From Neisseria subflava (GTDB lineage: Bacteria > Pseudomonadota > Gammaproteobacteria > Burkholderiales > Neisseriaceae): a DNA stretch of 64,000 nt. Positions 1 to 64,000 of the stretch are shown piece after piece. The position numbers and the translations under genes were made by a program. The stretch's first letter is position 1; each line of letters begins with the position of its first letter. The notes below the pieces were generated by a model. That model was not told where the DNA came from. It saw only the letters and a list, made by a program, of their open reading frames with translations, and did not search any database. The DNA lies in NCBI RefSeq assembly GCF_003044935.1, contig NZ_POXP01000003.1:1-64000 (forward strand). Direction: 5' to 3'.

Positions 1-30
1 GAAGGGCAGCTGTACGGACGGTGAGGAGAT
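1..30 (-). ncRNA. 5' end of a second, sibling small RNA (partial)
   Basis: On the minus strand the sequence leading left from position 35 (TAAATA, then CT-rich bases) closely matches the start of the small RNA candidate at 100-188: both read TAAATAT, TC, TC, CC, TCC in the same order. This suggests a tandem copy whose body lies left of the window. Only its start is visible, so the call rests on similarity to the neighbour. Confidence 0.3.
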
Positions 31-99
31 ATTTAGGGGCAATGATGCGGAGTGTAAGCCTTTTATGGGGTGACAATAGAGTGGAAAGGAGATAAGAAA

Positions 100-188
100 G
101 TAAAAAGGACGTGCACAGGCACGTCCTGGGAGAGGGTAGTTTAATTGTCCAGCTAACACAACCAACCTCAGTTAGCTAAGGAAGGAGA
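100..188 (-). ncRNA. Candidate Hfq-type small RNA, resembles the neisserial sibling sRNAs (NmsR/RcoF)
   Basis: Read on the minus strand: a possible -10 (TAAATA, 199-194), a CT-rich start with an anti-Shine-Dalgarno stretch (CTCCTTCC), a stem-loop of 7 bp (AGCTAAC/GTTAGCT at 151-157 and 171-177), a CT-rich linker (CCCTCTCCC), then a perfect 9-bp hairpin (106-114 with 119-127) followed by five T. This is a rho-independent terminator with no reading frame before it. The architecture, and the apparent tandem copy to the left, are those of the sibling sRNAs that control central metabolism in meningococcus. The name is an inference from memory and not tested by alignment. No convincing -35 was found. 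Confidence 0.55.
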
Positions 189-284
189 AGAAATATTTAG
201 TCTTATCAGATTGGCACACTATCAATTTTCAGACGGCCCTTTGTTATAATCTTCTCTTTACCTGAATATAAAACAGGCTGTCTT

Positions 285-2312
285 ATGGAAGTCATCCAAT
301 ACCCCAATTCTCCGTTTAAACTCCACCAACCCTTTCCCCCCGCCGGCGACCAGCCTACTGCCATTGCCGACCTGCTCGAAGGGCTTTCAGACGGCCTGGC
401 CTACCAAACCCTGCTCGGCGTAACCGGTTCGGGCAAAACCTATACCATGGCGAACGTCATCGCGCAAAGCGGCCGCCCCGCCATCATCATGGCGCACAAC
501 AAAACCCTTGCCGCCCAGCTCTACGCCGAAATGCGCGAGTTTTTCCCCGAAAACGCGGTGGAATATTTCGTCTCCTACTACGACTATTACCAACCCGAAG
601 CCTATGTGCCCAGCCGCGATTTGTTCATAGAAAAAGACAGCGCGATCAACGAGCACATCGAGCAGATGCGCCTTTCTGCCACCAAAAACCTGATGACGCG
701 CGACGACGTGATTATCGTCGCCACCGTGTCCGCCATTTACGGTATCGGCGACCCGACCGAGTATCAACAAATGGTGTTGTCCGTCAAAGAAGGCGACACC
801 ATCGAGCAGCGCGACATTATCGCCACGCTTGTTTCCATGCAGTACGAACGCGGCGATTTGGATTTTAAACGCGGCAGCTTTCGTGTGCGCGGCGACGTGA
901 TCGACGTGTACCCCGCCGAAAGCTCCGAAAACGCCTTGCGCATCAGCCTGTTCGACGACGAAATCGACCGCCTCGATATGTTCGACCCGCTTTCAGGTAG
1001 CCTTATCCAACGCGTCGGCCGTTACACCGTCTTCCCGTCCAGCCACTACGTTACCCCGCGCGATACTGTATTGCGCGCCTGCGAGTCCATCAAAGAAGAA
1101 TTGCGCGAACGCATCGAATTTTTCGCCCGCGAACAACGCCCAGTCGAACAGCAACGCATCGAACAGCGTACCCGCTTCGACCTCGAAATGCTCTACGAAA
1201 TGGGCTTCTGCAAAGGCATCGAAAACTATTCCCGCCACTTCTCTGGCAAAAAAGAGGGCGAACCGCCTCCCACGCTGATGGACTACCTGCCTGACAATGC
1301 CATCATGTTCATCGACGAAAGCCACGTGACCGTTACCCAAATCGGCGGCATGTACAAAGGCGACGCATCGCGCAAGCAAAACCTGGTCGACTACGGCTTC
1401 CGCCTGCCTTCCGCCCGCGACAACCGCCCGCTCAAATTCCACGAATTTGAAAAAGTCATGCCGCAAACCGTCTTCGTTTCCGCTACCCCCGCCAAATACG
1501 AAGAAGAACACGCCGGACAAGTGGTCGAACAAGTCGTCCGCCCCACAGGGCTGGTCGATCCCCAAATCATCATTCGCCCCGTCGCCACCCAAGTCGATGA
1601 CTTAATGAGCGAAATCAACGACCGCATCCAAAAAGGCGAACGCGTGCTCGTTACCACCCTCACCAAACGCATGGCGGAACAACTCACCGACTATTACAGC
1701 GAACTCGGCATCAAAGTGCGCTACCTGCACAGCGATATCGACACCGTCGAGCGCGTTGAAATTATTAGAGATTTGCGTCTCGGCCTGTTTGACGTACTCG
1801 TCGGCATCAACCTCTTGCGCGAAGGCTTGGACATCCCCGAAGTCTCTCTTGTCGCCATCCTCGACGCCGACAAAGAAGGCTTCCTGCGCTCCCACCGCAG
1901 CCTGATTCAAACCATAGGCCGCGCCGCGCGTAACGTGAACGGCGTCGCTATTTTGTACGCCGACAAAATCACCGATTCCATGAAAGCCGCCATCGACGAA
2001 ACCGAGCGCCGCCGCGAAAAACAGATTAAATTTAACGAAGAACACGGCATCGTTCCGCAGCAGATTAAAAAACAGGTCAAAGACATCATCGACGGCGTGT
2101 ACCACGAAGAAGACAGCGGCAAAGGTCGTCTGAAAGGCAAAAACAAGGTCAAAGTCGGCGAAATCCACAACGAAGAAGACGCGATTAAAGAAATCGCCAA
2201 ACTGGAAAAAGCTATGCAGCAGGCAGCTAGGGATTTGCAGTTTGAAGAGGCTGCTGTGTTGCGGGATAGAATTCGGGGAATTAAGGAAGGGTTGTTATTT
2301 GGAGTAGAGTAA
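285..2312 (+). CDS. uvrB: UvrABC system protein B (excinuclease subunit)
   Basis: UvrB is the damage-verifying helicase-like subunit of nucleotide excision repair. It is loaded on DNA by UvrA and then recruits the UvrC nuclease. The 675-residue length is normal. Visible are the Walker A loop ([10 protein letters not shown], about residue 44), the beta-hairpin region rich in tyrosine ([11 protein letters not shown]) that clamps one DNA strand, the DESH-type motif II, the QTIGRAARN motif VI, and the C-terminal UVR domain that binds UvrC (last 40 residues). A TATAAT box lies at 245-250. The start follows without a strong ribosome site. An uptake sequence is read in frame near residue 33 (LSDGLAY). 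Confidence 0.97.
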
Positions 2313-2336
2313 ATAATTAGAGAAAGGATATAAAGT

Positions 2337-2918
2337 ATGAAAGACTATATTAATTTAATATTTTTCCTATTAAGCAAAAAAAATATAAAAAAGTTCTTAT
2401 TGGGAGAATTAGAGCCAACGCCAGAAGAGTTAAGTATCATTCAAACCTATCTTGAAAATATTAGACCGAAATTGTTGCAAGAAAATAAACCTAACTTGAT
2501 ACAGCAAATAGAACAACAAAAGGTGCCTTATTTAAAAGAATTATCAATAGTTGAATTAGATTTTTTATTGTCTAAGAATATTCAACTTCCAGAACTGCTA
2601 AAAATAATTTTTGCTAAAGGTGGCATGGCAAAAGGCATTGCAGTAATTGAATGGGATGATACTTTGTTGTGTTATAAAAAACGAAAAGTCTCATTTATAG
2701 GGATTAAATTAATCTTTGGTATTTTAGCTGTTTTTGTAATAATTTTATTTATTAATATATTTAAATCATTTAATTGGTCTCAAGGAGCTATTACTTTAGG
2801 TGTGGTTTGTTTAGTTATTTTTGTTTTCTTTCCTATTTATGGATTGTTGGGTAGTGAACAACAAATCCAAAAAGAAATTTTTAGTTATGAACAATATAAG
2901 CCATTTATTAAGGAATAA
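2337..2918 (+). CDS. Hypothetical AT-rich membrane protein
   Basis: No family is recognised for this 193-residue protein. The first ~115 residues are charged and likely cytoplasmic. Two hydrophobic segments follow (about residues 120-143 and 152-171), then a short tail, so it is probably an inner membrane protein with both ends inside. Base composition is strikingly AT-rich compared with uvrB just upstream, codons mostly end in A or T, and it contains no uptake sequence. These are signs of horizontal transfer. It starts 24 bases after uvrB behind an AGAAAGGATATAAAGT ribosome site and could be co-transcribed with it. An IS remnant lies downstream. Confidence 0.6.
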   Translation: MKDYINLIFFLLSKKNIKKFLLGELEPTPEELSIIQTYLENIRPKLLQENKPNLIQQIEQQKVPYLKELSIVELDFLLSKNIQLPELLKIIFAKGGMAKGIAVIEWDDTLLCYKKRKVSFIGIKLIFGILAVFVIILFINIFKSFNWSQGAITLGVVCLVIFVFFPIYGLLGSEQQIQKEIFSYEQYKPFIKE

Positions 2919-3062
2919 ATTATTGAGTAAGCACAAGGTAGCCATTTATTAATCACGCCCCTACCTGCTGGCTGTAAAATACATTTATAGAACCATATTT
3001 TTAATATAGTCATTTCATAACTGTATCAGAGCATCTTATTTGTTTATTAATACTATTGGATT

Positions 3063-3215
3063 GAGACCTTTGCAAAATTCCTTTTTCTCCCAACAGTCGA
3101 AACCCCAACACAGATTTTCGGCTGTTTTCACTCCAAATATTCACTGATTCTACCCAAATACCCCCTCAATTTTCTCCGGATACCAGATAATCAGCAAGCC
3201 GTAGCCTGCATTCTT
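3063..3215 (-). mobile_element. Remnant of an IS5-family (IS1106-like) element, end only
   Basis: The stretch begins with GAGACCTTTGCAAAA, the terminal inverted repeat typical of neisserial IS1106-like elements. It continues with the kind of 3' non-coding sequence found behind such transposases (a CAACAGTCGAAA...TTTTCGGCTGTT inverted repeat, then CTACCCAAATACCCCC and TCTCCGGATACC). No transposase frame follows and no second terminal repeat was found, so this is a decayed end. The family name is recalled from other Neisseria genomes. Confidence 0.55.
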
Positions 3216-3416
3216 ACCAACCGCGTGCGTGGCTACGCTACATACTACCTGCGGATGGTACAAACTTTTAAGGCCGACGTAGCGGTTTGTTGCTATGATA
3301 CGGGAGTTCCGATATACAAGGGTGTGTGCGGTACGCACGCACGCGTTTTTTGCTGTTCAAACCATTGTTTCAAATCTTCAGAAGACCTCAAATGTCATCT
3401 GAAAACTTTTAGAATA
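3216..3416. other. Non-coding remainder of the 2919-3471 gap
   Basis: The gap between the AT-rich gene and the exonuclease gene holds the IS end, a GTGTGCGGTACGCACGCACGCG repeat-like GC-rich inverted stretch near 3321-3344, and a degenerate uptake sequence. Short open frames here have neither ribosome sites nor recognisable content. I see no gene. Confidence 0.4.
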
Positions 3417-3458
3417 AAGGCCGTCTGAAATCCAATTTTCAGACGGCCTTATTTTTTC
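3417..3458. terminator. Inverted uptake-sequence terminator
   Basis: AAGGCCGTCTGAAA (3417-3430) pairs with its complement ending at 3450, followed by a T run on the plus strand. It lies between the IS region and the convergent exonuclease gene, whose transcripts it should end on the minus strand. Confidence 0.7.
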
Positions 3459-3471
3459 TTAATTCAAAGTG

Positions 3472-4242
3472 TTAGCAGTCAAACTCAGCAATCACCGGCG
3501 CATGGTCGCTGGGGCGTTCTTGGGCGCGGGTTTCTAGGTCGACGGTAACGTCGGTAAGAGTGGCGGCGAGTTCGGGGCTGGTGAGGATGTGGTCGATGCG
3601 CAGGCCGAGTTTGCGTTGGAACATGGCGCCGCGGTAGTCGAACCATGTGTAGAACGCGCCTTCGGGGTGGACTTTGCGCAGGCTGTCGGTCAGGCCGAGG
3701 TCGAGCAGGTTTTTAAACCATTGTCTTTCGATGGAGGAGCAATGGATTTTTTCGTGCCATTTTTCGGGGTCGTAGCAGTCGGCATCAGAGGGGGCGATGT
3801 TGAAGTCGCCGAGCAGGACGAGTTTGGGGTGTGTGGCCATTTCGGCGCGGACGAACTCGGTCAATGCGGCAAACCATTGTTCTTTGTATTGGAATTTGGG
3901 GCTGTCCAGTGCTTCGCCGTTGACGCAATAGACGTTGATGACGCGCACGCCGTTGATGGTGGCGGCGATGACGCGGCGTTGCGGGTCGTCGGGAAGGGCG
4001 GGAAGGCCACAATGTACGTCTTGCGGCTCGTGGCGGCTGATGATGGCGACGCCGTTATAGGTTTTTTGGCCGCTCCAGACGCAGTGCCAGCCCATCATTT
4101 GCAGGGCGGCGGCCTGGAATTTGTCTTGGTCGAGTTTGAGTTCTTGTAAGGCGAGTATGTCGGCTTGGTGGTCGGCCAGCCAGTTTTGTACTTGGGGCAG
4201 GCGGACGTTGAGGGAATTGACGTTCCAAGTGGCGATTTTCAT
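3472..4242 (-). CDS. Exonuclease III family 3'-phosphodiesterase, NExo type
   Basis: A 256-residue member of the ExoIII/AP endonuclease family. Conserved catalytic residues are visible: E34 (QELK), Y105, D146 and N148 (GDFN), D217, and D246-H247 (SDHAP). It carries a histidine at residue 167 (KIHCS). In the meningococcal enzyme NExo this residue blocks abasic sites from the active site and leaves a 3'-phosphatase and exonuclease activity; the true AP endonuclease NApe has a small residue there. The sequence follows NExo almost end to end, so it likely cleans blocked 3' ends during base excision repair. The ATG at 4242 starts the conserved MKIATWNVN motif. Confidence 0.92.
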   Translation of the reverse strand: MKIATWNVNSLNVRLPQVQNWLADHQADILALQELKLDQDKFQAAALQMMGWHCVWSGQKTYNGVAIISRHEPQDVHCGLPALPDDPQRRVIAATINGVRVINVYCVNGEALDSPKFQYKEQWFAALTEFVRAEMATHPKLVLLGDFNIAPSDADCYDPEKWHEKIHCSSIERQWFKNLLDLGLTDSLRKVHPEGAFYTWFDYRGAMFQRKLGLRIDHILTSPELAATLTDVTVDLETRAQERPSDHAPVIAEFDC

Positions 4243-4409
4243 GATGTTTCCGTGTGTGCTGTTGGGTGGGAAGGCGGCGGATTGTGCCTGTGGGCATGGG
4301 CGGTATTGTATAGCGGATTGGTTTATTTTTCGATATGGGCTGAAAGGGGCAGGCAGTCTGAAAGCTGATGTTTCAGACGGCCTTGATATTGTGATGTGGA
4401 ATAATATGT

Positions 4410-4688
4410 TTATTCGGCTTGGTCTTTGAGCGTGCGCAGGGTATTGAGGATGGTGGTGGCTTCTTCGGAGATGATGCGGTATTCGATGATGCGGTGGTAG
4501 CGTGTGAAATCGATGATGCCTTCGGTGCGCAGGCGTGCGAGGTGGTTGGCGATGCCAGTTGGGGAGGAGTCGAGTGCCTGTGCCAGTTCGGTAATGCTGC
4601 GGTCGCCGTCAAGCAGCAGAAAAAGAATGGCCATACGTTCGGGGTTGGCAATCAGTTTGAGAATGGTAGAGAGACGCTTGATTTCCAT
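4410..4688 (-). CDS. ArsR-family winged-helix transcription regulator
   Basis: A small DNA-binding protein of 92 residues, almost entirely a winged helix-turn-helix: helices around IANPERMAIL and SITELAQALDSS, then the recognition helix GIANHLARL and a wing with YHRIIEYRI. It has no cysteine pair, so it is not an obvious metal sensor of the classical ArsR/SmtB kind; its ligand is unknown. It lies upstream of the exonuclease gene in the same direction with a 167-base gap, and an AGGAACAATAAT ribosome site precedes the ATG. It may regulate itself or the divergent region 4689-5103. Confidence 0.8.
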   Translation of the reverse strand: MEIKRLSTILKLIANPERMAILFLLLDGDRSITELAQALDSSPTGIANHLARLRTEGIIDFTRYHRIIEYRIISEEATTILNTLRTLKDQAE

Positions 4689-5103
4689 ATTATTGTTCCT
4701 TTTGTCTGTTATATGAATGCTTGATTTAGGTTAAATTTGGATGATTGTGGTTTTTATTAAGATTAACCTTATAATTCAAACTCTTACCTTGCAGTGTACA
4801 CGGTTTTGTAAAATTTGAGGGCATTGTTTTGCAATTTTTTTGTTCATTTTCGATATTTTGCTTCGGTTGCGAAAATGGATTGAAAAGAGACGAAAAGGCC
4901 GTCTGAAATGTTCCGTTGCAGACGATTTTGCTGACGGATGTTTCAGACGGCCTTTGATTTGGTTTTAAGTTGTTTTTTCTTTTATGTTTGTTTGAAATCA
5001 GTTGATTGATTATTTTTAAACAAACAACAAGGTTTTATGATTATATGCTTAGGACTACACGCCCAGGACTTGTCAGACGCTTGGATGTGTTGTCGAAATG
5101 CGA
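4689..5103. other. AT-rich intergenic region between regulator and peptide-binding protein gene
   Basis: No reading frame with a credible start is seen. The half near 4740-4880 is AT-rich and should hold the promoter of the ArsR-type gene. At 4897-4957 two uptake sequences face each other with a longer, partly paired loop; this is probably the terminator of the gene ending at 5104. Confidence 0.4.
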
Positions 5104-6885
5104 CTACTTTTTCTTCCAACCTGCGGTCATGGCGAAGGTGATGGGGTCGTAGTATTTCGGCAGCTTGGACGGAATGCCCACATCGTTACGGTACACGACG
5201 CGATAGCGGTCGGCGAACCAGTTTGGAACGATGGTGTATTGGTGGCGGATTAGTCGGTCGAGTGAGCGCGAGGTGGTTTGCAGCTCTTGGCGGTTGGTAA
5301 AGCTGTTGAAATGGGTCAGCAGTTTTTCAACCGCGGGATGACAGACGCCGGATAGGTTGCGGCTGCCTTCGGTTTTGGCGGCGGCGCAGCTGAAGTAGTC
5401 GTATTGCTCGTTGCCGGGGCTTTCGCTGTTGCCGTAGTAGCCGGTGGTTACGTCAAAATCGAAGTCGTTCATGCGTTTTTGGTACACGGCGGAGTCGGCG
5501 GTACGCACGTTCATGGTAATGCCGATTTTGGCGAGGTCGCGCTGCCATTTTGCGGTAATACGCTCGTAGTTTTTGCTTGGGGCGAGGAATTCAAAAGTCA
5601 GCGGTTTGCCTTGTTTGTCGACTGCTTTGCCGTTTTTGTATTGATAGCCGCCTTTTTCAAGCAGGGCGCGTGCTTTGAGCAGGTTCGGGCGCACGCCCAG
5701 TTTGGGGTCGGTAACCGGCGGCATAGGGACGTCTTGATCTAATACGCCGTCGGGCAGCTTGGTGCCCAATGATTTGAGCAATGCGGTTTCTGCACGGTCG
5801 GGCTTGCCGGTTGCGGCCATGGTGCTGTTGGTGAAAAAGCTGTCGGTGCGGCGGTATGCGCCGTAGAAGATGCGGCTGTTGACGCTTTCGTAGTCGAAGC
5901 TTTCAATCAAGGCACGGCGGACGTAAATATTGTCCAAGGGCTTGTGGCGCATATTGATGACGAAGCCTTGCATGCCTGCGGTGCTGTTTTGTACCCATTC
6001 GTGTTTGGATAGATTACGTTTTTTGAGGACTTCGTCGGAGTAGGCGCGCGCCCAGTTGCGGGCGACGTTTTCTTGTACGAAGTCATATTGGCCACCTTTC
6101 AGCCCTTCGATGCGGACAACTTCGTCTTTGACGTATTTGATGCGGATGTGGTCGTAGTTGTAGCGGCCTTTGCGCACGGGCAGATTTTGCGCCCAGTAGT
6201 TTTTGTCGCGGACAAACTCGCTGATGCGGCCGTTTTCAGCTTTGGCAAAACGGTAGGGGCCGGAGCCGATGGGTAGGCTGTTGGGCGCGGCGGCCAGGCC
6301 TTTGGGATAGCTTTTATGCGAGAAGACGGGCAGGCTGCCGAGAATCATGTGCAATTCTGAGTTGCGCTGCTTGAAGCGGAACACGACGGTGCGGTCGTTG
6401 GGCGTTTCTACTTTGGCCACGTCGCTCCAGTAGAAGTGGTACATGGGGGCGGCGGCTTTGTCTTTGGTCAGGATGTTAAATGAAGCGGCAACGTCTTTGG
6501 CCAAAACGGGATCGCCGTTGTGGAATTTGGCTTTGGGGTTGATTTTGAAGGTAACGGAAAGACCGTCCGGCGCCAGGGCGATGTCTTCGGCAATCAGGCC
6601 GTAAACGGCGTAAGGTTCGTCCATGCTTTGCTCGGTCAGGGTGTCGAGCGTCAGCATACTGATGCCGTATTCGTGGTTGCCTTTGAGGGTAAAGGGGTTG
6701 AGCGTGTCAAAAGCACCGAGGAAAGGCGTGGTAAACGTGCCACCTTTTGGGGCGTTGGGATTGACGTATTCGAAGGCGGTGAAGTTGGCCGGATATTTGG
6801 GTGGTTGGCCAAGGCCTACGCCGTGGGCGGCAAAGGCGGCAGATGGAATCAAACCAAGCAGAGAGAGTAGGGCTGGTGTTTTCAT
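5104..6885 (-). CDS. Periplasmic solute-binding protein, peptide/YejA-like (SBP family 5)
   Basis: A 593-residue secreted binding protein. Residues 1-19 are a signal peptide ending AFA, with no lipobox cysteine. The mature part opens with the family pattern (YVNPNAPKGG, DTLNPFTLKG) and has the typical SBP_bac_5 repeats, such as LAPDGLSVTFKI and GSGPYRF, throughout. The best match by eye is the YejA group, which feeds oligopeptides or microcin C-like compounds to an ABC importer. No permease or ATPase gene is near, so the partner transporter must be elsewhere. The ligand is not predictable from sequence alone. Confidence 0.85.
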   Translation of the reverse strand: MKTPALLSLLGLIPSAAFAAHGVGLGQPPKYPANFTAFEYVNPNAPKGGTFTTPFLGAFDTLNPFTLKGNHEYGISMLTLDTLTEQSMDEPYAVYGLIAEDIALAPDGLSVTFKINPKAKFHNGDPVLAKDVAASFNILTKDKAAAPMYHFYWSDVAKVETPNDRTVVFRFKQRNSELHMILGSLPVFSHKSYPKGLAAAPNSLPIGSGPYRFAKAENGRISEFVRDKNYWAQNLPVRKGRYNYDHIRIKYVKDEVVRIEGLKGGQYDFVQENVARNWARAYSDEVLKKRNLSKHEWVQNSTAGMQGFVINMRHKPLDNIYVRRALIESFDYESVNSRIFYGAYRRTDSFFTNSTMAATGKPDRAETALLKSLGTKLPDGVLDQDVPMPPVTDPKLGVRPNLLKARALLEKGGYQYKNGKAVDKQGKPLTFEFLAPSKNYERITAKWQRDLAKIGITMNVRTADSAVYQKRMNDFDFDVTTGYYGNSESPGNEQYDYFSCAAAKTEGSRNLSGVCHPAVEKLLTHFNSFTNRQELQTTSRSLDRLIRHQYTIVPNWFADRYRVVYRNDVGIPSKLPKYYDPITFAMTAGWKKK

Positions 6886-6984
6886 CTATTTTTCCTTGTA
6901 GGTCGAATGTAGTATTCAGTAGTGTGCCGATTATAGCAAAGGCCGTCTGAAACTTGATATTTTTGGTTTCAGACGGCGTCAGGT

Positions 6985-8187
6985 TTAAGAGGATTGTTTT
7001 TTCGTATGGGCGCCGAACTCGGCAAGCGTCATGTTCAAGGTTTCCAAGCAGGGCTGCATAATGTGGTCAACCGTTTGATTGACCTTATCTTTATTAAGCG
7101 TTTGCGGACGGTAGACGAAGAGTTTGAACAGCTCTGCCAAGTCGATGGACTCCGCCCCCATTTTCAAGACCCAGCCCTGACGGCCGGAATAGACATAGCC
7201 GTGTCGCGCCAGTTTTTCCAAAAGCTCGCCCAATTCGTCAAAGCCCATATTGATATGCCGTCTGAACTCTTGCACCGGCAACGCCTTGCCGTTTTGTTGG
7301 GCAGAATCGAGCAGCAACAGGATTTTCAATACATCGTCAAAGCGGCCGCGCGCATCCAGACTGCGGCGGAACGCTTCGCCGCGCCAGTAGGACAGGGACG
7401 AGGTCAAAACCGCGCCGCCCAATACCAGCGTCCACAACAGGTTGAGCCACAACAGGAAAAATGGTACTGCGGCAAATGCGCCGTAAATTGATTTGTAGCC
7501 GTCAAAGTTGCCCATGTACCAAGCGAATAAAAAGCGTGCCGTTTCCAAGCAAAACGCCGTTACAGCCGCGCCGACCAAAGCATGGCTGGCAGGCACAAAA
7601 CGGTTGGGCACAAAGCGGTATAAACCCCACAGCAGCACCGTAATAAATGAAACCGTAGTGATAACCCTCAGCCATTCCGAGCCGCCCACTACTTGCACCT
7701 GACCGATCACGACCGACAAGCCCACGCCCAAAGACAAAGGTCCAAACGTCAGCAACGCCCAATACACCAAAAACTGCATCATCCAAGGCCGTTGCGAATT
7801 GACGCGCCAAATCCGGTTGAACGCATTGTCTATCGTCCGAATCAGCATCAGCGAGGTTACGACCAACATCACACTGCCGATGGCCGTCAGCTTGGTGGCC
7901 TTATCGCGGAACGCATTGATGTAGTCGAACACCATATCCGCGCCCTGCGGCACAATGGTGCGGTTGATAAAAGAGACAAATTCCCCCGACCATTGGTCGA
8001 AAACGGGGAAGGCCGAAGCGATGACGACCATCACCGTCAACACGGGTACCAAAGCCAAAAGCGTCGTAAACGTCATGCTTGCCGCCACCTGCGGCACACG
8101 CTCCTCATCAAAACGGTGCATGACAAACCAAGCAAACGCCACGCCTTTACTCTTTAAAAAACCTTGCCACCATTGCGAAAACGGCAT
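6985..8187 (-). CDS. yihY: YihY/BrkB-family inner membrane protein
   Basis: A 400-residue multi-span inner membrane protein. The first ~270 residues hold about six hydrophobic segments with family signatures (ASMTFTTLLALVPVLTV, RTIDNAFNRIWRV, FVPNRFVP, GNFDGYKSIYGAFAAVPFFLLWL). The last ~120 form a soluble, winged-helix-like tail (LLLLDSAQQNGK, HGYVYSG). Older databases call the family ribonuclease BN, which is wrong; its function is not settled. It is transcribed away from the wrbA-like gene, and an inverted uptake pair lies between them. An AT-dialect uptake sequence is read in frame near 7256. Confidence 0.88.
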   Translation of the reverse strand: MPFSQWWQGFLKSKGVAFAWFVMHRFDEERVPQVAASMTFTTLLALVPVLTVMVVIASAFPVFDQWSGEFVSFINRTIVPQGADMVFDYINAFRDKATKLTAIGSVMLVVTSLMLIRTIDNAFNRIWRVNSQRPWMMQFLVYWALLTFGPLSLGVGLSVVIGQVQVVGGSEWLRVITTVSFITVLLWGLYRFVPNRFVPASHALVGAAVTAFCLETARFLFAWYMGNFDGYKSIYGAFAAVPFFLLWLNLLWTLVLGGAVLTSSLSYWRGEAFRRSLDARGRFDDVLKILLLLDSAQQNGKALPVQEFRRHINMGFDELGELLEKLARHGYVYSGRQGWVLKMGAESIDLAELFKLFVYRPQTLNKDKVNQTVDHIMQPCLETLNMTLAEFGAHTKKQSS

Positions 8188-8274
8188 AACCTTTTCCCAC
8201 TTTTAAATTGAAATTTCTTCTTTTCAGACGGCCTGAGTATTTAAAAGGCCGTCTGAAACCTGACAGCATTGTAA

Positions 8275-8892
<618 letters not shown>

Positions 8893-8913
8893 TTACCTTG
8901 TAATAAAAAGATT

Positions 8914-8960
8914 AAGGCCGTCTGAAAACCTGATGATGCGGGTTTTCAGACGGCCTTTTT
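8914..8960 (+). terminator. Inverted uptake-sequence terminator after wrbA
   Basis: AAGGCCGTCTGAAAACC pairs perfectly with GGTTTTCAGACGGCCTT around a 10-base loop and is followed by T residues. Confidence 0.8.
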
Positions 8961-9103
8961 AGTTAATTAGGACTAGCTTAAAAATAAATATTTTGAATTA
9001 AACGAACTACTTAGAAAATAGGGGCTAGAGTATAGTTTCATCGGACTACATCTTTTTGATAGAATCTGCCACCAAATTAAAACATCAGCTAACTGGAGAA
9101 GCT

Positions 9104-11281
9104 ATGTCACTACCCGTATTTCCCTATGGCAAATTAAGCTTTGCCGTCAGTCTGGCGCTGTGTTCGGCGTATTCTTTCGCAACCGAAGTAGAAAATACCC
9201 AGCCGCAAGAGCGTGTCGATTTACCGACAGTTACCGTCCAAGGTGTCGGAAAACAGACTACTTCCAACTACACCATTCCTGCTTCCTCTGTCGCAACAGG
9301 CATCCGCCTGACCCAGCGCGAAACGCCGCAGTCCTTGTCCGTTGTCACAGAAAAACAAATGGACGACCAAGGTTTGGATACCTTGCAGGACGTATTGAAA
9401 CAAACGCCAGGCGTGTTCCACAGCAAAATGGGCAACAACGTATCCGGCCACAGCCAATTTATTTCGCGCAGTCAGGCGATTGACAGCATTTCCGTAGACG
9501 GCGCGCCCAAATTCCTTTACGACGGTAAAGCCATCCGCCGCGGCACCAACAATCTGGACAGCACATTGTACGAACAAGTCGTCGTCGTGCGCGGCGCAAG
9601 CGGTTTGTCCAACGGCGGTATGGGCGAGCCGGGCGGTACGGTTGCTTTGGAACGCAAAAAACCGACTGCCAAGCCAGCCATCAGTGTGGAAGCCGGTGTC
9701 GGTTCGTGGAAACACTACCGCTTCGTCCTTGATGCCAATCAGCCTTTGAATGCAGACAATACCTTGCGCGGCCGCGCTATTTTGGTCAGCGACCATGGCG
9801 GCGATTACCTGCCGAGTACATCGCGCCATAATCACACTTTCTACGGTACTTTGTCTTACGATATCACGCCGCAAACCCAATGGCGCCTCGGTACGGAAAT
9901 ACACCGTTTCCGCAATACCGGCAGCTCGCGTTTCAGCTACCTGACCGCAGCAGGCAATCGTAAAGACGGATTCAAACCGTTTGAGTCTTCGCCACGCAGC
10001 AATTCGTCCGCACGCTGGGCATACGGCAAAGACACCAGTGCCGAAGTGTTCACTTCCCTCAGTCATGAGTTTGACAACGGCTGGAAACTGACAGGCGATT
10101 ACAGCCATGTTTCGGGCAAAAATGACATCGTTTCAGGCATTGCCGGTACTTATGTCATCAAATCCGACTATTCCGCGCTCTTTACGTCTGACCGCGATCG
10201 CAGCAAATACCGCGACCAGAATTTTTCATTGGCCTTGGACGGCCATTATCCGGCGTTGGGCCGCTCGCACGAGTTCAATGTCGGCATCAGCTATCAGGAC
10301 AACAAAGAAAACCTGTCTTTCTATGAAGAAGGCGAGTCGATGATTCCTGATTTGCGCCTCTTTAACGGCAACATCGCCAAACCCGATATGCCATATCTAC
10401 GCGATGGTTTTTCACACATGAAAAACCTGTCGGTTTACGGCTCGACCCGTTTCAAACTGACCGATAAGCTCGCCTTTATCGGCGGCAGCCGTTTTGTGGA
10501 TTGGCGTTACCGTTACAGCACTGACCGCAACAAATTCGCACACAGCAGCCACAAACAAAACGTTTTCATTCCTTATTTGGGCGTAACCTACGACATCGGC
10601 GACAATCTGACCGCCTATGCATCTTACACCACCATTTTCCGTCCGCAAGTACGTTACCTGACCAAAGACGGCGCGGCGCTCAAACCGCAGCGCGGCAAAA
10701 CCTACGAGACCGGTTTGAAAGCGTCATGGTTTGAAGGCCGTCTGAATGCTTCCGCCTCCGTCTTTATGAACAAACGCGACCATTTGGGCGTGGTTGCAGG
10801 CAAATTCGCGAATGGCGAGGAATACTACCGTGCAGCCGACAACACCACAACAAAAGGCGTGGAACTCTCTGTCGGCGGCCGCCTGAGCGACAAATGGCTG
10901 CTGAATGCGTCTTATGCACGTTCCAAAATCAAAGACAGCGAAGGTGTTCAACTGCATCCGTCTTATCCGGTTCATTTGTTCAAACTCTTTACCGCGTATG
11001 ACGTGACCGACCGTTTGAACCTGGGTGCCAACGTCAACTGGCAAAGCCGCAGCCACACGCTGGATGAATACCCTGCAGACATCAATCCGGCCGCCGCCGC
11101 CGCATTGACCCAACGTCCGTACGCAACGCTGGACTTGACCGGTCATTACAAAATTGGCAAATCCACCCGCATCAGTTTGGACTTTGAAAACGTGTTTAAC
11201 AAACGCTATCGCACCATGCCGGATATTCACGTTTACGGCACGCCGCGTAGTGTGACTGCAACGGTTAAACATACGTTCTAA
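9104..11281 (+). CDS. TonB-dependent siderophore receptor (FpvA/FhuE/FoxA type)
   Basis: An outer membrane receptor of 725 residues. It opens with a signal peptide (about residues 1-26, ending YSFA), then a plug domain with the siderophore-receptor signature (RETPQSLSVVT, LDVLKQTPGV-like, VVRGASGL, GEPGGTVALERK) and a 22-strand barrel ending in phenylalanine. Plug motifs place it with ferric hydroxamate or pyoverdine-like receptors, distinct from FetA. The start at 9104 is chosen because GGAG lies 6 bases upstream and the signal peptide begins there; an in-frame TTG at 9056 has no such site. No transporter genes are adjacent, and no good Fur box was found upstream. The ligand is unknown; probably a xenosiderophore. 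Confidence 0.88.
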   Translation: MSLPVFPYGKLSFAVSLALCSAYSFATEVENTQPQERVDLPTVTVQGVGKQTTSNYTIPASSVATGIRLTQRETPQSLSVVTEKQMDDQGLDTLQDVLKQTPGVFHSKMGNNVSGHSQFISRSQAIDSISVDGAPKFLYDGKAIRRGTNNLDSTLYEQVVVVRGASGLSNGGMGEPGGTVALERKKPTAKPAISVEAGVGSWKHYRFVLDANQPLNADNTLRGRAILVSDHGGDYLPSTSRHNHTFYGTLSYDITPQTQWRLGTEIHRFRNTGSSRFSYLTAAGNRKDGFKPFESSPRSNSSARWAYGKDTSAEVFTSLSHEFDNGWKLTGDYSHVSGKNDIVSGIAGTYVIKSDYSALFTSDRDRSKYRDQNFSLALDGHYPALGRSHEFNVGISYQDNKENLSFYEEGESMIPDLRLFNGNIAKPDMPYLRDGFSHMKNLSVYGSTRFKLTDKLAFIGGSRFVDWRYRYSTDRNKFAHSSHKQNVFIPYLGVTYDIGDNLTAYASYTTIFRPQVRYLTKDGAALKPQRGKTYETGLKASWFEGRLNASASVFMNKRDHLGVVAGKFANGEEYYRAADNTTTKGVELSVGGRLSDKWLLNASYARSKIKDSEGVQLHPSYPVHLFKLFTAYDVTDRLNLGANVNWQSRSHTLDEYPADINPAAAAALTQRPYATLDLTGHYKIGKSTRISLDFENVFNKRYRTMPDIHVYGTPRSVTATVKHTF

Positions 11282-11299
11282 TTGAAAAGAAAAATAGTG

Positions 11300-11351
11300 C
11301 AGGCCGTCTGAAAACCTAAATTATCGGGTTTTCAGACGACCTGAATTTTTT
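11300..11351 (+). terminator. Terminator after siderophore receptor
   Basis: CAGGCCGTCTGAAAACC (11300) pairs with GGTTTTCAGACGACCTG (to 11343), one base off the perfect uptake sequence, followed by seven T. Confidence 0.75.
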
Positions 11352-11428
11352 TCTCATATTGTTTTGATGTCAAACCTGACTAAAACTTGCTCGGTATCTT
11401 GAGCAAAGAAATCAAAATGACAGGCACA

Positions 11429-11457
11429 AAAAAGACCGGAACATATCCGGTCTTTTT
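11429..11457. terminator. Bidirectional terminator, serves aroG
   Basis: AAAAAGACCGGA (11429-11440) pairs with TCCGGTCTTTTT (11446-11457) around a five-base loop; T runs exist on both strands. It lies 13 bases past the aroG stop and is not built from uptake sequences. Confidence 0.85.
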
Positions 11458-11470
11458 AATGATTTCGCAC

Positions 11471-12514
11471 TTACGCTTGGTAACCTTTCGCTTCGGCAAG
11501 CAGGGCCAGCAATTCTTCAGTCGTATCCCAACCGATGCAGGCATCCGTAATACTTTGACCGTAAACTTCAGGCTTGTCTTGGCGGCCTTCAACCAAGTGG
11601 CTTTCCACCATCACGCCCATGATGTTTTCTTCACCGGCTTTCAGCTGCGCCGCAACATCGCGCGCTACATCCATTTGTTTGCGGAAGTCTTTACGGCTGT
11701 TGGCATGGCTGCAGTCCACCATCAGTTTGCTGCTCACGCCGGCTTTTTGAAGCTGCGCAACCGCGTCTTTAACGTGTTCTGCGCTGTAATTAGGCTCTTT
11801 ACCGCCGCGCAAAATCGCATGGCAATCAGGGTTGCCGCTGGTGTGGACAATCGCAGAATGACCGGCTTTGGTTACAGACAAAAAGTGGTGCGGATGATTG
11901 GCGGCACCGATGGCGTCGATGGCGATTTTCAGATTGCCGTCCGTACCGTTTTTAAAACCGACAGGGCAGGAGAGGCCGCTGGCCAATTCGCGGTGTACCT
12001 GGCTTTCAGTCGTACGCGCACCAATCGCGCCCCAAGAAATCAGGTCGGCGTAGTATTGCGGCGTAATCATGTCCAAGAATTCAGTCGAAGCAGGCATGCC
12101 CATTTCGTTCAAAGTCAGCAACAACTGACGCGCTTGGCGCAGGCCGTAGTTAATGTCAAACGTACCGTCCAAGTGCGGATCGTTAATCAGACCTTTCCAG
12201 CCAACAGTTGTACGCGGTTTTTCAAAATACACGCGCATTACAATCAGCAGCTCTTTCTCATATTTTTTGCGCAAAGGCAGCAATTTTTGCGCATATTCTA
12301 CCGCCGCCTTAGTATCGTGAATCGAGCATGGGCCGATAATGACCAGTAAACGGTTGTCGCGGCCGTGAACCAAATCCGAAATCTCATGACGCGTTTTATA
12401 AACTAAATTGGCAACCTGAGGCGTAACAGGCAGCTCATACAAATGTGCGATTGGAGGGAGTAACTCTTTGACTTCTTTGATCTTAATGTCATCGGTAGGG
12501 TGGTGTTGGGACAT
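11471..12514 (-). CDS. aroG: 3-deoxy-7-phosphoheptulonate synthase (DAHP synthase), AroG type
   Basis: First enzyme of the shikimate pathway: joins phosphoenolpyruvate and erythrose 4-phosphate to DAHP for aromatic amino acids. The 347-residue length and the class I-alpha motifs are normal: GPCSIHD (metal-ligand cysteine), RVYFEKPRTTVGWKGL (substrate phosphate), GARTTESQ, FKNGTDG, and CSHANSRKD with the metal-ligand histidine. Overall similarity is to the phenylalanine-inhibited AroG of E. coli; which amino acid inhibits it cannot be read with certainty. The upstream region (12515-12725) is very AT-rich and should contain its promoter. Confidence 0.95.
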   Translation of the reverse strand: MSQHHPTDDIKIKEVKELLPPIAHLYELPVTPQVANLVYKTRHEISDLVHGRDNRLLVIIGPCSIHDTKAAVEYAQKLLPLRKKYEKELLIVMRVYFEKPRTTVGWKGLINDPHLDGTFDINYGLRQARQLLLTLNEMGMPASTEFLDMITPQYYADLISWGAIGARTTESQVHRELASGLSCPVGFKNGTDGNLKIAIDAIGAANHPHHFLSVTKAGHSAIVHTSGNPDCHAILRGGKEPNYSAEHVKDAVAQLQKAGVSSKLMVDCSHANSRKDFRKQMDVARDVAAQLKAGEENIMGVMVESHLVEGRQDKPEVYGQSITDACIGWDTTEELLALLAEAKGYQA

Positions 12515-12725
12515 GATGGACTCTCTTGTTTATTTTTGATACAGGTTACAGGTTTTAGCAGAATTAAACAAGGCTTAGTTTTTTGTTTTAGCAATTTTAT
12601 TCTAAAATTTCTTTATTTTAATTATTTTATAGAATTTAAAATCAGTTTGTTTATAAAAATTAATATTTAATGCTATTTAAGAATTTTATTTATATAATAA
12701 AGGGTTTTGGGGTTTTATCAAAATA

Positions 12726-12755
12726 CAGGCCGTCTGAAAATGTTCAGACGGCCTG
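12726..12755. terminator. Inverted uptake-sequence terminator
   Basis: CAGGCCGTCTGAA and its complement with a four-base loop, placed between the aroG promoter region and the end of the convergently facing upstream gene on the minus strand. Confidence 0.7.
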
Positions 12756-12792
12756 AAGTCTTACATAGACCAAAAATTGAGAAGCGTGAAGG

Positions 12793-13470
12793 CTATCGAT
12801 ATTGTTCCAGCAAGGGCGAAGAGAAAGGAGTCCAATACACGCCTTTAAGGCCGCTTTCAACCAATTTGTCATTCAACCAAGTGTTACAAGTATTGAATAA
12901 ATGATAGCGCCCTTTGGCTTCGTAAAAAGCATCGTTAGATTGATGATGAATTCCTTTTAGCAAGATGGGGTGCCCATTTTTTTGTTGAAAACCGGCCAAG
13001 AGCGATTTTGTTAAATTCCTGTATTGCTCAGGCGTGACCAAAAATTTGACGACGTGGCTATTTTCTCGTGGTTCAAAAGGATAATAAGTAACATGAATCA
13101 GCGTACGGTTCAGCCCGCTTAATGCACCTAAAGCATTGGAGAAAGTCAAATCTTTCCACTCAGGCGTGTATAAATAAAAATTGCGCTCCCCCCAGCCTAA
13201 ACCGATATGCGTTATTTGAGGATTAGTAGAAAGCGTGTCTTTTGGATTGACGACATTCGACCAATCAAAAATATCATTCTTCAGCGGCATGACTACATCA
13301 GTATGCACGCCGTTACTGACTAAAAATAAAGTAATTTCCCCTTTGGGCTGCTCTTCATTAAGCGGCAATGAAGCCATCATCCAAGCAGACAAAAAATACA
13401 ATAGGGCAAAAATAGGGATAATCAGCGCTATTTTGCCGATTTTTTTGAGGATGTGAAGGAAGGAACGCAT
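12793..13470 (-). CDS. DUF2459 (TIGR02117) family protein
   Basis: A 225-residue protein with one N-terminal membrane segment (about residues 12-34), so mostly periplasmic and anchored. The family features are visible: SNGVHTDVVMPL early on, GLGWGERNFYLYTPEW in the middle, and the CNTWLNDKLVESGL stretch near the end. A His/Cys set of this sort is reminiscent of a cysteine-peptidase or acyltransferase fold, but no activity is known to me for this family. It is less GC-rich than its neighbours. It stands alone, with a terminator on each side. Confidence 0.75.
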   Translation of the reverse strand: MRSFLHILKKIGKIALIIPIFALLYFLSAWMMASLPLNEEQPKGEITLFLVSNGVHTDVVMPLKNDIFDWSNVVNPKDTLSTNPQITHIGLGWGERNFYLYTPEWKDLTFSNALGALSGLNRTLIHVTYYPFEPRENSHVVKFLVTPEQYRNLTKSLLAGFQQKNGHPILLKGIHHQSNDAFYEAKGRYHLFNTCNTWLNDKLVESGLKGVYWTPFSSPLLEQYR

Positions 13471-13596
13471 TCGTTTTTTTTAAAGGCAATTAAGTTTGAA
13501 GGTGTGTATTTTCCATTAAATTTGTACTTTTTTCATTAGAAATGAATAGATGGTATCTTGCGACTAATGATAAAAATGGTTGTTTAACTTGAATAA

Positions 13597-13631
13597 AAAA
13601 AGGCCGTCTGAAATATTCAGACGGCCTTTTT
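13597..13631. terminator. Inverted uptake-sequence terminator
   Basis: AAAAAGGCCGTCTGAA, a three-base loop and TTCAGACGGCCTTTTT form a perfect hairpin with T runs on both strands, 49 bases after the tannase-like gene on the minus strand. Confidence 0.8.
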
Positions 13632-13679
13632 CCAATTAAAACGGGATACCAAATCTCATCTCAATCCATGTTGGAACGC

Positions 13680-15182
13680 TTATTTTGCAGAGCTGCTGAC
13701 CTGTTTCATCCAGGCAAATAGTTCGTCCAAGTCATAATCGCCGCCGTGGCCGACATACCAAGGCAGGGCGTAGTCAACGGTTTGGCCGTTGTTTTGCAGT
13801 TTGGCGGCTAAGATGGCGGAGACTGCCAGTGAGGTGTCGCGGTCGTTGGTGCCGACGCGGATGCGCCAGTTTTGCGGCAGATTTACGCCCGGTTTGCCGA
13901 TGTAGTTGAGCGGGTTCATGATTTTGATGGTTTCTTCATCTGCGATTTCGGCGTTGGCGGCGGTGTTGTGTTGCATGGAGAACGCGGTGAAGTGGCGTTT
14001 GTCGACGGTATTGGTGCCGAAGAGTTGGTTTTCGCCTGTGCTTAAATCTACGCCGTCAAAGGCCGGCGGTGTTTTTTGGCGGCCGGCGGCTTTGGCGTAG
14101 GCATCGAAATCGACGGAGACGACTTTGCCTTTGCGGACGGTCAGCCAAGTGCGGTCTCTTAGGTCTTTGCCTGCATCAAGCTGGGCTTGTGCGGATTGGG
14201 CAATTAAACCGGCAATATGGTTTTTAAAGCTGCCGTTGCCTTGGGCGTCCAGTGTCAGGGGTTTGCCTTCGGGGGATTTCAGGTTCAGGCTGTTGAGGTA
14301 TGCGGGGTATAGGGGTTTGAGGAGGTCGGACAGTTTTTTCTCGTTATCGGTCAGTGTACCTGCGACCAGCTCGCGTTTGACGCGGTAGTCGAGCATGGAA
14401 ATGTTCATTTTTTTGTAGTCGTTGATACCGTTGAACTGCCATTCGTAAGCCATGTCGGCATGGTCCAAATCGGTAATCGGACAGTAGGCGGATACGGCGA
14501 AAACTTTGTCGCTGCCGTCTGCCGCTCCTAAGGCTTCGAGGTGGTTTTCGTAATCTTTTTGGTCGGCTGTTGCGCCTAAGAGGGCGGACATTGCGCCGCC
14601 TGCGCTTGTGCCGTTGGAAATGATTTTTTCGGCATCACCGGGCATGACTTTGTCGTTGGCTTTCAGGTAACGGACGGCGGCTTTCAAATCAACGATAGCG
14701 GCAGGTGCTTTACCGGTGGGTTCTGTCCGGCCGCGTGCGCCAGGGGATGCGACGACGTAGCCTTTGGAGAGGGCAACCAGGGCGGCGTTGGGCGATTTTT
14801 GGCCGTCTTCAGGCTCGCCGCGTTTGCCTTCTAAAGCAGGTTTGCCGGGTTTGGCCGGCATATAGCCGCCGATTTGGTTGGGCAGGAAAATCGGTGCGGT
14901 TTCGGCGTTGAAACCGTCTATCTCACCGCCGTTGTAATAGGCTTCGGGTACATAAATATTGATGATTTCGTAACGGGTATCGACAGGATTGCGGACGTAA
15001 ACTACGCCTTCGTAAGCGCGGAATTTAACCGCCTGACCGTTCACTTCGATGCTTTGTTCGGTGTATTTTTGTTTGGAGAAGTCTAGGTCGTAGGTGTCTG
15101 CGGTTTTGACGGAAGCGCAGGCGCTCAATCCCAGCGCGACAGAAACGGATAAGAGGGTTTTGTTTAGGGCGTTCATCATCAT
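13680..15182 (-). CDS. Tannase-like lipoprotein (subtype B tannase, alpha/beta hydrolase)
   Basis: A 500-residue lipoprotein: signal peptide and lipobox LSAC put the acylated cysteine at residue 22. The body matches bacterial subtype-B tannases, which split gallate esters of plant tannins. The nucleophile S193 sits in GTSAGG; D447 and H479 (GHGGDYDLDELFAW) complete a triad with spacing close to that of the Lactobacillus enzyme. The residues holding the galloyl ring there (a Lys, a Glu 14 later, and an Asp two after the catalytic Asp) have counterparts here in K370, E384 and D449. Those correspondences are from memory of the family and counted by hand. It follows the Slam gene in the same direction. 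Confidence 0.8.
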   Translation of the reverse strand: MMMNALNKTLLSVSVALGLSACASVKTADTYDLDFSKQKYTEQSIEVNGQAVKFRAYEGVVYVRNPVDTRYEIINIYVPEAYYNGGEIDGFNAETAPIFLPNQIGGYMPAKPGKPALEGKRGEPEDGQKSPNAALVALSKGYVVASPGARGRTEPTGKAPAAIVDLKAAVRYLKANDKVMPGDAEKIISNGTSAGGAMSALLGATADQKDYENHLEALGAADGSDKVFAVSAYCPITDLDHADMAYEWQFNGINDYKKMNISMLDYRVKRELVAGTLTDNEKKLSDLLKPLYPAYLNSLNLKSPEGKPLTLDAQGNGSFKNHIAGLIAQSAQAQLDAGKDLRDRTWLTVRKGKVVSVDFDAYAKAAGRQKTPPAFDGVDLSTGENQLFGTNTVDKRHFTAFSMQHNTAANAEIADEETIKIMNPLNYIGKPGVNLPQNWRIRVGTNDRDTSLAVSAILAAKLQNNGQTVDYALPWYVGHGGDYDLDELFAWMKQVSSSAK

Positions 15183-15220
15183 ACTTTCTGAAGAGGTGAA
15201 CGGATATGATAACCAATACT

Positions 15221-15268
15221 CAGGCCGTCTGAAACACCAAGTCGGGTTTCAGACGGCCTGATTTTTTT
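15221..15268 (+). terminator. Inverted uptake-sequence terminator between Slam and tannase genes
   Basis: CAGGCCGTCTGAAA pairs with TTTCAGACGGCCTG across a 12-base loop. The T run lies on the plus strand only, so its efficiency in the direction of the two flanking minus-strand genes is uncertain. Confidence 0.55.
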
Positions 15269-15466
15269 GTAGCGTTATGCGGTGTTGTACGTTACGTTTG
15301 TAAGGTAATATCGGTTTGAATTTTATCTATTTGATAAATATGAATTTAATAAGGCGTTGTGCCTTAAAAAATCTATTGATTCGGTATCTGTAAAAGTTTG
15401 AATCTGTCTTGTAAATCAGTATGCAGAACAGGCATTCTTGCTTTCTTCACAGATTGGTTCTGCTTG

Positions 15467-16942
15467 TCAGAACGTTTTGCTCAATTCGACAAACATTTTG
15501 GTTTTGCCGTATTCGTAGAACTTGTCGTTGCTCCATGTTTTGTTGTGGGCAATGGTCAGGCGTGGGGTGATGCCTTTGAAATGGAGGGCGCGATGCCATA
15601 CGCTCAGGGAGGCGGAGGCTTCTTTGTCGCGGCGGTTTTGTTCGTTGCTGAAGAAGCTGGGGGCTTGGTAATGGCGTTGGGCGGCGCTGAGGCGTAGGAC
15701 GGTGGAGAGGCCTTTGGGCCATTCTTGTCCCCATGTGGTGCGCAGGGCGTAGCGGTTGAAGCTGTCGCTTTTGTCGTCGCGGTTGCGTTCGCGGTAGAGG
15801 TCGATACCGGCTACCCAGTATTGGCGCGCGTTGCGGTAGTACACGATGGAGTTGCTGAGCAGTTGGCTGGTATTGTTGGAATGCTCGCGGCGGCTGTTTT
15901 TCAGACGGCCTGCTTCAAATGCGCTGAGGGTTTGCAGCTTGGGTTGCCACCAATGGTTGTAGTGGAGGCGTGCGCCGTTGGTGTAGGTGTAGGGGTCGTT
16001 GCCGTAGAAGCGGCGTTCGTGGAACGGGGTAATGCCGATATCGTTGTGCTGGTCGGCATAGCCGATGCCTGCTGAGAAGCGTGTGGTGAGGTCGTTGTAG
16101 TTGGTGTGTTTGGGGTAGATTTTGCCGTAGTGGTCTGCGCCTGCCGTGGCATAGAAGCCGCGTGGCAGCGACCATTTTTTTTCTGCACCGATTTGGTAAT
16201 GGATGGCGGTGGCATCGATGGGTTCGGGGAATGTCCAGCCTCGGAAGCAGTCGTCGTCAGGATAGGCAAGGCGCACGGCGCGGCATTGTTCGTCGTTCAG
16301 GTGGTTGCCCAGACGGCGTTGGCCGGGAGCTTGGTTAATGTTTTGTTCGCGCGTGATGTTCAAGCCGGCGTTGAATTGCCATGAGTCGCGTTCGCGTAGG
16401 GCTTTGCGGTAGGTTTCGAGGCGTTCTTGCAAGGCAGGAGGGAGGGATTCGGTTTGCAGTTTGTCGAACTGGTCGGCTGCGGCTTCGTTTTGTTTGTCTT
16501 CAAACAAGGCGGTTGCAAGCTGCCAGCGGACGGCGGAAGCATCGGGCTGCTCGGCGATAAAGCGGCGGTAATAGCCGACGGCTTCGGCGGCGCGCCCTTC
16601 AGATTGGGCAAGCAAACCTTTGGCATAGCGCGCCATGGCGCGGTCGTGTTCGGGCCATTGTTCGTAAATGGGCAAAACGGCTTTGATGCCGGGGATGTTG
16701 TGGGCGACGACGGCGGAATACATGACGCGTGCCAGTAATTCGGTGTTGGCAAGCAGGGTGTCGGCATCGACGTTGATGATTTTTTCAGACGGCCTGTTTG
16801 TCTGCTCGGCAGGGATGTTGTGCGTTTCAGGCTGTTGGGGTTCGGCTGTGTTGACTTGAAGCTCGGGTTTTACGTCAGGCGGCACATCGGCGGCTTGAAG
16901 GGAAAGGGGAAGGATGGCGAGGAGGAGCAGACGTTTTTTCAT
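15467..16942 (-). CDS. Surface lipoprotein assembly modifier (Slam) family outer membrane protein
   Basis: Slam proteins move lipoproteins through the outer membrane to the surface. This one has a signal peptide (residues 1-17, ending LQA), a periplasmic TPR-like part (to about residue 190, with LARVMYSAVVAHNIPG, YAKGLLAQSEG, RWQLATALFEDKQNEAA) and a C-terminal DUF560 barrel of about 300 residues ending in phenylalanine (FVELSKTF). The 491-residue length fits Slam1/Slam2. The start at 16942 is chosen because MKKRLLLLA begins a proper signal peptide; an upstream in-frame ATG at 17044 would bury it. The next lipoprotein gene downstream is the tannase-like one. Confidence 0.87.
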   Translation of the reverse strand: MKKRLLLLAILPLSLQAADVPPDVKPELQVNTAEPQQPETHNIPAEQTNRPSEKIINVDADTLLANTELLARVMYSAVVAHNIPGIKAVLPIYEQWPEHDRAMARYAKGLLAQSEGRAAEAVGYYRRFIAEQPDASAVRWQLATALFEDKQNEAAADQFDKLQTESLPPALQERLETYRKALRERDSWQFNAGLNITREQNINQAPGQRRLGNHLNDEQCRAVRLAYPDDDCFRGWTFPEPIDATAIHYQIGAEKKWSLPRGFYATAGADHYGKIYPKHTNYNDLTTRFSAGIGYADQHNDIGITPFHERRFYGNDPYTYTNGARLHYNHWWQPKLQTLSAFEAGRLKNSRREHSNNTSQLLSNSIVYYRNARQYWVAGIDLYRERNRDDKSDSFNRYALRTTWGQEWPKGLSTVLRLSAAQRHYQAPSFFSNEQNRRDKEASASLSVWHRALHFKGITPRLTIAHNKTWSNDKFYEYGKTKMFVELSKTF

Positions 16943-17043
16943 GGCAATGTTTGGAATGTTATCGGTATAAGTGGGCAGATTGTACAATGTTTTGAGTCGG
17001 AAATTTTGTAAACCGATTGCCATTTTATCTGATAAAGACGACA

Positions 17044-17083
17044 AAAGGCCGTCTGAAACCTGATGGGATTTCAGACGGCCTTT
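17044..17083. terminator. Inverted uptake-sequence terminator
   Basis: AAAGGCCGTCTGAAA and TTTCAGACGGCCTTT with a ten-base loop, 16 bases past the end of the minus-strand secreted protein gene at 17099. Confidence 0.75.
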
Positions 17084-17098
17084 GTTTGCGAGTCGGAT

Positions 17099-17470
17099 TT
17101 AGTTTTGATCCAAGTCCAAATCGGCTTTGTATTCGATACGGCCTTGGCCTTTGTCTTCGATGGAAACGTCCAGCTCTTGTTTGCCGCGTTTGAATTTCAG
17201 ATCAGCATCGTCGTGTTTGATTTCAGACTCAACCACATGGAAACCTTTGCTACGCGCGTGGGCGATCACTTTTTTGGCCAAGGAAGGAATGGAATTGCGT
17301 TGGCCGGAAAGTTCGGCTTCGTATTCAAATTCGCCGTCGCCTTGATGATCGGCTTTGATGGTGTGCGCGCCATCCGGACGGTAAATTTCGGAAGGCAGCG
17401 GGGAGGCGAATGCCGTGGCGGAGAAAAGAGCCAAAATGCCGGTGGCCAGTAACGATTTTGCTTTGGTCAT
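17099..17470 (-). CDS. Small secreted hypothetical protein
   Basis: A 123-residue periplasmic protein. It has a clear signal peptide (residues 1-22, ending AFA) and no lipobox. The mature part is charged and built of alternating beta-rich segments (DGEFEYEAELSG, ADLKFKRGKQELDVSIEDKGQGRIEYKADLDL), which resembles small periplasmic PepSY-like folds, but I do not recognise a named family. An AAAGGAAAACCG ribosome site precedes the ATG. It sits upstream of the Slam gene in the same direction, separated by a terminator and 156 bases, so a link to Slam is only positional. Confidence 0.7.
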   Translation of the reverse strand: MTKAKSLLATGILALFSATAFASPLPSEIYRPDGAHTIKADHQGDGEFEYEAELSGQRNSIPSLAKKVIAHARSKGFHVVESEIKHDDADLKFKRGKQELDVSIEDKGQGRIEYKADLDLDQN

Positions 17471-17642
17471 CGGTTTTCCTTTCTGAAAAGGGTTTTGAGA
17501 ACGAAATCATCTTATCGGCATGCCTGAGGGGGCGGCAAGCGGATAAACCTGATTTTACGCGCGGCTACATGATTTGTTTGGAGGACGTTGATTCTTTGCT
17601 TTGGGCTGGTGTTTGCTTGCAGAAAAATGCTGCTGGAAAGAC

Positions 17643-18338
17643 TTAGCCGAGGCGGAACAATTCGCTGCCGTGCGCCTTCAGCCATTGTTTGGCTTGGTCG
17701 ACATGCGGCGTGAGCGAGTGGGTTAGAGCCCAAAATGCAGGGCTGTGGTCGGGATGGCGCAGGTGGGCGAGTTCGTGCAGGCAGACGTAGTCGGCGACAT
17801 ATTCGGGCGCACCGATGAGCCGCCAGTTGAGGCGGATGCCGGTGGTGTGGCGGCAAACGCCCCAGAAGGTTTTGGCGTTGGAAAGGGAAATGGCGCTCGG
17901 GGTTAGGCGGGTGTTTCGGATATGGCCTTCGAGGCGTGGCAGCAGATATTCGTGTGCACGCTCGTGCAGGAAGCGGCGCAAATGGATGAGTTGGGCGGCG
18001 TTTTCTTTTTCGGGCAACAGAATTTCAGACGGCCTGATTTGGATGTGGTTTGCCGTGTGGATGGACAAAGCCGTCTGAACGCCTTGATACCAAATCCATT
18101 CGGGAAGTGTGTCGGTGGGTGTTTGTCGGGCCGGTGTCTTGTTTAGGGTACGGCGCAGTAGGGCTTCGTTGTCGTTCAGCCATTGGGTAAAGGTGCGCTG
18201 GGTAACAAACGGAGGGATGTTGATGCTGACGGTATCGGCGGAAACGGGGCGCAAGATGAGGTTTTTCTTGGCACTGCGTTTGAGCTGGATATGAATGGTC
18301 AGGCCGTCTGAAAGGGTGTGGGTATGGAGGTGGGGCAT
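17643..18338 (-). CDS. YgjP-like metal-dependent hydrolase (DUF45)
   Basis: A 231-residue member of the YgjP/DUF45 group related to zinc metallopeptidases (SprT/Wss1-like fold). The zinc motif HELAHLRHPDHSPAFW (HExxH plus a third histidine) lies near the C-terminus; earlier come LKRSAKKNLILRP and AKTFWGVCRHTTGIRLNWRLI, typical of the family. Its cellular substrate is unknown. The start is uncertain: 18338 begins the conserved part, 18365 is nearly as good and an ATG at 18476 would overlap the next gene; none has a strong ribosome site. It is last in the plsC-gmhB gene group. Confidence 0.8.
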   Translation of the reverse strand: MPHLHTHTLSDGLTIHIQLKRSAKKNLILRPVSADTVSINIPPFVTQRTFTQWLNDNEALLRRTLNKTPARQTPTDTLPEWIWYQGVQTALSIHTANHIQIRPSEILLPEKENAAQLIHLRRFLHERAHEYLLPRLEGHIRNTRLTPSAISLSNAKTFWGVCRHTTGIRLNWRLIGAPEYVADYVCLHELAHLRHPDHSPAFWALTHSLTPHVDQAKQWLKAHGSELFRLG

Positions 18339-18403
18339 GATGTTGAGAAAAATATTGGACGGCATGGAAAGGGTGGGTATAGCGGTCCACCCGATGGAAT
18401 GAT

Positions 18404-19135
18404 TTATTTGGTTTTGGGCGCGAACGGGCCTTGTCCGGTAATCAGGGGCTGTTGGCTTTCGATCCATTGCTCGCATTGGGCCATGAGTTCGGCTTCATTG
18501 CCGTTGTTGTGGGCAATGGGTTTGCCGATGATGACGCTGACTGTGCCGGGGTATTTGAGGAAGGAGTTGCGCGGCCAAAACTCGCCGCTATTGAGTGCGA
18601 CGGGGACGATGTCCATCTCGAACATTTTTGCCATGCGCGCGCCGCCGAGCTTGTAGCGGCCTTTTTCACCGGGCGACAGGCGTGTGCCTTCGGGGAAAAT
18701 GGTAATCCAATAGCCTTCGTTTTTACGCGCAAGGCCTTGTTCTAAGAGTTGTTTGTTGGCTTCGCGGCTGTTGCTGCGGTCGATGCCGATGGTTTTAACC
18801 AGCTTCAAGCCCCAGCCGAAGAAAGGGATTTTGAAGAGCTCGCGTTTGGCAACATAGACTTGCGGCGGAAAAATCTCTTGCAGAGCGAGGGTTTCCCAGC
18901 CGCTTTGGTGTTTGGCGCAGATGATGGCAGGGTGGTCGGGAATGTTTTCCGCGCCGCTTAAGGTGTAGTTCAAACCAATGATGTGCTTGAGCGACCAGTT
19001 GAGGATACGCACCCAAACTTGCGCCATTTTGTGCGCGCCGCCTTGAAAGGGCAGGGCAAGCAGCATAAAGGGGAACAGCAAAATAATGCTAGAGGAAAGG
19101 ATGAACCAGTAAATCAGGTTGCGGATAATCAGCAT
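18404..19135 (-). CDS. plsC: 1-acyl-sn-glycerol-3-phosphate acyltransferase (PlsC/Nla family)
   Basis: Inner-membrane enzyme that adds the second acyl chain to lysophosphatidate in phospholipid synthesis. An N-terminal membrane segment (residues 5-30) is followed by the acyltransferase motifs: KHQSGWE (the HX4D box with E in place of D, common in this beta-proteobacterial group), VAKRELFKIPFFGW, IGIDR, and FPEGTR. The 243-residue length is normal. Meningococcus has two such enzymes (NlaA and NlaB); which one this is I cannot tell. It lies 71 bases after gmhB in the same direction, with an inverted uptake pair in between. Confidence 0.9.
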   Translation of the reverse strand: MLIIRNLIYWFILSSSIILLFPFMLLALPFQGGAHKMAQVWVRILNWSLKHIIGLNYTLSGAENIPDHPAIICAKHQSGWETLALQEIFPPQVYVAKRELFKIPFFGWGLKLVKTIGIDRSNSREANKQLLEQGLARKNEGYWITIFPEGTRLSPGEKGRYKLGGARMAKMFEMDIVPVALNSGEFWPRNSFLKYPGTVSVIIGKPIAHNNGNEAELMAQCEQWIESQQPLITGQGPFAPKTK

Positions 19136-19158
19136 ATCGGGGGAAAGTCAGTCGTTTG

Positions 19159-19201
19159 AAGGCCGTCTGAACACCGTTGTCGGCAGTTTTCAGACGGCCT
19201 T
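19159..19201. terminator. Inverted uptake-sequence terminator between gmhB and plsC
   Basis: AAGGCCGTCTGAA pairs with TTCAGACGGCCTT across a 17-base loop; no long T run, so it may only reduce read-through. Confidence 0.5.
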
Positions 19202-19206
19202 GTCGT

Positions 19207-19785
19207 TTATAGGATGGCTTGCGCGGCTTCTTCGATTTGTGTGTTTTCACGCATGATGTATTGCGAGAAAGCGAGCAGGTTGTCGAAGACTTGGGTGTGC
19301 TCGGGCAGGTCTTGCTCGTGTTTGGCCAGTGTTTTTTTGCCTTTGCCGGTCAGGACGAGCGCGGATTTGCCGCCTGCGGCATCAATGGCTTGCAGGTCGC
19401 GCAGGCTGTCGCCGACCAGCCAGGTTTCGGCGGCATTGGCCTTGAAGCGTTCGATAATGTCGATAATCATGCCGGGCTTGGGTTTGCGGCATTCGCAGTT
19501 GTCAACGGCGGTATGCGGGCAAAACCAAATGCCGTCGATGGTGCCGCCTGCTTGAACGGCAAGGCGGTGCATTTTTGCGTGCATTTCGGTCAGGTCTTGC
19601 ACGGTAAAGTATTTGCGGCCGATACCGGATTGGTTGGTGGCCACGGCGATGGTGTAGCCTGCCTGCGTTAAAAAGGCGATGGCATCCATGCTGCCTTCGA
19701 TGGGAATCCATTCGTCAACGGATTTGACGAAATCGTCGCGGTCTTGGTTGATGACGCCGTCGCGGTCGAGGATGATGAGTTTCAT
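19207..19785 (-). CDS. gmhB: D-glycero-beta-D-manno-heptose-1,7-bisphosphate 7-phosphatase
   Basis: HAD-superfamily phosphatase of ADP-heptose synthesis, removing the 7-phosphate before RfaE2 adds AMP; the product builds the lipooligosaccharide core. Visible: the nucleophile motif DRDGVIN at residue 7 onward, the NQSGIGR loop, the GmhB zinc loop (CPHTAVDNCECRKP), and GDSLRDLQAIDAAG for metal binding. 192 residues from the ATG at 19785; an in-frame ATG at 19827 would run into the gene upstream, which ends at 19797. The next pathway enzyme, RfaE2, is at 24455. Confidence 0.92.
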   Translation of the reverse strand: MKLIILDRDGVINQDRDDFVKSVDEWIPIEGSMDAIAFLTQAGYTIAVATNQSGIGRKYFTVQDLTEMHAKMHRLAVQAGGTIDGIWFCPHTAVDNCECRKPKPGMIIDIIERFKANAAETWLVGDSLRDLQAIDAAGGKSALVLTGKGKKTLAKHEQDLPEHTQVFDNLLAFSQYIMRENTQIEEAAQAIL

Positions 19786-19796
19786 GGTGTGGGCTC

Positions 19797-20249
19797 TTAT
19801 TTTTCTGCTTTCAAACTGCTTTTCCATTTTTCAAAGGCCGTCTGAAAAACGGGTGTCAGTTTGGCGAAGGTTTCCGGGGTGTTTTTGACGTGGTAGAAGC
19901 CGCCGAGCGAGGGCGTGTCAAGGGCGAGGACGTAGTCTTCCATAAATGCGCCGTAGCCGTCTTCTTCGTCGGTGTAGTAGAACTCGGTAAACCGGTGGCC
20001 GAGTTCGGTAAAGTCGTCCGCCGTCAATGCGCCGTCCATGTGTTTGAGCAGGAAGTGCCGTCCGCTGATTTTGCCCGAGGTCATGGCGGCGAAGTCGGCT
20101 GCGGTTTCTGGGGCGGTTTGCCAGACGGGTTTGACGAGGCCTGCCTGTGCCGCCCACTGCCAGTACATGCCGATGTGGGTAGCGGCGTTTTCGGGCGGGA
20201 GCTGGTCGGGATAGTCTTCGTCGAGATGGAAACGGATATTGTCGTACAT
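19797..20249 (-). CDS. DUF7832-like hypothetical protein
   Basis: A soluble 150-residue protein beginning MYDNIRFHLDEDYP and ATHIGMYWQWA, a pattern I associate with a widespread family of unknown function (DUF7832-like). It is acidic, with no signal peptide or membrane segment. It ends 11 bases before gmhB starts, so the two are surely co-transcribed, but there is no hint that it acts on heptose. An uptake sequence is read in frame near the C-terminus (FQTAFEKW). Confidence 0.7.
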   Translation of the reverse strand: MYDNIRFHLDEDYPDQLPPENAATHIGMYWQWAAQAGLVKPVWQTAPETAADFAAMTSGKISGRHFLLKHMDGALTADDFTELGHRFTEFYYTDEEDGYGAFMEDYVLALDTPSLGGFYHVKNTPETFAKLTPVFQTAFEKWKSSLKAEK

Positions 20250-20299
20250 GGACGGGGTTCGTTGGGGGAAAGAGGGTATTGTAGCGGAAAATAATGAAT

Positions 20300-20334
20300 T
20301 AGGCCGTCTGAAAGAGGGTGTTTCAGACGGCCTT
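20300..20334. terminator. Inverted uptake-sequence terminator
   Basis: AGGCCGTCTGAAA and TTTCAGACGGCCT with a seven-base loop, directly after the permease gene on the minus strand (its stop is at 20343). Confidence 0.7.
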
Positions 20335-20342
20335 AAGGGAAT

Positions 20343-21584
20343 TTAACCTTTAAATACGGGAACAAGCTCCAGTTGGCTCAATATTTGGGCGGCAATGTTG
20401 ATGATGCCGAAGAGGAAGACCCAAACCATCAGCCAGAATCCGCCGTAAACTTTGTAGTTTTTGCTGGCGCCGAATTTATGGCGCGAGCGGTAGAGCAGCA
20501 TGGCGGGGATGATGCCTGTCCAGATGGTTGCGGCCAGACCGACGTAGCCGATGGCGGTAACGAAGCCGGTAGGGAAGAGCAGGCAGGAAATCAAAGGCGG
20601 CAGGAAGGTCAGTGCGGCAGTTTTGGTACGGCCGGAGATGCTGTCGTTCCATTTGAAGATGTCGGCGATGTAGTCGAACAGGCCGAGTGTTACGCCGAGG
20701 AAGGACGTTGCGATTGCCATGTAGGAGAACAGAGTCAACACTTTGTCCATATTGCCGGTTTGGGCGAACTTGGACAGCGTTTCGATCAGGACGGAAACTT
20801 GTCCTTCTGCGGCGATAACCGGTGCGAACTCGTTGCGCGGCAGGTTGCCTTGGATGGCGATTTGCCAGAGGATGTAAATCACAAGCGCAATCAGCGTTCC
20901 TGCCCATAGGGATTTGGCCACTTTAGGCGCGTCGCCTTTAAAGTATTTGAGCAGGCTGGAAACGTTACCGTGGAAACCGAATGAGGCAAGGCAGACGGGC
21001 AGGGCAGTGGCGGCATACATCCAGTAGCTGGTGCCGGCAGGGGCTTGGGTGTCGAACAGGACAGGCATTTTGGCATCGGCAATCAGGCCGCCGGTTGCCC
21101 AAATAAAAGTCAATACCATGCCGCCGATGAGGATGCTGGTAAAGCGGTCAACCAAGCGTGCGGATGCCCAAACGCAAAAGGCGAGAATGCCGAAGAAGAC
21201 GAGTTGGCCGACGGTGAGCGAGATTTCACCGCCTACTGCGCTGCCGATGCCTTTGGCGGTCAGGTCGCCGCCGACGAAGATGTAGGCGTAGGTGAGCAGG
21301 TATAAAACGAAAGCGACGGCAACGCCGTTGATGACGTTCCAAGCCGGGCCGAGCAGGTCTTTAACCATAGTGTCGAAGCTGGCACCGTGCGGATAATGGG
21401 TGTTGACTTCCAAAATCATCAGGCCGCTGGAGAGCATGGAAAACCAGGTGTACAGCAACACGACCAGCGAGCCGGCAAACCATACGCCGGATGTGGCGGT
21501 CGGGTTGGCAAGCATGCCTGCGCCGATAACCGTACCGGCGATAATCATCGCGCCGCCGAATAGGGAAGGGGTTTTGGTTGACAT
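20343..21584 (-). CDS. mtr: Tryptophan/aromatic amino acid permease, Mtr (HAAAP) family
   Basis: An inner membrane proton symporter of 413 residues with eleven predicted membrane segments. It aligns along its whole length with E. coli Mtr: GGAMIIAGTVIGAGML at the start, HPYGxSFDTMVKDLLG-like region, LPVCLASFGFHGNVSSLLKY, and SFLGVTLGLFDYIADIFKW. It probably imports tryptophan; tyrosine permeases of the same family are a less likely alternative. The symbol is the E. coli name and has nothing to do with the neisserial mtrCDE efflux pump. It is a single-gene unit. Confidence 0.88.
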   Translation of the reverse strand: MSTKTPSLFGGAMIIAGTVIGAGMLANPTATSGVWFAGSLVVLLYTWFSMLSSGLMILEVNTHYPHGASFDTMVKDLLGPAWNVINGVAVAFVLYLLTYAYIFVGGDLTAKGIGSAVGGEISLTVGQLVFFGILAFCVWASARLVDRFTSILIGGMVLTFIWATGGLIADAKMPVLFDTQAPAGTSYWMYAATALPVCLASFGFHGNVSSLLKYFKGDAPKVAKSLWAGTLIALVIYILWQIAIQGNLPRNEFAPVIAAEGQVSVLIETLSKFAQTGNMDKVLTLFSYMAIATSFLGVTLGLFDYIADIFKWNDSISGRTKTAALTFLPPLISCLLFPTGFVTAIGYVGLAATIWTGIIPAMLLYRSRHKFGASKNYKVYGGFWLMVWVFLFGIINIAAQILSQLELVPVFKG

Positions 21585-21649
21585 TGTTTATCTTTCTTCT
21601 AGAAATGCGTGGCTGCCATTATGCCGTAAAGTGTAAGAAAAGGTAAAGC

Positions 21650-21692
21650 AAAGGCCGTCTGAAAACCCGATTGTCGTTTTCAGACGGCCTTT
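21650..21692. terminator. Inverted uptake-sequence terminator
   Basis: AAAGGCCGTCTGAAAAC pairs perfectly with GTTTTCAGACGGCCTTT around nine bases; it ends the AI-2E family gene on the minus strand. Confidence 0.75.
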
Positions 21693-21713
21693 GATGTGTA
21701 TAAATGCAACTGA

Positions 21714-22787
21714 TTAAATCAATTTTCGCAGTTTCAATTCGTTTTTCAGATACGCGTAATAAACCGGCGCGACGATGATGCCGCCGATGCCGAAAATGCG
21801 TTCAAAGACGACCATCGCCACCAGCAATTCCCATGCGCTGGATTCAATTTCCGAGCCGATGATTTTGGCGTTGAGGAAATATTCGAGTTTATGGATGACG
21901 ACGAGGAAAACCAACGAGGCGAGGGCGACGTAAAGCGATGCGCCGAGGCTCAAAATAATGATGATGGTGTTGGAAATCAGGTTGCCCGCCACCGGAATCA
22001 GGCCGACGATAAAGGCGACGATCAGAACGGTCATTTTAAACGGCAGGTCAACGCCGAACAGCGGTAAAACCAAGTAAAGGTACAGGCCGGTTAGGAAGGT
22101 GTCGATCAGTGAGATTTTGACTTGGGCGAGGAACACGCGTTCAAAGCTGGTTTCAAAATTGACGATGCGGTGCACCAATTCGGCTTTAAACAATGGCATT
22201 TTGCGGCGGTTTTTGCGCATTTTCAGGCGGTGGAAACTGAGCATGGCGCCGATGATGATGCCGATGAGGATGTACACGAAGGACGTGATGCTGTTTTTAC
22301 TGATACGGGTCAGCGCGGCGCGGTATTCTTCAATCAGCTTGATTGCCGAGGCTTTGATTTCGGCCATATTGTTGGGCAACATATTGAGAATGGCAGCAGG
22401 CAGGTCTTGGCTGTTTTTGGTGTCTTCCAAAATCGCCGCCAGCTTGGCCAGCATAAAGCCGACGTGGCCGCCATGTATCAGGTGGTAAATGCCCAAAGAC
22501 ATCATCGCAATGATGCTGAATACGATGGCCAGCGTCAGCGTAGTGGAAATCAGGTTGATATTGTGCGCGTTGAGCGATTTATGCAGTCGCGTGTTGCGCG
22601 GTAAAACACGGCGGCGGAGTTTGAGGATCACGCCGTTGGTGCGCGTAATAAAGATATAGGTCAGGATAACCGACAGCAGCAGTGGCAGAAAATGGTAGTG
22701 CAAGACAATCAGCAAGGCCAAGCCCATCAGGATATAGGAAGCGTTACGGAAAGTCGGGTTGTCGGAGTGGGAAGAGAGTAAGGACAT
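21714..22787 (-). CDS. AI-2E family membrane transporter
   Basis: A 357-residue inner membrane protein of the family first named for autoinducer-2 export (PF01594), which is now known to include sodium/proton antiporters and many members of unknown role. About seven to eight membrane segments are visible, with the family hallmarks in the second half: FVGLIPVAGNLISNTIIIILSLG and GSEIESSAWELLVAMVVFERIFGIGGIIVAPVY. The central charged region (residues 105-165) is cytoplasmic or periplasmic. Substrate unknown. Confidence 0.82.
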   Translation of the reverse strand: MSLLSSHSDNPTFRNASYILMGLALLIVLHYHFLPLLLSVILTYIFITRTNGVILKLRRRVLPRNTRLHKSLNAHNINLISTTLTLAIVFSIIAMMSLGIYHLIHGGHVGFMLAKLAAILEDTKNSQDLPAAILNMLPNNMAEIKASAIKLIEEYRAALTRISKNSITSFVYILIGIIIGAMLSFHRLKMRKNRRKMPLFKAELVHRIVNFETSFERVFLAQVKISLIDTFLTGLYLYLVLPLFGVDLPFKMTVLIVAFIVGLIPVAGNLISNTIIIILSLGASLYVALASLVFLVVIHKLEYFLNAKIIGSEIESSAWELLVAMVVFERIFGIGGIIVAPVYYAYLKNELKLRKLI

Positions 22788-22823
22788 GTGAAGCCAATAA
22801 GGTAAAAAGCAAAAAAGTAGGTC

Positions 22824-22855
22824 AGGCCGTCTGAAAAATCATGTTCAGACGGCCT
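22824..22855. terminator. Inverted uptake-sequence terminator after folD
   Basis: AGGCCGTCTGAA and TTCAGACGGCCT with an eight-base loop, 16 bases beyond the folD stop on the minus strand. Confidence 0.7.
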
Positions 22856-22871
22856 AACTTAATGACAGCGA

Positions 22872-23723
22872 TTAATCGTGCAATGAGGCCGCGTGTACCG
22901 TGTTTTCCAACAAAGTAGCAATCGTCATCGGGCCGACACCGCCGGGAACGGGCGTAATCATGGAAGCGCGTTCTTTGGCGACATCAAACTCCACATCGCC
23001 GCACAGGCTGCCGTCGTCCAAGCGGTTGATGCCCACATCGATAACGACTGCGCCGGGTTTGACCCATTCGCCTTTAACGAAATTCGGAATGCCTACGCCG
23101 ACCACCAAAATATCTGCGGCAGCAACTTCATCGGCAAGGTTTTGCGTGGCGCTGTGGCAGATGGTTACCGTCGCGCGGGACAGCAGTAATTCCAACGCCT
23201 GCGGACGGCCGACAATATTGGACGCGCCGACGACGACTGCTTTTTTGCCTTTCGGGTCGATGCCGTAGGCTTCCAACAAAGTCATCACACCTTTGGGTGT
23301 ACAAGGGCGCATCAGCGGCATTTTGACGACTAGGCGGCCGACGTTGTAAGGGTGGAAGCCGTCCACATCTTTATGCGGCACGATACGTTCCAAAACTGCC
23401 TGGCTGTCGATGTGGGCCGGCAGCGGCAGTTGTACCAAAATACCGTCGACGGCAGAATCGCCGTTCAATTCGTCCACCAGTTTCAATAAATCGTCTTGCG
23501 TGGTTTCAGACGGCAGCTCGTAAGAGCGCGATTCAATGCCGCTTTTTTGGCAGGCCAGTTTTTTATTGCGTACATAAACCGCGCTGGCAGGGTCGTCGCC
23601 GACCAATACCACCGCCAAACAAGGCGTGTGCAAACCTTTTTCCTGACGCGCCTTTACCGCCTGCGCGACCGCCTCGATGCGTTGCTGGGAGATTTTTTTT
23701 CCGTCTATAAGTTGAGCAGTCAT
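22872..23723 (-). CDS. folD: Bifunctional methylenetetrahydrofolate dehydrogenase/cyclohydrolase
   Basis: FolD interconverts 5,10-methylene- and 10-formyl-tetrahydrofolate through NADP-dependent dehydrogenase and cyclohydrolase steps, supplying one-carbon units for purines and formyl-methionine. 283 residues. Seen are the catalytic [14 protein letters not shown] segment (K in YxxxK), [24 protein letters not shown], the NADP site [17 protein letters not shown] and the C-terminal [19 protein letters not shown]. The ATG at 23723 follows an AAGGAAAATC ribosome site; an upstream ATG at 23747 has none. Confidence 0.96.
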
Positions 23724-23881
23724 GATTTTCCTTCTAAATAGGGACAAATATTGCGTTCAAATTATCGCATTTTTCAGACGGCCTGACACAAAAGAGTGGA
23801 CCTGATGACGAAACATAAAAATAAATAATGATTAAAAATAATAAGATAAATAAAAAATAGAAAAATAAAGCAAAGTAAGTG

Positions 23882-23910
23882 TTGACCGGGATGAAAAGGG
23901 TCTGTATAGT
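23882..23910 (+). promoter_or_regulatory. Promoter of the tRNA operon
   Basis: TTGACC (23882-23887), 17 bases, TATAGT (23905-23910): a near-consensus sigma-70 promoter 14 bases before the first tRNA. Confidence 0.8.
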
Positions 23911-23923
23911 TCGGGTCTTCAGT

Positions 23924-24001
23924 CGGGGCGTAGCGCAGCCCGGTTAGCGCATCTGCTTTGGGAGCAGAGGGTCGTGAGTTCGAATCCCACCGCCCCGACC
24001 A
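23924..24001 (+). tRNA. tRNA-Pro (TGG)
   Basis: Full cloverleaf: acceptor CGGGGCG/CGCCCCG, anticodon loop TTTGGGA with anticodon TGG, T arm GTTCGAATC, discriminator A and encoded CCA. First gene of a three-tRNA operon. Confidence 0.95.
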
Positions 24002-24028
24002 CAAAATTCTTAGCACGAATCGGCATGA

Positions 24029-24105
24029 GCGCCCGTAGCTCAACCGGATAGAGCACCGACCTTCTAAGTCGGGGGTTACAGGTTCGATTCCTGTCGGGCG
24101 TGCCA
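24029..24105 (+). tRNA. tRNA-Arg (TCT)
   Basis: Acceptor GCGCCCG with CGGGCGT (first pair G-U), anticodon stem CCGAC/GTCGG with loop CTTCTAA, anticodon TCT for AGA codons, T loop GTTCGATTC and encoded CCA. Confidence 0.95.
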
Positions 24106-24113
24106 ATTTTTAC

Positions 24114-24190
24114 GGTGGCTGTAGCTCAGTTGGTAGAGCCCTGGATTGTGATTCCAGTTGTCGTGGGTTCGAGCCCCATCAGCCACCCCA
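24114..24190 (+). tRNA. tRNA-His (GTG)
   Basis: Starts with the extra G-1 characteristic of histidine tRNAs, acceptor GTGGCTG/CAGCCAC, anticodon stem CTGGA/TCCAG with GTG, discriminator C and encoded CCA. Confidence 0.95.
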
Positions 24191-24196
24191 GATGAA

Positions 24197-24224
24197 AGCC
24201 TGCATATTGTATGCAGGCTTTTTT
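24197..24224 (+). terminator. Terminator of the tRNA operon
   Basis: AGCCTGCATA and TATGCAGGCT form a perfect ten-base-pair stem with a three-base loop followed by T residues, seven bases after tRNA-His. Confidence 0.9.
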
Positions 24225-24454
24225 CCGTTTATGCCCTGAATTTTACTTCAAGTTTATTGGGTTTCAAAAACAGTGTTCATCAAACCGTTCCATCATGGCT
24301 GCGGCAAAAACGGCGTCTGCGGTGTCTGTCAAATGCCGATGAATACGCAGTCAAGCCCGAATATCGTACCGTTCGGTATCTTTTTATGGCGTTTCGCCGT
24401 TATCCTTTATAATACCCCGATTATTTTCTGTTTTATTTCCAAAGGAACCGCATC

Positions 24455-24958
24455 ATGTCCGAATGGTCAGCTCCAGAATTCGAATCCAAAATCTGTCCGC
24501 CCGAAAAGCTGGCGGAGCGTTTGGCGGCATTGCCCCGTCCGCTGGTGTTTACCAACGGCTGTTTCGATATTCTCCACCGAGGCCATGTAACGTATCTGGC
24601 GCAGGCGCGATCGGCCGGTGCGGCTTTGGTATTGGCGTTGAATACCGATGCTTCGGTACGCCGTCAGGGCAAAGGGGACGACCGTCCGATTAATCCTTTG
24701 GAAAACCGCGCGGCAGTGGCAGCAGCATTGGCGAGCGTGGATTTAGTCACATGGTTTGATGACGACACGCCGGCCGCGCTGATTGAAATGGTCAAACCCG
24801 ATGTGTTGATTAAAGGCGGCGACTGGCCTGTGGATAAGATTGTCGGTGCGGCCGAGACGTTTGCGCGCGGCGGCAAAGTATTTTCGATTCCGTTTTTACA
24901 CCAGACTTCGACCACCAAAACGTTGGCGAAAATCCGTGAAGCCGGAGGAGGCGCATGA
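24455..24958 (+). CDS. rfaE2: D-glycero-beta-D-manno-heptose 1-phosphate adenylyltransferase
   Basis: Cytidylyltransferase-fold enzyme that activates heptose 1-phosphate with ATP to ADP-heptose for the lipooligosaccharide core. In E. coli it is the C-terminal half of HldE; here, as usual in Neisseria, it is a separate 167-residue protein. Motifs: [16 protein letters not shown] (the HxGH nucleotide site), [29 protein letters not shown], and [15 protein letters not shown]. Its stop codon overlaps the start of birA-coaX (ATGA), so the two are translationally coupled. A CAAAGGAACCGC ribosome site precedes the ATG. Confidence 0.94.
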
Positions 24959-26715
24959 CGGATTTGAACAGCCGCCATTGGGCCTTGCTCGCCGCGCTTT
25001 CAGACGGCCTGCCGCAACATGTTTCTCAGTTGGCGCGAGTGGTCGGGATGAAGCCGCAACAATTAAACGGATTCTGGCAGCAGATGCCGGGCCATATCCG
25101 CGGTTTGCTGCGCCAGCACGACGGGCAATGGCGTTTGGTGCGCCCTTTGGCTGTGTTTGCTGAAGAATCTCTGCAACAAATGGCCGGAAAACAGGGTTTT
25201 CGTGCGCAGTTGAAACACGAATGTTCGTCCAGCAACGATGAAATCATGGCGTTGGCGCGCCGGTCGGCAGGTTTGGCGCACAAGGCTTTGTGTGTGGCGC
25301 ATTTTCAAACCAAAGGACGCGGACGGCAGGGGCGAAGCTGGGTCAACCGACAGGGCGAATGCTTGATGTTCAGCCTGGGCTGGGCGTTTGACAAGCCGCA
25401 ATATGAACTGGGTTCGCTGGCGTTGGTGGTGGCATTGGCTTGCCGCCGTGCGCTTGTCGATATTGGTTTGGACGTGAACATCAAGTGGCCGAACGATTTG
25501 GTCGTGGCCAACGATAAATTGGCCGGCGTGTTGATTGAAACGACGCGGGTGGAAAATAAAACCGTAGCCGTCATCGGCATCGGCATTAATTTTGTATTGC
25601 CGAAAGAAGTGGAAAACGCTACTTCCGTGCAGGCTTTGTTTCAGACGGCCTCTAAGCAGGGCGTAAGCGTCAAAACTTTATTGAATGCGGTGTTGGCGCA
25701 ACTCGATGCGCTGTTGAACGAATACGCGCAAAACGGATTTGCGTCATGTGTCGGCGAATACGATGCCGCCAACCGCGACACAGGCAGGCTGGTCTTGCTG
25801 CTTCAAGAAGGACGCATTGTTCATGAAGGCGTAGTCAAAGGCGTGGATGCGCAAGGTGCGTTGCGTTTGTTGACCGACAATGGCGAGAAAACCATTGTCA
25901 GCGGCGAAATCAGCTTGCGCCCGGATAACCGTCCAGCACAACCCGCCGCCGCCAAGCCGGAACGCTTTTTGCTGCTGGACGGTGGCAACAGCCAATTGAA
26001 ATGGGCGTGGGTGGAGAACGGCACATTTACCGAAGTCAGCCGTGCGCCGTATCGTGATTTGACCCAGCTGGGCGAAGAATGGCTGCAATTTGCCGATGAA
26101 GATGTAAAGATTGTCGGTTGCGCCGTGTGCGGTTCGGTAAAAAAAGCGATGGTGGAAGAACAATTAACCCGTCCGGTCGAATGGCTGTCTTCCATGCCGC
26201 AGGCTTTGGGTATCCGCAACCATTACCGCCGCCCTGAAGAACATGGCTCCGACCGTTGGTTTAATGCGCTGGGCAGCCGCCGCTTTACGCAAAACGCCTG
26301 CGTCGTCGTCAGCTGCGGCACCGCCGTAACCACCGACGCGCTGACGGAAGACAATCATTATCTCGGCGGCACCATCATGCCCGGTTTCCACTTGATGAAA
26401 GAGGCGATGGCGCTCAAGACCGCCAACCTCAACCGCCCCATCGGCAAGGTATATCCGTTCCCAACCACAACGCCGAACGCCATTGCCAGCGGCATGATGG
26501 ATGCCGTTTGCGGCGCGTTGATGATGATGCATGGCCGTCTGAAAGACAAAACGGGTGAGGGCAAACCGGTCGATATTATTATCACGGGCGGCGGTGCGGC
26601 CAGAGTCGTGCAGGCGCTGCCGGAGTCATTCGTTCATGACAATCAAGTGAAAATCGTCGATAATCTCGTGATTCACGGGCTCTTGCATTGGATTGCCCAT
26701 CGCAACGGACAATAA
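24955..26715 (+). CDS. birA-coaX: Fused biotin protein ligase and type III pantothenate kinase
   Basis: A 586-residue two-enzyme fusion known from Neisseria. The first ~65 residues look like the winged-helix domain of BirA. Residues 85-320 are the biotin ligase: GRGRQGRSW at 121-129 (biotinyl-AMP loop), [17 protein letters not shown]. From about residue 340 comes the type III pantothenate kinase Coa[14 protein letters not shown] (phosphate loop), [41 protein letters not shown]. It thus links biotin attachment to AccB (gene at 53215) with the first step of coenzyme A synthesis, both feeding acetyl-CoA carboxylase. Whether the DNA-binding domain is functional cannot be judged. Uptake sequences are read in frame as LSDGLP and FQTAS. 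Confidence 0.94.
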
Positions 26716-26730
26716 AAAGGAAAACGCATC

Positions 26731-27573
26731 ATGAAATGGCTGTTTGCGGTCTTGGTCGCACTCAACATCATTGTTTTTGGCAGCATGGTTGCCTATCGGA
26801 CACAACATAAAACCGCCAAACCCGAATCTGCTTTGGAAGGCGGTACGCACGAATTATTGCGCCCATCTTCTTTGGACGCGCCTAAAGCCGAGCCTCAGCA
26901 GGCATCGCAACCCGATTGGGTGGCGGATGAATCAGACGGCCTGATTATGGCCGAACCTGAATCCGAAGAAGCAGAAGCCTTGCGTAAAAAGCAAGAAGCG
27001 CAGCAGTTGAAAGAGAAAAAAGAAAAAATGCGCCGCGAGAAAGAAGCGCAAGAACGCCGTGCCGCCGAAGAAGAGATGGACGCGGCCGGCGTGGAACGCT
27101 TGTGTACCAGCAGCGCCACCGTAGTGATGGATGAAGACGATTACCACCGCATCAAAGGCTTGTTGGGCAAATGGCCTCATGCGGCCAGCCGCAGTATCGA
27201 AAAACGCAACGGCGCATCCGGTGGCGAGACTTCTTCCAAAACCTTCCGCGTGGTCTTGCCTGCCGACGGCGACACTTCCGCCCAGCTGGATGCCTTGGGC
27301 AGCCGCGGCTTTAGCGGCAGCATTCACAACGGCGAAATCAGCATTGACGTAACACGCAGTCGCTCTTCCGCCCAAGTTTTGATTTCACGCTTGTCCAGCG
27401 CAGGTTTCGGCGGCGCGCGCATTGTCGAACAGGAAGACAGAAGCGCGCCCGATACCGGTTTGAGCGTAGCGCGCATGACCGTGGTCTTTATGGCGGTCGA
27501 CGAGCGCGATGCCCAAGACATCAGAAACATTGTCGGCCGTTATGGCAAGTTGAACATGAAAACCTGCCGGTAA
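26731..27573 (+). CDS. Membrane-anchored SPOR-like protein with coiled coil
   Basis: A 280-residue protein: one N-terminal membrane segment (residues 3-21), an acidic linker, a highly charged coiled coil (about residues 78-112, K/E/R-rich), and two similar C-terminal modules (about 120-200 and 200-280) with single cysteines near their limits. The layout and the position behind coaX match the SPOR-domain proteins of other beta-proteobacteria that bind septal peptidoglycan. The SPOR match is weak by eye and thus an inference. It starts 15 bases after birA-coaX with an AAAAGGAAAACGC ribosome site, in the same operon. Confidence 0.65.
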   Translation: MKWLFAVLVALNIIVFGSMVAYRTQHKTAKPESALEGGTHELLRPSSLDAPKAEPQQASQPDWVADESDGLIMAEPESEEAEALRKKQEAQQLKEKKEKMRREKEAQERRAAEEEMDAAGVERLCTSSATVVMDEDDYHRIKGLLGKWPHAASRSIEKRNGASGGETSSKTFRVVLPADGDTSAQLDALGSRGFSGSIHNGEISIDVTRSRSSAQVLISRLSSAGFGGARIVEQEDRSAPDTGLSVARMTVVFMAVDERDAQDIRNIVGRYGKLNMKTCR

Positions 27574-27637
27574 TCAGGTCTATTCGGTTTCAGACGGCCT
27601 GAACAGTAGTCCCAAGCCTGATAAACCAAGCGACACA

Positions 27638-27811
27638 AAACACGAAACCCACTGTATCGGCAGTGGGTTTCATGTTTTTCGGTTTTGAGTATCTGATATA
27701 AAGGGGAACAGGTATGTTTCGTATATGCGCACTCCGAGTATCAAGAGATAATGGGGAAGAGGGGGATAAAATCTGTCGTTTAATGGCTCGGATTAGGACG
27801 TCTTCCGAGTG
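27638..27811 (-). ncRNA. nrrF: NrrF, Fur-repressed iron-responsive small RNA
   Basis: Between the SPOR-like gene and the DUF4189 gene lies a non-coding transcript unit on the minus strand: TTGATA (27845-27840), 16 bases, TATAAT (27823-27818), a start near 27811 and a perfect terminator at 27671-27644, about 170 bases in all. A Fur box covers the promoter. In meningococcus nrrF lies downstream of the birA-coaX region under Fur control and, with Hfq, represses succinate dehydrogenase when iron is scarce. Position, size, Fur box and terminator all fit; the sequence itself was not aligned. Confidence 0.82.
27644..27678. terminator. Terminator shared by nrrF and the SPOR-like gene
   Basis: GAAACCCACTG (27644-27654) pairs perfectly with CAGTGGGTTTC (27661-27671); T-rich stretches follow on both strands. 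On the minus strand it forms the 3' end of NrrF. Confidence 0.8.
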
Positions 27812-27824
27812 AGTTTGATTATAC

Positions 27825-27843
27825 GCTAATAATAACTATTATC
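27825..27843 (-). promoter_or_regulatory. Fur box over the nrrF promoter
   Basis: On the minus strand the 19 bases from 27843 fit the hexamer model of the Fur site (GATAAT, AGTTAT, T, ATTAGC against GATAAT, GATAAT, C, ATTATC) and lie between the -35 and -10 boxes, where Fur would block transcription. Confidence 0.75.
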
Positions 27844-27933
27844 AATAGCAAAAATAAAAAAATAAGGGATTTTTTTTGTAATAGATTGTTTTGTATGGAA
27901 ATTAAATTTTGGCGTTGGCTTTGCCATGATTGA

Positions 27934-27963
27934 AAAAGGCCGTCTGAACAAAGACGACCTTTT
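27934..27963. terminator. Terminator of the DUF4189 gene, decayed uptake pair
   Basis: AAAAGGCCGTCT and AGACGACCTTTT pair with one G-U; it directly follows the DUF4189 gene stop on the minus strand. Confidence 0.6.
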
Positions 27964-27968
27964 GTCTA

Positions 27969-28490
27969 TTAGAATTTAGGCATAGAGCAGCCTTCTGTTG
28001 TGGTAACTTTACATTGGGAAGTTCCAGAAGCCTGACACTTCCTTAAGGCTGCTGGTTCAGAGAGGCCGGGAGCTTCCATTCCATAAAATAGTCTACCATC
28101 TTTTCCTTGAGCAACGGCAATACAGCCGTTTCGAACCCAAGCCCCAATTTTACACGGCTTATTCTGCCCTCCTCGTTCACAGGTCTTAATAGCTTCTCTT
28201 TTTGCAGCAGCAAGTGAATCCATCTCAAGTGCTCCACCTGATATACCTGTTTTAGGATTGATTGCCCAAGCCCCATATTTTGAAGGAACATCGATATTAA
28301 CAACCCTTGGTTGGCTCTGAGCCGAACCATTATTAGAAGATTGAGGTCTGCCAACGTTATATAAAATTTGTCTGCCAGAACTGTCAATAATGCGACAGGT
28401 TCCCGTTGCAGGCTGGTATTCACCGCCACAGCCGTTGGCATAAACATTAAGACTTGCCAGTCCTAGCAATACAACAAGTAATTTTTTCAT
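27969..28490 (-). CDS. Secreted DUF4189-domain protein
   Basis: A 173-residue secreted protein with a signal peptide (residues 1-18, ending VYA). The second half is a DUF4189 domain: YGAWAINPKTGISGGALEMDSLAAAKREAIKTC, then a region with paired cysteines (CERGGQNKPCKIGAWVRNGCIAVAQG, ALRKC, QCKV, GCSMPKF) that should form disulfides in the periplasm. A cysteine pair also lies at the mature N-terminus. The role of the domain is unknown. Its GC content is lower than that of the flanking genes and it has no operon partner. Confidence 0.78.
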   Translation of the reverse strand: MKKLLVVLLGLASLNVYANGCGGEYQPATGTCRIIDSSGRQILYNVGRPQSSNNGSAQSQPRVVNIDVPSKYGAWAINPKTGISGGALEMDSLAAAKREAIKTCERGGQNKPCKIGAWVRNGCIAVAQGKDGRLFYGMEAPGLSEPAALRKCQASGTSQCKVTTTEGCSMPKF

Positions 28491-28751
28491 TTTAAGTCCA
28501 ATCTATTATTTGAATCTTTATCAGTCTGCCACTGCATCAATCATACGATGATTTGTTATCTTCTTTACGCGGCTGACGTTGAAATAGGGCAAGGCAAACG
28601 TTTCAACCCTATATTCCTATATTTCAGACGGCCTTTTGATTTGTTTCAATCACTCATAAACCCAAGCAATCAACATATCCAAAGCCATATAAAATACCGT
28701 ATAATCAAGGCCAAATTAACTTTGCCTGCTTGTCGGGCCGTCTGAAAAATT

Positions 28752-30194
28752 ATGCAACAAACCTACGCCGCCGTACAGCGAGATTTGCTCGAAGCCAACC
28801 ACCTTTCCCCCGATTTGCTCGCCCAAAGCCTGAGCATTATCGGCGCCAACCATGTCGATTATGCCGACATCTATTGTCAGCGTACTGCCTATGAAAGCTG
28901 GCATTTGGAAGAGGGCATCGTCAAATCGGGCAGCTTCCAAATCGATCAGGGTGTGGGCGTGCGTGCCGTTTCGGGCGATAAAACTGCTTTTGCCTACGCC
29001 GACAGCCTGTGTATCGATTCGATCAACCGCTCTGCCAAAGCCGTGCGCGTGATTGGTGCGACCGGCGGCGAGGCCAGCGTCAAAGTGCCGACACCTGCCT
29101 ACGGCAAGCCTGTCCACATGGCGATTGACCCTATTGCCAGCCTCGATTCCGCTGCCAAAGTCGCACTGTTGAACAAAGTCGAAACGCTGGCCAAAGCCAC
29201 TGATCCACGTATCGTGCAAGTGATGGCCGGTTTGACCTGCGAATATGACATGGTGTACATCGCCCGTTTGGACGGTAAACACGCTGCCGATATCCGCCCG
29301 ATGGTACGCATGAACGTTACCGTCATTGCCAAGCAGGGCGAGCGTCGCGAGCAGGGCAGCGCGGGCGGCGGCGGACGTTATGATTTGGCGTATTTCGATG
29401 AAAACTTGGTGCATCGGTTTGTCGATTCCGCCGTCAAACAAGCGCTGACCAATCTCGAATCCCGTCCTGCGCCTGCCGGCGAGATGACCGTTGTTTTGGG
29501 CAACGGCTGGCCGGGCGTGTTGTTGCACGAAGCGGTCGGACATGGTTTGGAAGGCGATTTCAACCGTAAAGAAACCAGCGTTTTCTCCGGCCGAATCGGC
29601 GAGCGCGTGGCTGCCAAAGGCGTTACCGTTGTGGATCAAGGCGATATTGCCGACAGACGCGGCTCGCTCAATATCGACGACGAAGGCAACGAAACCCGCC
29701 GTACTGTATTGATTGAAGACGGTATTTTGGTCGGCTATATGCAGGACGAAACCAACGCCCGCCTGATGGGTATGCAATCGACCGGCAACGGCCGCCGCGA
29801 AAGTTACGCTTCCGCGCCTATGCCGCGCATGACCAATACTTTTATGGAAAACGGCGGCTATGAGCCGGAAGAAATCATCGCGTCCATCGATAAGGGCATT
29901 TACGCCGTCAACTTTGGCGGCGGACAAGTGGACATTACCAGCGGTAAATTCGTGTTCAGCGCATCCGAAGCGTGGTGGGTGGAAGGCGGCAAGCTGCAAT
30001 ATCCTGTCAAAGGTGCAACCATCATCGGCAACGGCCCCGAAGTGCTGAAACACGTTTCTATGATAGGCAACGATTCCGCGCTCGACAGCGGCATCGGCGT
30101 CTGCGGTAAAGAAGGGCAGAGCGTTCCTGTCGGCGTCGGACAACCGACCCTGAGGATTGATGCCGGACTGACCGTCGGCGGTAGCGAAATTTAA
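28752..30194 (+). CDS. tldD: Metalloprotease TldD
   Basis: TldD works with TldE/PmbA as a zinc protease that trims unfolded or leader peptides (for example of microcins) in the cytoplasm and degrades antitoxins. The 480-residue length is right. The zinc motif HEAVGHGLEGD (HExxxH) lies near residue 258; conserved blocks GRYDLAYFDE, GYMQDETNARLMGMQSTGNGRRESYASAP and the C-terminal MIGND...GVCGKEGQSVPVGVGQPTLRI are intact. The partner gene is not in this window. A TATAAT at 28700-28705 is a probable -10 box; an uptake pair closes the gene. Confidence 0.95.
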   Translation: MQQTYAAVQRDLLEANHLSPDLLAQSLSIIGANHVDYADIYCQRTAYESWHLEEGIVKSGSFQIDQGVGVRAVSGDKTAFAYADSLCIDSINRSAKAVRVIGATGGEASVKVPTPAYGKPVHMAIDPIASLDSAAKVALLNKVETLAKATDPRIVQVMAGLTCEYDMVYIARLDGKHAADIRPMVRMNVTVIAKQGERREQGSAGGGGRYDLAYFDENLVHRFVDSAVKQALTNLESRPAPAGEMTVVLGNGWPGVLLHEAVGHGLEGDFNRKETSVFSGRIGERVAAKGVTVVDQGDIADRRGSLNIDDEGNETRRTVLIEDGILVGYMQDETNARLMGMQSTGNGRRESYASAPMPRMTNTFMENGGYEPEEIIASIDKGIYAVNFGGGQVDITSGKFVFSASEAWWVEGGKLQYPVKGATIIGNGPEVLKHVSMIGNDSALDSGIGVCGKEGQSVPVGVGQPTLRIDAGLTVGGSEI

Positions 30195-30199
30195 ACGGC

Positions 30200-30230
30200 A
30201 GGCCGTCTGAAAGGTTTCAGACGGCCTTTT
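30200..30230 (+). terminator. Inverted uptake-sequence terminator after tldD
   Basis: AGGCCGTCTGAAA and TTTCAGACGGCCT with only two bases of loop sequence, followed by TTTT. Confidence 0.8.
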
Positions 30231-30246
30231 GCATTAGGATAAAACC

Positions 30247-30708
30247 ATGCAGGAACAGAATCGGAAATCAAGTTTTCCCATAGTGATGTTGCTGGTGTCG
30301 GTTGCCCTGTGGATAGCGTCTTTGTCCAATGTTGCATTTTATTTGGGCAATCATGAAAGCATGAAGGGTGTGACCGTTTTGATTTTGGGATCGATATTTG
30401 CTTCTTTGGATATAAGATATTGTGCGGCCTATGCCAATTATGTTTGGTTGGCGGCCATTGTTTTGCTGGCGTTGCGGAAGAAGGTCGTGCCTGTCCATGC
30501 GGCACTTTGGGGCTTGGCGCTGGTGGCTTTCAGTGTGAAAGCCGTACACGTCGATGAGGCAGGGAATACATCGGATATCGTGCGTTACGGTGCAGGATTT
30601 TATTTGTGGTATGCCGCATTTGCGGTTGCCACCATCGGCACGTTTGCCGGAAAGATTAAGGAAAGAAAAGCCACAACGCTGGCAGATGGGACGAAAAATG
30701 ACGCTTGA
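30247..30708 (+). CDS. Hypothetical inner membrane protein
   Basis: No family recognised. 153 residues with four membrane segments (about residues 11-31, 40-58, 64-76 with KK at the inner edge, 82-96 and 113-132 as alternatives), a positive N-terminus and a charged C-terminal tail. Its stop overlaps the prmC start by 11 bases, so translation is coupled. It has nothing in common with release-factor methylation; it is probably a lineage-specific gene. Confidence 0.6.
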   Translation: MQEQNRKSSFPIVMLLVSVALWIASLSNVAFYLGNHESMKGVTVLILGSIFASLDIRYCAAYANYVWLAAIVLLALRKKVVPVHAALWGLALVAFSVKAVHVDEAGNTSDIVRYGAGFYLWYAAFAVATIGTFAGKIKERKATTLADGTKNDA

Positions 30709-31510
30709 TGAATGGTTGCGCCAATCGGTACTGCCCAAAAACGAAGCGCGGATGTTGTTGCAATATGCGCTGGGTTACACGCGTGCGCAGCTGGTTACAC
30801 GCGGTACGGACGATTTGGCAGAGTCTGCCCTGCAAACCTTGGAGGCTTTGGTACAATGCCGTCTGAAAGGCGAGCCGATGGCCTATCTGTTGGGCGAGCG
30901 CGAGTTTTACGGACGACGCTTTGCCGTCAATCCCCATGTGCTGATTCCACGCCCTGAAACTGAGCATTTGGTGGAAGCCGTGCTCAAACGCTTGCCGCCG
31001 CAAGGCCGCGTGTGGGACTTGGGGACGGGCAGCGGCACCATTGCCGTGACCGTCGCGCTTGAACGCGTTGATGCCGATGTTCGTGCATCCGACATCAGCG
31101 TCGGTGCTTTGGATACTGCCCATCAAAATGCGGCCGAATTGGGCGCAAAAGTGGAGTTTGCGCAGGGTTCGTGGTTTGATACCGACAGGCCGTCTGAAGG
31201 CCGATACGATGTGATTGTTTCCAATCCGCCGTATATCGAGGACGGCGATGAACATTTATCGCAAGGCGATTTGAGGTTTGAACCGCAAAACGCGCTGACT
31301 GACTTTTCAGACGGCCTCAGCCATATCCGCCACATTACCCAAGAAGCCCCCAAATACCTGAAAGCCAACGGCTGGCTGCTGTTTGAACATGGCTATGACC
31401 AAGGCGAAGCAGTGCGGAATATTATGCTGGAGAACGGTTTTGCCGAAGTGGCAACCGAACAGGATTTGGCTGGATTGGACAGGGTAACGCTGGGGCGTTT
31501 GCCTGCTTAA
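30698..31510 (+). CDS. prmC: Peptide chain release factor N5-glutamine methyltransferase
   Basis: PrmC (HemK) methylates the glutamine of the GGQ motif in RF1 and RF2, which speeds peptide release. 270 residues. The SAM-binding Rossmann fold shows VWDLGTGSGTIAVTVAL; the substrate site NPPYIEDGDEHL and the N-terminal helical domain with EPMAYLLGEREFYGRRFAV are conserved. The ATG at 30698 begins the usual MTLDEWLRQ; longer upstream frames lie inside the previous gene. Three uptake sequences are read in frame (CRLKGE, RPSEGR, FSDGLS). Confidence 0.93.
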   Translation: MTLDEWLRQSVLPKNEARMLLQYALGYTRAQLVTRGTDDLAESALQTLEALVQCRLKGEPMAYLLGEREFYGRRFAVNPHVLIPRPETEHLVEAVLKRLPPQGRVWDLGTGSGTIAVTVALERVDADVRASDISVGALDTAHQNAAELGAKVEFAQGSWFDTDRPSEGRYDVIVSNPPYIEDGDEHLSQGDLRFEPQNALTDFSDGLSHIRHITQEAPKYLKANGWLLFEHGYDQGEAVRNIMLENGFAEVATEQDLAGLDRVTLGRLPA

Positions 31511-31533
31511 TGGGCATGGTTTGTCGGAATTAA

Positions 31534-31560
31534 AAAAGGGCGTGTCGATCACGCCCTTTT
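31534..31560. terminator. Bidirectional terminator
   Basis: AAAAGGGCGTG pairs with CACGCCCTTTT around five bases, between the convergent prmC and exonuclease genes; A/T runs on both sides. Confidence 0.85.
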
Positions 31561-31593
31561 GGTTTTCTGGTTTAGCTGTTCAGACGGCCTGGT

Positions 31594-32421
31594 TTAACGC
31601 CAAGCAGCGACGAACTCCGCCCAGTGTTGTTTTTCTTCGGCTTGTGCGGCCAGATAATGTTTGATGCGTTTGATTTCGACTTCGTATTCGTCGGCATCGA
31701 GCGCGCCGCTCATCATGCGAAAGCGCATATACATCAGGTAGGTATTGGCGGCATCGGTTTCGCAATAGTCGCGGATGTCTTTCAGACGGCCTGCATGATA
31801 AGCGTCCCAAACCTTGCTGCCGTCCATGCCCAGTTTGCCGGGGAAGCCGCAGAGTTTGGCCATATCGTCCAAAGGCACGCTGGCACGCGGTTGGTAGAGG
31901 GCGAGCAAATCCATCAGGTCGCAATGGCGGGTGTGGTAGCGGCTGATGTAGTTGTTCCACTTAAAGTCGCGGCTGTCGCCAAAGTCGCCGTCGCCCATGT
32001 CCCAATAGCGGGCGGCGCTGATGCCGTGTATCAGGGCGCGGTAGTGGAGGACGGGCAGGTCGAAACCGCCGCCGTTCCAGCTGACGAGTTGCGGCGTATA
32101 GTTTTCGATGACCTCGAAGAATTTGGCAATCATGACTTCTTCGCTGTCTTCGGGATCGCCGATGGTGCTGACACGGATTTTGTCCTGACCCCAGCGCATA
32201 CAGCAGGAGATGGCGACGACTTGGTGCAGATGGTGTTGCATAAAGTCGCTGCCGGTTTTGGCACGGCGTTGCTGCTGGGCAAACAGGACGACTTCGTTGT
32301 CGGGCAAATCGGCAGGCAAATCGTAGAGCTGGCGGATGCCGTTTACGTCGGGAATGGTTTCAATGTCGAAGGCGAGTATCGGAGTCATGGCGTGATCGGG
32401 TTGGATAAGGGATGATGTCAT
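31594..32421 (-). CDS. DEDDy-type 3'-5' exonuclease (DnaQ-like, DNA polymerase B exonuclease-like)
   Basis: A stand-alone nuclease domain of the family Predicted 3'-5' exonuclease related to the PolB proofreading domain. ExoI motif FDIETIP at the start supplies D and E; ExoII is SWNGGGFDLPVL; ExoIII is YCETDAANTYLMY, where the Y of DEDDy is at YCxxD. About 275 residues, no other domain. It likely acts in DNA repair; no substrate is known to me. The start is unsure: 32421 is used here, 32388 gives the shorter form beginning with MTPILAFD, both with weak ribosome sites. Confidence 0.82.
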   Translation of the reverse strand: MTSSLIQPDHAMTPILAFDIETIPDVNGIRQLYDLPADLPDNEVVLFAQQQRRAKTGSDFMQHHLHQVVAISCCMRWGQDKIRVSTIGDPEDSEEVMIAKFFEVIENYTPQLVSWNGGGFDLPVLHYRALIHGISAARYWDMGDGDFGDSRDFKWNNYISRYHTRHCDLMDLLALYQPRASVPLDDMAKLCGFPGKLGMDGSKVWDAYHAGRLKDIRDYCETDAANTYLMYMRFRMMSGALDADEYEVEIKRIKHYLAAQAEEKQHWAEFVAAWR

Positions 32422-32441
32422 TGTGGCATGACGGCGCAGAT

Positions 32442-32630
32442 AAAAAAAGAGGCAATCCCCCACAGGATTGCCCCAATACCTCAAATCAGAGATTTACGCT
32501 TCACAAACAATACAGGCTTTCACCTGCGGCTTTACAGATGCAGCTCAACTCTGCATCGGTAAACTTTCATTTCGGGCATTGCACCGAAATCCTCTAAAAT
32601 ACCGCAATTTCTTGCAATATCAGAAAACTG
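32442..32630 (-). ncRNA. Candidate structured small RNA
   Basis: On the minus strand a rho-independent terminator (GGCAATCC/GGATTGCC at 451-458 and 465-472 of this kilobase, then seven T at 32448-32442) stands before the exonuclease gene although no gene precedes it within 680 bases. Upstream of it are two perfect stem-loops, TTTCGG/CCGAAA (32570-32589) and GATGCAG/CTGCATC (32537-32557). This looks like an independent RNA of 150-190 bases. An alternative is a short reading frame (15 codons, start at 32582). No good promoter was identified, so the 5' end is a guess. Confidence 0.4.
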
Positions 32631-32639
32631 CTTACAAAA

Positions 32640-33097
32640 ATATCTAAAACAGGCGAGACTGTCTGAACATTTTGTAATTTGATGTAGTGAAATTTACGCG
32701 AAATTTTACAGTTTGCCAAGTATTTTTTTCCGAAGGCTTGTTTCAGTATAAATTTCAGGTATTGTCATATTTTTGCAATTATATTTCATAATTATTTTAA
32801 ATTTAGATATTTATTTTGTTTTTTTTAAATTTTAATTTAATTTTATTTCATATTTTGAATGATTGAAATGCATTTTTTCAGGTGAACTGTTTTGTAATAT
32901 ATTGTTTTTAAAAGAAATTAAATTTAATATGTAAATGAAAAAAGTGTATTGGGTCTGATGTTTTTTATTTGAGAAAAATATAGGGTTGTTTGAAAGTTTC
33001 AATCACGATGAAAAAAGTTGTTTTTAAAGCATTTAAAGCGGAATATTATTTGATTGTTTAAAATCAAACATGAGTTTCGGTTTGATTCAATTAAAAT
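32640..33097. other. Very AT-rich non-coding region
   Basis: About 460 bases of extreme AT content with long A and T runs, no reading frame of note and no uptake sequence. It may hold the promoter of the candidate RNA to its left, and resembles xenogeneic or decayed DNA. I see no gene. Confidence 0.5.
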
Positions 33098-33131
33098 GAA
33101 AAAGCGGCGAAAGAAGGATTTCACCGCTTTT
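33098..33131. terminator. Bidirectional terminator after lpxL1
   Basis: AAAAAGCGGCGAAA pairs with TTTCACCGCTTTTT with one mismatch; it lies 29 bases beyond the lpxL1 stop on the minus strand. Confidence 0.8.
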
Positions 33132-33159
33132 TGCATATTCAAATTGTAATTCAATGTAG

Positions 33160-34029
33160 TCAATAAAAGCTATTTTCGCCTTCGGGACGGGTTTTGAAGC
33201 GTTTGTGCAGCCAGAAATATTGTTCGGGATGCTCGCGTACCCGCTCTTCGATGAAGTCGTTCATACGCTGGGTATCGGCTTCGACATTTTCGGTCGGGAA
33301 ATTGTCCCAAGCCGGATAGAAGCGCAGGGTTACGATATTGTCGGCTTCGCGCGTGGGAATGGCGGGAATGATTTTGGCTTTGGTCATGCCGGCGATACGG
33401 CTGAGACCGGTAATCGTGGCCGTCTGAATGCCGAAGAAATTGACGAAAATGGAATCGTTGCGGCCGAAGTCTTGGTCGGGCAGATAAAGAAAGGGCGCAT
33501 CGCTTTTGCGCAGGTGTTTGATGATGGCGCGCAGGCCTTCTGTGCGGCCGATCAGGAAAACATTGTTGTAGCGGTAGCGGCCTTTCAGGATTTGCTCGTC
33601 CAGGGCTTTGTTTTTTTGGTGCGAATACATGCTGGTCAGCGGCACATCCTGATTGAGCGTGTAAACCGCCATTTCAAATGCGGTAAAGTGCGGATAGAGG
33701 ATGATGACTTTTTCGCCGGCGGCGAGGGCTTCGTCAAGATGGTGTTTGTCTTGATAGCGTACCAACGAGCGCAGCTTGTCTGCAGGCGCGTACCAGTAGA
33801 GGCCGTATTCGAGCATCAGTTTCGCCATGTGTTGGAAATGGCGTTTGAGCAGGGCAGTGCGCTGGCTGTCGTTCAGCTCGGGAAAGCATTTTTTGAGGTT
33901 GACCTCACCGACTTTGCGGCGCGGTTTGACTGCGTAATAAGCGAGAATGCCGATCGCGTCGGCAATCTTGTGCAACACGCAAAAAGGCAGTAGGCGGATG
34001 AGGTAGAGAAAAAGGAAGGCGGCTTTCAT
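33160..34029 (-). CDS. lpxL1: Lipid A biosynthesis lauroyl acyltransferase LpxL1
   Basis: Inner-membrane LpxL/HtrB-family enzyme that adds a secondary acyl chain (laurate in meningococcus) to lipid A; the lipid A acylation state decides how strongly TLR4 is stimulated. 289 residues. An N-terminal membrane anchor is followed by the catalytic HX4E motif HFTAFE, then SMYSHQKNKALDEQILKGR, LYLPDQDFGRNDSIFV and FFGIQTATITGLSRIA. The sequence runs closely along meningococcal LpxL1, not LpxL2. No disrupting mutation or homopolymer tract is visible, so the gene appears intact. Confidence 0.92.
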   Translation of the reverse strand: MKAAFLFLYLIRLLPFCVLHKIADAIGILAYYAVKPRRKVGEVNLKKCFPELNDSQRTALLKRHFQHMAKLMLEYGLYWYAPADKLRSLVRYQDKHHLDEALAAGEKVIILYPHFTAFEMAVYTLNQDVPLTSMYSHQKNKALDEQILKGRYRYNNVFLIGRTEGLRAIIKHLRKSDAPFLYLPDQDFGRNDSIFVNFFGIQTATITGLSRIAGMTKAKIIPAIPTREADNIVTLRFYPAWDNFPTENVEADTQRMNDFIEERVREHPEQYFWLHKRFKTRPEGENSFY

Positions 34030-34070
34030 GAAGGCTCGCTGTATGTGGGCAAAGGGCTATTATAACCGAA

Positions 34071-34112
34071 AGGCCGTCTGAAAACGGGCTGGAACACTAT
34101 TTCAGACGGCCT
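34071..34112. terminator. Inverted uptake-sequence terminator after ruvC
   Basis: AGGCCGTCTGAAA and TTTCAGACGGCCT with a 16-base loop between ruvC (minus strand) and lpxL1. Confidence 0.65.
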
Positions 34113-34122
34113 GAATGTCGGC

Positions 34123-34668
34123 TTACCATTGGAAACGGCCGCGTTTGACCTGCAGGCCGTCGGGGTTAAGTTGCGAAGCCAATCCTTGATTGCGCAGGGC
34201 ATGGGTGAGGGCAACGGCGAGTCCGTCGGCGGCATCGGCTTGAGGCGTGCCTGAAAGTGCGAGCATTTGGACCACCATATGCTGCACCTGCTCTTTGGCG
34301 GCCTTGCCCTTGCCGACCACAGCCTGCTTGACTTGAAGCGCGGTGTATTCAAATACGGGCAAATCGTGCATAACCAAAGCGGCAATCGCTGCACCGCGCG
34401 CCTGACCGAGCATTAACGTCGCAGCCGGATTGACGTTGACGAACACTTGCTCGATGGCCGCCTGATGCGGCTGATAGTGGCGGATGATTTCGTCGATATG
34501 GCGGACAATCACGGCGATGCGTTCGGAAAGCGACGCGCCGGTCGGTGTTTTGATACAGCCGGAAGCAACATAATGATGCTCGCGGCCGTGAACATCGATA
34601 ACGCCGAAGCCGGTCACGCGACTGCCGGGGTCGATGCCGAGAATGCGTGTAGGTTGGAACTGGGACAT
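34123..34668 (-). CDS. ruvC: Crossover junction endodeoxyribonuclease RuvC
   Basis: Holliday-junction resolvase acting with RuvAB. 181 residues in the RNase H fold. Catalytic acids visible: D13 (GIDPGS), E in AAIEQVFV, and the pair in [12 protein letters not shown]. The tail is slightly longer than in E. coli ([16 protein letters not shown]). It starts 9 bases after the nitrilase gene ends, so the two form an operon; ruvA and ruvB are not in the window. Confidence 0.95.
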
Positions 34669-34677
34669 AGTGCGTGT

Positions 34678-35508
34678 TTAAAGTAATCGGTGTTTCAGTG
34701 CAGGCAGGCGTGTGCGCACGCTTTGCAGGCGCGCGGTATCCAAATCGGCACAAATCACGCCTTCGCCTTCCGGCAGCGTCGCCAACACATCGCCCCAAGG
34801 GTCGATAATCATACTGTGGCCGAATGTGCGGCGGCTGCTTTCATGCAGTCCGCCTTGTGCCGATGCAATGACGTAGCATTGGTTTTCCACCGCACGGGCG
34901 CGCAGCAGCAATTCCCAATGCGCCTTGCCGGTCGTGTAAGTAAACGCGGCAGGTAGCAGCAAAACATCAAACGGCTGCTGGGCGCGGAAAAACTCAGGAA
35001 AGCGCAAATCGTAGCAGACGCCGGCCGCCAGCGGAACATCGTCCACGCTTAACTTCGGCACATCGCTTCCTGCCAGTATCGTATCGGCTTCAGCGTAGCG
35101 TTCGCCCAAACCGGAAAAGCCGAAAAGGTGCATTTTGTGGTAAAGCCCGATTCGATTGCCGTCGCGGTCATACACCAACATCGTGTTCATCACCTTGCCA
35201 GCGTCTGGGCTTTGAAGCGGAACCGTGCCGCTAAACAATACCACGCCGCATTCCCTTGCCGTTTCGCTTAAGGCCGTCTGAAAACGGGTGTGGCAGGTTT
35301 CGCCAACTCGTCCATCGTCCAAAGGCTCGGCAAATGCTAGCTTGTCCGTATCGTTTTTGCCCATCAGCGGCCAATATTCGGGCAGCAACACCCAATCCGC
35401 CCCTTGTTCGGCAGCCTCGCAGACAAGGCGCTTCATGGTGGAAATATTGGTTTCGGGGTCGGTGGACGACACCATTTGCACAGCGGCGGCGCGTAAAGAG
35501 CGCATCAT
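34678..35508 (-). CDS. Carbon-nitrogen hydrolase (nitrilase superfamily, Nit1-like)
   Basis: A 276-residue cytoplasmic amidase. The catalytic triad is visible: E in LLPEYWP, K in YHKMHLFG, C in GVCYDLRFPEFFRAQ. The motif set and length are those of Nit1/NitFhit-type enzymes, which in bacteria hydrolyse deaminated glutathione as a metabolite-repair reaction; this role is taken from the family. The start at 35508 (or the next codon, 35505) follows AGGAG; the open frame runs upstream to 35640 but overlaps the divergent porin gene fragment. Confidence 0.85.
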   Translation of the reverse strand: MMRSLRAAAVQMVSSTDPETNISTMKRLVCEAAEQGADWVLLPEYWPLMGKNDTDKLAFAEPLDDGRVGETCHTRFQTALSETARECGVVLFSGTVPLQSPDAGKVMNTMLVYDRDGNRIGLYHKMHLFGFSGLGERYAEADTILAGSDVPKLSVDDVPLAAGVCYDLRFPEFFRAQQPFDVLLLPAAFTYTTGKAHWELLLRARAVENQCYVIASAQGGLHESSRRTFGHSMIIDPWGDVLATLPEGEGVICADLDTARLQSVRTRLPALKHRLL

Positions 35509-35602
35509 CAAAACTCCTGTCAGATTTTGCAAGAATTGTAACTTGTTTACGCACAAGGCCGATACAATCGTCACACAATTCCTCTCCAAAAAAGGATAAA
35601 CC

Positions 35603-35902
35603 ATGAACTTGAAACTTCTCCTCACTGCCGCACTTTCCACCGCCGCACTCGCTGCACATGCCGACGTACAGCTTTACGGCAGCATCAAAAGTGGTATCGA
35701 AACCTCGCAAACCCGTTTCGGCGGACAAACATACAGCCGAACTGCCGTTGCCGACCAAGGCAGCCACATCGGCTTGCGCGGCTCGCATCCGATTGGCGGC
35801 GGAACGAATTTTATTTGGGAAGTCGAACAAGATACACCGGTCGGCAAAAGCGGCTCCATCCGCCAAGACTGGCGCGAACGTCGAGACAATTTTGGCCGTT
35901 AA
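35603..35902 (+). pseudogene. Truncated porin gene (5' fragment of a PorB-like porin)
   Basis: Residues 1-20 are a porin-type signal peptide (ALAAHA, then DVQLYGSIKSGIE). The following strands (AVADQGSHIGLRG, NFIWEVEQDT) are those of the first part of a neisserial trimeric porin. The frame stops after 99 residues, whereas a porin needs about 330, and no barrel remainder follows; a terminator stands 20 bases on. It still has a good ribosome site (AAAGGATAAACC), so a short secreted peptide could be made. Best read as a decayed gene or a silent fragment. Confidence 0.75.
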
Positions 35903-35921
35903 AGGAAAGATTGGATAGTAA

Positions 35922-35958
35922 AGGCCGTCTGAAAGACTTTCAGACGGCCTGTGTTTTT
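35922..35958 (+). terminator. Inverted uptake-sequence terminator after porin fragment
   Basis: AGGCCGTCTGAAAG and CTTTCAGACGGCCT with one unpaired base, then TGTGTTTTT. Confidence 0.8.
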
Positions 35959-36204
35959 ATAGTGAGGTCGATTAATTTAAAGAATACACTTAAAAGGAGG
36001 TAATCAATAATATCTTAATATTTTCAAAATTTAACGGTTTTGTATAACTTATTGATTAAGTGGGAGATTAATAAGATATTGGTTGATTGATTAAAAAATC
36101 AGCATTGTCTTTGCTTGAAAATTAATAAATTATCGAGTAAGGTTAAATGCAAGCGGTTTTATCCGTGAGTTAAATACTAATCAATAAGATAGGATGGTAT
36201 AACC
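35959..36204. other. Leader region of csbD
   Basis: AT-rich. It contains AAAAGGAGG at 35991-35999, a perfect ribosome-binding sequence that is followed by no start codon, and a stretch near 35957 recalling the end of a Correia element (TATAGTG). A promoter for csbD should lie in the last 120 bases. No gene seen. Confidence 0.35.
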
Positions 36205-36399
36205 ATGAATGAAGATATTATCAAAGGAAAATGGGAGCAACTCAAAGGTAAAGCCAAAGAAAAATGGGGTGAGCTGACAAACGATGATTTAGAAATCATC
36301 GAAGGCAAGCGCGATCAGTTGGCTGGTAAGCTCCAAGAGCGTTACGGTCGCACTAAAGATGAAGTTGAAAAAGAAATTAATGATTGGTTGAACAACTAA
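36205..36399 (+). CDS. CsbD-family stress protein
   Basis: A 64-residue, highly charged helical protein with the family pattern [24 protein letters not shown] and [14 protein letters not shown]. CsbD/YjbJ proteins are abundant under osmotic and stationary-phase stress; their function is unknown. An ATAGGATGGTATAACC ribosome region precedes the ATG. Paired with the DUF1328 membrane peptide downstream, which often accompanies it. Confidence 0.9.
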
Positions 36400-36418
36400 G
36401 ACCGTTGAATTTCACAAT

Positions 36419-36448
36419 AAACGGTCGTCTCTCCCTCGACCGTTTTTA
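36419..36448 (+). terminator. Hairpin between csbD and the DUF1328 gene
   Basis: AAACGGTCG pairs with CGACCGTTT around nine bases and is followed by T residues. It likely ends most csbD transcripts and lets part pass into the downstream gene. Confidence 0.75.
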
Positions 36449-36471
36449 TATTAAACCGAAAGGAAAAAATC

Positions 36472-36630
36472 ATGCTTCATTATTCGATCGTTTTCTTTAT
36501 AATCGCTATTATTGCAGCTGTATTAGGTTTCGGTGGTATTGCAGGTAGTGCGGCAGGCATAGCCAAAATTTTATTTGCCGGTTTCTTGATCTTGTCGGTG
36601 ATATCACTGATTTTTGGCAGGAAGAAATAA
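36472..36630 (+). CDS. DUF1328 small membrane protein (YtjA-like)
   Basis: A 52-residue protein, nearly all hydrophobic: two membrane helices with a glycine-rich turn ([23 protein letters not shown] is the family hallmark, split over two helices) and a GRKK tail. The ATG follows AAAGGAAAAAATC. Family members sit in stress regulons next to CsbD proteins; function unknown. Confidence 0.88.
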
Positions 36631-36676
36631 TACTTGCAAACCAATAAGGTTGTATCAAGCCACTATTCCGTCAAAT

Positions 36677-36722
36677 AGGCCGTCTGAAAAATCAGGATAA
36701 CTGGTTTTCAGACGGCCTTTGT
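36677..36722 (+). terminator. Inverted uptake-sequence terminator
   Basis: AGGCCGTCTGAAAA and TTTTCAGACGGCCT, 14-base loop, T residues; it closes the csbD unit and precedes avtA. Confidence 0.7.
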
Positions 36723-36771
36723 TCTTATAATAGCGGTTTATTGTTTTCACGCACCCAGCAACGGAGTTTCC

Positions 36772-38064
36772 ATGCAGTTTTCAGCATTCGGCGAAAAATT
36801 CACACAACACAGCGGTATTTTGCAGTTGATGGACGATTTGGGCGACGCGCTCAAAAGCGACAAGCCCGTCAATATGCTCGGCGGCGGCAATCCGGCGCGG
36901 ATCGCCGAAGTCAATGCGGTGTTCGCCGATGTGTTTTCCAAGTTGGCGGCGGAACACGCTGTTGAGAATATCGGCAATTATTCCAATCCGCAGGGCGATG
37001 CGGCGCTGATTGCGGCTTTGACTGAGTTTCTCAACCGCGAATACGGCTGGAACCTGACGGCAGACAATATCGCGCTGACCAATGGTTCGCAAAACGCGTT
37101 TTTCTATTTGTTTAACCTATTTGGCGGCAAATTCAATCTTTCAGACGGCCAAACGGCTGAGAAAGCCATTTTGTTGCCGCTTGCGCCTGAATATATCGGT
37201 TATGCCGACGTGCATGTCGAGGGGCAGCATTTTATTTCGGTAAAACCGAAAATTGAAAATGTCGAACACGAAGGCGAAGCGGGATTTTTCAAATACCGCG
37301 TGGACTTTGACGCGCTGGAGAGCCTGCCTGAATTGAAAGAGGGCAAAATCGGCGCGATTTGCTGTTCGCGCCCGACCAACCCGACCGGCAATGTGTTGAC
37401 CGACGGCGAGATGGCGCGTTTGGATGCGTTGGCGCAGGAGCACGGGATTCCGCTGATTATCGACAACGCTTACGGAATGCCGTTCCCGAATATTATTTAC
37501 AGCGATGTGACGCTCAACTGGCACGAAAACATCATCCTCTGCTTCAGCCTTTCTAAAATCGGCCTGCCCGGCGTGCGTACCGGCATTATTGTCGCCGCGC
37601 CGGAAGTGGTCAAAGCCGTCAGCAGTTTGAATGCGATTGTGAACCTGTCGCCAACCCGTTTTGGCGCGGCGATTGCGGCTCCGCTGTTAAACGACGGCCG
37701 TCTGAAACAGTTGGCCGACCAAGTGATTCAGCCGTTTTACCGTCGGCAGGCGCAAACGGCGGTTTCCCTGCTCAAACGCGAATTGGGCGCGTATCCGTTG
37801 AAAATCCACAAGCCTGAAGGTGCGATTTTCTTGTGGCTTTGGTTTGAAAACCTGCCCGTTTCGTCGCAAACTTTGTACGAAATGCTCAAGGCTGAAGGTA
37901 CGCTGATTATTCCGGGCGAGCATTTCTTTGTCGGTATTGATAGGCAAGACTATCCGCACGCACACGAGTGCATCCGCATGAGCATTGCGCAGGACGTGGA
38001 AACGCTGGAAAAAGGAATTGCCGCGATCGGTCGTGTGGTGCGCGGTTTGTACGATAAAAAATAA
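36772..38064 (+). CDS. avtA: Valine-pyruvate aminotransferase
   Basis: PLP enzyme of aminotransferase class I that makes valine (or alanine) from 2-oxoisovalerate and alanine. 430 residues, as in E. coli AvtA. Seen: MLGGGNPARI near the start, NYSNPQGDAALI, the pyrimidine-like NPTGNVLTDGE, IIDNAYGMPFPNI (aspartate to the PLP nitrogen), the PLP lysine in SLSKIGLPGVRTG, and the C-terminal arginine region ECIRMS. Two uptake sequences are read in frame (LSDGQ, GRLKQ). It is a single-gene unit. Confidence 0.93.
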   Translation: MQFSAFGEKFTQHSGILQLMDDLGDALKSDKPVNMLGGGNPARIAEVNAVFADVFSKLAAEHAVENIGNYSNPQGDAALIAALTEFLNREYGWNLTADNIALTNGSQNAFFYLFNLFGGKFNLSDGQTAEKAILLPLAPEYIGYADVHVEGQHFISVKPKIENVEHEGEAGFFKYRVDFDALESLPELKEGKIGAICCSRPTNPTGNVLTDGEMARLDALAQEHGIPLIIDNAYGMPFPNIIYSDVTLNWHENIILCFSLSKIGLPGVRTGIIVAAPEVVKAVSSLNAIVNLSPTRFGAAIAAPLLNDGRLKQLADQVIQPFYRRQAQTAVSLLKRELGAYPLKIHKPEGAIFLWLWFENLPVSSQTLYEMLKAEGTLIIPGEHFFVGIDRQDYPHAHECIRMSIAQDVETLEKGIAAIGRVVRGLYDKK

Positions 38065-38079
38065 ACGCTTTGAATAGGC

Positions 38080-38125
38080 AAAGGCCGTCTGAAACGTGGG
38101 TAATCGGGTTTCAGACGGCCTTTTT
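38080..38125. terminator. Bidirectional uptake-sequence terminator
   Basis: AAAGGCCGTCTGAAAC pairs with GTTTCAGACGGCCTTT between the convergent avtA and fet ATPase genes, with a T run on the plus strand. Confidence 0.8.
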
Positions 38126-38132
38126 GTCGGAT

Positions 38133-38891
38133 TTAGATATGGTGGATAACCAGTTTTTTGCCTTCGTAATCGAGGACGTTGACGTCCATATCGAATAGGG
38201 TTTTGATGTTTTCAGCGGTGAAAATATCGTTGGGCTTGCCCTGCATGGCGACTTGGCCGTTTTTCATGGCGACGACGTAATCGGCATAGGCGGCGGCCTG
38301 GTTGATGTCGTGCAGGACGACGACGGTGGTGCGTTTGTGTTCGTCGGTCAGTCGGCGCAGGATTTGCATGAGGGAGCGGGCATGATACATGTCGAGGTTG
38401 TTCAGCGGTTCGTCGAGTAAAACGTAGTCGGTGCGCTGACAGAACACCATGGCAATCATGGCGCGTTGGCGTTGGCCGCCGGAAAGCTCGGTCAGGTAGC
38501 GGTCGGCGAAGTCTTGCAGGTGGAACTCAGCAAGCGCTTCTTCGACGATGGTTTTGTCGTTTTCAGACGGCCTGCCTTGATGGTAGGGATAGCGGCCGAA
38601 CATGAGCAGGTCGCGCACGGTAATGCGGCTCATGATGCTGTTTTCTTGGGTGAGGATGGAAAGCGTGCGGGCGAGTTCGGCGGTGGGGGTAGTTTTGATG
38701 TCTTTGCCTGCGTAGCTGATGTCGCCGTGTACCAAGGGCTGCAGGCGCGCCATAAAGGAGAGGAGGGTGGACTTGCCTGCGCCGTTCGGACCGATTAGCG
38801 CGGTAATGCCGCCTTCGGGAATGTCGAGGCTGACGTCGTTGAGGATGGGGTTGCTGCCGATGGTGTGGCTGACGTTGCGGATGGTAATCAT
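38133..38891 (-). CDS. fetE: Iron-siderophore ABC transporter ATP-binding protein
   Basis: 252-residue ATPase of the FecE/FepC group that drives siderophore import. Walker A GPNGAGKST (residues 34-42), Q loop LTQEN, signature LSGGQRQR, Walker B YVLLDEPLNNLD and H-loop VVLHDINQA are intact. It belongs with fetB, fetC and fetD at 41748-44872, from which it is separated by two genes. The symbol follows the gonococcal order of the fet genes and is tentative. Confidence 0.87.
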   Translation of the reverse strand: MITIRNVSHTIGSNPILNDVSLDIPEGGITALIGPNGAGKSTLLSFMARLQPLVHGDISYAGKDIKTTPTAELARTLSILTQENSIMSRITVRDLLMFGRYPYHQGRPSENDKTIVEEALAEFHLQDFADRYLTELSGGQRQRAMIAMVFCQRTDYVLLDEPLNNLDMYHARSLMQILRRLTDEHKRTTVVVLHDINQAAAYADYVVAMKNGQVAMQGKPNDIFTAENIKTLFDMDVNVLDYEGKKLVIHHI

Positions 38892-38918
38892 AGGCGGGTC
38901 CGAAAATGGGAAATTGGG

Positions 38919-38955
38919 GTTTCAGACGGCCTTGAGTTTTAAGGCCGTCTGAAAC
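38919..38955. terminator. Inverted uptake pair between the FmdE-like gene and fetE
   Basis: GTTTCAGACGGCCTT and AAGGCCGTCTGAAAC with a seven-base loop, outward-facing copies; lies in the gap of the two minus-strand genes. Confidence 0.6.
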
Positions 38956-38972
38956 TTATTGATTATGACGTT

Positions 38973-39599
38973 TTAGATTTCGTTGACGGTGACAAATTCG
39001 GGATTGTCGGCTTGGTCAATCAGGAAGGCGCGGACGCGTTCTTGCCAAAGCTCGCCGAATTGTTTGAGTTCGTCGGCACTTGCGCTGCCGCTGACGGCTT
39101 TGGGCATGATGTCGCGCATTTGCGGCGCAAAGGGTTGAAGCGCGGCGTTGAGGCTGACGGCAACGGTTTTGCCGGTATCGCGGCGGCGGAGCGCGAGTGT
39201 GCCGTTGATTTCGCCTGCACCAAAGGACAATAAATGGCGGCGGGCAAAGCGTCCGGCCGGGCCTACGCCGCCAAAGCCGGTTTCGGGTGCCGCGCCGGTA
39301 AGGAGTTGGACGACGGAAGCGGTAACACCGGTCGTGCCTTCGTCACGCTCGCCCTGCATAAAGGCTTCGATGTCGCCGCGCTGCGGCAGCTCTTCGCCGT
39401 AAAGGGCTTTCAGGCCTTTGACCACCATCAGGTAGGCACCGGCGACGGTCGGGCAGGAGTGGCCGCACAGGCGCACGGCATCGGCGTAGTGGTAAGTGAG
39501 GATGCCGTTTTCGGCCGCGCCGAGGAAGTCGGCCAATGCGTCTTGGACGGTAATGGTCGGGGCATTATCGAAGAATGAAGGGAGGCGTTCTTGTGTCAT
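38973..39599 (-). CDS. FmdE-like protein in the fet cluster
   Basis: A 208-residue soluble protein with the CGHSCPTVAGAYLMVVKGL signature of the FmdE family, named for a subunit of formylmethanofuran dehydrogenase but mostly of unknown role in bacteria; the Cys/His set looks able to bind a metal. No signal peptide. A homologous gene is, as far as I recall, also found next to the siderophore ATPase in pathogenic Neisseria, so a part in releasing or handling the imported iron is possible; this is inference only. Confidence 0.7.
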   Translation of the reverse strand: MTQERLPSFFDNAPTITVQDALADFLGAAENGILTYHYADAVRLCGHSCPTVAGAYLMVVKGLKALYGEELPQRGDIEAFMQGERDEGTTGVTASVVQLLTGAAPETGFGGVGPAGRFARRHLLSFGAGEINGTLALRRRDTGKTVAVSLNAALQPFAPQMRDIMPKAVSGSASADELKQFGELWQERVRAFLIDQADNPEFVTVNEI

Positions 39600-39624
39600 G
39601 AGGGTTGTCCTTTATGGGTTTGCT

Positions 39625-39653
39625 AAGGCCGTCTGAAGGTTTCAGACGGCCTG
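39625..39653. terminator. Inverted uptake-sequence terminator
   Basis: AGGCCGTCTGAA and TTCAGACGGCCT separated by three bases, between the FmdE-like gene and the acyltransferase gene. Confidence 0.65.
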
Positions 39654-39739
39654 AAACCTTTGCGGCATACTGTTTGCTGCGCTTTGAGCGGCATTTGCAT
39701 TCAGTATTGCGGCAAAGGTTTCGGACTGAAACTGCGGTG

Positions 39740-41605
39740 TTATTTTAGGAGTATTTTTTTGTCCTGTATAAATTTTTCCGCCAGTTTTGTCACACCGTGG
39801 GTGTTGAGGTGGTTGGTGTCAAAATATATCGGCAAGCCGTCTATGGTTTTGTCTGCCGGAATCGGACCCATAATGTTGACCCAATGCACGGCAGGCCGCT
39901 GTTTGACGATGTTTTCTATGGTTTTGTCGGCTTCGGCGGAGCGGGCAATTTCCGCTTTTTTATGCTCGGAAACGTATTGCATATCGATGCCGAGACGCTG
40001 TTTCAGGTAGTAATGGCGCAGGGGCAGTTGCGCGTTCATCGGCGTGTCGGCAAAGACGTAAACCTGTTTGCCCTGTTGGATCAGGGTATCGAGCATTTTG
40101 CCGAAATGCTCCGTAAAACCGGGCTTGTCGGTATGCAGGAACCAACGTTGCGAGATAAAGACCACCGGATAGTTTTCGACCTTTTGTGCGATAAAGCGGT
40201 TGTAAGGGTTGCAGCGGTTGGCACGGCGGTCGCTTTGCGGCAGAAGGAAGCCGAAGGCAACGCCGCAGCTGTTGGACGAAATAACATCGGCGGCAAAGCC
40301 TTCCTGTTTGCCCACCATATCGATAAAGGGCGTCAGGTGGGCGGCGTGGGAGTCACCCATCAGCAGGACTTTGCTGCTTTGATTTTCCGCGCCGACAGAG
40401 CAGTCGGTTTTGGTCAAGGTATCCGCGCAGATTTTACTTTCGTCAACCGTATATAGGTTTGCCTCGTATGCGGCCGGTTTGGCAGTCAGCAGGTAGCCGG
40501 CGGCAGGAATCAGCAGGGCGAAATAGGCGGCGATTACCCCGATGAATTTCTTGGTGGTGAAATTCTTTATCCGTCGCGCTGGTGTTTCGACAAAGTAATA
40601 GGACAAAACGGACAAGCCGGACATCAGTACGACGGCCAATACAATCGCGGACATCGGCAAAGCGTTGTCCATGTAAACATAGCGCATGACGGCCAAGACC
40701 ACCCAATGCCACAGATACAGCGAATAGGAAATCAAACCAATAAACACAACAGGCTTGAGGCTCAACAGTTTGGCGGTATTGAAGCCGTTTTGCGTTTGCA
40801 GGGTTTTGCCCGAGTAAATCAAGCCGCCAACCGCCGTACAGCACAGCAGCCGTTCGATATTGCCTTCGCCGGGCAATACGCCGTAAGGAAGCAGCAGCAT
40901 GGCGGCAATCACCGCCATCATCATCCAGCCGACCAAAGACGTGCTGAAGCGGTCGTTGTTTTGAGAGGGCGGAATAAAGGCAAAAAGTGCGCCGATCAGC
41001 AGCTCATATGCGCGCACATAAGGCAGGAAATAAGGGTCCATGCCGAAGGTGGGCAAAAAGACGGACAACAGGCTCAATACAATCAGCAAAAGGATGAATT
41101 GGCGGATGTTGCGCCCTTTGCTGAATCGGAAAAAAGCAGTCAGCAAAACTGGAAAAACAAAGTAAAACTGCTCTTCCAGAGATAAAGACCAAATGTGTTG
41201 CAAAGGTTTTTCCGCCGCATCGGCATCGAAATAGCCGCCGCGCCGTGCAAAAAACAGGTTGGCCGAAAACAGCAACGCAAACGCTGCGGATTTGACGTAT
41301 TGGCGCAGGTCAAACGACAAGAAAAAGATTGCGGCGGCCACGCTCGTACACAGCAATACGCAGGAAAAAACAGGCAAAATACGCTTCGCGCGGCGTTTGT
41401 AAAACTCTAAAAACGAAAAACTGCCGTTTTGCATTTCGCGGCTGATGATGGTGGTGATCAGATAGCCGGACAAAACGAAAAACATATCCACACCGAGAAA
41501 ACCACCGGGCAGCCAAGCGGCATCAATGTGGAAAATAATGACAGCCAAGACTGCCAACGCCCGTATGCCGTCCAAGTCGGGACGGTATTTTAATGTCGTG
41601 CTCAT
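39740..41605 (-). CDS. Membrane O-acyltransferase with SGNH domain (OafA/PglI-like)
   Basis: 621 residues. The first ~375 form an acyltransferase-3 membrane domain of about ten segments (RPDLDGIRALAVLAVIIFHIDA with the catalytic His, GGFLGVDMFFVLSGYLIT, RRAKRILPV, HIWSLSLEEQFYFVFP). The last ~210 form a periplasmic SGNH esterase-like domain (LLMGDSHAAHL, then DTNHLN with the Asp-His pair). Such two-domain proteins transfer acetyl groups to surface sugars: lipopolysaccharide, protein-linked glycans or peptidoglycan. The acceptor cannot be told. It interrupts the fet genes in the same direction, and its start is isolated by a 140-base AT-rich gap. Confidence 0.88.
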   Translation of the reverse strand: MSTTLKYRPDLDGIRALAVLAVIIFHIDAAWLPGGFLGVDMFFVLSGYLITTIISREMQNGSFSFLEFYKRRAKRILPVFSCVLLCTSVAAAIFFLSFDLRQYVKSAAFALLFSANLFFARRGGYFDADAAEKPLQHIWSLSLEEQFYFVFPVLLTAFFRFSKGRNIRQFILLLIVLSLLSVFLPTFGMDPYFLPYVRAYELLIGALFAFIPPSQNNDRFSTSLVGWMMMAVIAAMLLLPYGVLPGEGNIERLLCCTAVGGLIYSGKTLQTQNGFNTAKLLSLKPVVFIGLISYSLYLWHWVVLAVMRYVYMDNALPMSAIVLAVVLMSGLSVLSYYFVETPARRIKNFTTKKFIGVIAAYFALLIPAAGYLLTAKPAAYEANLYTVDESKICADTLTKTDCSVGAENQSSKVLLMGDSHAAHLTPFIDMVGKQEGFAADVISSNSCGVAFGFLLPQSDRRANRCNPYNRFIAQKVENYPVVFISQRWFLHTDKPGFTEHFGKMLDTLIQQGKQVYVFADTPMNAQLPLRHYYLKQRLGIDMQYVSEHKKAEIARSAEADKTIENIVKQRPAVHWVNIMGPIPADKTIDGLPIYFDTNHLNTHGVTKLAEKFIQDKKILLK

Positions 41606-41747
41606 TTTTTGTAATTTTAGTAAATCCAGTAATGTTTACTATGAGTACATGTCAGAAATTTAGTTTCATTTCAAGGATTAAATATTTTGAAAACATGGAT
41701 TTCAGACGGCCTGAATTTATTTTTGCGAGCGTATGGGCACGTTTAAT

Positions 41748-42719
41748 TTATTTCTTTTTCAACACCAAATATAAAAATACCAATCCACCTGCAAATTCGA
41801 CGACCACGCTCAATACGGCCTGCATGCCGAGGAAGTGTTCGAAGATGGTTTGCCCGCCGACCAATAGGATGCCGCCGACACAAAAAGTCATGGGCAGGCG
41901 GACGGAATGTTTGACCGACGGAGAAAAATGGTTGGCCAGCGCGGCAACCAGCAGGCCGAAAAAGCTTACCGGGCCGACAACGGCGGTCGCAGTCGCAACC
42001 AGCGCGGCGATCCAGAGCAACAACCATAAGGTATTGCGCGTGTAGTTGATGCCCAAATTGATGGCTTGATTGCGGCCTAGCAGGTAAACATCGAGGCGGT
42101 GGCGTTCTCGCCAGATCACGACGGCGCTGATGAGCAACACGATTGCGCCGATACCCAACAATTCCGAGTGGACGGTATTGAAGGTGGCAAACATATTCGC
42201 CTGCGCGGCGGTAAATTCTTCGGGGTCAATCATGCGCGAAAGCAGCGATGACAGGCTGCGGAACAAAATCCCGAAAATCACGCCGATTAAAATCATGCGC
42301 GACAAATCGCGTCCGCCCTGTTTGATGAGCGTATAGAACAGCAGCAGCGAGCCGCCCATCATGACGACCAGTTCAAAGCCGAATTTGCCTGTCAACGGCA
42401 GGGAAGCATAGCCCACGCCGCCGAGCGTAAACACCAGCAAGGTCTGTAAAAACACATACAGCGAATCGAAACCCAAAATCGAAGGGGTCAGAATCGGATT
42501 ATTGGTCAGCGTTTGGAAGAGTTGCGTGGACACGCCGACCGCATAGGCGACCATCAGCAGCGCGGCAAGCTTGGTCAAACGCAGGTGCAAGACAAAGTCC
42601 CAATCGCCTTTGACGTTGAGCGTCATAAACAGGACGCAGGAAACCAGCAACAGTGCAAAGGCGACCCACAACGGACGACTGCTTCCTGCCATAAAACCGA
42701 TATTTTTTTCAGACGGCAT
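41748..42719 (-). CDS. fetD: Iron-siderophore ABC transporter permease (FecCD family)
   Basis: 323-residue inner membrane permease with about nine hydrophobic segments and the FecCD hallmarks (PILTPSILGFDSLYVFLQT, LGINYTRNTLWLL, and the coupling-helix region ATAVVGPVSFFGLLVAALANH). It overlaps the end of fetC by 11 bases, so the two permease halves are coupled. An AT-dialect uptake sequence occurs at its start (TTCAGACGGCAT at 42708-42719). It works with fetB, fetC and the ATPase at 38133. Confidence 0.88.
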   Translation of the reverse strand: MPSEKNIGFMAGSSRPLWVAFALLLVSCVLFMTLNVKGDWDFVLHLRLTKLAALLMVAYAVGVSTQLFQTLTNNPILTPSILGFDSLYVFLQTLLVFTLGGVGYASLPLTGKFGFELVVMMGGSLLLFYTLIKQGGRDLSRMILIGVIFGILFRSLSSLLSRMIDPEEFTAAQANMFATFNTVHSELLGIGAIVLLISAVVIWRERHRLDVYLLGRNQAINLGINYTRNTLWLLLWIAALVATATAVVGPVSFFGLLVAALANHFSPSVKHSVRLPMTFCVGGILLVGGQTIFEHFLGMQAVLSVVVEFAGGLVFLYLVLKKK

Positions 42720-43677
42720 GAGCAGGTTTCCTTAATAAAAGCCACAAAAACAAAACCGTCCCCATCACGCCAAAAACCGTAGAGACCGGAATTTCAAACG
42801 GAAACACAATCACGCGTCCGACAATATCGCACAGCAACACCAAAGACGCGCCCAGCAAGGCCACCGCAGGCAGGCTCTGGCGCAGCTTGTCGCCCATCAG
42901 GCGGCTGATGATGTTCGGCACGACTAGGCCGATAAACGGGATATTGCCGACAGTCACAACCACCAAAGACGTAATCAGCGCCACAATAATCAACCCCGAC
43001 CACAGAATCGCCGTCCGGTTCAGCCCCAAGTTCACGCTCACCGTTTCGCCCAAACCCAAAATCGTCAGCTGGTCGGCAATCAAATAGGCAAACAAAGCCA
43101 AAATCCCCGTTGCCCACAACAATTCATACCGCCCGAGCAGCACGCCGGAAAAATCGCCCTGTTGCCACACGCCGAGCATTTGCAGCATTTCGTTTTCATA
43201 CGCGATAAAGGTGGCCACCGCTTCAATCACACCGCCGAAAATAATCCCGACCAAAGGCACCATCAGTTGTGCGGTCGGCGGCAGGCGGCGGATCAGCAAC
43301 ATAAAGACCAACATCCCGATCAGCGCGGCAACGGCGGCAACCGACATTTTTGCCAGCAGCGGCGCGGCCGGAAGCAGCAGGGTCATCAGCAGCAAACCCA
43401 AAGCCGCGCTTTGGCTTGCGCCCACCATCGACGGTTCGACAAAACGGTTGCGCATCAAAATCTGCATAATCATACCGGCCACCGCCATCGACGCACCCGT
43501 CAGCACAATCGCAAACGTGCGCGGCAGGCGGCTGATGAACATGACCTGTTGACTGTCGGATAGCGAAAACAGGGCGGACCATTTGAATTCGGCCACGCCG
43601 ACCGACAGGCTGACGGCAAACAATATCAGCAGCGCCACGCCGTTGACCGCATTTAAAAATGAAGGTTTGTGAAACAT
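42709..43677 (-). CDS. fetC: Iron-siderophore ABC transporter permease (FecCD family)
   Basis: The other half of the permease pair, 322 residues, about nine membrane segments. Family motifs: RLPRTFAIVLTGASMAVAGMIMQILMRNRFVEPSMVGASQSAALG in the first third and GNIPFIGLVVPNIISRLMGDKLRQSLP near the end, where it contacts the ATPase. It follows fetB after 232 bases that contain several partial uptake sequences and a small GGGCA/TGCCC hairpin, a likely site of transcript attenuation. Confidence 0.88.
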   Translation of the reverse strand: MFHKPSFLNAVNGVALLILFAVSLSVGVAEFKWSALFSLSDSQQVMFISRLPRTFAIVLTGASMAVAGMIMQILMRNRFVEPSMVGASQSAALGLLLMTLLLPAAPLLAKMSVAAVAALIGMLVFMLLIRRLPPTAQLMVPLVGIIFGGVIEAVATFIAYENEMLQMLGVWQQGDFSGVLLGRYELLWATGILALFAYLIADQLTILGLGETVSVNLGLNRTAILWSGLIIVALITSLVVVTVGNIPFIGLVVPNIISRLMGDKLRQSLPAVALLGASLVLLCDIVGRVIVFPFEIPVSTVFGVMGTVLFLWLLLRKPAHAV

Positions 43678-43909
43678 AAAATGGTTCGGAAAAAAATAAG
43701 GCCGTCTGAAAGAAGGGTTAAGGTATTTGGCAAAAAAGGGCAGGTTTGCCCATCATAAAAACAGATGCAAACAGGCAAAAATTGTCCATTTGCACCATGT
43801 ATTTTCAGACGGCCTAAATCCAATGACTTCAGGTCAAGCAGCTTGATCCTGTGCATCATCAAACCTTTCAGGCCGTCTGAAAGAAGCGGGCGGCTATGCC
43901 CACACGGAA

Positions 43910-44872
43910 TTACTTGGCCGCATTAAACGCATCGCTTACCTGTTTGGAAGCGTTCAGCAATTCTTGTGCGCCGCCGGCCGCCAGATAGGTTTCCGGCACG
44001 AGGTACACGACTTGGCCTTTTTTCCAAGCGGTTGTTTCGGCAACCAGCGGATTGTTCAACACATCTTTCGCAGCCTGGCCTTCTTCGCCGATGGCCGCGC
44101 CGCGATCCAAAACAAACAGCCAATCAGGGTTTTTCTCTTTCAGGTATTCAAAGCTGATAGGCTGGCCGTGGCTGCCTTCTTTAATCGATTCATCAACAGC
44201 GGGAACGCCAATGTCTTTATGCAACCAACCGCCCAAACGTGAGGAAGGGCCGAAAGCCGACATCTTACCGCCGTTGACCAATACCACCAAACCCTTACCT
44301 TTGCCTTGCGCAGCAGTTTTCGCCGCTTCAAACGAAGCATCGATTTCCGCTTTCAGCTTGTCCGCTTCGGCCTGTTTGCCGAAGATTTGCGCCAGCGCGT
44401 CGATGCGCTCTTTGGAACTTTCTTTCAGATTGGCGGTTTCGGCGGTCATTTCGATGGTCGGCGCGATCTCGTTCAACTTATCAAACGCTTTGGCTGCACG
44501 GCTGCCGATGATGATAAGCTGCGGTTTGTAAGCGTTTAAGGCTTCGTAGTCAGGCTCAAACAGCGTGCCGGCAGGTTTCGTGGTTTTGAAATATTCGTCC
44601 AAGTAGGGCAGGCGGTTTTTGTCGATGGACAAACCGGTTTTCACACCCAGTTTGTTTAAAGTGTCGAGCATGCCCAAATCGTAAACGGCGATACGCTCCG
44701 GATTTTGCGGCACTGTTGCCTCACCGCGCGTGGTTTTCACCGTCAGGCTTGCGCCTTCGGTTTGGGCGGCAGAAGCGGAAGCAGTTTGCGCCTGATTGGA
44801 AGCAGAATCTTTCGGTGAACACGCACCCAAAGCAAGGGTGCAGCATACGGCTAAAGCGGTCAAACGTAACAT
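43910..44872 (-). CDS. fetB: Periplasmic siderophore-binding lipoprotein
   Basis: A 320-residue binding protein of the FhuD/BtuF class with a lipobox (LGAC, cysteine at residue 18), so anchored in a membrane facing the periplasm. Mature domain: RIAVYDLGMLDTLNKLGV, LFEPDYEALNAYKPQLIIIGSRA, and the second lobe VVLVNGGKMSAFGPSSRLG. Gonococcal FetB binds ferric enterobactin-like catecholates handed over by FetA; the same role is expected. It lies 115 bases after fetA with an imperfect inverted uptake pair between, and shares fetA's direction. Confidence 0.9.
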   Translation of the reverse strand: MLRLTALAVCCTLALGACSPKDSASNQAQTASASAAQTEGASLTVKTTRGEATVPQNPERIAVYDLGMLDTLNKLGVKTGLSIDKNRLPYLDEYFKTTKPAGTLFEPDYEALNAYKPQLIIIGSRAAKAFDKLNEIAPTIEMTAETANLKESSKERIDALAQIFGKQAEADKLKAEIDASFEAAKTAAQGKGKGLVVLVNGGKMSAFGPSSRLGGWLHKDIGVPAVDESIKEGSHGQPISFEYLKEKNPDWLFVLDRGAAIGEEGQAAKDVLNNPLVAETTAWKKGQVVYLVPETYLAAGGAQELLNASKQVSDAFNAAK

Positions 44873-44940
44873 AGGGTTTCTCCGTGGTCGGGAATAAAGT
44901 AAATCGAAATGATAACTTGTATCGGACTATAAAGCCAGAC

Positions 44941-44976
44941 GCCGTCTGAAAACTTTTGCTTTCAGACGGCCTTTTC
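44941..44976 (-). terminator. Attenuator/terminator between fetA and fetB
   Basis: GCCGTCTGAAA (44941) pairs with TTTCAGACGGC (to 44970). On the minus strand it comes 11 bases after the fetA stop; no T run follows, so partial read-through to fetB is likely. Confidence 0.55.
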
Positions 44977-44987
44977 AAGCTGATTGC

Positions 44988-47003
44988 TTAGAAGCGGTAG
45001 TTTACGCTCAAGCGGACATCACGGCCTGGTTCAGATAGGGCGCTGGCACCTGCGCGCTGGCTGTGCGGCTTGTAGTTTTTATCAAAGACATTATTGACAG
45101 CGAAGTTGACGTTCAAATCGTCTTTGCCTGTCGGCTTCCAGTTGGCAAAGATATCGTTGACACCGTAGCCTGCACGGACGACATTCAGAGCCACGTCAGA
45201 GCCGCGCGAGGTCGGTGCATAGCCTGCATTTTGGACATAACGTCCGCGCCAGCCAATTTCCAGGTTCGGATTGTCGAATTGGTAAGACAGGCCGGTTGTC
45301 CATGTGCGTCCCATCGGGATGGCGGTCGTTACTTTGTCGGCGGTATCGCCGTTCAGCTTCGGTTTGCTGTAGGCTACGCCTGCACGTGCGGTCAGACCTT
45401 TCCAGCGGTAGGCTGCGTTCAGTTCGTAACCTGTGTTTTTCAGCTTGCCGCCGTTATACCAGACGTTGTTTCGCCCTTCTTGACGGATGGCCTGTACATC
45501 TTTGATTTGCTGATGGAAATAGCTGCCGGAGAGCGTCAGGGCAGAATTCCAGTGGTAGTTAAAGCCGATTTCTGCATTTCGCGAGCGTTCTGCTTTCAAG
45601 TCAGGCGATGAAACAATCGGCCTGTTGTTTGCTAAAGCTGCTTCGTACAGGCGGGGGCTGCGGGTTGCATAGTTCAGACTGGTGTTGATGGAGAAATCAG
45701 GAGTAATGTCATAAACCAACCCGATGCTCGGATTGAGGTTGCCGTCTGAATTTTCTGTATTACTGCTGGTTTTCATTTTCCAACGGTCATAGCGCAAACC
45801 TGTGGTCAGTGTAACTGGAGAGAAATCCCAAATACCTTCTACATATACGCCGGCATCGCTTTTCTTCTCGCTGTTTTCTCCTTTTGAGCTGCTTTTTTGA
45901 GTGCGCCAGTTTACTCCGTATTTCAAGGTATGGCGGTCAAATAGACGGCTGTCGAGATTCAGATTGGCTCCGTATGTCCGTACTTCGCCGTCCAATTCAT
46001 AATTTGGATTGGGGACTTCATCACGTTTGGTGTTCAAACGGTAAACATTGGCTTTGATTTTGTCGATAAAGCCCAAGTTTCCGCCTTTGAATTCCAAGTT
46101 GGTGGTGTCTTGGGTCAGCGTGCGGTAACGCGGCGCGTTGTTGGCGGTATTCGGAATGCGGTTGCCGTTGGCATCCAAAACGTATTGACCCGTGCGGCGG
46201 TCGGTTTGGAAGACTTGTGAGAAATCGAACTCTTCGCGCAGGGCGCGTTCTCCATATTGTTTTTCTTGGCGGTGGCTTAATTCAATGCGGTTGTCTTCGT
46301 TAAAACGATAGCCGATTTTGCCCAACAAGCCGCGTGAACCCAATCCACTGTTTAAAACCTTATCGCTTCCGAGCAGATTACGGTAGCCTTTGCCTGCTGT
46401 GTATTCTTTGTCGCGTACGAAATTACCTGAAACCAAAGCGTCAAAACCACCTGCCTGACCATAAACGCTTGCGCCGCGTGAATAGCCTTTATTGCTGCTG
46501 ATACCGGCATTGACTTTGAAACCGACGTTTTGACCCTCTCTCAGCAAATCTTTGGCTTCAACCGTTTCGGCAACAATTGCGCCGCTGGTTGCACCAATAC
46601 CTGCAGAGGCTGAACCCGTACCTTTTTGCACGGCAACGACTTTTACCAATGCGGGGTCAAGCATAAAGCGGCCGTTGTGGTGGAAAATCTGGCTGTCGGT
46701 GTAAGTATCATCAACTTTATAGTCTATTTGGTCTTGTCCCATGCCGCGGATGGTTACCCACTGCGACTGACCGTTGCCGCCGCCGAAACTGATAGAGGGT
46801 TCGTTGAACAATACGTCTTTTAAATCAGTGGAAGTCGTTTCTTCCATACGTTTTGTCGTTACACGGTGTGTGGCGCTTGTGGCCTGACCTTTGACGGTAA
46901 CGGTATCAAGCACAACATTGTCTTTGGCTTCATTTTCTGCGTGTGCAAAACCGGCCGCCAGTGTCAGTGACAGCAGGCTTAGTCGAAACAGGGGCGTATT
47001 CAT
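44988..47003 (-). CDS. fetA: TonB-dependent siderophore receptor FetA (FrpB)
   Basis: Outer membrane gated barrel importing ferric catecholate siderophores. The first 20 residues (signal peptide ending AHA) are almost identical to meningococcal FetA. The plug shows DTVTVKGQA (TonB box region), EPSISFGGGNGQSQWVTIRGMGQD, VDDTYTDSQIFHHNGRFMLDPALVKVVAVQKGTGSASAGIGATSGAI. The C-terminal barrel ends in phenylalanine (LSVNYRF). With 671 residues it is shorter than the ~710 of the meningococcus, the difference lying in the surface loops. AAGGACATTTCTCA precedes the ATG. A Fur box lies upstream; no poly-C tract is seen. Confidence 0.93.
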   Translation of the reverse strand: MNTPLFRLSLLSLTLAAGFAHAENEAKDNVVLDTVTVKGQATSATHRVTTKRMEETTSTDLKDVLFNEPSISFGGGNGQSQWVTIRGMGQDQIDYKVDDTYTDSQIFHHNGRFMLDPALVKVVAVQKGTGSASAGIGATSGAIVAETVEAKDLLREGQNVGFKVNAGISSNKGYSRGASVYGQAGGFDALVSGNFVRDKEYTAGKGYRNLLGSDKVLNSGLGSRGLLGKIGYRFNEDNRIELSHRQEKQYGERALREEFDFSQVFQTDRRTGQYVLDANGNRIPNTANNAPRYRTLTQDTTNLEFKGGNLGFIDKIKANVYRLNTKRDEVPNPNYELDGEVRTYGANLNLDSRLFDRHTLKYGVNWRTQKSSSKGENSEKKSDAGVYVEGIWDFSPVTLTTGLRYDRWKMKTSSNTENSDGNLNPSIGLVYDITPDFSINTSLNYATRSPRLYEAALANNRPIVSSPDLKAERSRNAEIGFNYHWNSALTLSGSYFHQQIKDVQAIRQEGRNNVWYNGGKLKNTGYELNAAYRWKGLTARAGVAYSKPKLNGDTADKVTTAIPMGRTWTTGLSYQFDNPNLEIGWRGRYVQNAGYAPTSRGSDVALNVVRAGYGVNDIFANWKPTGKDDLNVNFAVNNVFDKNYKPHSQRAGASALSEPGRDVRLSVNYRF

Positions 47004-47081
47004 TGAGAAATGTCCTTAATAAAATGACAGTAATAAAAAATAAAAGCAAATAAAGAGAAATTATCTTTAAAATATGCAATT

Positions 47082-47100
47082 AAGAATAATCATCATTTAT
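47082..47100 (-). promoter_or_regulatory. Fur box upstream of fetA
   Basis: Minus strand reads AATGATGATTATT at the core (47097-47085), 11 of 13 bases of the Fur consensus AATGATAATCATT, about 80 bases before the fetA start. It explains iron repression of the fet genes. Confidence 0.7.
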
Positions 47101-47275
47101 AATAATGCATATAAAAGAAACGGTTGTAAAGAGTTGTATTGAATTTGTAAAGGAAATGGGTTGTTTTTAAACGAACTTTGCAGTTGGTATATCAGGCCGT
47201 CTGAAAAATATGTGTTCGGGCATTTTTGCGTATGAAAATATTTGGAAAGACTGCATAGAAATTTTTACTTTTTCC

Positions 47276-47303
47276 CTTGAATTTGTCGCAGACAACCCAA
47301 ATC
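47276..47303 (+). promoter_or_regulatory. Heat-shock (sigma-32) promoter of groES-groEL
   Basis: CTTGAAT (47276-47282), 13 bases, CCCAAATC (47296-47303) fits the RpoH consensus CTTGAAA / CCCCATnT. It lies about 115 bases before groES. No CIRCE element was found, so control is by sigma-32 rather than HrcA. Confidence 0.75.
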
Positions 47304-47419
47304 TACCCGCCATTACGGCAGGCTTTCTACTAAGTGTGCCGCTATTTTCAAGCAAACCGTGTCTGTCATGTCCGACAGACAATTGTTTTCAATCTATTTA
47401 TTTATCGGAGCATTAAGAC

Positions 47420-47707
47420 ATGACCATCCGCCCTTTACACGACCGCGTAGTCGTCAAACGCTTAGAAGCTGAAGAAAAAACCGCCTCCGGCATCGTTTTG
47501 CCGGGTGCGGCTGCTGAAAAACCCGACATGGGCGAAGTAATCGCCGTGGGTGCGGGCAAAATCGGTAAAGACGGCGCGCGCCGTCCGCTGGATGTCAAAG
47601 TCGGCGACAAAGTGATCTTCGGCAAATACAGCGGCCAAACTGTAAAAGCCGACGGCGAAGAGCTGTTGGTAATGCGCGAAGAAGACATCTTCGGTATCGT
47701 TGAATAA
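47420..47707 (+). CDS. groES: Co-chaperonin GroES
   Basis: 95-residue lid of the GroEL chaperonin, made as a heptamer. The sequence opens [15 protein letters not shown], has the mobile loop around [11 protein letters not shown] that contacts GroEL, and ends [14 protein letters not shown]. It follows a GGAG ribosome site. It is the first gene of the heat-shock unit, with groEL 98 bases on. Confidence 0.98.
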
Positions 47708-47732
47708 TTGTTGAATTAAGTTTCAGAACCAA

Positions 47733-47770
47733 AGGCCGTCTGAATCAAACATGAAGTTTTCAGACGGCCT
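47733..47770 (+). terminator. Uptake-sequence hairpin inside the groES-groEL transcript
   Basis: AGGCCGTCTGAA and TTCAGACGGCCT with a 14-base loop but no T run. It sits between two co-transcribed genes and may stabilise or segment the message rather than end it. Confidence 0.6.
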
Positions 47771-47805
47771 CAAACAGATTTTTAATATTGATTTGGAGAA
47801 TTTAA

Positions 47806-49440
<1,635 letters not shown>

Positions 49441-49468
49441 GGCCGTCTGAAACCTTCAGATAAAAAGC

Positions 49469-49501
49469 AAAACCGCACGGCAAGTAGCCGTGCGGTTTTT
49501 T
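49469..49501 (+). terminator. Terminator of groES-groEL
   Basis: AAAACCGCACGGC pairs with GCCGTGCGGTTTT around five bases and is followed by T residues; 28 bases after groEL. Confidence 0.92.
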
Positions 49502-49610
49502 ATTTGCCAGTAAGAAGCGTGAGATGGTGAGGGGGTATGCCATGATTTGCAGAGAAATAAGGGTAACCAGTTCAATTTAATTAGAAGTAATCAAATAAAC
49601 TTCATCATCA

Positions 49611-49652
49611 AAAAAGGCCGTCTGAAACTTTATTTTATGTTTCAGACGGCCT
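49611..49652. terminator. Inverted uptake-sequence terminator after katA and its small downstream gene
   Basis: AGGCCGTCTGAAAC (49615-49628) pairs with GTTTCAGACGGCCT (49639-49652); on the minus strand it is followed by TTTTTTG and ends the katA transcript. Confidence 0.8.
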
Positions 49653-49670
49653 GCTTAATGATTTAAACCG

Positions 49671-49736
49671 TTACTTTTTGCCCGAACGGCTGTATCGGAC
49701 AGCTTGAGACAAGATTTCTTCAATTTCTATCCACAT
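49671..49736 (-). CDS. Candidate 21-residue protein coupled to katA
   Basis: Directly after the katA stop codon (nothing in between) stands GGAGG, four bases, then an ATG opening a frame of 21 codons (starts MWIEIEEILS, ends RYSRSGKK) before TAA. The ribosome site is perfect and the frame ends before the shared terminator at 49652, so it lies within the katA transcript. The peptide is an amphipathic helix with an acidic first half and a basic tail. No family known. Expression and function are inferred only from layout. Confidence 0.55.
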   Translation of the reverse strand: MWIEIEEILSQAVRYSRSGKK

Positions 49737-49745
49737 AATGCCTCC

Positions 49746-51260
49746 TTACAGTAAACCAGGTTGACCTAAAGCCGGGTCGTTAGCTCGTGCCGCTTGAGCA
49801 TCTTCGACAGTCAGTCCAAGGGCTTTGGCTACGCCTTCACCGTATGCCGGATCGCAACGGTAGCAGTTGCGGATGTGGCGGTATTTGATGAAGTCTGGTG
49901 CATCGCCCATGGCTGCGGCGGTGTTGTCGAACAAAGCCTGTTTCTGCGCGTTGTTCATCAGATTGAACAAGGCGCGCGGTTGGCTGAAATAGTCGTCATC
50001 GTCTTGTCGGTAGTCCCAGTGCGCCGCGTCGCCGTTGATTTTCAAAGGCGGTTCGGCGAAGTCGGGCTGTTGCTGCCATTGGCCGAAGCTGTTGGGTTCG
50101 TAGTGCGGCAGGCTGCCGTAGTTGCCGTCGGCGCGGCCTTGTCCGTCGCGCTGGTTGCTGTGGACGGGGCAACGCGGGCGGTTGACTGGGATTTGGCGGA
50201 AGTTCACGCCTAAGCGGTAGCGTTGCGCGTCGGCGTAATTGAACAGACGGGCTTGCAGCATTTTGTCGGGGCTGGCGCCGATACCGGGCACGAGGTTACT
50301 CGGGGCGAAGGCGGATTGTTCCACATCGGCGAAGAAGTTTTCGGGATTGCGGTTCAACTCGAATTCGCCCACTTCAATCAGCGGATAGTCTTTTTTCGGC
50401 CAAACTTTGGTCAGGTCGAAGGGATGGTAAGGTACTTTTTCCGCATCAGCCTCAGGCATAACTTGGATGTACATCGTCCATTTCGGAAACTCGCCGCGTT
50501 CGATGGCTTCGTACAAGTCGCGCTGGTGGCTTTCGCGGTCGTCTCCGATGATTTTTGCGGCTTCTTCGTTAGTCAGGTTTTTAATCCCTTGCTGGCTGCG
50601 GAAATGGAATTTCACCCAAAAACGCTCGCCCGCTTCGTTCCAGAAGCTGTAAGTATGCGAACCAAAGCCGTGCATATGGCGGTAGCTGGCGGGGATGCCG
50701 CGGTCGCTCATGACGATGGTGACTTGGTGCAGGGCTTCGGGCAGCAGCGTCCAGAAGTCCCAGTTGTTTGTGGCAGAACGCATATTGGTACGCGGGTCGC
50801 GTTTGACGGCTTTATTTAGGTCGGGGAATTTACGCGGGTCGCGCAGGAAGAACACGGGCGTGTTGTTGCCGACCATATCCCAGTTGCCTTCTTCGGTATA
50901 GAACTTCAATGCAAAGCCACGGATGTCGCGTTCCGCATCTGCTGCGCCGCGCTCGCCTGCCACGGTGGTGAAACGGGCGAACATCTCGGTTTGCTTGCCG
51001 ACTTCGCTGAAGATTTTGGCGCGGGTGTATTTTGTGATGTCGTGTGTTACGGTAAACGTACCGAACGCGCCTGAACCTTTGGCGTGCATACGGCGTTCGG
51101 GGATGACTTCGCGCACGAAGTCGGCGAGTTTTTCATTCAGCCACAAATCCTGCGCCAGCAGAGGGCCGCGCGGACCGGCGGTCAGGCTGTTTTGATTGTC
51201 GGCAACGGGCGCGCCGTTGTTCATGGTCAGATGGGTGACAGGGCATTTGGAGATGGACAT
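49746..51260 (-). CDS. katA: Catalase (monofunctional, heme)
   Basis: Breaks down hydrogen peroxide; 504 residues, small-subunit clade 3 catalase as in other Neisseria. Catalytic H59 in [15 protein letters not shown], the distal asparagine in [13 protein letters not shown], and the heme-ligand tyrosine in [14 protein letters not shown] are intact, as are the NADPH-region residues ([13 protein letters not shown]). An AAGGAAATAACT site precedes the ATG. The leader carries repeats at 51376-51421 that may bind a peroxide regulator. A small gene follows in the same transcript. Confidence 0.97.
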
Positions 51261-51321
51261 AGTTATTTCCTTTGTGAAGTTTTCATAGGTTGATGAGACG
51301 GTTTGCCGGACGGGATGCTTA

Positions 51322-51335
51322 TATCCGAACGGATA
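51322..51335. repeat. Palindrome in the katA leader
   Basis: TATCCG AA CGGATA, perfect two-fold symmetry, about 65 bases before the katA start. Could be an operator or an RNA hairpin; no known regulator is matched. Confidence 0.4.
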
Positions 51336-51375
51336 ATAAAAATTTAATATCGATATTTAAATTTCGTTTGTATTA

Positions 51376-51421
51376 AGCTATGAGTCGAACTATACAGAAA
51401 GGTTTTAGCTATTGGAACTAT
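51376..51421. repeat. Direct repeats upstream of katA, possible OxyR site
   Basis: AGCTAT-N5-GAACTAT (51376-51393) and AGCTAT-N2-GAACTAT (51407-51421) repeat each other. CTAT/ATAG tetranucleotides are the units of OxyR sites and OxyR controls catalase in Neisseria, but the spacing here is not the classical one. Confidence 0.35.
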
Positions 51422-51492
51422 GAAATCGATTTAGAATTAATATTGACAATTAGGAATTAAATTTCATTAGTTTTTATTAATGGTAAGGCTGT

Positions 51493-51544
51493 AAAAAAAG
51501 GCCGTCTGAAACTTTATTTTGCGTTTCAGACGGCCTGATTTTTA
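51493..51544. terminator. Inverted uptake-sequence terminator after accC
   Basis: AGGCCGTCTGAAAC pairs with GTTTCAGACGGCCT, A and T runs on both sides; 15-20 bases beyond the accC stop on the minus strand. Confidence 0.8.
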
Positions 51545-51558
51545 GTCAAAACAAAGGA

Positions 51559-52920
51559 TTATTTATCCTGTTTGGCTTTGCGTTCTTCCAGCCAGTGTTC
51601 CAAGTAGTGGATGCTGACGCCGCCTTTTTGGAAACCTGGGTCGCTGAACAAGTCGCGGTGCAGCGGCGTATTGGTTTTGATGCCGGTAATCGCCAGCTCG
51701 GCAAGGGCTACGCGCATTTTTGCCATGGCTTGGTCGCGGTCTTTACCGACGACGCAGACTTTGCCGATCAGGCTGTCGTAGTAAGGAGGGATGCGGTAGC
51801 CTTGGTAAATATGGCTGTCGACGCGGACGCCGAAGCCGCCGGGCAGGTGGCAGCTTTCAATCAGGCCCGGACTTGGAATGAAGTTGTACGGGTCTTCGGC
51901 GTTGATACGGCACTCAAACGCGTGGCCTTCGACTTGAATGTCTTCCTGTTTGTATTGCAAAGGCAGGCCGGATGCGATGCGTAATTGCTCTTGGACAATG
52001 TCCACGCCGGTGATGAGCTCGGTAACCGGATGCTCAACCTGAACGCGTGTGTTCATCTCGATAAAGAAGAATTCGCCGTCTTCGTACAGGAATTCAAACG
52101 TACCTGCGCCACGATAGCCGATGCGTTTGCAAGCGTCGGCACAGGCTTTGCCGATTTTGGCGCGTTCTTCTTCAGTGATGAACGGGGCCGGTGCTTCCTC
52201 AATGACTTTTTGGTGGCGGCGCTGCATGGAGCAGTCGCGCTCGGCGAGGTAGATGGCGTTGCCGTGTTCGTCGGCAATCACTTGGATTTCGACGTGGCGC
52301 GGACGCTGCAGATAGCGCTCCATGTAAACCATCGGGTTGCCGAATGCCGCGCCTGCTTCGGCTTTGGTCATTTCGACAGACTGGAGGAGGTCTTCTTTTT
52401 TCTCGACGACGCGCATACCGCGGCCGCCGCCGCCGCCGGAGGCTTTGATAATGACGGGATAACCGACTTTATCGGCAATTTTCAGGATTTCTTCACCATC
52501 GTCCGGCAATGCGCCTTCAGAGCCGGGAACGCAAGGCACGCCGGCTTCGATCATGGCGTGTTTGGCGGATACTTTGTCGCCCATCAGACGGATGGTGTCG
52601 GCTTTCGGGCCGATGAAGACAAAGCCGGATTGTTCGACTTGTTCGGCAAAATTGGCGTTTTCGGCGAGGAAGCCGTAGCCCGGGTGGATGCCGTCGGCTT
52701 CGGTGACTTCGGCGGCAGCAATGAGGGCGGGAATGTTGAGGTAGCTTTGTGCGGATGCGGCAGGGCCGATGCACACGGATTCGTCGGCGAGTTTGACGTG
52801 CAGGCTGTCTTTGTCGGCTTCGGAATGGACGGCGACGGTGGCGATGCCCATTTCACGGCAGGCACGCAGGACGCGCAGGGCGATTTCGCCCCGGTTGGCG
52901 ATCAATACTTTTTTCAGCAT
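51559..52920 (-). CDS. accC: Acetyl-CoA carboxylase, biotin carboxylase subunit
   Basis: ATP-grasp enzyme that carboxylates the biotin on AccB, the first half-reaction of malonyl-CoA synthesis. 453 residues. Seen: [36 protein letters not shown], the ATP lid [29 protein letters not shown], and [14 protein letters not shown] with the catalytic residues. It is downstream of accB with a small YqaE-like gene between them. The ligase that biotinylates AccB is the fusion at 24955. Confidence 0.97.
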
Positions 52921-52948
52921 GATAATCTTTCCGGATGGTTCAGACGGC

Positions 52949-53143
52949 CTATTGGCGGCCGCCTAATGCGTTGCGGATTTTCTGGTCGGTTTTGTATTGG
53001 CTCAAAGCGTAAACCGACCACATGGCTGCCGGTATCCAGCCAACCAGCGTACATTGCAGAATCAGACAGATGATGCCTGCAAACGGACGGCCGATGGTGA
53101 AAAACTGCAGCCATGGCAAGAAAATAGCCAAAATCAGACGCAT
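52949..53143 (-). CDS. YqaE/Pmp3-family small membrane protein
   Basis: 64 residues with two membrane helices: [13 protein letters not shown] and [25 protein letters not shown]. The LAIFLPW and GWIPA parts are the hallmarks of the YqaE/PMP3 (UPF0057) family, whose fungal and plant members affect membrane potential and salt tolerance; the bacterial role is unknown. AAGGACAAACC precedes the ATG. It lies between accB and accC in the same direction, 28 bases before accC; unusual, as these two are normally adjacent. Confidence 0.82.
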
Positions 53144-53172
53144 GGTTTGTCCTTAATGAACAGAAAAAGGAA

Positions 53173-53207
53173 TTTCAGACGGCCTTAAAGATAAAGGCCG
53201 TCTGAAA
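53173..53207. terminator. Inverted uptake pair after accB
   Basis: TTTCAGACGGCCTT and AAGGCCGTCTGAAA with a seven-base loop between accB and the YqaE-like gene, without a T run on the minus strand. Confidence 0.55.
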
Positions 53208-53214
53208 AAACGGA

Positions 53215-53673
53215 TTATTCAATGATGAAGAGCGGCTCGCCGTATTCGACCGGAGTACCGTTTTCAACCAGAATTTCTTTAACGACACCGGATTTCTCGG
53301 CTTCGATTTCGTTCATCAGCTTCATGGCTTCGATGATGCACAAAGTATCGCCGGCTTTTACTTGTTTACCTACTTCGACGAAAGCGGCGGCGTTCGGGCC
53401 GGGGGCGCGGTAGAACGTACCGACCATAGGCGATTTCTGCGCGTTGGACAAATCGCGAGCGGCAGGGGCGGCAGCTGGAGCGGCTGCGGCCGGAGCAGCG
53501 GCAGGGGCGGCAACCGGAGCGGCTGCGGCAGGTGCCGGAGCAGCATAAATAGGAGCTGCGGCGGCAGTGGTGCGCGTAATGCGGACTTTTTCTTCGCCTT
53601 CGGTAACTTCAATTTCTGCAATGCCTGATTCTTCGACCAAATCAATCAGTTTTTTTAATTTACGCAAATCCAT
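53215..53673 (-). CDS. accB: Biotin carboxyl carrier protein of acetyl-CoA carboxylase
   Basis: 152 residues. An N-terminal dimerisation segment ([21 protein letters not shown]) is followed by a long alanine/proline-rich flexible linker (about residues 37-72) and the biotinyl domain from [13 protein letters not shown]. The biotin is attached to K118 in EAMKLMNE; the protruding thumb found in AccB ([14 protein letters not shown]) is present. It is the substrate of the BirA domain at 24955. The AAAAGGAAAAGC site precedes the ATG. First gene of the accB-yqaE-accC unit. Confidence 0.97.
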
Positions 53674-54028
53674 TGCTTTTCCTTTTTAGCGCGGCATAAA
53701 GTGCATATTGGGTATGCGCCGCTGTGGTTTTAGATGATTTCCTGAGACGTCGGAAGGTAGGTTTGCCATCCGGCGTTTAAATAATGTCGGAACAGGGCGG
53801 AGCCTGAGAAATGAATCTGGTTATTTTCCCGAACTTGTCGGTAAATGTCCAGTAAAAGATAGAAAAAAGGCGTTTTTCGGCGAAAAAAGAAAGGAACGCT
53901 GATTTTCGTTAAAAAGTGATTTTTTCAAGAGCGTTTATTCTAATTTATTGGTTTTTCGACAAAACATGCCGTCTGAAAACCAACTTTGCGCGTATAATGG
54001 CGCCTGTTTTTTTAAAGTATGCACGACA
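53674..54028. other. Divergent promoter region of accB and queA
   Basis: No gene seen. A TATAAT at 53993-53998 is the likely -10 of queA. An AT-dialect uptake sequence (ATGCCGTCTGAA, from 53966) stands just upstream; it is one of the few of this dialect here. The accB promoter should lie around 53750-53900; no clear pair of boxes was picked. Confidence 0.4.
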
Positions 54029-55057
54029 ATGGATATTTCCGATTTTGATTTTGAATTGCCCGAAAAACTGATTGCTCAGCATCCTCCGGAAGTGCGCGGC
54101 AGTAGCAGGCTTCTGGTTGCCTTGCCTACATTGCCGATTGAAGACAAACATTTCGGCGATTTACCCGATTATGTCGCACCGGGCGATGTGCTGGTGTTTA
54201 ACAATACCAAAGTGATGAAGGCACGCCTGTTCGGCCAAAAAGCCAGCGGTGGCAAAATCGAAGCCCTGATTGAGCGGGTATTGGACGCGCATACTGCATT
54301 GGCGCACATCCGCTCGTCCAAATCGCCGAAACCGGGTACAGAATTGATTTTTGAAGGCGATATCCGTGCCGTCATGATGGAGCGTGCGGAAGAATTGTTT
54401 TGCCTGAAATTTGAAGGCGAGCAAACCGTTTACGAACTTTTAGAGCAAAACGGCCATCTGCCCTTGCCGCCTTATATCGAACGCGCGGCCGATGATGAAG
54501 ACGACAGCCGCTATCAGACCGTGTACGCCAAGTATCAAGGCGCAGTGGCCGCGCCGACGGCAGGCTTACACTTTACCGATGAATTGTTGGGTCGTCTGAA
54601 AGCCAAAGGCGTAGAAACCGCAGAAGTGACCCTGCACGTCGGTGCCGGCACATTCCAACCCGTGCGCGTCGATAAAATTGAAGAACACAAAATGCACAGC
54701 GAGTGGTTTGACGTACCGGTCGAGACTGTTGCCGCCGTTGAGGCTGCCAAAGCGCGCGGCAATAAGGTGTGGGCTGTGGGCACAACCTCCATGCGCGCCT
54801 TGGAATCCGCCGCACGCGAGACAGGCCGTCTGAAAGCCGGTCGCGGCGATACCGATATTTTCATTACGCCGGGCTACCGCTTCAATGTTGCCGACCGCTT
54901 GATTACCAATTTCCACCTGCCCAAATCAACCTTGCTAATGCTCGTCAGCGCGTTTTCGGGCATGGAACATATCCGCAGCGTTTACCGTCATGCGGTGGAA
55001 CAGGAATACCGCTTTTTCAGCTATGGCGATGCGATGATTTTGGGGAAAGCGGAATAA
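54029..55057 (+). CDS. queA: S-adenosylmethionine:tRNA ribosyltransferase-isomerase
   Basis: Adds the ribosyl part of SAM to preQ1 in the wobble position of GUN-anticodon tRNAs, such as the tRNA-His at 24114, in queuosine synthesis. 342 residues. Family blocks: [71 protein letters not shown]-like, [12 protein letters not shown] and [17 protein letters not shown]. The start at 54029 ([10 protein letters not shown]) is chosen as the conserved beginning; the open frame runs up to 53948 but includes the promoter. Confidence 0.96.
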
Positions 55058-55216
55058 ATCGGAAACGGATTGGAGCGTTTCAAACAGAGGTTATTTGGGT
55101 TGTCCCGAATCTGAATCAGTTTGAACGCTCTACTAAAATACGCGAATTAAAATAAATTATTGAAGTAAACACGCGAAGTTATTGGAATTTGAGTTGTAAG
55201 AAATAAAGCACAAAAC

Positions 55217-55256
55217 AAAAAGGCCGTCTGAAAATCGTTTTTCAGACGGCCTTTTA
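55217..55256. terminator. Inverted uptake-sequence terminator after gyrB
   Basis: AAAAGGCCGTCTGAAAA pairs with TTTTCAGACGGCCTTTT; T and A runs on both sides, 12 bases beyond the gyrB stop. Confidence 0.85.
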
Positions 55257-55267
55257 TCTTTCCATGC

Positions 55268-57709
<2,442 letters not shown>

Positions 57710-57798
57710 TCAAACGGGCGCAGCGGATGTGTTCCGAAAGGTCAAAATAATAGGCAATTATACCTGATTTTGCTGGAATATTCAGCGTTTTAAGTACA

Positions 57799-57836
57799 AA
57801 AAGGCCGTCTGAAAGATTAAATTTCAGACGGCCTTT
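57799..57836. terminator. Inverted uptake-sequence terminator after prmA
   Basis: AAAGGCCGTCTGAAA and TTTCAGACGGCCTTT with a seven-base loop; 17 bases beyond the prmA stop on the minus strand. Confidence 0.75.
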
Positions 57837-57852
57837 GTATCGGAAAACAGGT

Positions 57853-58740
57853 TTAGCGTTTGACGCCACTCAATCGCGCCCAGCCTTCTTCGATTTCGGC
57901 AGGTTCGATGTCGAACCATTGGCTGTAAATGCCGCTGAGTTCTTCGACTTGTTCGTCCAAAAGGCCGGACAAGACAATGCGGCCACCTTGTTTGGTGCGT
58001 GCGGCAAGCATTTCGCCGAGCATACGCAGCGGGTTGGCCAGAATGTTGGCGACAACGACATCAAATTGACCTTGTGGCAGGCCGTCCGGCAGGTAGAACT
58101 GCGCGTCGACGTTGTTTTGCGCGGCATTGTCTTTGCTGGCGCGGATGGCTTGTTCGTCAATGTCTACGCCGATGGCGGAGCCTGCACCGAGTTTGAGGGC
58201 GGCAATGGCCAAAATGCCTGAGCCGCAGCCGTAGTCCAATACGCTTTCGCCGCCTTTGAGCTGCGTGTCCAGCCATTTGAGGCAGAGACGTGTGGTCGGA
58301 TGGCTGCCTGTGCCGAAGGCAAGACCCGGGTCGAGTTGCAGGTTGACGGCGTTGCCGTCGGGCGCTTCGTGCCAAGACGGGGTAATCCATAGGCGGTCGG
58401 AAATTTGAATCGGGTCGAATTGCGCTTGGGTCAGGCGTACCCAGTCTTGATCTTCAAGGATTTCGCCGGTGTATTTCAAATCGTTCAAACCGCATTCCTG
58501 CGCGGCGGCTTCGATAATGGAAGCGGCATCGTCGCTTTCGCCGAAAAGGGCGATGACTTTGCTTTGTTGCCAGATTTGTTCGGTCGGCATGCCCGGCTCG
58601 CCGAAAATGGCCTGCTCGTTTTCTGTACCGGCGTAGGCATCTTCAATGGCGGCGGACAATGCGCCGTGTTCCATCAGCGCGTCGGCAAGGCGTTCGGCGA
58701 CGGCATCGTTGACGTTGATGGTGATTTGTTGATAGGACAT
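57853..58740 (-). CDS. prmA: Ribosomal protein L11 methyltransferase
   Basis: Trimethylates lysines and the N-terminus of L11. 295 residues: N-terminal substrate-binding domain, then the SAM fold with DPGLAFGTGSHPTTRLCLKWL, SVLDYGCGSGILAIAALKLG, AIGVDIDEQAIRASKDNA and DVVVANILANPLRML. All PrmA hallmarks are intact. Monocistronic; terminators on both sides. Confidence 0.95.
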   Translation of the reverse strand: MSYQQITINVNDAVAERLADALMEHGALSAAIEDAYAGTENEQAIFGEPGMPTEQIWQQSKVIALFGESDDAASIIEAAAQECGLNDLKYTGEILEDQDWVRLTQAQFDPIQISDRLWITPSWHEAPDGNAVNLQLDPGLAFGTGSHPTTRLCLKWLDTQLKGGESVLDYGCGSGILAIAALKLGAGSAIGVDIDEQAIRASKDNAAQNNVDAQFYLPDGLPQGQFDVVVANILANPLRMLGEMLAARTKQGGRIVLSGLLDEQVEELSGIYSQWFDIEPAEIEEGWARLSGVKR

Positions 58741-58760
58741 GGTGGGGCTTTCTTTTTAAT

Positions 58761-58801
58761 AAGGCCGTCTGAAAATCGACGTTGTGCTTTCAGACGGCCT
58801 T
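58761..58801. terminator. Inverted uptake-sequence terminator after dapB
   Basis: AAGGCCGTCTGAAA and TTTCAGACGGCCTT with a 13-base loop, between dapB and prmA. Confidence 0.65.
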
Positions 58802-58829
58802 GTAAGGTATGAAACCTGATGATGCGGGT

Positions 58830-59648
<819 letters not shown>

Positions 59649-60044
59649 TTATTGCGGTTTGGTTTCGGTGGTCGGAACGACGTTTTGTCCGGCCTGAACC
59701 GCTTCGATGGATTTTTGAATGGCATCGCCTTCGGCGCGTGCGAGGACGTCGTTTTCAAAGTACAGGGTCAGGTTGCTTTGTTCTTTGATGATGCCGTTGC
59801 GGCTGGTGTTGAAAGTGTAATCCCAGCGGTCGGCATGGAAGGCGTCGCGCAAGAGTGGCGTACCAAGCAGCAGTTGGACTTGGTCGCGGGTCATACCTTG
59901 GCGCAGGGAAACCACGGCGCGGGGATTGAGCTCGTTACCTTGAATGATTTTAAGTTTGTAGGATGGAAAGTTGGATACGCGCTCGGCACTGCATGAGGCC
60001 AGACCTAAAATAGCGGCGATGGCAAGGCATAAGGCTTTATTCAC
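59649..60044 (-). CDS. bamE: Outer membrane assembly lipoprotein BamE
   Basis: Small lipoprotein of the BAM complex that inserts barrel proteins. 131 residues from a GTG at 60044, chosen since AAAGGTAAGCCC precedes it and it directly starts the lipoprotein signal (VNKALCLAIAAILGLASC; lipobox cysteine at residue 18); upstream ATGs at 60065 and 60110 give odd extensions. SmpA/OmlA fold: VVSLRQGMTRDQVQLLLGTPLLRDAFHADRWDYTF. A divergent gene, fur, shares its promoter region. Confidence 0.9.
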   Translation of the reverse strand: MNKALCLAIAAILGLASCSAERVSNFPSYKLKIIQGNELNPRAVVSLRQGMTRDQVQLLLGTPLLRDAFHADRWDYTFNTSRNGIIKEQSNLTLYFENDVLARAEGDAIQKSIEAVQAGQNVVPTTETKPQ

Positions 60045-60106
60045 GGGCTTACCTTTCTGTGTCATTTCGGGAAAGATGTTTATCATCGCTTGAATATTTT
60101 TAAAAA

Positions 60107-60125
60107 GCAAACGATAATCATCTTC
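60107..60125 (+). promoter_or_regulatory. Fur box between bamE and fur
   Basis: The 19 bases match about 14 of the consensus Fur site, with GATAATCAT intact and TTC at the end. The place, 130 bases before fur and 60 before bamE, suggests autoregulation of fur, and perhaps iron control of the bamE-dapB unit. Confidence 0.6.
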
Positions 60126-60258
60126 TTAATTTTTCTTTTCGCCGATTTTCAATTGCAAGACCGGCGGCAGATTGCCGCCCTTTAACGGCCCAATAGTGGG
60201 CAAACGGGCGGAAAGTGCGTATTATAACGGTTATTACCTTACAGGGATATTGAATATT

Positions 60259-60693
60259 ATGGAAAAATTCAGCAACATTGCGCAATTGAAAGACAGCGGT
60301 TTGAAAGTTACAGGTCCGCGTTTGAAAATTTTGGACTTGTTTGAAACTCATGCCGAGGAGCATTTGAGTGCGGAAGATGTGTACCGTATCCTGTTGGAAG
60401 AGGGCGTGGAAATCGGCGTGGCGACGATTTACCGTGTGTTGACCCAGTTTGAACAGGCCGGCATTTTGCAACGCCACCACTTTGAAACCGGCAAAGCGGT
60501 TTACGAATTGGACAAAGGCGATCACCACGACCACATCGTTTGCGTGAAATGCGGCGAAGTAACCGAATTCCACAATCCGGAAATCGAAGCGCTGCAAGAC
60601 AAAATCGCTGAAGAAAACGGTTACCGTATCGTTGACCACGCGCTGTATATGTACGGCGTATGCGGCGAATGCCAAACCAAAACCAAACGTTAA
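60259..60693 (+). CDS. fur: Ferric uptake regulator Fur
   Basis: Iron-sensing repressor of 144 residues that controls the fet genes and nrrF in this window. Winged-helix domain ([48 protein letters not shown]), then the metal-binding dimerisation domain with [27 protein letters not shown] (His cluster and CxxC) and a second CxxC (CGECQ) near the end. The start at 60259 is the conserved [10 protein letters not shown]; the open frame extends to 60172 without a ribosome site. Confidence 0.97.
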
Positions 60694-60770
60694 TCAGTTT
60701 GTATGTTGATTTTTCAGACGGCCTTGGGCATTTTCAGCCTGAGGCCGTCTGAAACTTTATGGGCTTTACG

Positions 60771-61517
60771 ATGAAGATTCCTTTTCTTGCGCCACGGGAT
60801 TATCGTTTCCCCGACCTGTCTTACGCTTTGGCAGAATGCGACGGCTTGGTCGGCATCAGCGGCGATTTGGATACGGGGCGGCTGTTGTCGGCGTATGGGC
60901 AGGGGATTTTTCCGTGGTTTAGCCGCGACGGTTGGTTTTTCTGGTATGCGGTTGCGCCGCGGGCCGTGATTGTGCCGGAAAGCCTGCATATAGGCCGTTC
61001 GCTCGCCAAAACTTTGCGTCACAAGCCGTATCGGGTAACGGTCAACCGCTGTTTTGAAAAAGTGATTGCCCATTGCGCCAATGTGCCGCGTCCGGAACAG
61101 GACGGAACGTGGATAGAACCAGCGTTTCAGACGGCCTATTTGAAGCTGCACCATCAGGGGCATGCGCATTCGTTTGAATGCTGGCTGCCGGACGAACAAG
61201 GCGAAATGCAGTTGGCAGGCGGGTTTTACGGCGTGCAAATCGGCTGCGTATTTTATGGTGAATCGATGTTTGCCTTGCGTCCCGATGCGTCAAAGGTTGC
61301 GTTTGCCTGCGCCGTACCGTTTCTGGAGGATTTGGGCGTTGCACTGATAGACTGTCAGCAGGATACGGAACATATGCGCCGTTTTGGTTCGCAGTTGATG
61401 GATTTTGCCGACTTTCAGACGGCCTTGAAGGATTTGAACGCGAAACCGTTAAAGCGGAATATCGAATGCGGCGTGGTGGCTGAAAATCTTCTGCAAAAGA
61501 TTGGCGGCGAAGATTGA
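60771..61517 (+). CDS. aat: Leucyl/phenylalanyl-tRNA-protein transferase
   Basis: Attaches Leu or Phe to proteins that begin with Arg or Lys, marking them for ClpS/ClpAP (N-degron pathway). 248 residues. Hallmarks: [92 protein letters not shown] and [16 protein letters not shown]. The start at 60771 matches the usual MKIPFLAP; an ATG four codons earlier lies against an uptake sequence. Uptake sequences are read in frame as FQTAY and FQTAL. Confidence 0.94.
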
Positions 61518-61778
61518 TTTATCGGCACGGCGTGTCGGCAGCATCGACAGTCTGCATATTGTGATTGGGAAACCGATTGGAAAATAAATGCGATTCCATT
61601 CACTTGAACAGGCCGTCTGAAAATCTTGGCTTAGCCGAAATCCGGCCGTGTAACGCTCGGCGCTAATCATGTTAATAGCTGACGAAATCGCTTTTACATG
61701 GCAAAATAACGAGTTAAATATTTGTAATAGGGTGCCTGAATAGGTTTCAGACGGCCCTGATCTCTTGAAGGAATCAAC

Positions 61779-62600
61779 ATGTCTTTGCAAAACATCATTG
61801 AAACGGCTTTTGAAAACCGTGCCGAAATCAATCCGAATACTGTTACCCCCGAAGTGCGTGAAGCGGTTTTGGAAACCATCCGCCAACTCGACTCCGGCAA
61901 ACTGCGCGTTGCCGAGCGTTTGGGCGTGGGCGAATGGAAAGTCAACGAATGGGCGAAAAAAGCCGTGTTGCTGTCTTTCCGCATTCAGGACAATGAAATT
62001 CTCAACGACGGTGTGAACAAATACTTCGACAAAGTGCCGACTAAATTTGCCGATTGGTCTGAAGACGAATTCCGCAGCGCAGGTTTCCGCGCAGTTCCGG
62101 GTGCGGTTGCCCGCCGCGGCAGCTTTGTGGCGAAAAATGTCGTGTTGATGCCTTCTTATGTCAATATCGGCGCATACGTTGACGAAGGTGCGATGGTCGA
62201 TACTTGGGCAACTGTCGGCTCTTGCGCGCAAATCGGTAAAAACGTGCACTTGAGCGGCGGCGTCGGCATCGGCGGCGTACTCGAGCCTCTGCAAGCCAGC
62301 CCGACCATTATTGAAGACAACTGCTTCATCGGCGCGCGTTCTGAAATTGTTGAAGGCGTGATTGTCGAAGAAGGCAGCGTGATTTCTATGGGCGTGTTCA
62401 TCGGTCAATCCACCAAAATCTTTGACCGTACTACCGGCGAAATCTATCAAGGCCGCGTACCGGCAGGTTCGGTTGTTGTATCCGGCAGCATGCCTTCCAA
62501 AGACGGCAGCCACAGCCTCTACTGTGCGGTTATCGTCAAACGCGTGGATGCGCAAACCCGTGCGAAAACCAGCGTGAATGAATTGTTGCGCGGTATCTAA
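61779..62600 (+). CDS. dapD: 2,3,4,5-tetrahydropyridine-2,6-dicarboxylate N-succinyltransferase
   Basis: Succinylates the cyclic intermediate of the lysine/diaminopimelate pathway with succinyl-CoA. 273 residues: N-terminal helical domain, then a left-handed beta helix of hexapeptide repeats ([46 protein letters not shown] is the conserved core, seen in several pieces) and the C-terminal [30 protein letters not shown] precedes the ATG. Confidence 0.96.
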
Positions 62601-62665
62601 TCGGATAACGATGACGCCGACTGAGGGTGGGTGGCAAAGCCTGCCTTACGGTCGGGTGTGAACAC

Positions 62666-62696
62666 AAAACAGGCAGAATATTCTGCCTGTTTTTTT
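62666..62696 (+). terminator. Terminator of dapD
   Basis: AAAACAGGCAGAA pairs with TTCTGCCTGTTTT around two bases, T run follows; 66 bases after dapD. Confidence 0.9.
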
Positions 62697-62703
62697 ATGG
62701 TTT

Positions 62704-62738
62704 AAAGGCCGTCTGAAACGATTTCAGACGGCCTTTTG
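62704..62738. terminator. Inverted uptake-sequence terminator
   Basis: AAAGGCCGTCTGAAA and TTTCAGACGGCCTTT with a three-base loop; terminator for the minus-strand glycosyltransferase gene. Confidence 0.75.
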
Positions 62739-62793
62739 TTTTTGATGACGGGTTGTTTAAGATAATCGAAGGAGAGGGGTTCTTTGCCTGAAA

Positions 62794-63588
62794 TTACGCT
62801 TTCGGCCAGTCGGCGCAATAGTATTGCCAATAGACTTCGATAAAAGGAATCTCGCCGTAATCGCACAGCCACGGTTTGGCGCGTGTGGTGTAGTGGATAA
62901 CGGGCGGAACGGTGTCGGGTTTGGGGAATACTTCGCCGAGGTCTCGTTTTTGGAAGTATTCGACTGCGCCGGTCTGGAAGTTCCAAGATTCTTCTAGTTG
63001 CAGCCAGTTTTTTTGAAATACGGTGTTTAGAAAGCATTGGTCGCCGTAGGGTACGGCTTCGTTGAGACAGGAAGCGGTTTTCAGAAGTTGCTCCGCGATA
63101 TTGTGTTCACGCCATTGCACCAAGTCGGCCAACAGCATGCCTGAATTGAAATAGGGTGTGGTGTGTAGGTCGATAGGATGTTTCCATTCGGTGCGCGCCA
63201 AAACGGAATCTTGTACCGCTGCAACGGGATATCCGCGCATATCGAGGTTGAACAAATCGTGCAGGGATTGGGTAACCACCATATCGCTGTCGAGATACAG
63301 GGCGCGGTCGACGGGCAGGTGCTGCATCATCAGGCGGAAAAATGCGGCATCCGAAATATGGGACAGGCGGCGATATTGGCTGAAGTCCATTTCGATTTTG
63401 ACATCATTCAGACGGCTGCCGCTGGCGGCGAGTTTTTGGTTGGTATAGTTGATCCATTCCTTCCTGAAGGTGTTGTGCATAAGGTAGAAATTGACACCTG
63501 TATTGTGCGTACAGATGGACTTCATCAGGGTATGGACTTGTTCGGCATAGCCGGTATCGGCGGCAAGGACGATGGTAATGTTGCTCAT
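62794..63588 (-). CDS. Glycosyltransferase family 8 protein (LgtC/RfaJ-like)
   Basis: A 264-residue retaining glycosyltransferase. Conserved: IVLAADTGYAEQVHTLMKSI at the start, the metal-binding DxD motif in ALYLDSDMVV, PYFNSGMLLADLVQW, the DQCFLN block and IHYTTRAKPWLC, all family 8 hallmarks. Members add galactose or glucose to lipooligosaccharide. It is not the phase-variable lgtC of pathogens: sequence similarity is low, and no poly-G tract is present. Donor and acceptor cannot be read from the sequence. It is upstream of the rmuC end but not coupled to it. Confidence 0.87.
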   Translation of the reverse strand: MSNITIVLAADTGYAEQVHTLMKSICTHNTGVNFYLMHNTFRKEWINYTNQKLAASGSRLNDVKIEMDFSQYRRLSHISDAAFFRLMMQHLPVDRALYLDSDMVVTQSLHDLFNLDMRGYPVAAVQDSVLARTEWKHPIDLHTTPYFNSGMLLADLVQWREHNIAEQLLKTASCLNEAVPYGDQCFLNTVFQKNWLQLEESWNFQTGAVEYFQKRDLGEVFPKPDTVPPVIHYTTRAKPWLCDYGEIPFIEVYWQYYCADWPKA

Positions 63589-63626
63589 TGGTTAAATTCC
63601 CTTTATTTGCAATGTTTTAAATTTTG

Positions 63627-64000
63627 TCAGTCATTTTCTTGGTCTTGTGCAGTTGGTAAAGCGGCATGGTCTTCGGTTTCCGACACGGCCTTTTCTACTA
63701 AATCCCGTTGCAGTTGTTTGCCGGCTTTGATGCCCAATTTGCGTAGTTTTTCGGTGCTGCTGATGAGGTTGCCCCTGCCGGAAACCAAGCGGCCGTAGGC
63801 CGTCTGAAACTGGGATTGTGCCTGGCTGAGCGCTTTATTGATGCCATCCATGCTTTCGACAAAGCCGACAAATTTGTCATAGAGTTTGCTGCCTGCTTCG
63901 GCAATCGCCAGTGCGTTTTGGTTTTGCTGCTCGTTGCGCCAGATGTTGGCAACGGTGCGCAGGGTGGCGAGCAGGGTGCTGGGGCCGGTCAGCATGATGC
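63627..64000 (-). CDS. rmuC: DNA recombination protein RmuC, C-terminal part (partial)
   Basis: The gene runs off the right end of the window; 122 C-terminal residues from the first in-window methionine, continuing beyond. The sequence GPSTLLATLRTVANIWRNEQQNQNALAIAEAGSKLYDKFVGFVESM and the following coiled region (QAQSQFQTAYGRLVSGRGNLIS) are the conserved end of the RmuC nuclease-like domain, involved in limiting DNA inversions. An acidic tail closes it. An uptake sequence is read in frame (FQTAYG). Its start and catalytic core are outside. Confidence 0.88.
   Translation of the reverse strand, partial: IMLTGPSTLLATLRTVANIWRNEQQNQNALAIAEAGSKLYDKFVGFVESMDGINKALSQAQSQFQTAYGRLVSGRGNLISSTEKLRKLGIKAGKQLQRDLVEKAVSETEDHAALPTAQDQEND

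Follow-up and report, generated by a model that had tools for sequence, protein, structure and literature searches.

The closest described relatives of the enzyme considered here are three bacterial tannases. TanBFnp of Fusobacterium nucleatum subsp. polymorphum, an exported protein from an oral bacterium, has a predicted signal peptide of 20 residues, and the Fusobacterium homologue, offered a panel of 27, hydrolysed only esters of gallic and protocatechuic acid (PMC5828091). CbTan2 of Clostridium butyricum (PDB 7Q6Y) uses the functional residues S175, C216, K365, E379, D439, D441 and H471 (PMC8958541), and TanLp (TanBLp) of Lactiplantibacillus plantarum is represented by PDB 4j0g and other entries. 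PMC5828091, published in 2018, names Neisseria among the oral genera in which the Fusobacterium tannase has orthologues. A characterised neisserial tannase was not found in the open-licence literature, judged by titles and the start of abstracts. The statement of an earlier sequence-only reading that it knew of no described neisserial tannase holds in that literature for characterised enzymes, but not for the gene as such, as orthologues in Neisseria had been reported and the family model NF041556 fits the gene far above its cut-off.

The window, i.e. the whole stretch of 64,000 nucleotides analysed (contig NZ_POXP01000003.1 of Neisseria subflava), encodes what is very probably a catalytically intact, Sec-exported and lipidated outer-membrane tannase that cleaves galloyl esters and is carried in a DUS-bounded cassette; its activity, localisation, substrate and benefit are what we infer from the features described below. 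With TanBFnp it has the seven functional residues in common as well as the predicted export from an oral bacterium, whereas the lipobox and the DUS-bounded cassette set it apart from the fusobacterial protein. Family and residues are also in common with TanLp, which PMC5828091 groups with the intracellular TanB enzymes, in contrast to the predicted export in Neisseria. The triad, the gallate site and the Cys coincide with those of CbTan2, which has no predicted signal peptide, unlike the neisserial protein.

Family assignment and active site

The match of the 500-residue product to the NCBIfam equivalog NF041556 (subtype B tannase) spans the full length of the profile and scored 696.8 bits (E 1.8e-209, cut-off 300), compared with 179.3 bits for the subtype A tannase model. 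Its length lies within the range of about 470-570 residues given for subtype B tannases in PMC8958541. The top PDB matches were all tannases, namely 6yq4 (E 2.3e-142), 7q6y (E 3.3e-120) and 4j0g (E 2.1e-119), with 6yq4 and 4j0g spanning residues 29-495 and 41-493 of the query; 6yq4 was taken as TanBFnp, PMC8958541 naming 6YQ4 as the F. nucleatum tannase. The Pfam families above their cut-offs, BD-FAE (best, 61.3 bits), Abhydrolase_3 and Peptidase_S9, are families at the level of the fold.

The GXSXG serine, the catalytic Asp (not Gln) and the His are all present in the alignment to CbTan2, and in the alignment to the PDB sequences each of the seven functional residues has its published counterpart in 7q6y. 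S193 in GTSAGG, K370, E384, D447, D449 and H479 stand at the positions given by the sequence-only reading, whose proposal of a subtype B tannase with the galloyl-binding Lys, Glu and Asp beside the triad is borne out by the correspondence to CbTan2, by the NF041556 score and by the presence of 6yq4 and 4j0g among the PDB matches. These six residues were identical in all 20 full-length sequences compared (18 from Neisseriaceae and two from Campylobacter concisus). The tannase of genome G024, which is cut by a contig end and lacks the last three functional positions in a wider alignment, was excluded from this count.

Regarding selection, the Nei-Gojobori dN/dS values between the window tannase and its orthologues in G022, G044 and G045 were 0.014/0.230, 0.010/0.108 and 0.021/0.166, corresponding to ratios of 0.061, 0.089 and 0.125, respectively; the ratio was 0.061-0.139 across all six pairs among the four close genomes. 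Purifying selection acts on the protein. Judged from its sequence, the assignment to subtype B appears correct, and the gene looks like an ordinary, well-conserved bacterial tannase that would be expected to cleave gallic acid from plant tannins. The enzyme is a further member of a known tannase family and not a new type of system.

Locus layout and DUS repeats

Along the minus strand the gene order is 123-residue protein, Slam, tannase, DUF2459 and aroG (Table 1). The 123-residue protein yielded no Pfam or NCBIfam match at E values up to 1. A TonB-dependent siderophore receptor gene, separated from the tannase gene by two others, is located on the opposite strand; the FauA and FhuE models reached 386 and 348 bits, both under their cut-offs, and the gene is retained with 82-97% identity in all four near relatives examined (G022, G033, G044 and G045).

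Table 1. Features of the tannase locus in window coordinates
Feature	Position	Strand	Remarks
TonB-dependent siderophore receptor	9056-11281	+	TIGR01783, 251.3 bits (cut-off 223.5)
aroG (DAHP synthase)	11471..12514	-	other flank of the variable region
Inverted AG-DUS repeat	12729..12752	.	edge of the variable region on the side of aroG
Region absent from near relative G033	12755..15453	.	55 bases between the flanks in G033
DUF2459 / TIGR02117 family protein	12793..13470	-	second cassette gene; missing in G045, which retains the tannase
Inverted AG-DUS repeat downstream of tannase	13603..13625	.	A run before, T run after
Subtype B tannase (tannin acyl hydrolase), predicted lipoprotein	13680..15182	-	500 aa; NF041556, PDB tannases, purifying selection
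Catalytic His479 codon	13746..13748	-	aligned to CbTan2 His471
Gallate-binding Asp449 codon	13836..13838	-	aligned to CbTan2 Asp441
Catalytic Asp447 codon (subtype B hallmark)	13842..13844	-	aligned to CbTan2 Asp439
Gallate-binding Glu384 codon	14031..14033	-	aligned to CbTan2 Glu379
Gallate-binding Lys370 codon	14073..14075	-	aligned to CbTan2 Lys365
Cys234 codon	14481..14483	-	aligned to CbTan2 Cys216
Nucleophile Ser193 codon (GTSAGG)	14604..14606	-	aligned to CbTan2 Ser175
Signal peptide with lipobox L-S-A-C (Cys 22)	15117..15182	-	pattern match
Promoter-like TTCAGA-16-TATCAT just upstream of tannase	15206..15233	-	first hexamer overlaps DUS
Inverted AG-DUS repeat between Slam and tannase	15224..15257	.	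T run after it on + strand only
Slam (surface lipoprotein assembly modulator; SlipAM + TPR_Slam)	15467..17044	-	PF04575, E 3.1e-91
123-residue protein, signal-like start, upstream of Slam	17099-17470	-	also upstream of Slam in G015 (L104)

In close strains, alternative whole-gene cassettes occupy the site between one and the same pair of genes. Relative to the window, G033 retains Slam without the tannase, G045 lacks only 12755-13594, G044 has about 840 additional bases between the tannase and DUF2459 genes, and G022 carries about 1.2 kb inside DUF2459; several of the breakpoints are at or near inverted AG-DUS repeats. The tannase gene very probably sits in a cassette bounded by DUS which members of the species group have gained or lost at the site between Slam and aroG, and natural transformation is a plausible route for its transfer. 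Cassettes with such a pattern have been named minimal mobile elements (PMC3898611), and the present locus resembles that system of Neisseria in having whole-gene cassettes between two conserved genes that differ among close genomes, with the comparison here covering five genomes, all from a single species group. In two genomes of the meningococcus-like clade, G028 and G017, aroG lies upstream of Slam instead, unlike the order in the window.

On a wider scale, the neighbours of the tannase were clustered over 21 loci (20 fetched loci and the window; G024 and G040 are cut by contig ends near the gene, and the gene of G051 is decayed). Four of them adjoin Slam, eight lie near fdhD-fdhE and nine near neither. 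DUS boundaries as a general rule were considered and rejected: only 6 of 18 loci have an inverted DUS on each side of the gene at a distance of up to 250 bases, against a background in which 9.9% of 2000 random 250-base stretches of the window contain an inverted DUS.

The AG-DUS form prevails in the window, where 91 of the 109 copies of GCCGTCTGAA are preceded by AG and the mucDUS form occurs twice. PMC3630211 reports AG-DUS from N. subflava, N. flavescens, N. mucosa C102, N. elongata, N. bacilliformis and N. weaveri, and AT-DUS from N. lactamica, N. cinerea and N. polysaccharea; the AG-DUS dialect of the window agrees with the oral-type Neisseria host named from the letters alone. The repeat downstream of the tannase was not among the calls of a terminator scan. 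In the repeat between Slam and tannase the T run is opposite to the strand of both genes; since it lies only on the plus strand, this repeat may not stop transcription of Slam, and Slam and tannase might be read together. Promoter-like sites occurred at chance level (six found, mean of 4.2 after shuffling).

Export, function and alternative readings

The N-terminus of the tannase, MMMNALNKTLLSVSVALGLSAC, contains the lipobox by pattern, and the residue following Cys22 is Ala. Under the Lol rule, Ala after the lipobox Cys would favour sorting to the outer membrane. The window tannase is likely a lipoprotein, and is probably tethered to a membrane of this commensal Neisseria. The lipobox pattern is present in 14 of the 18 full-length Neisseriaceae tannases (G003 among these being ambiguous by eye), with the first start codon of each open reading frame taken as the start. 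In three of the 18 (G012, G040 and G021) the inspected N-terminal region contains no Cys and resembles an ordinary signal peptide; the tannase of G016 has a Cys whose surroundings fall outside the pattern. Because of these four sequences, membrane anchoring is not a fixed trait of the tannase, and given the three without the Cys, lipidation is not universal among the orthologues. The lipoprotein proposed by the sequence-only reading is retained for the window, on the basis of LSAC and Cys 22, but does not extend to the three orthologues without an N-terminal Cys.

In the proposed mechanism the tannase would be exported via Sec, receive a lipid at Cys22 and be held in the outer membrane. It would act as an alpha/beta hydrolase with Ser193 as nucleophile, assisted by His479 and Asp447, with Lys370, Glu384 and Asp449 gripping the galloyl hydroxyls. 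Candidate substrates are galloyl esters of dietary polyphenols, e.g. catechin gallates and small galloyl sugars able to pass porins, and cleavage of the ester would remove the protein- and metal-binding power of the polyphenols. The freed gallate is most likely not a carbon source. Profile searches of the genome detected no gallate-degrading enzyme among the UbiD and LigB families: the sole UbiD match, at 910.7 bits against a cut-off of 788, is the ubiquinone enzyme, the model of hydroxyarylic acid decarboxylase subunit C reached 280.5 of the 650 bits needed, and the sole LigB-family match is a 4,5-DOPA-extradiol dioxygenase. Within the scope of these two families gallate is probably not used, because the only members present are the ubiquinone enzyme and the DOPA dioxygenase; the likelier benefit would be to detoxify galloyl esters or to free their alcohol part, a sugar or catechin.

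A gallate operon was also considered and rejected. The most common neighbours over the 21 loci are fdhD and fdhE, accessory genes of formate dehydrogenase (8 of 21 by clustering, with profile identification in L042 only), and a search for fdhD at 1e-20 was negative in all five genomes of the group to which the window belongs. We know of no link of these genes to gallate.

That the protein is, in vivo, a related esterase of the same fold, e.g. a hydrolase of feruloyl or other hydroxybenzoyl esters, is improbable: BD-FAE is indeed its best Pfam family, but the 61.3 bits reflect the fold only, against 696.8 bits for the tannase equivalog, and the gallate-contacting residues are retained. It is about equally improbable that the adjacent Slam flips the tannase, as its cargo, onto the cell surface, where the enzyme would act on large tannins. 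Such a role would be in line with a lipobox protein that adjoins Slam in the same orientation, as in 4 of the 21 loci, with the read-through from Slam that the T run on the other strand of the intervening DUS repeat would permit, and with PMC5449769, in which 185 of 353 Slam homologues are next to a gene for a lipobox protein and a proven cargo of Pasteurella multocida has no sequence similarity to the known neisserial cargo, so that Slam cargo can differ from TbpB in sequence. However, a search of Pfam at E values up to 1 found no TbpB-like or FHBP domain in the tannase, whereas the survey of Slam partners in PMC8406197 centres on the TbpB-like domain, and 17 of the 21 loci, two of them truncated by contig ends close to the gene, have no Slam next to the tannase. 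Moreover, G016 and G021, whose genomes are 100% and 99% complete, encode the tannase but gave no match to the window Slam at 1e-30, which is still compatible with distant Slam paralogues; G033 shows the converse state; and the adjacent Slam frame of G022 is interrupted next to an intact tannase. FHBP_C-family proteins elsewhere in the genome (C2:433112, 97.3 bits) are likelier cargo. With adjacency in only 4 of 21 loci and no TbpB-like domain, Slam export of the tannase appears unlikely from sequence, and for these reasons, together with the intact tannases found without Slam, it was rejected as the main reading. If true, a Slam-borne tannase in this species group would be an alpha/beta hydrolase enzyme as cargo of the Slam system without a recognisable TbpB-like barrel.

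Some outer-membrane lipoproteins are exposed at the surface without Slam. Arrival of the tannase at the surface by such a route, or its exposure in part of the cells, is less doubtful than transport by Slam but still rather unlikely; high-molecular-weight tannins would require an enzyme on the outside, while the orthologues without the lipobox Cys in G012, G040 and G021 would be expected in the periplasm, which seems enough in those lineages. The surface enzyme put forward by the sequence-only reading, detoxifying galloyl esters that bind proteins and iron, is thereby a hypothetical role. The preferred reading remains a lipidated tannase of the outer membrane.

Two observations concern the Slam genes of the relatives. 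The G022 orthologue (L039, 6841-8414) is divided between two frames, with the break near residues 117-150 of its counterpart in the window, which may represent phase variation, decay or an assembly error, and one TAA was flagged inside the Slam match of G045.

Occurrence within and beyond the genus

The gene is not unique to the genome of the window. The family search placed 20 of 83 genomes above the cut-off, 19 of these being among the 46 genomes of the genus and one among the 37 of other genera; a single match at 1e-60 was found among 368 other genomes drawn evenly from the class. Among the 19 positives the tannase of G024 is cut by a contig end and that of G041 is split into two pieces, and G051 and G066 (a 133-residue open frame) score under the cut-off. 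AroG of 30 of the 43 genomes with an AroG match was compared with PDB 4hsn. The identity was 96.2-99.7% in six genomes (G031, G028, G013, G047, G023 and G017) and 89.5% in the next. The 4hsn sequence is presumably from N. meningitidis. None of the six genomes with an AroG at least 96% identical to 4hsn, i.e. the clade nearest to the meningococcal AroG, had a tannase match. Named records encoding relatives (eight loci) were from N. dentiae, N. elongata, N. weixii, two Neisseria metagenome bins, two Campylobacter concisus and one Bacteroidales.

A quick GyrB tree covering 45 of the 46 genomes, in which 15 of 41 inner branches are open, requires a minimum of 11 changes between presence and absence of the tannase (G050 with a partial GyrB match was left out, and G051 was scored as tannase-absent); accordingly, either gain or loss of the gene has been frequent or recombination has affected GyrB itself. 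Tannase remnants were seen at L056, L055 and L022, where G051 has internal stops, G041 two pieces and G066 a C-terminal piece of 133 residues; they suggest repeated loss. As a patchily distributed, selected gene across the genus, the tannase would point to diet-derived polyphenols as a candidate niche factor within Neisseria, and for the metabolism of catechin gallates in the mouth it offers an enzyme that is easy to assay.

In a quick tree of 26 tannase rows the 19 rows from Neisseriaceae form one clade (SH-aLRT 99). The donor of the Neisseriaceae tannase cannot be named from this tree, because 9 of its 23 inner branches are open and several of the outside rows are long. A recent foreign origin was also considered by composition and rejected, as the GC content of the gene is an unremarkable 54.2% compared with 51.5% for the window.
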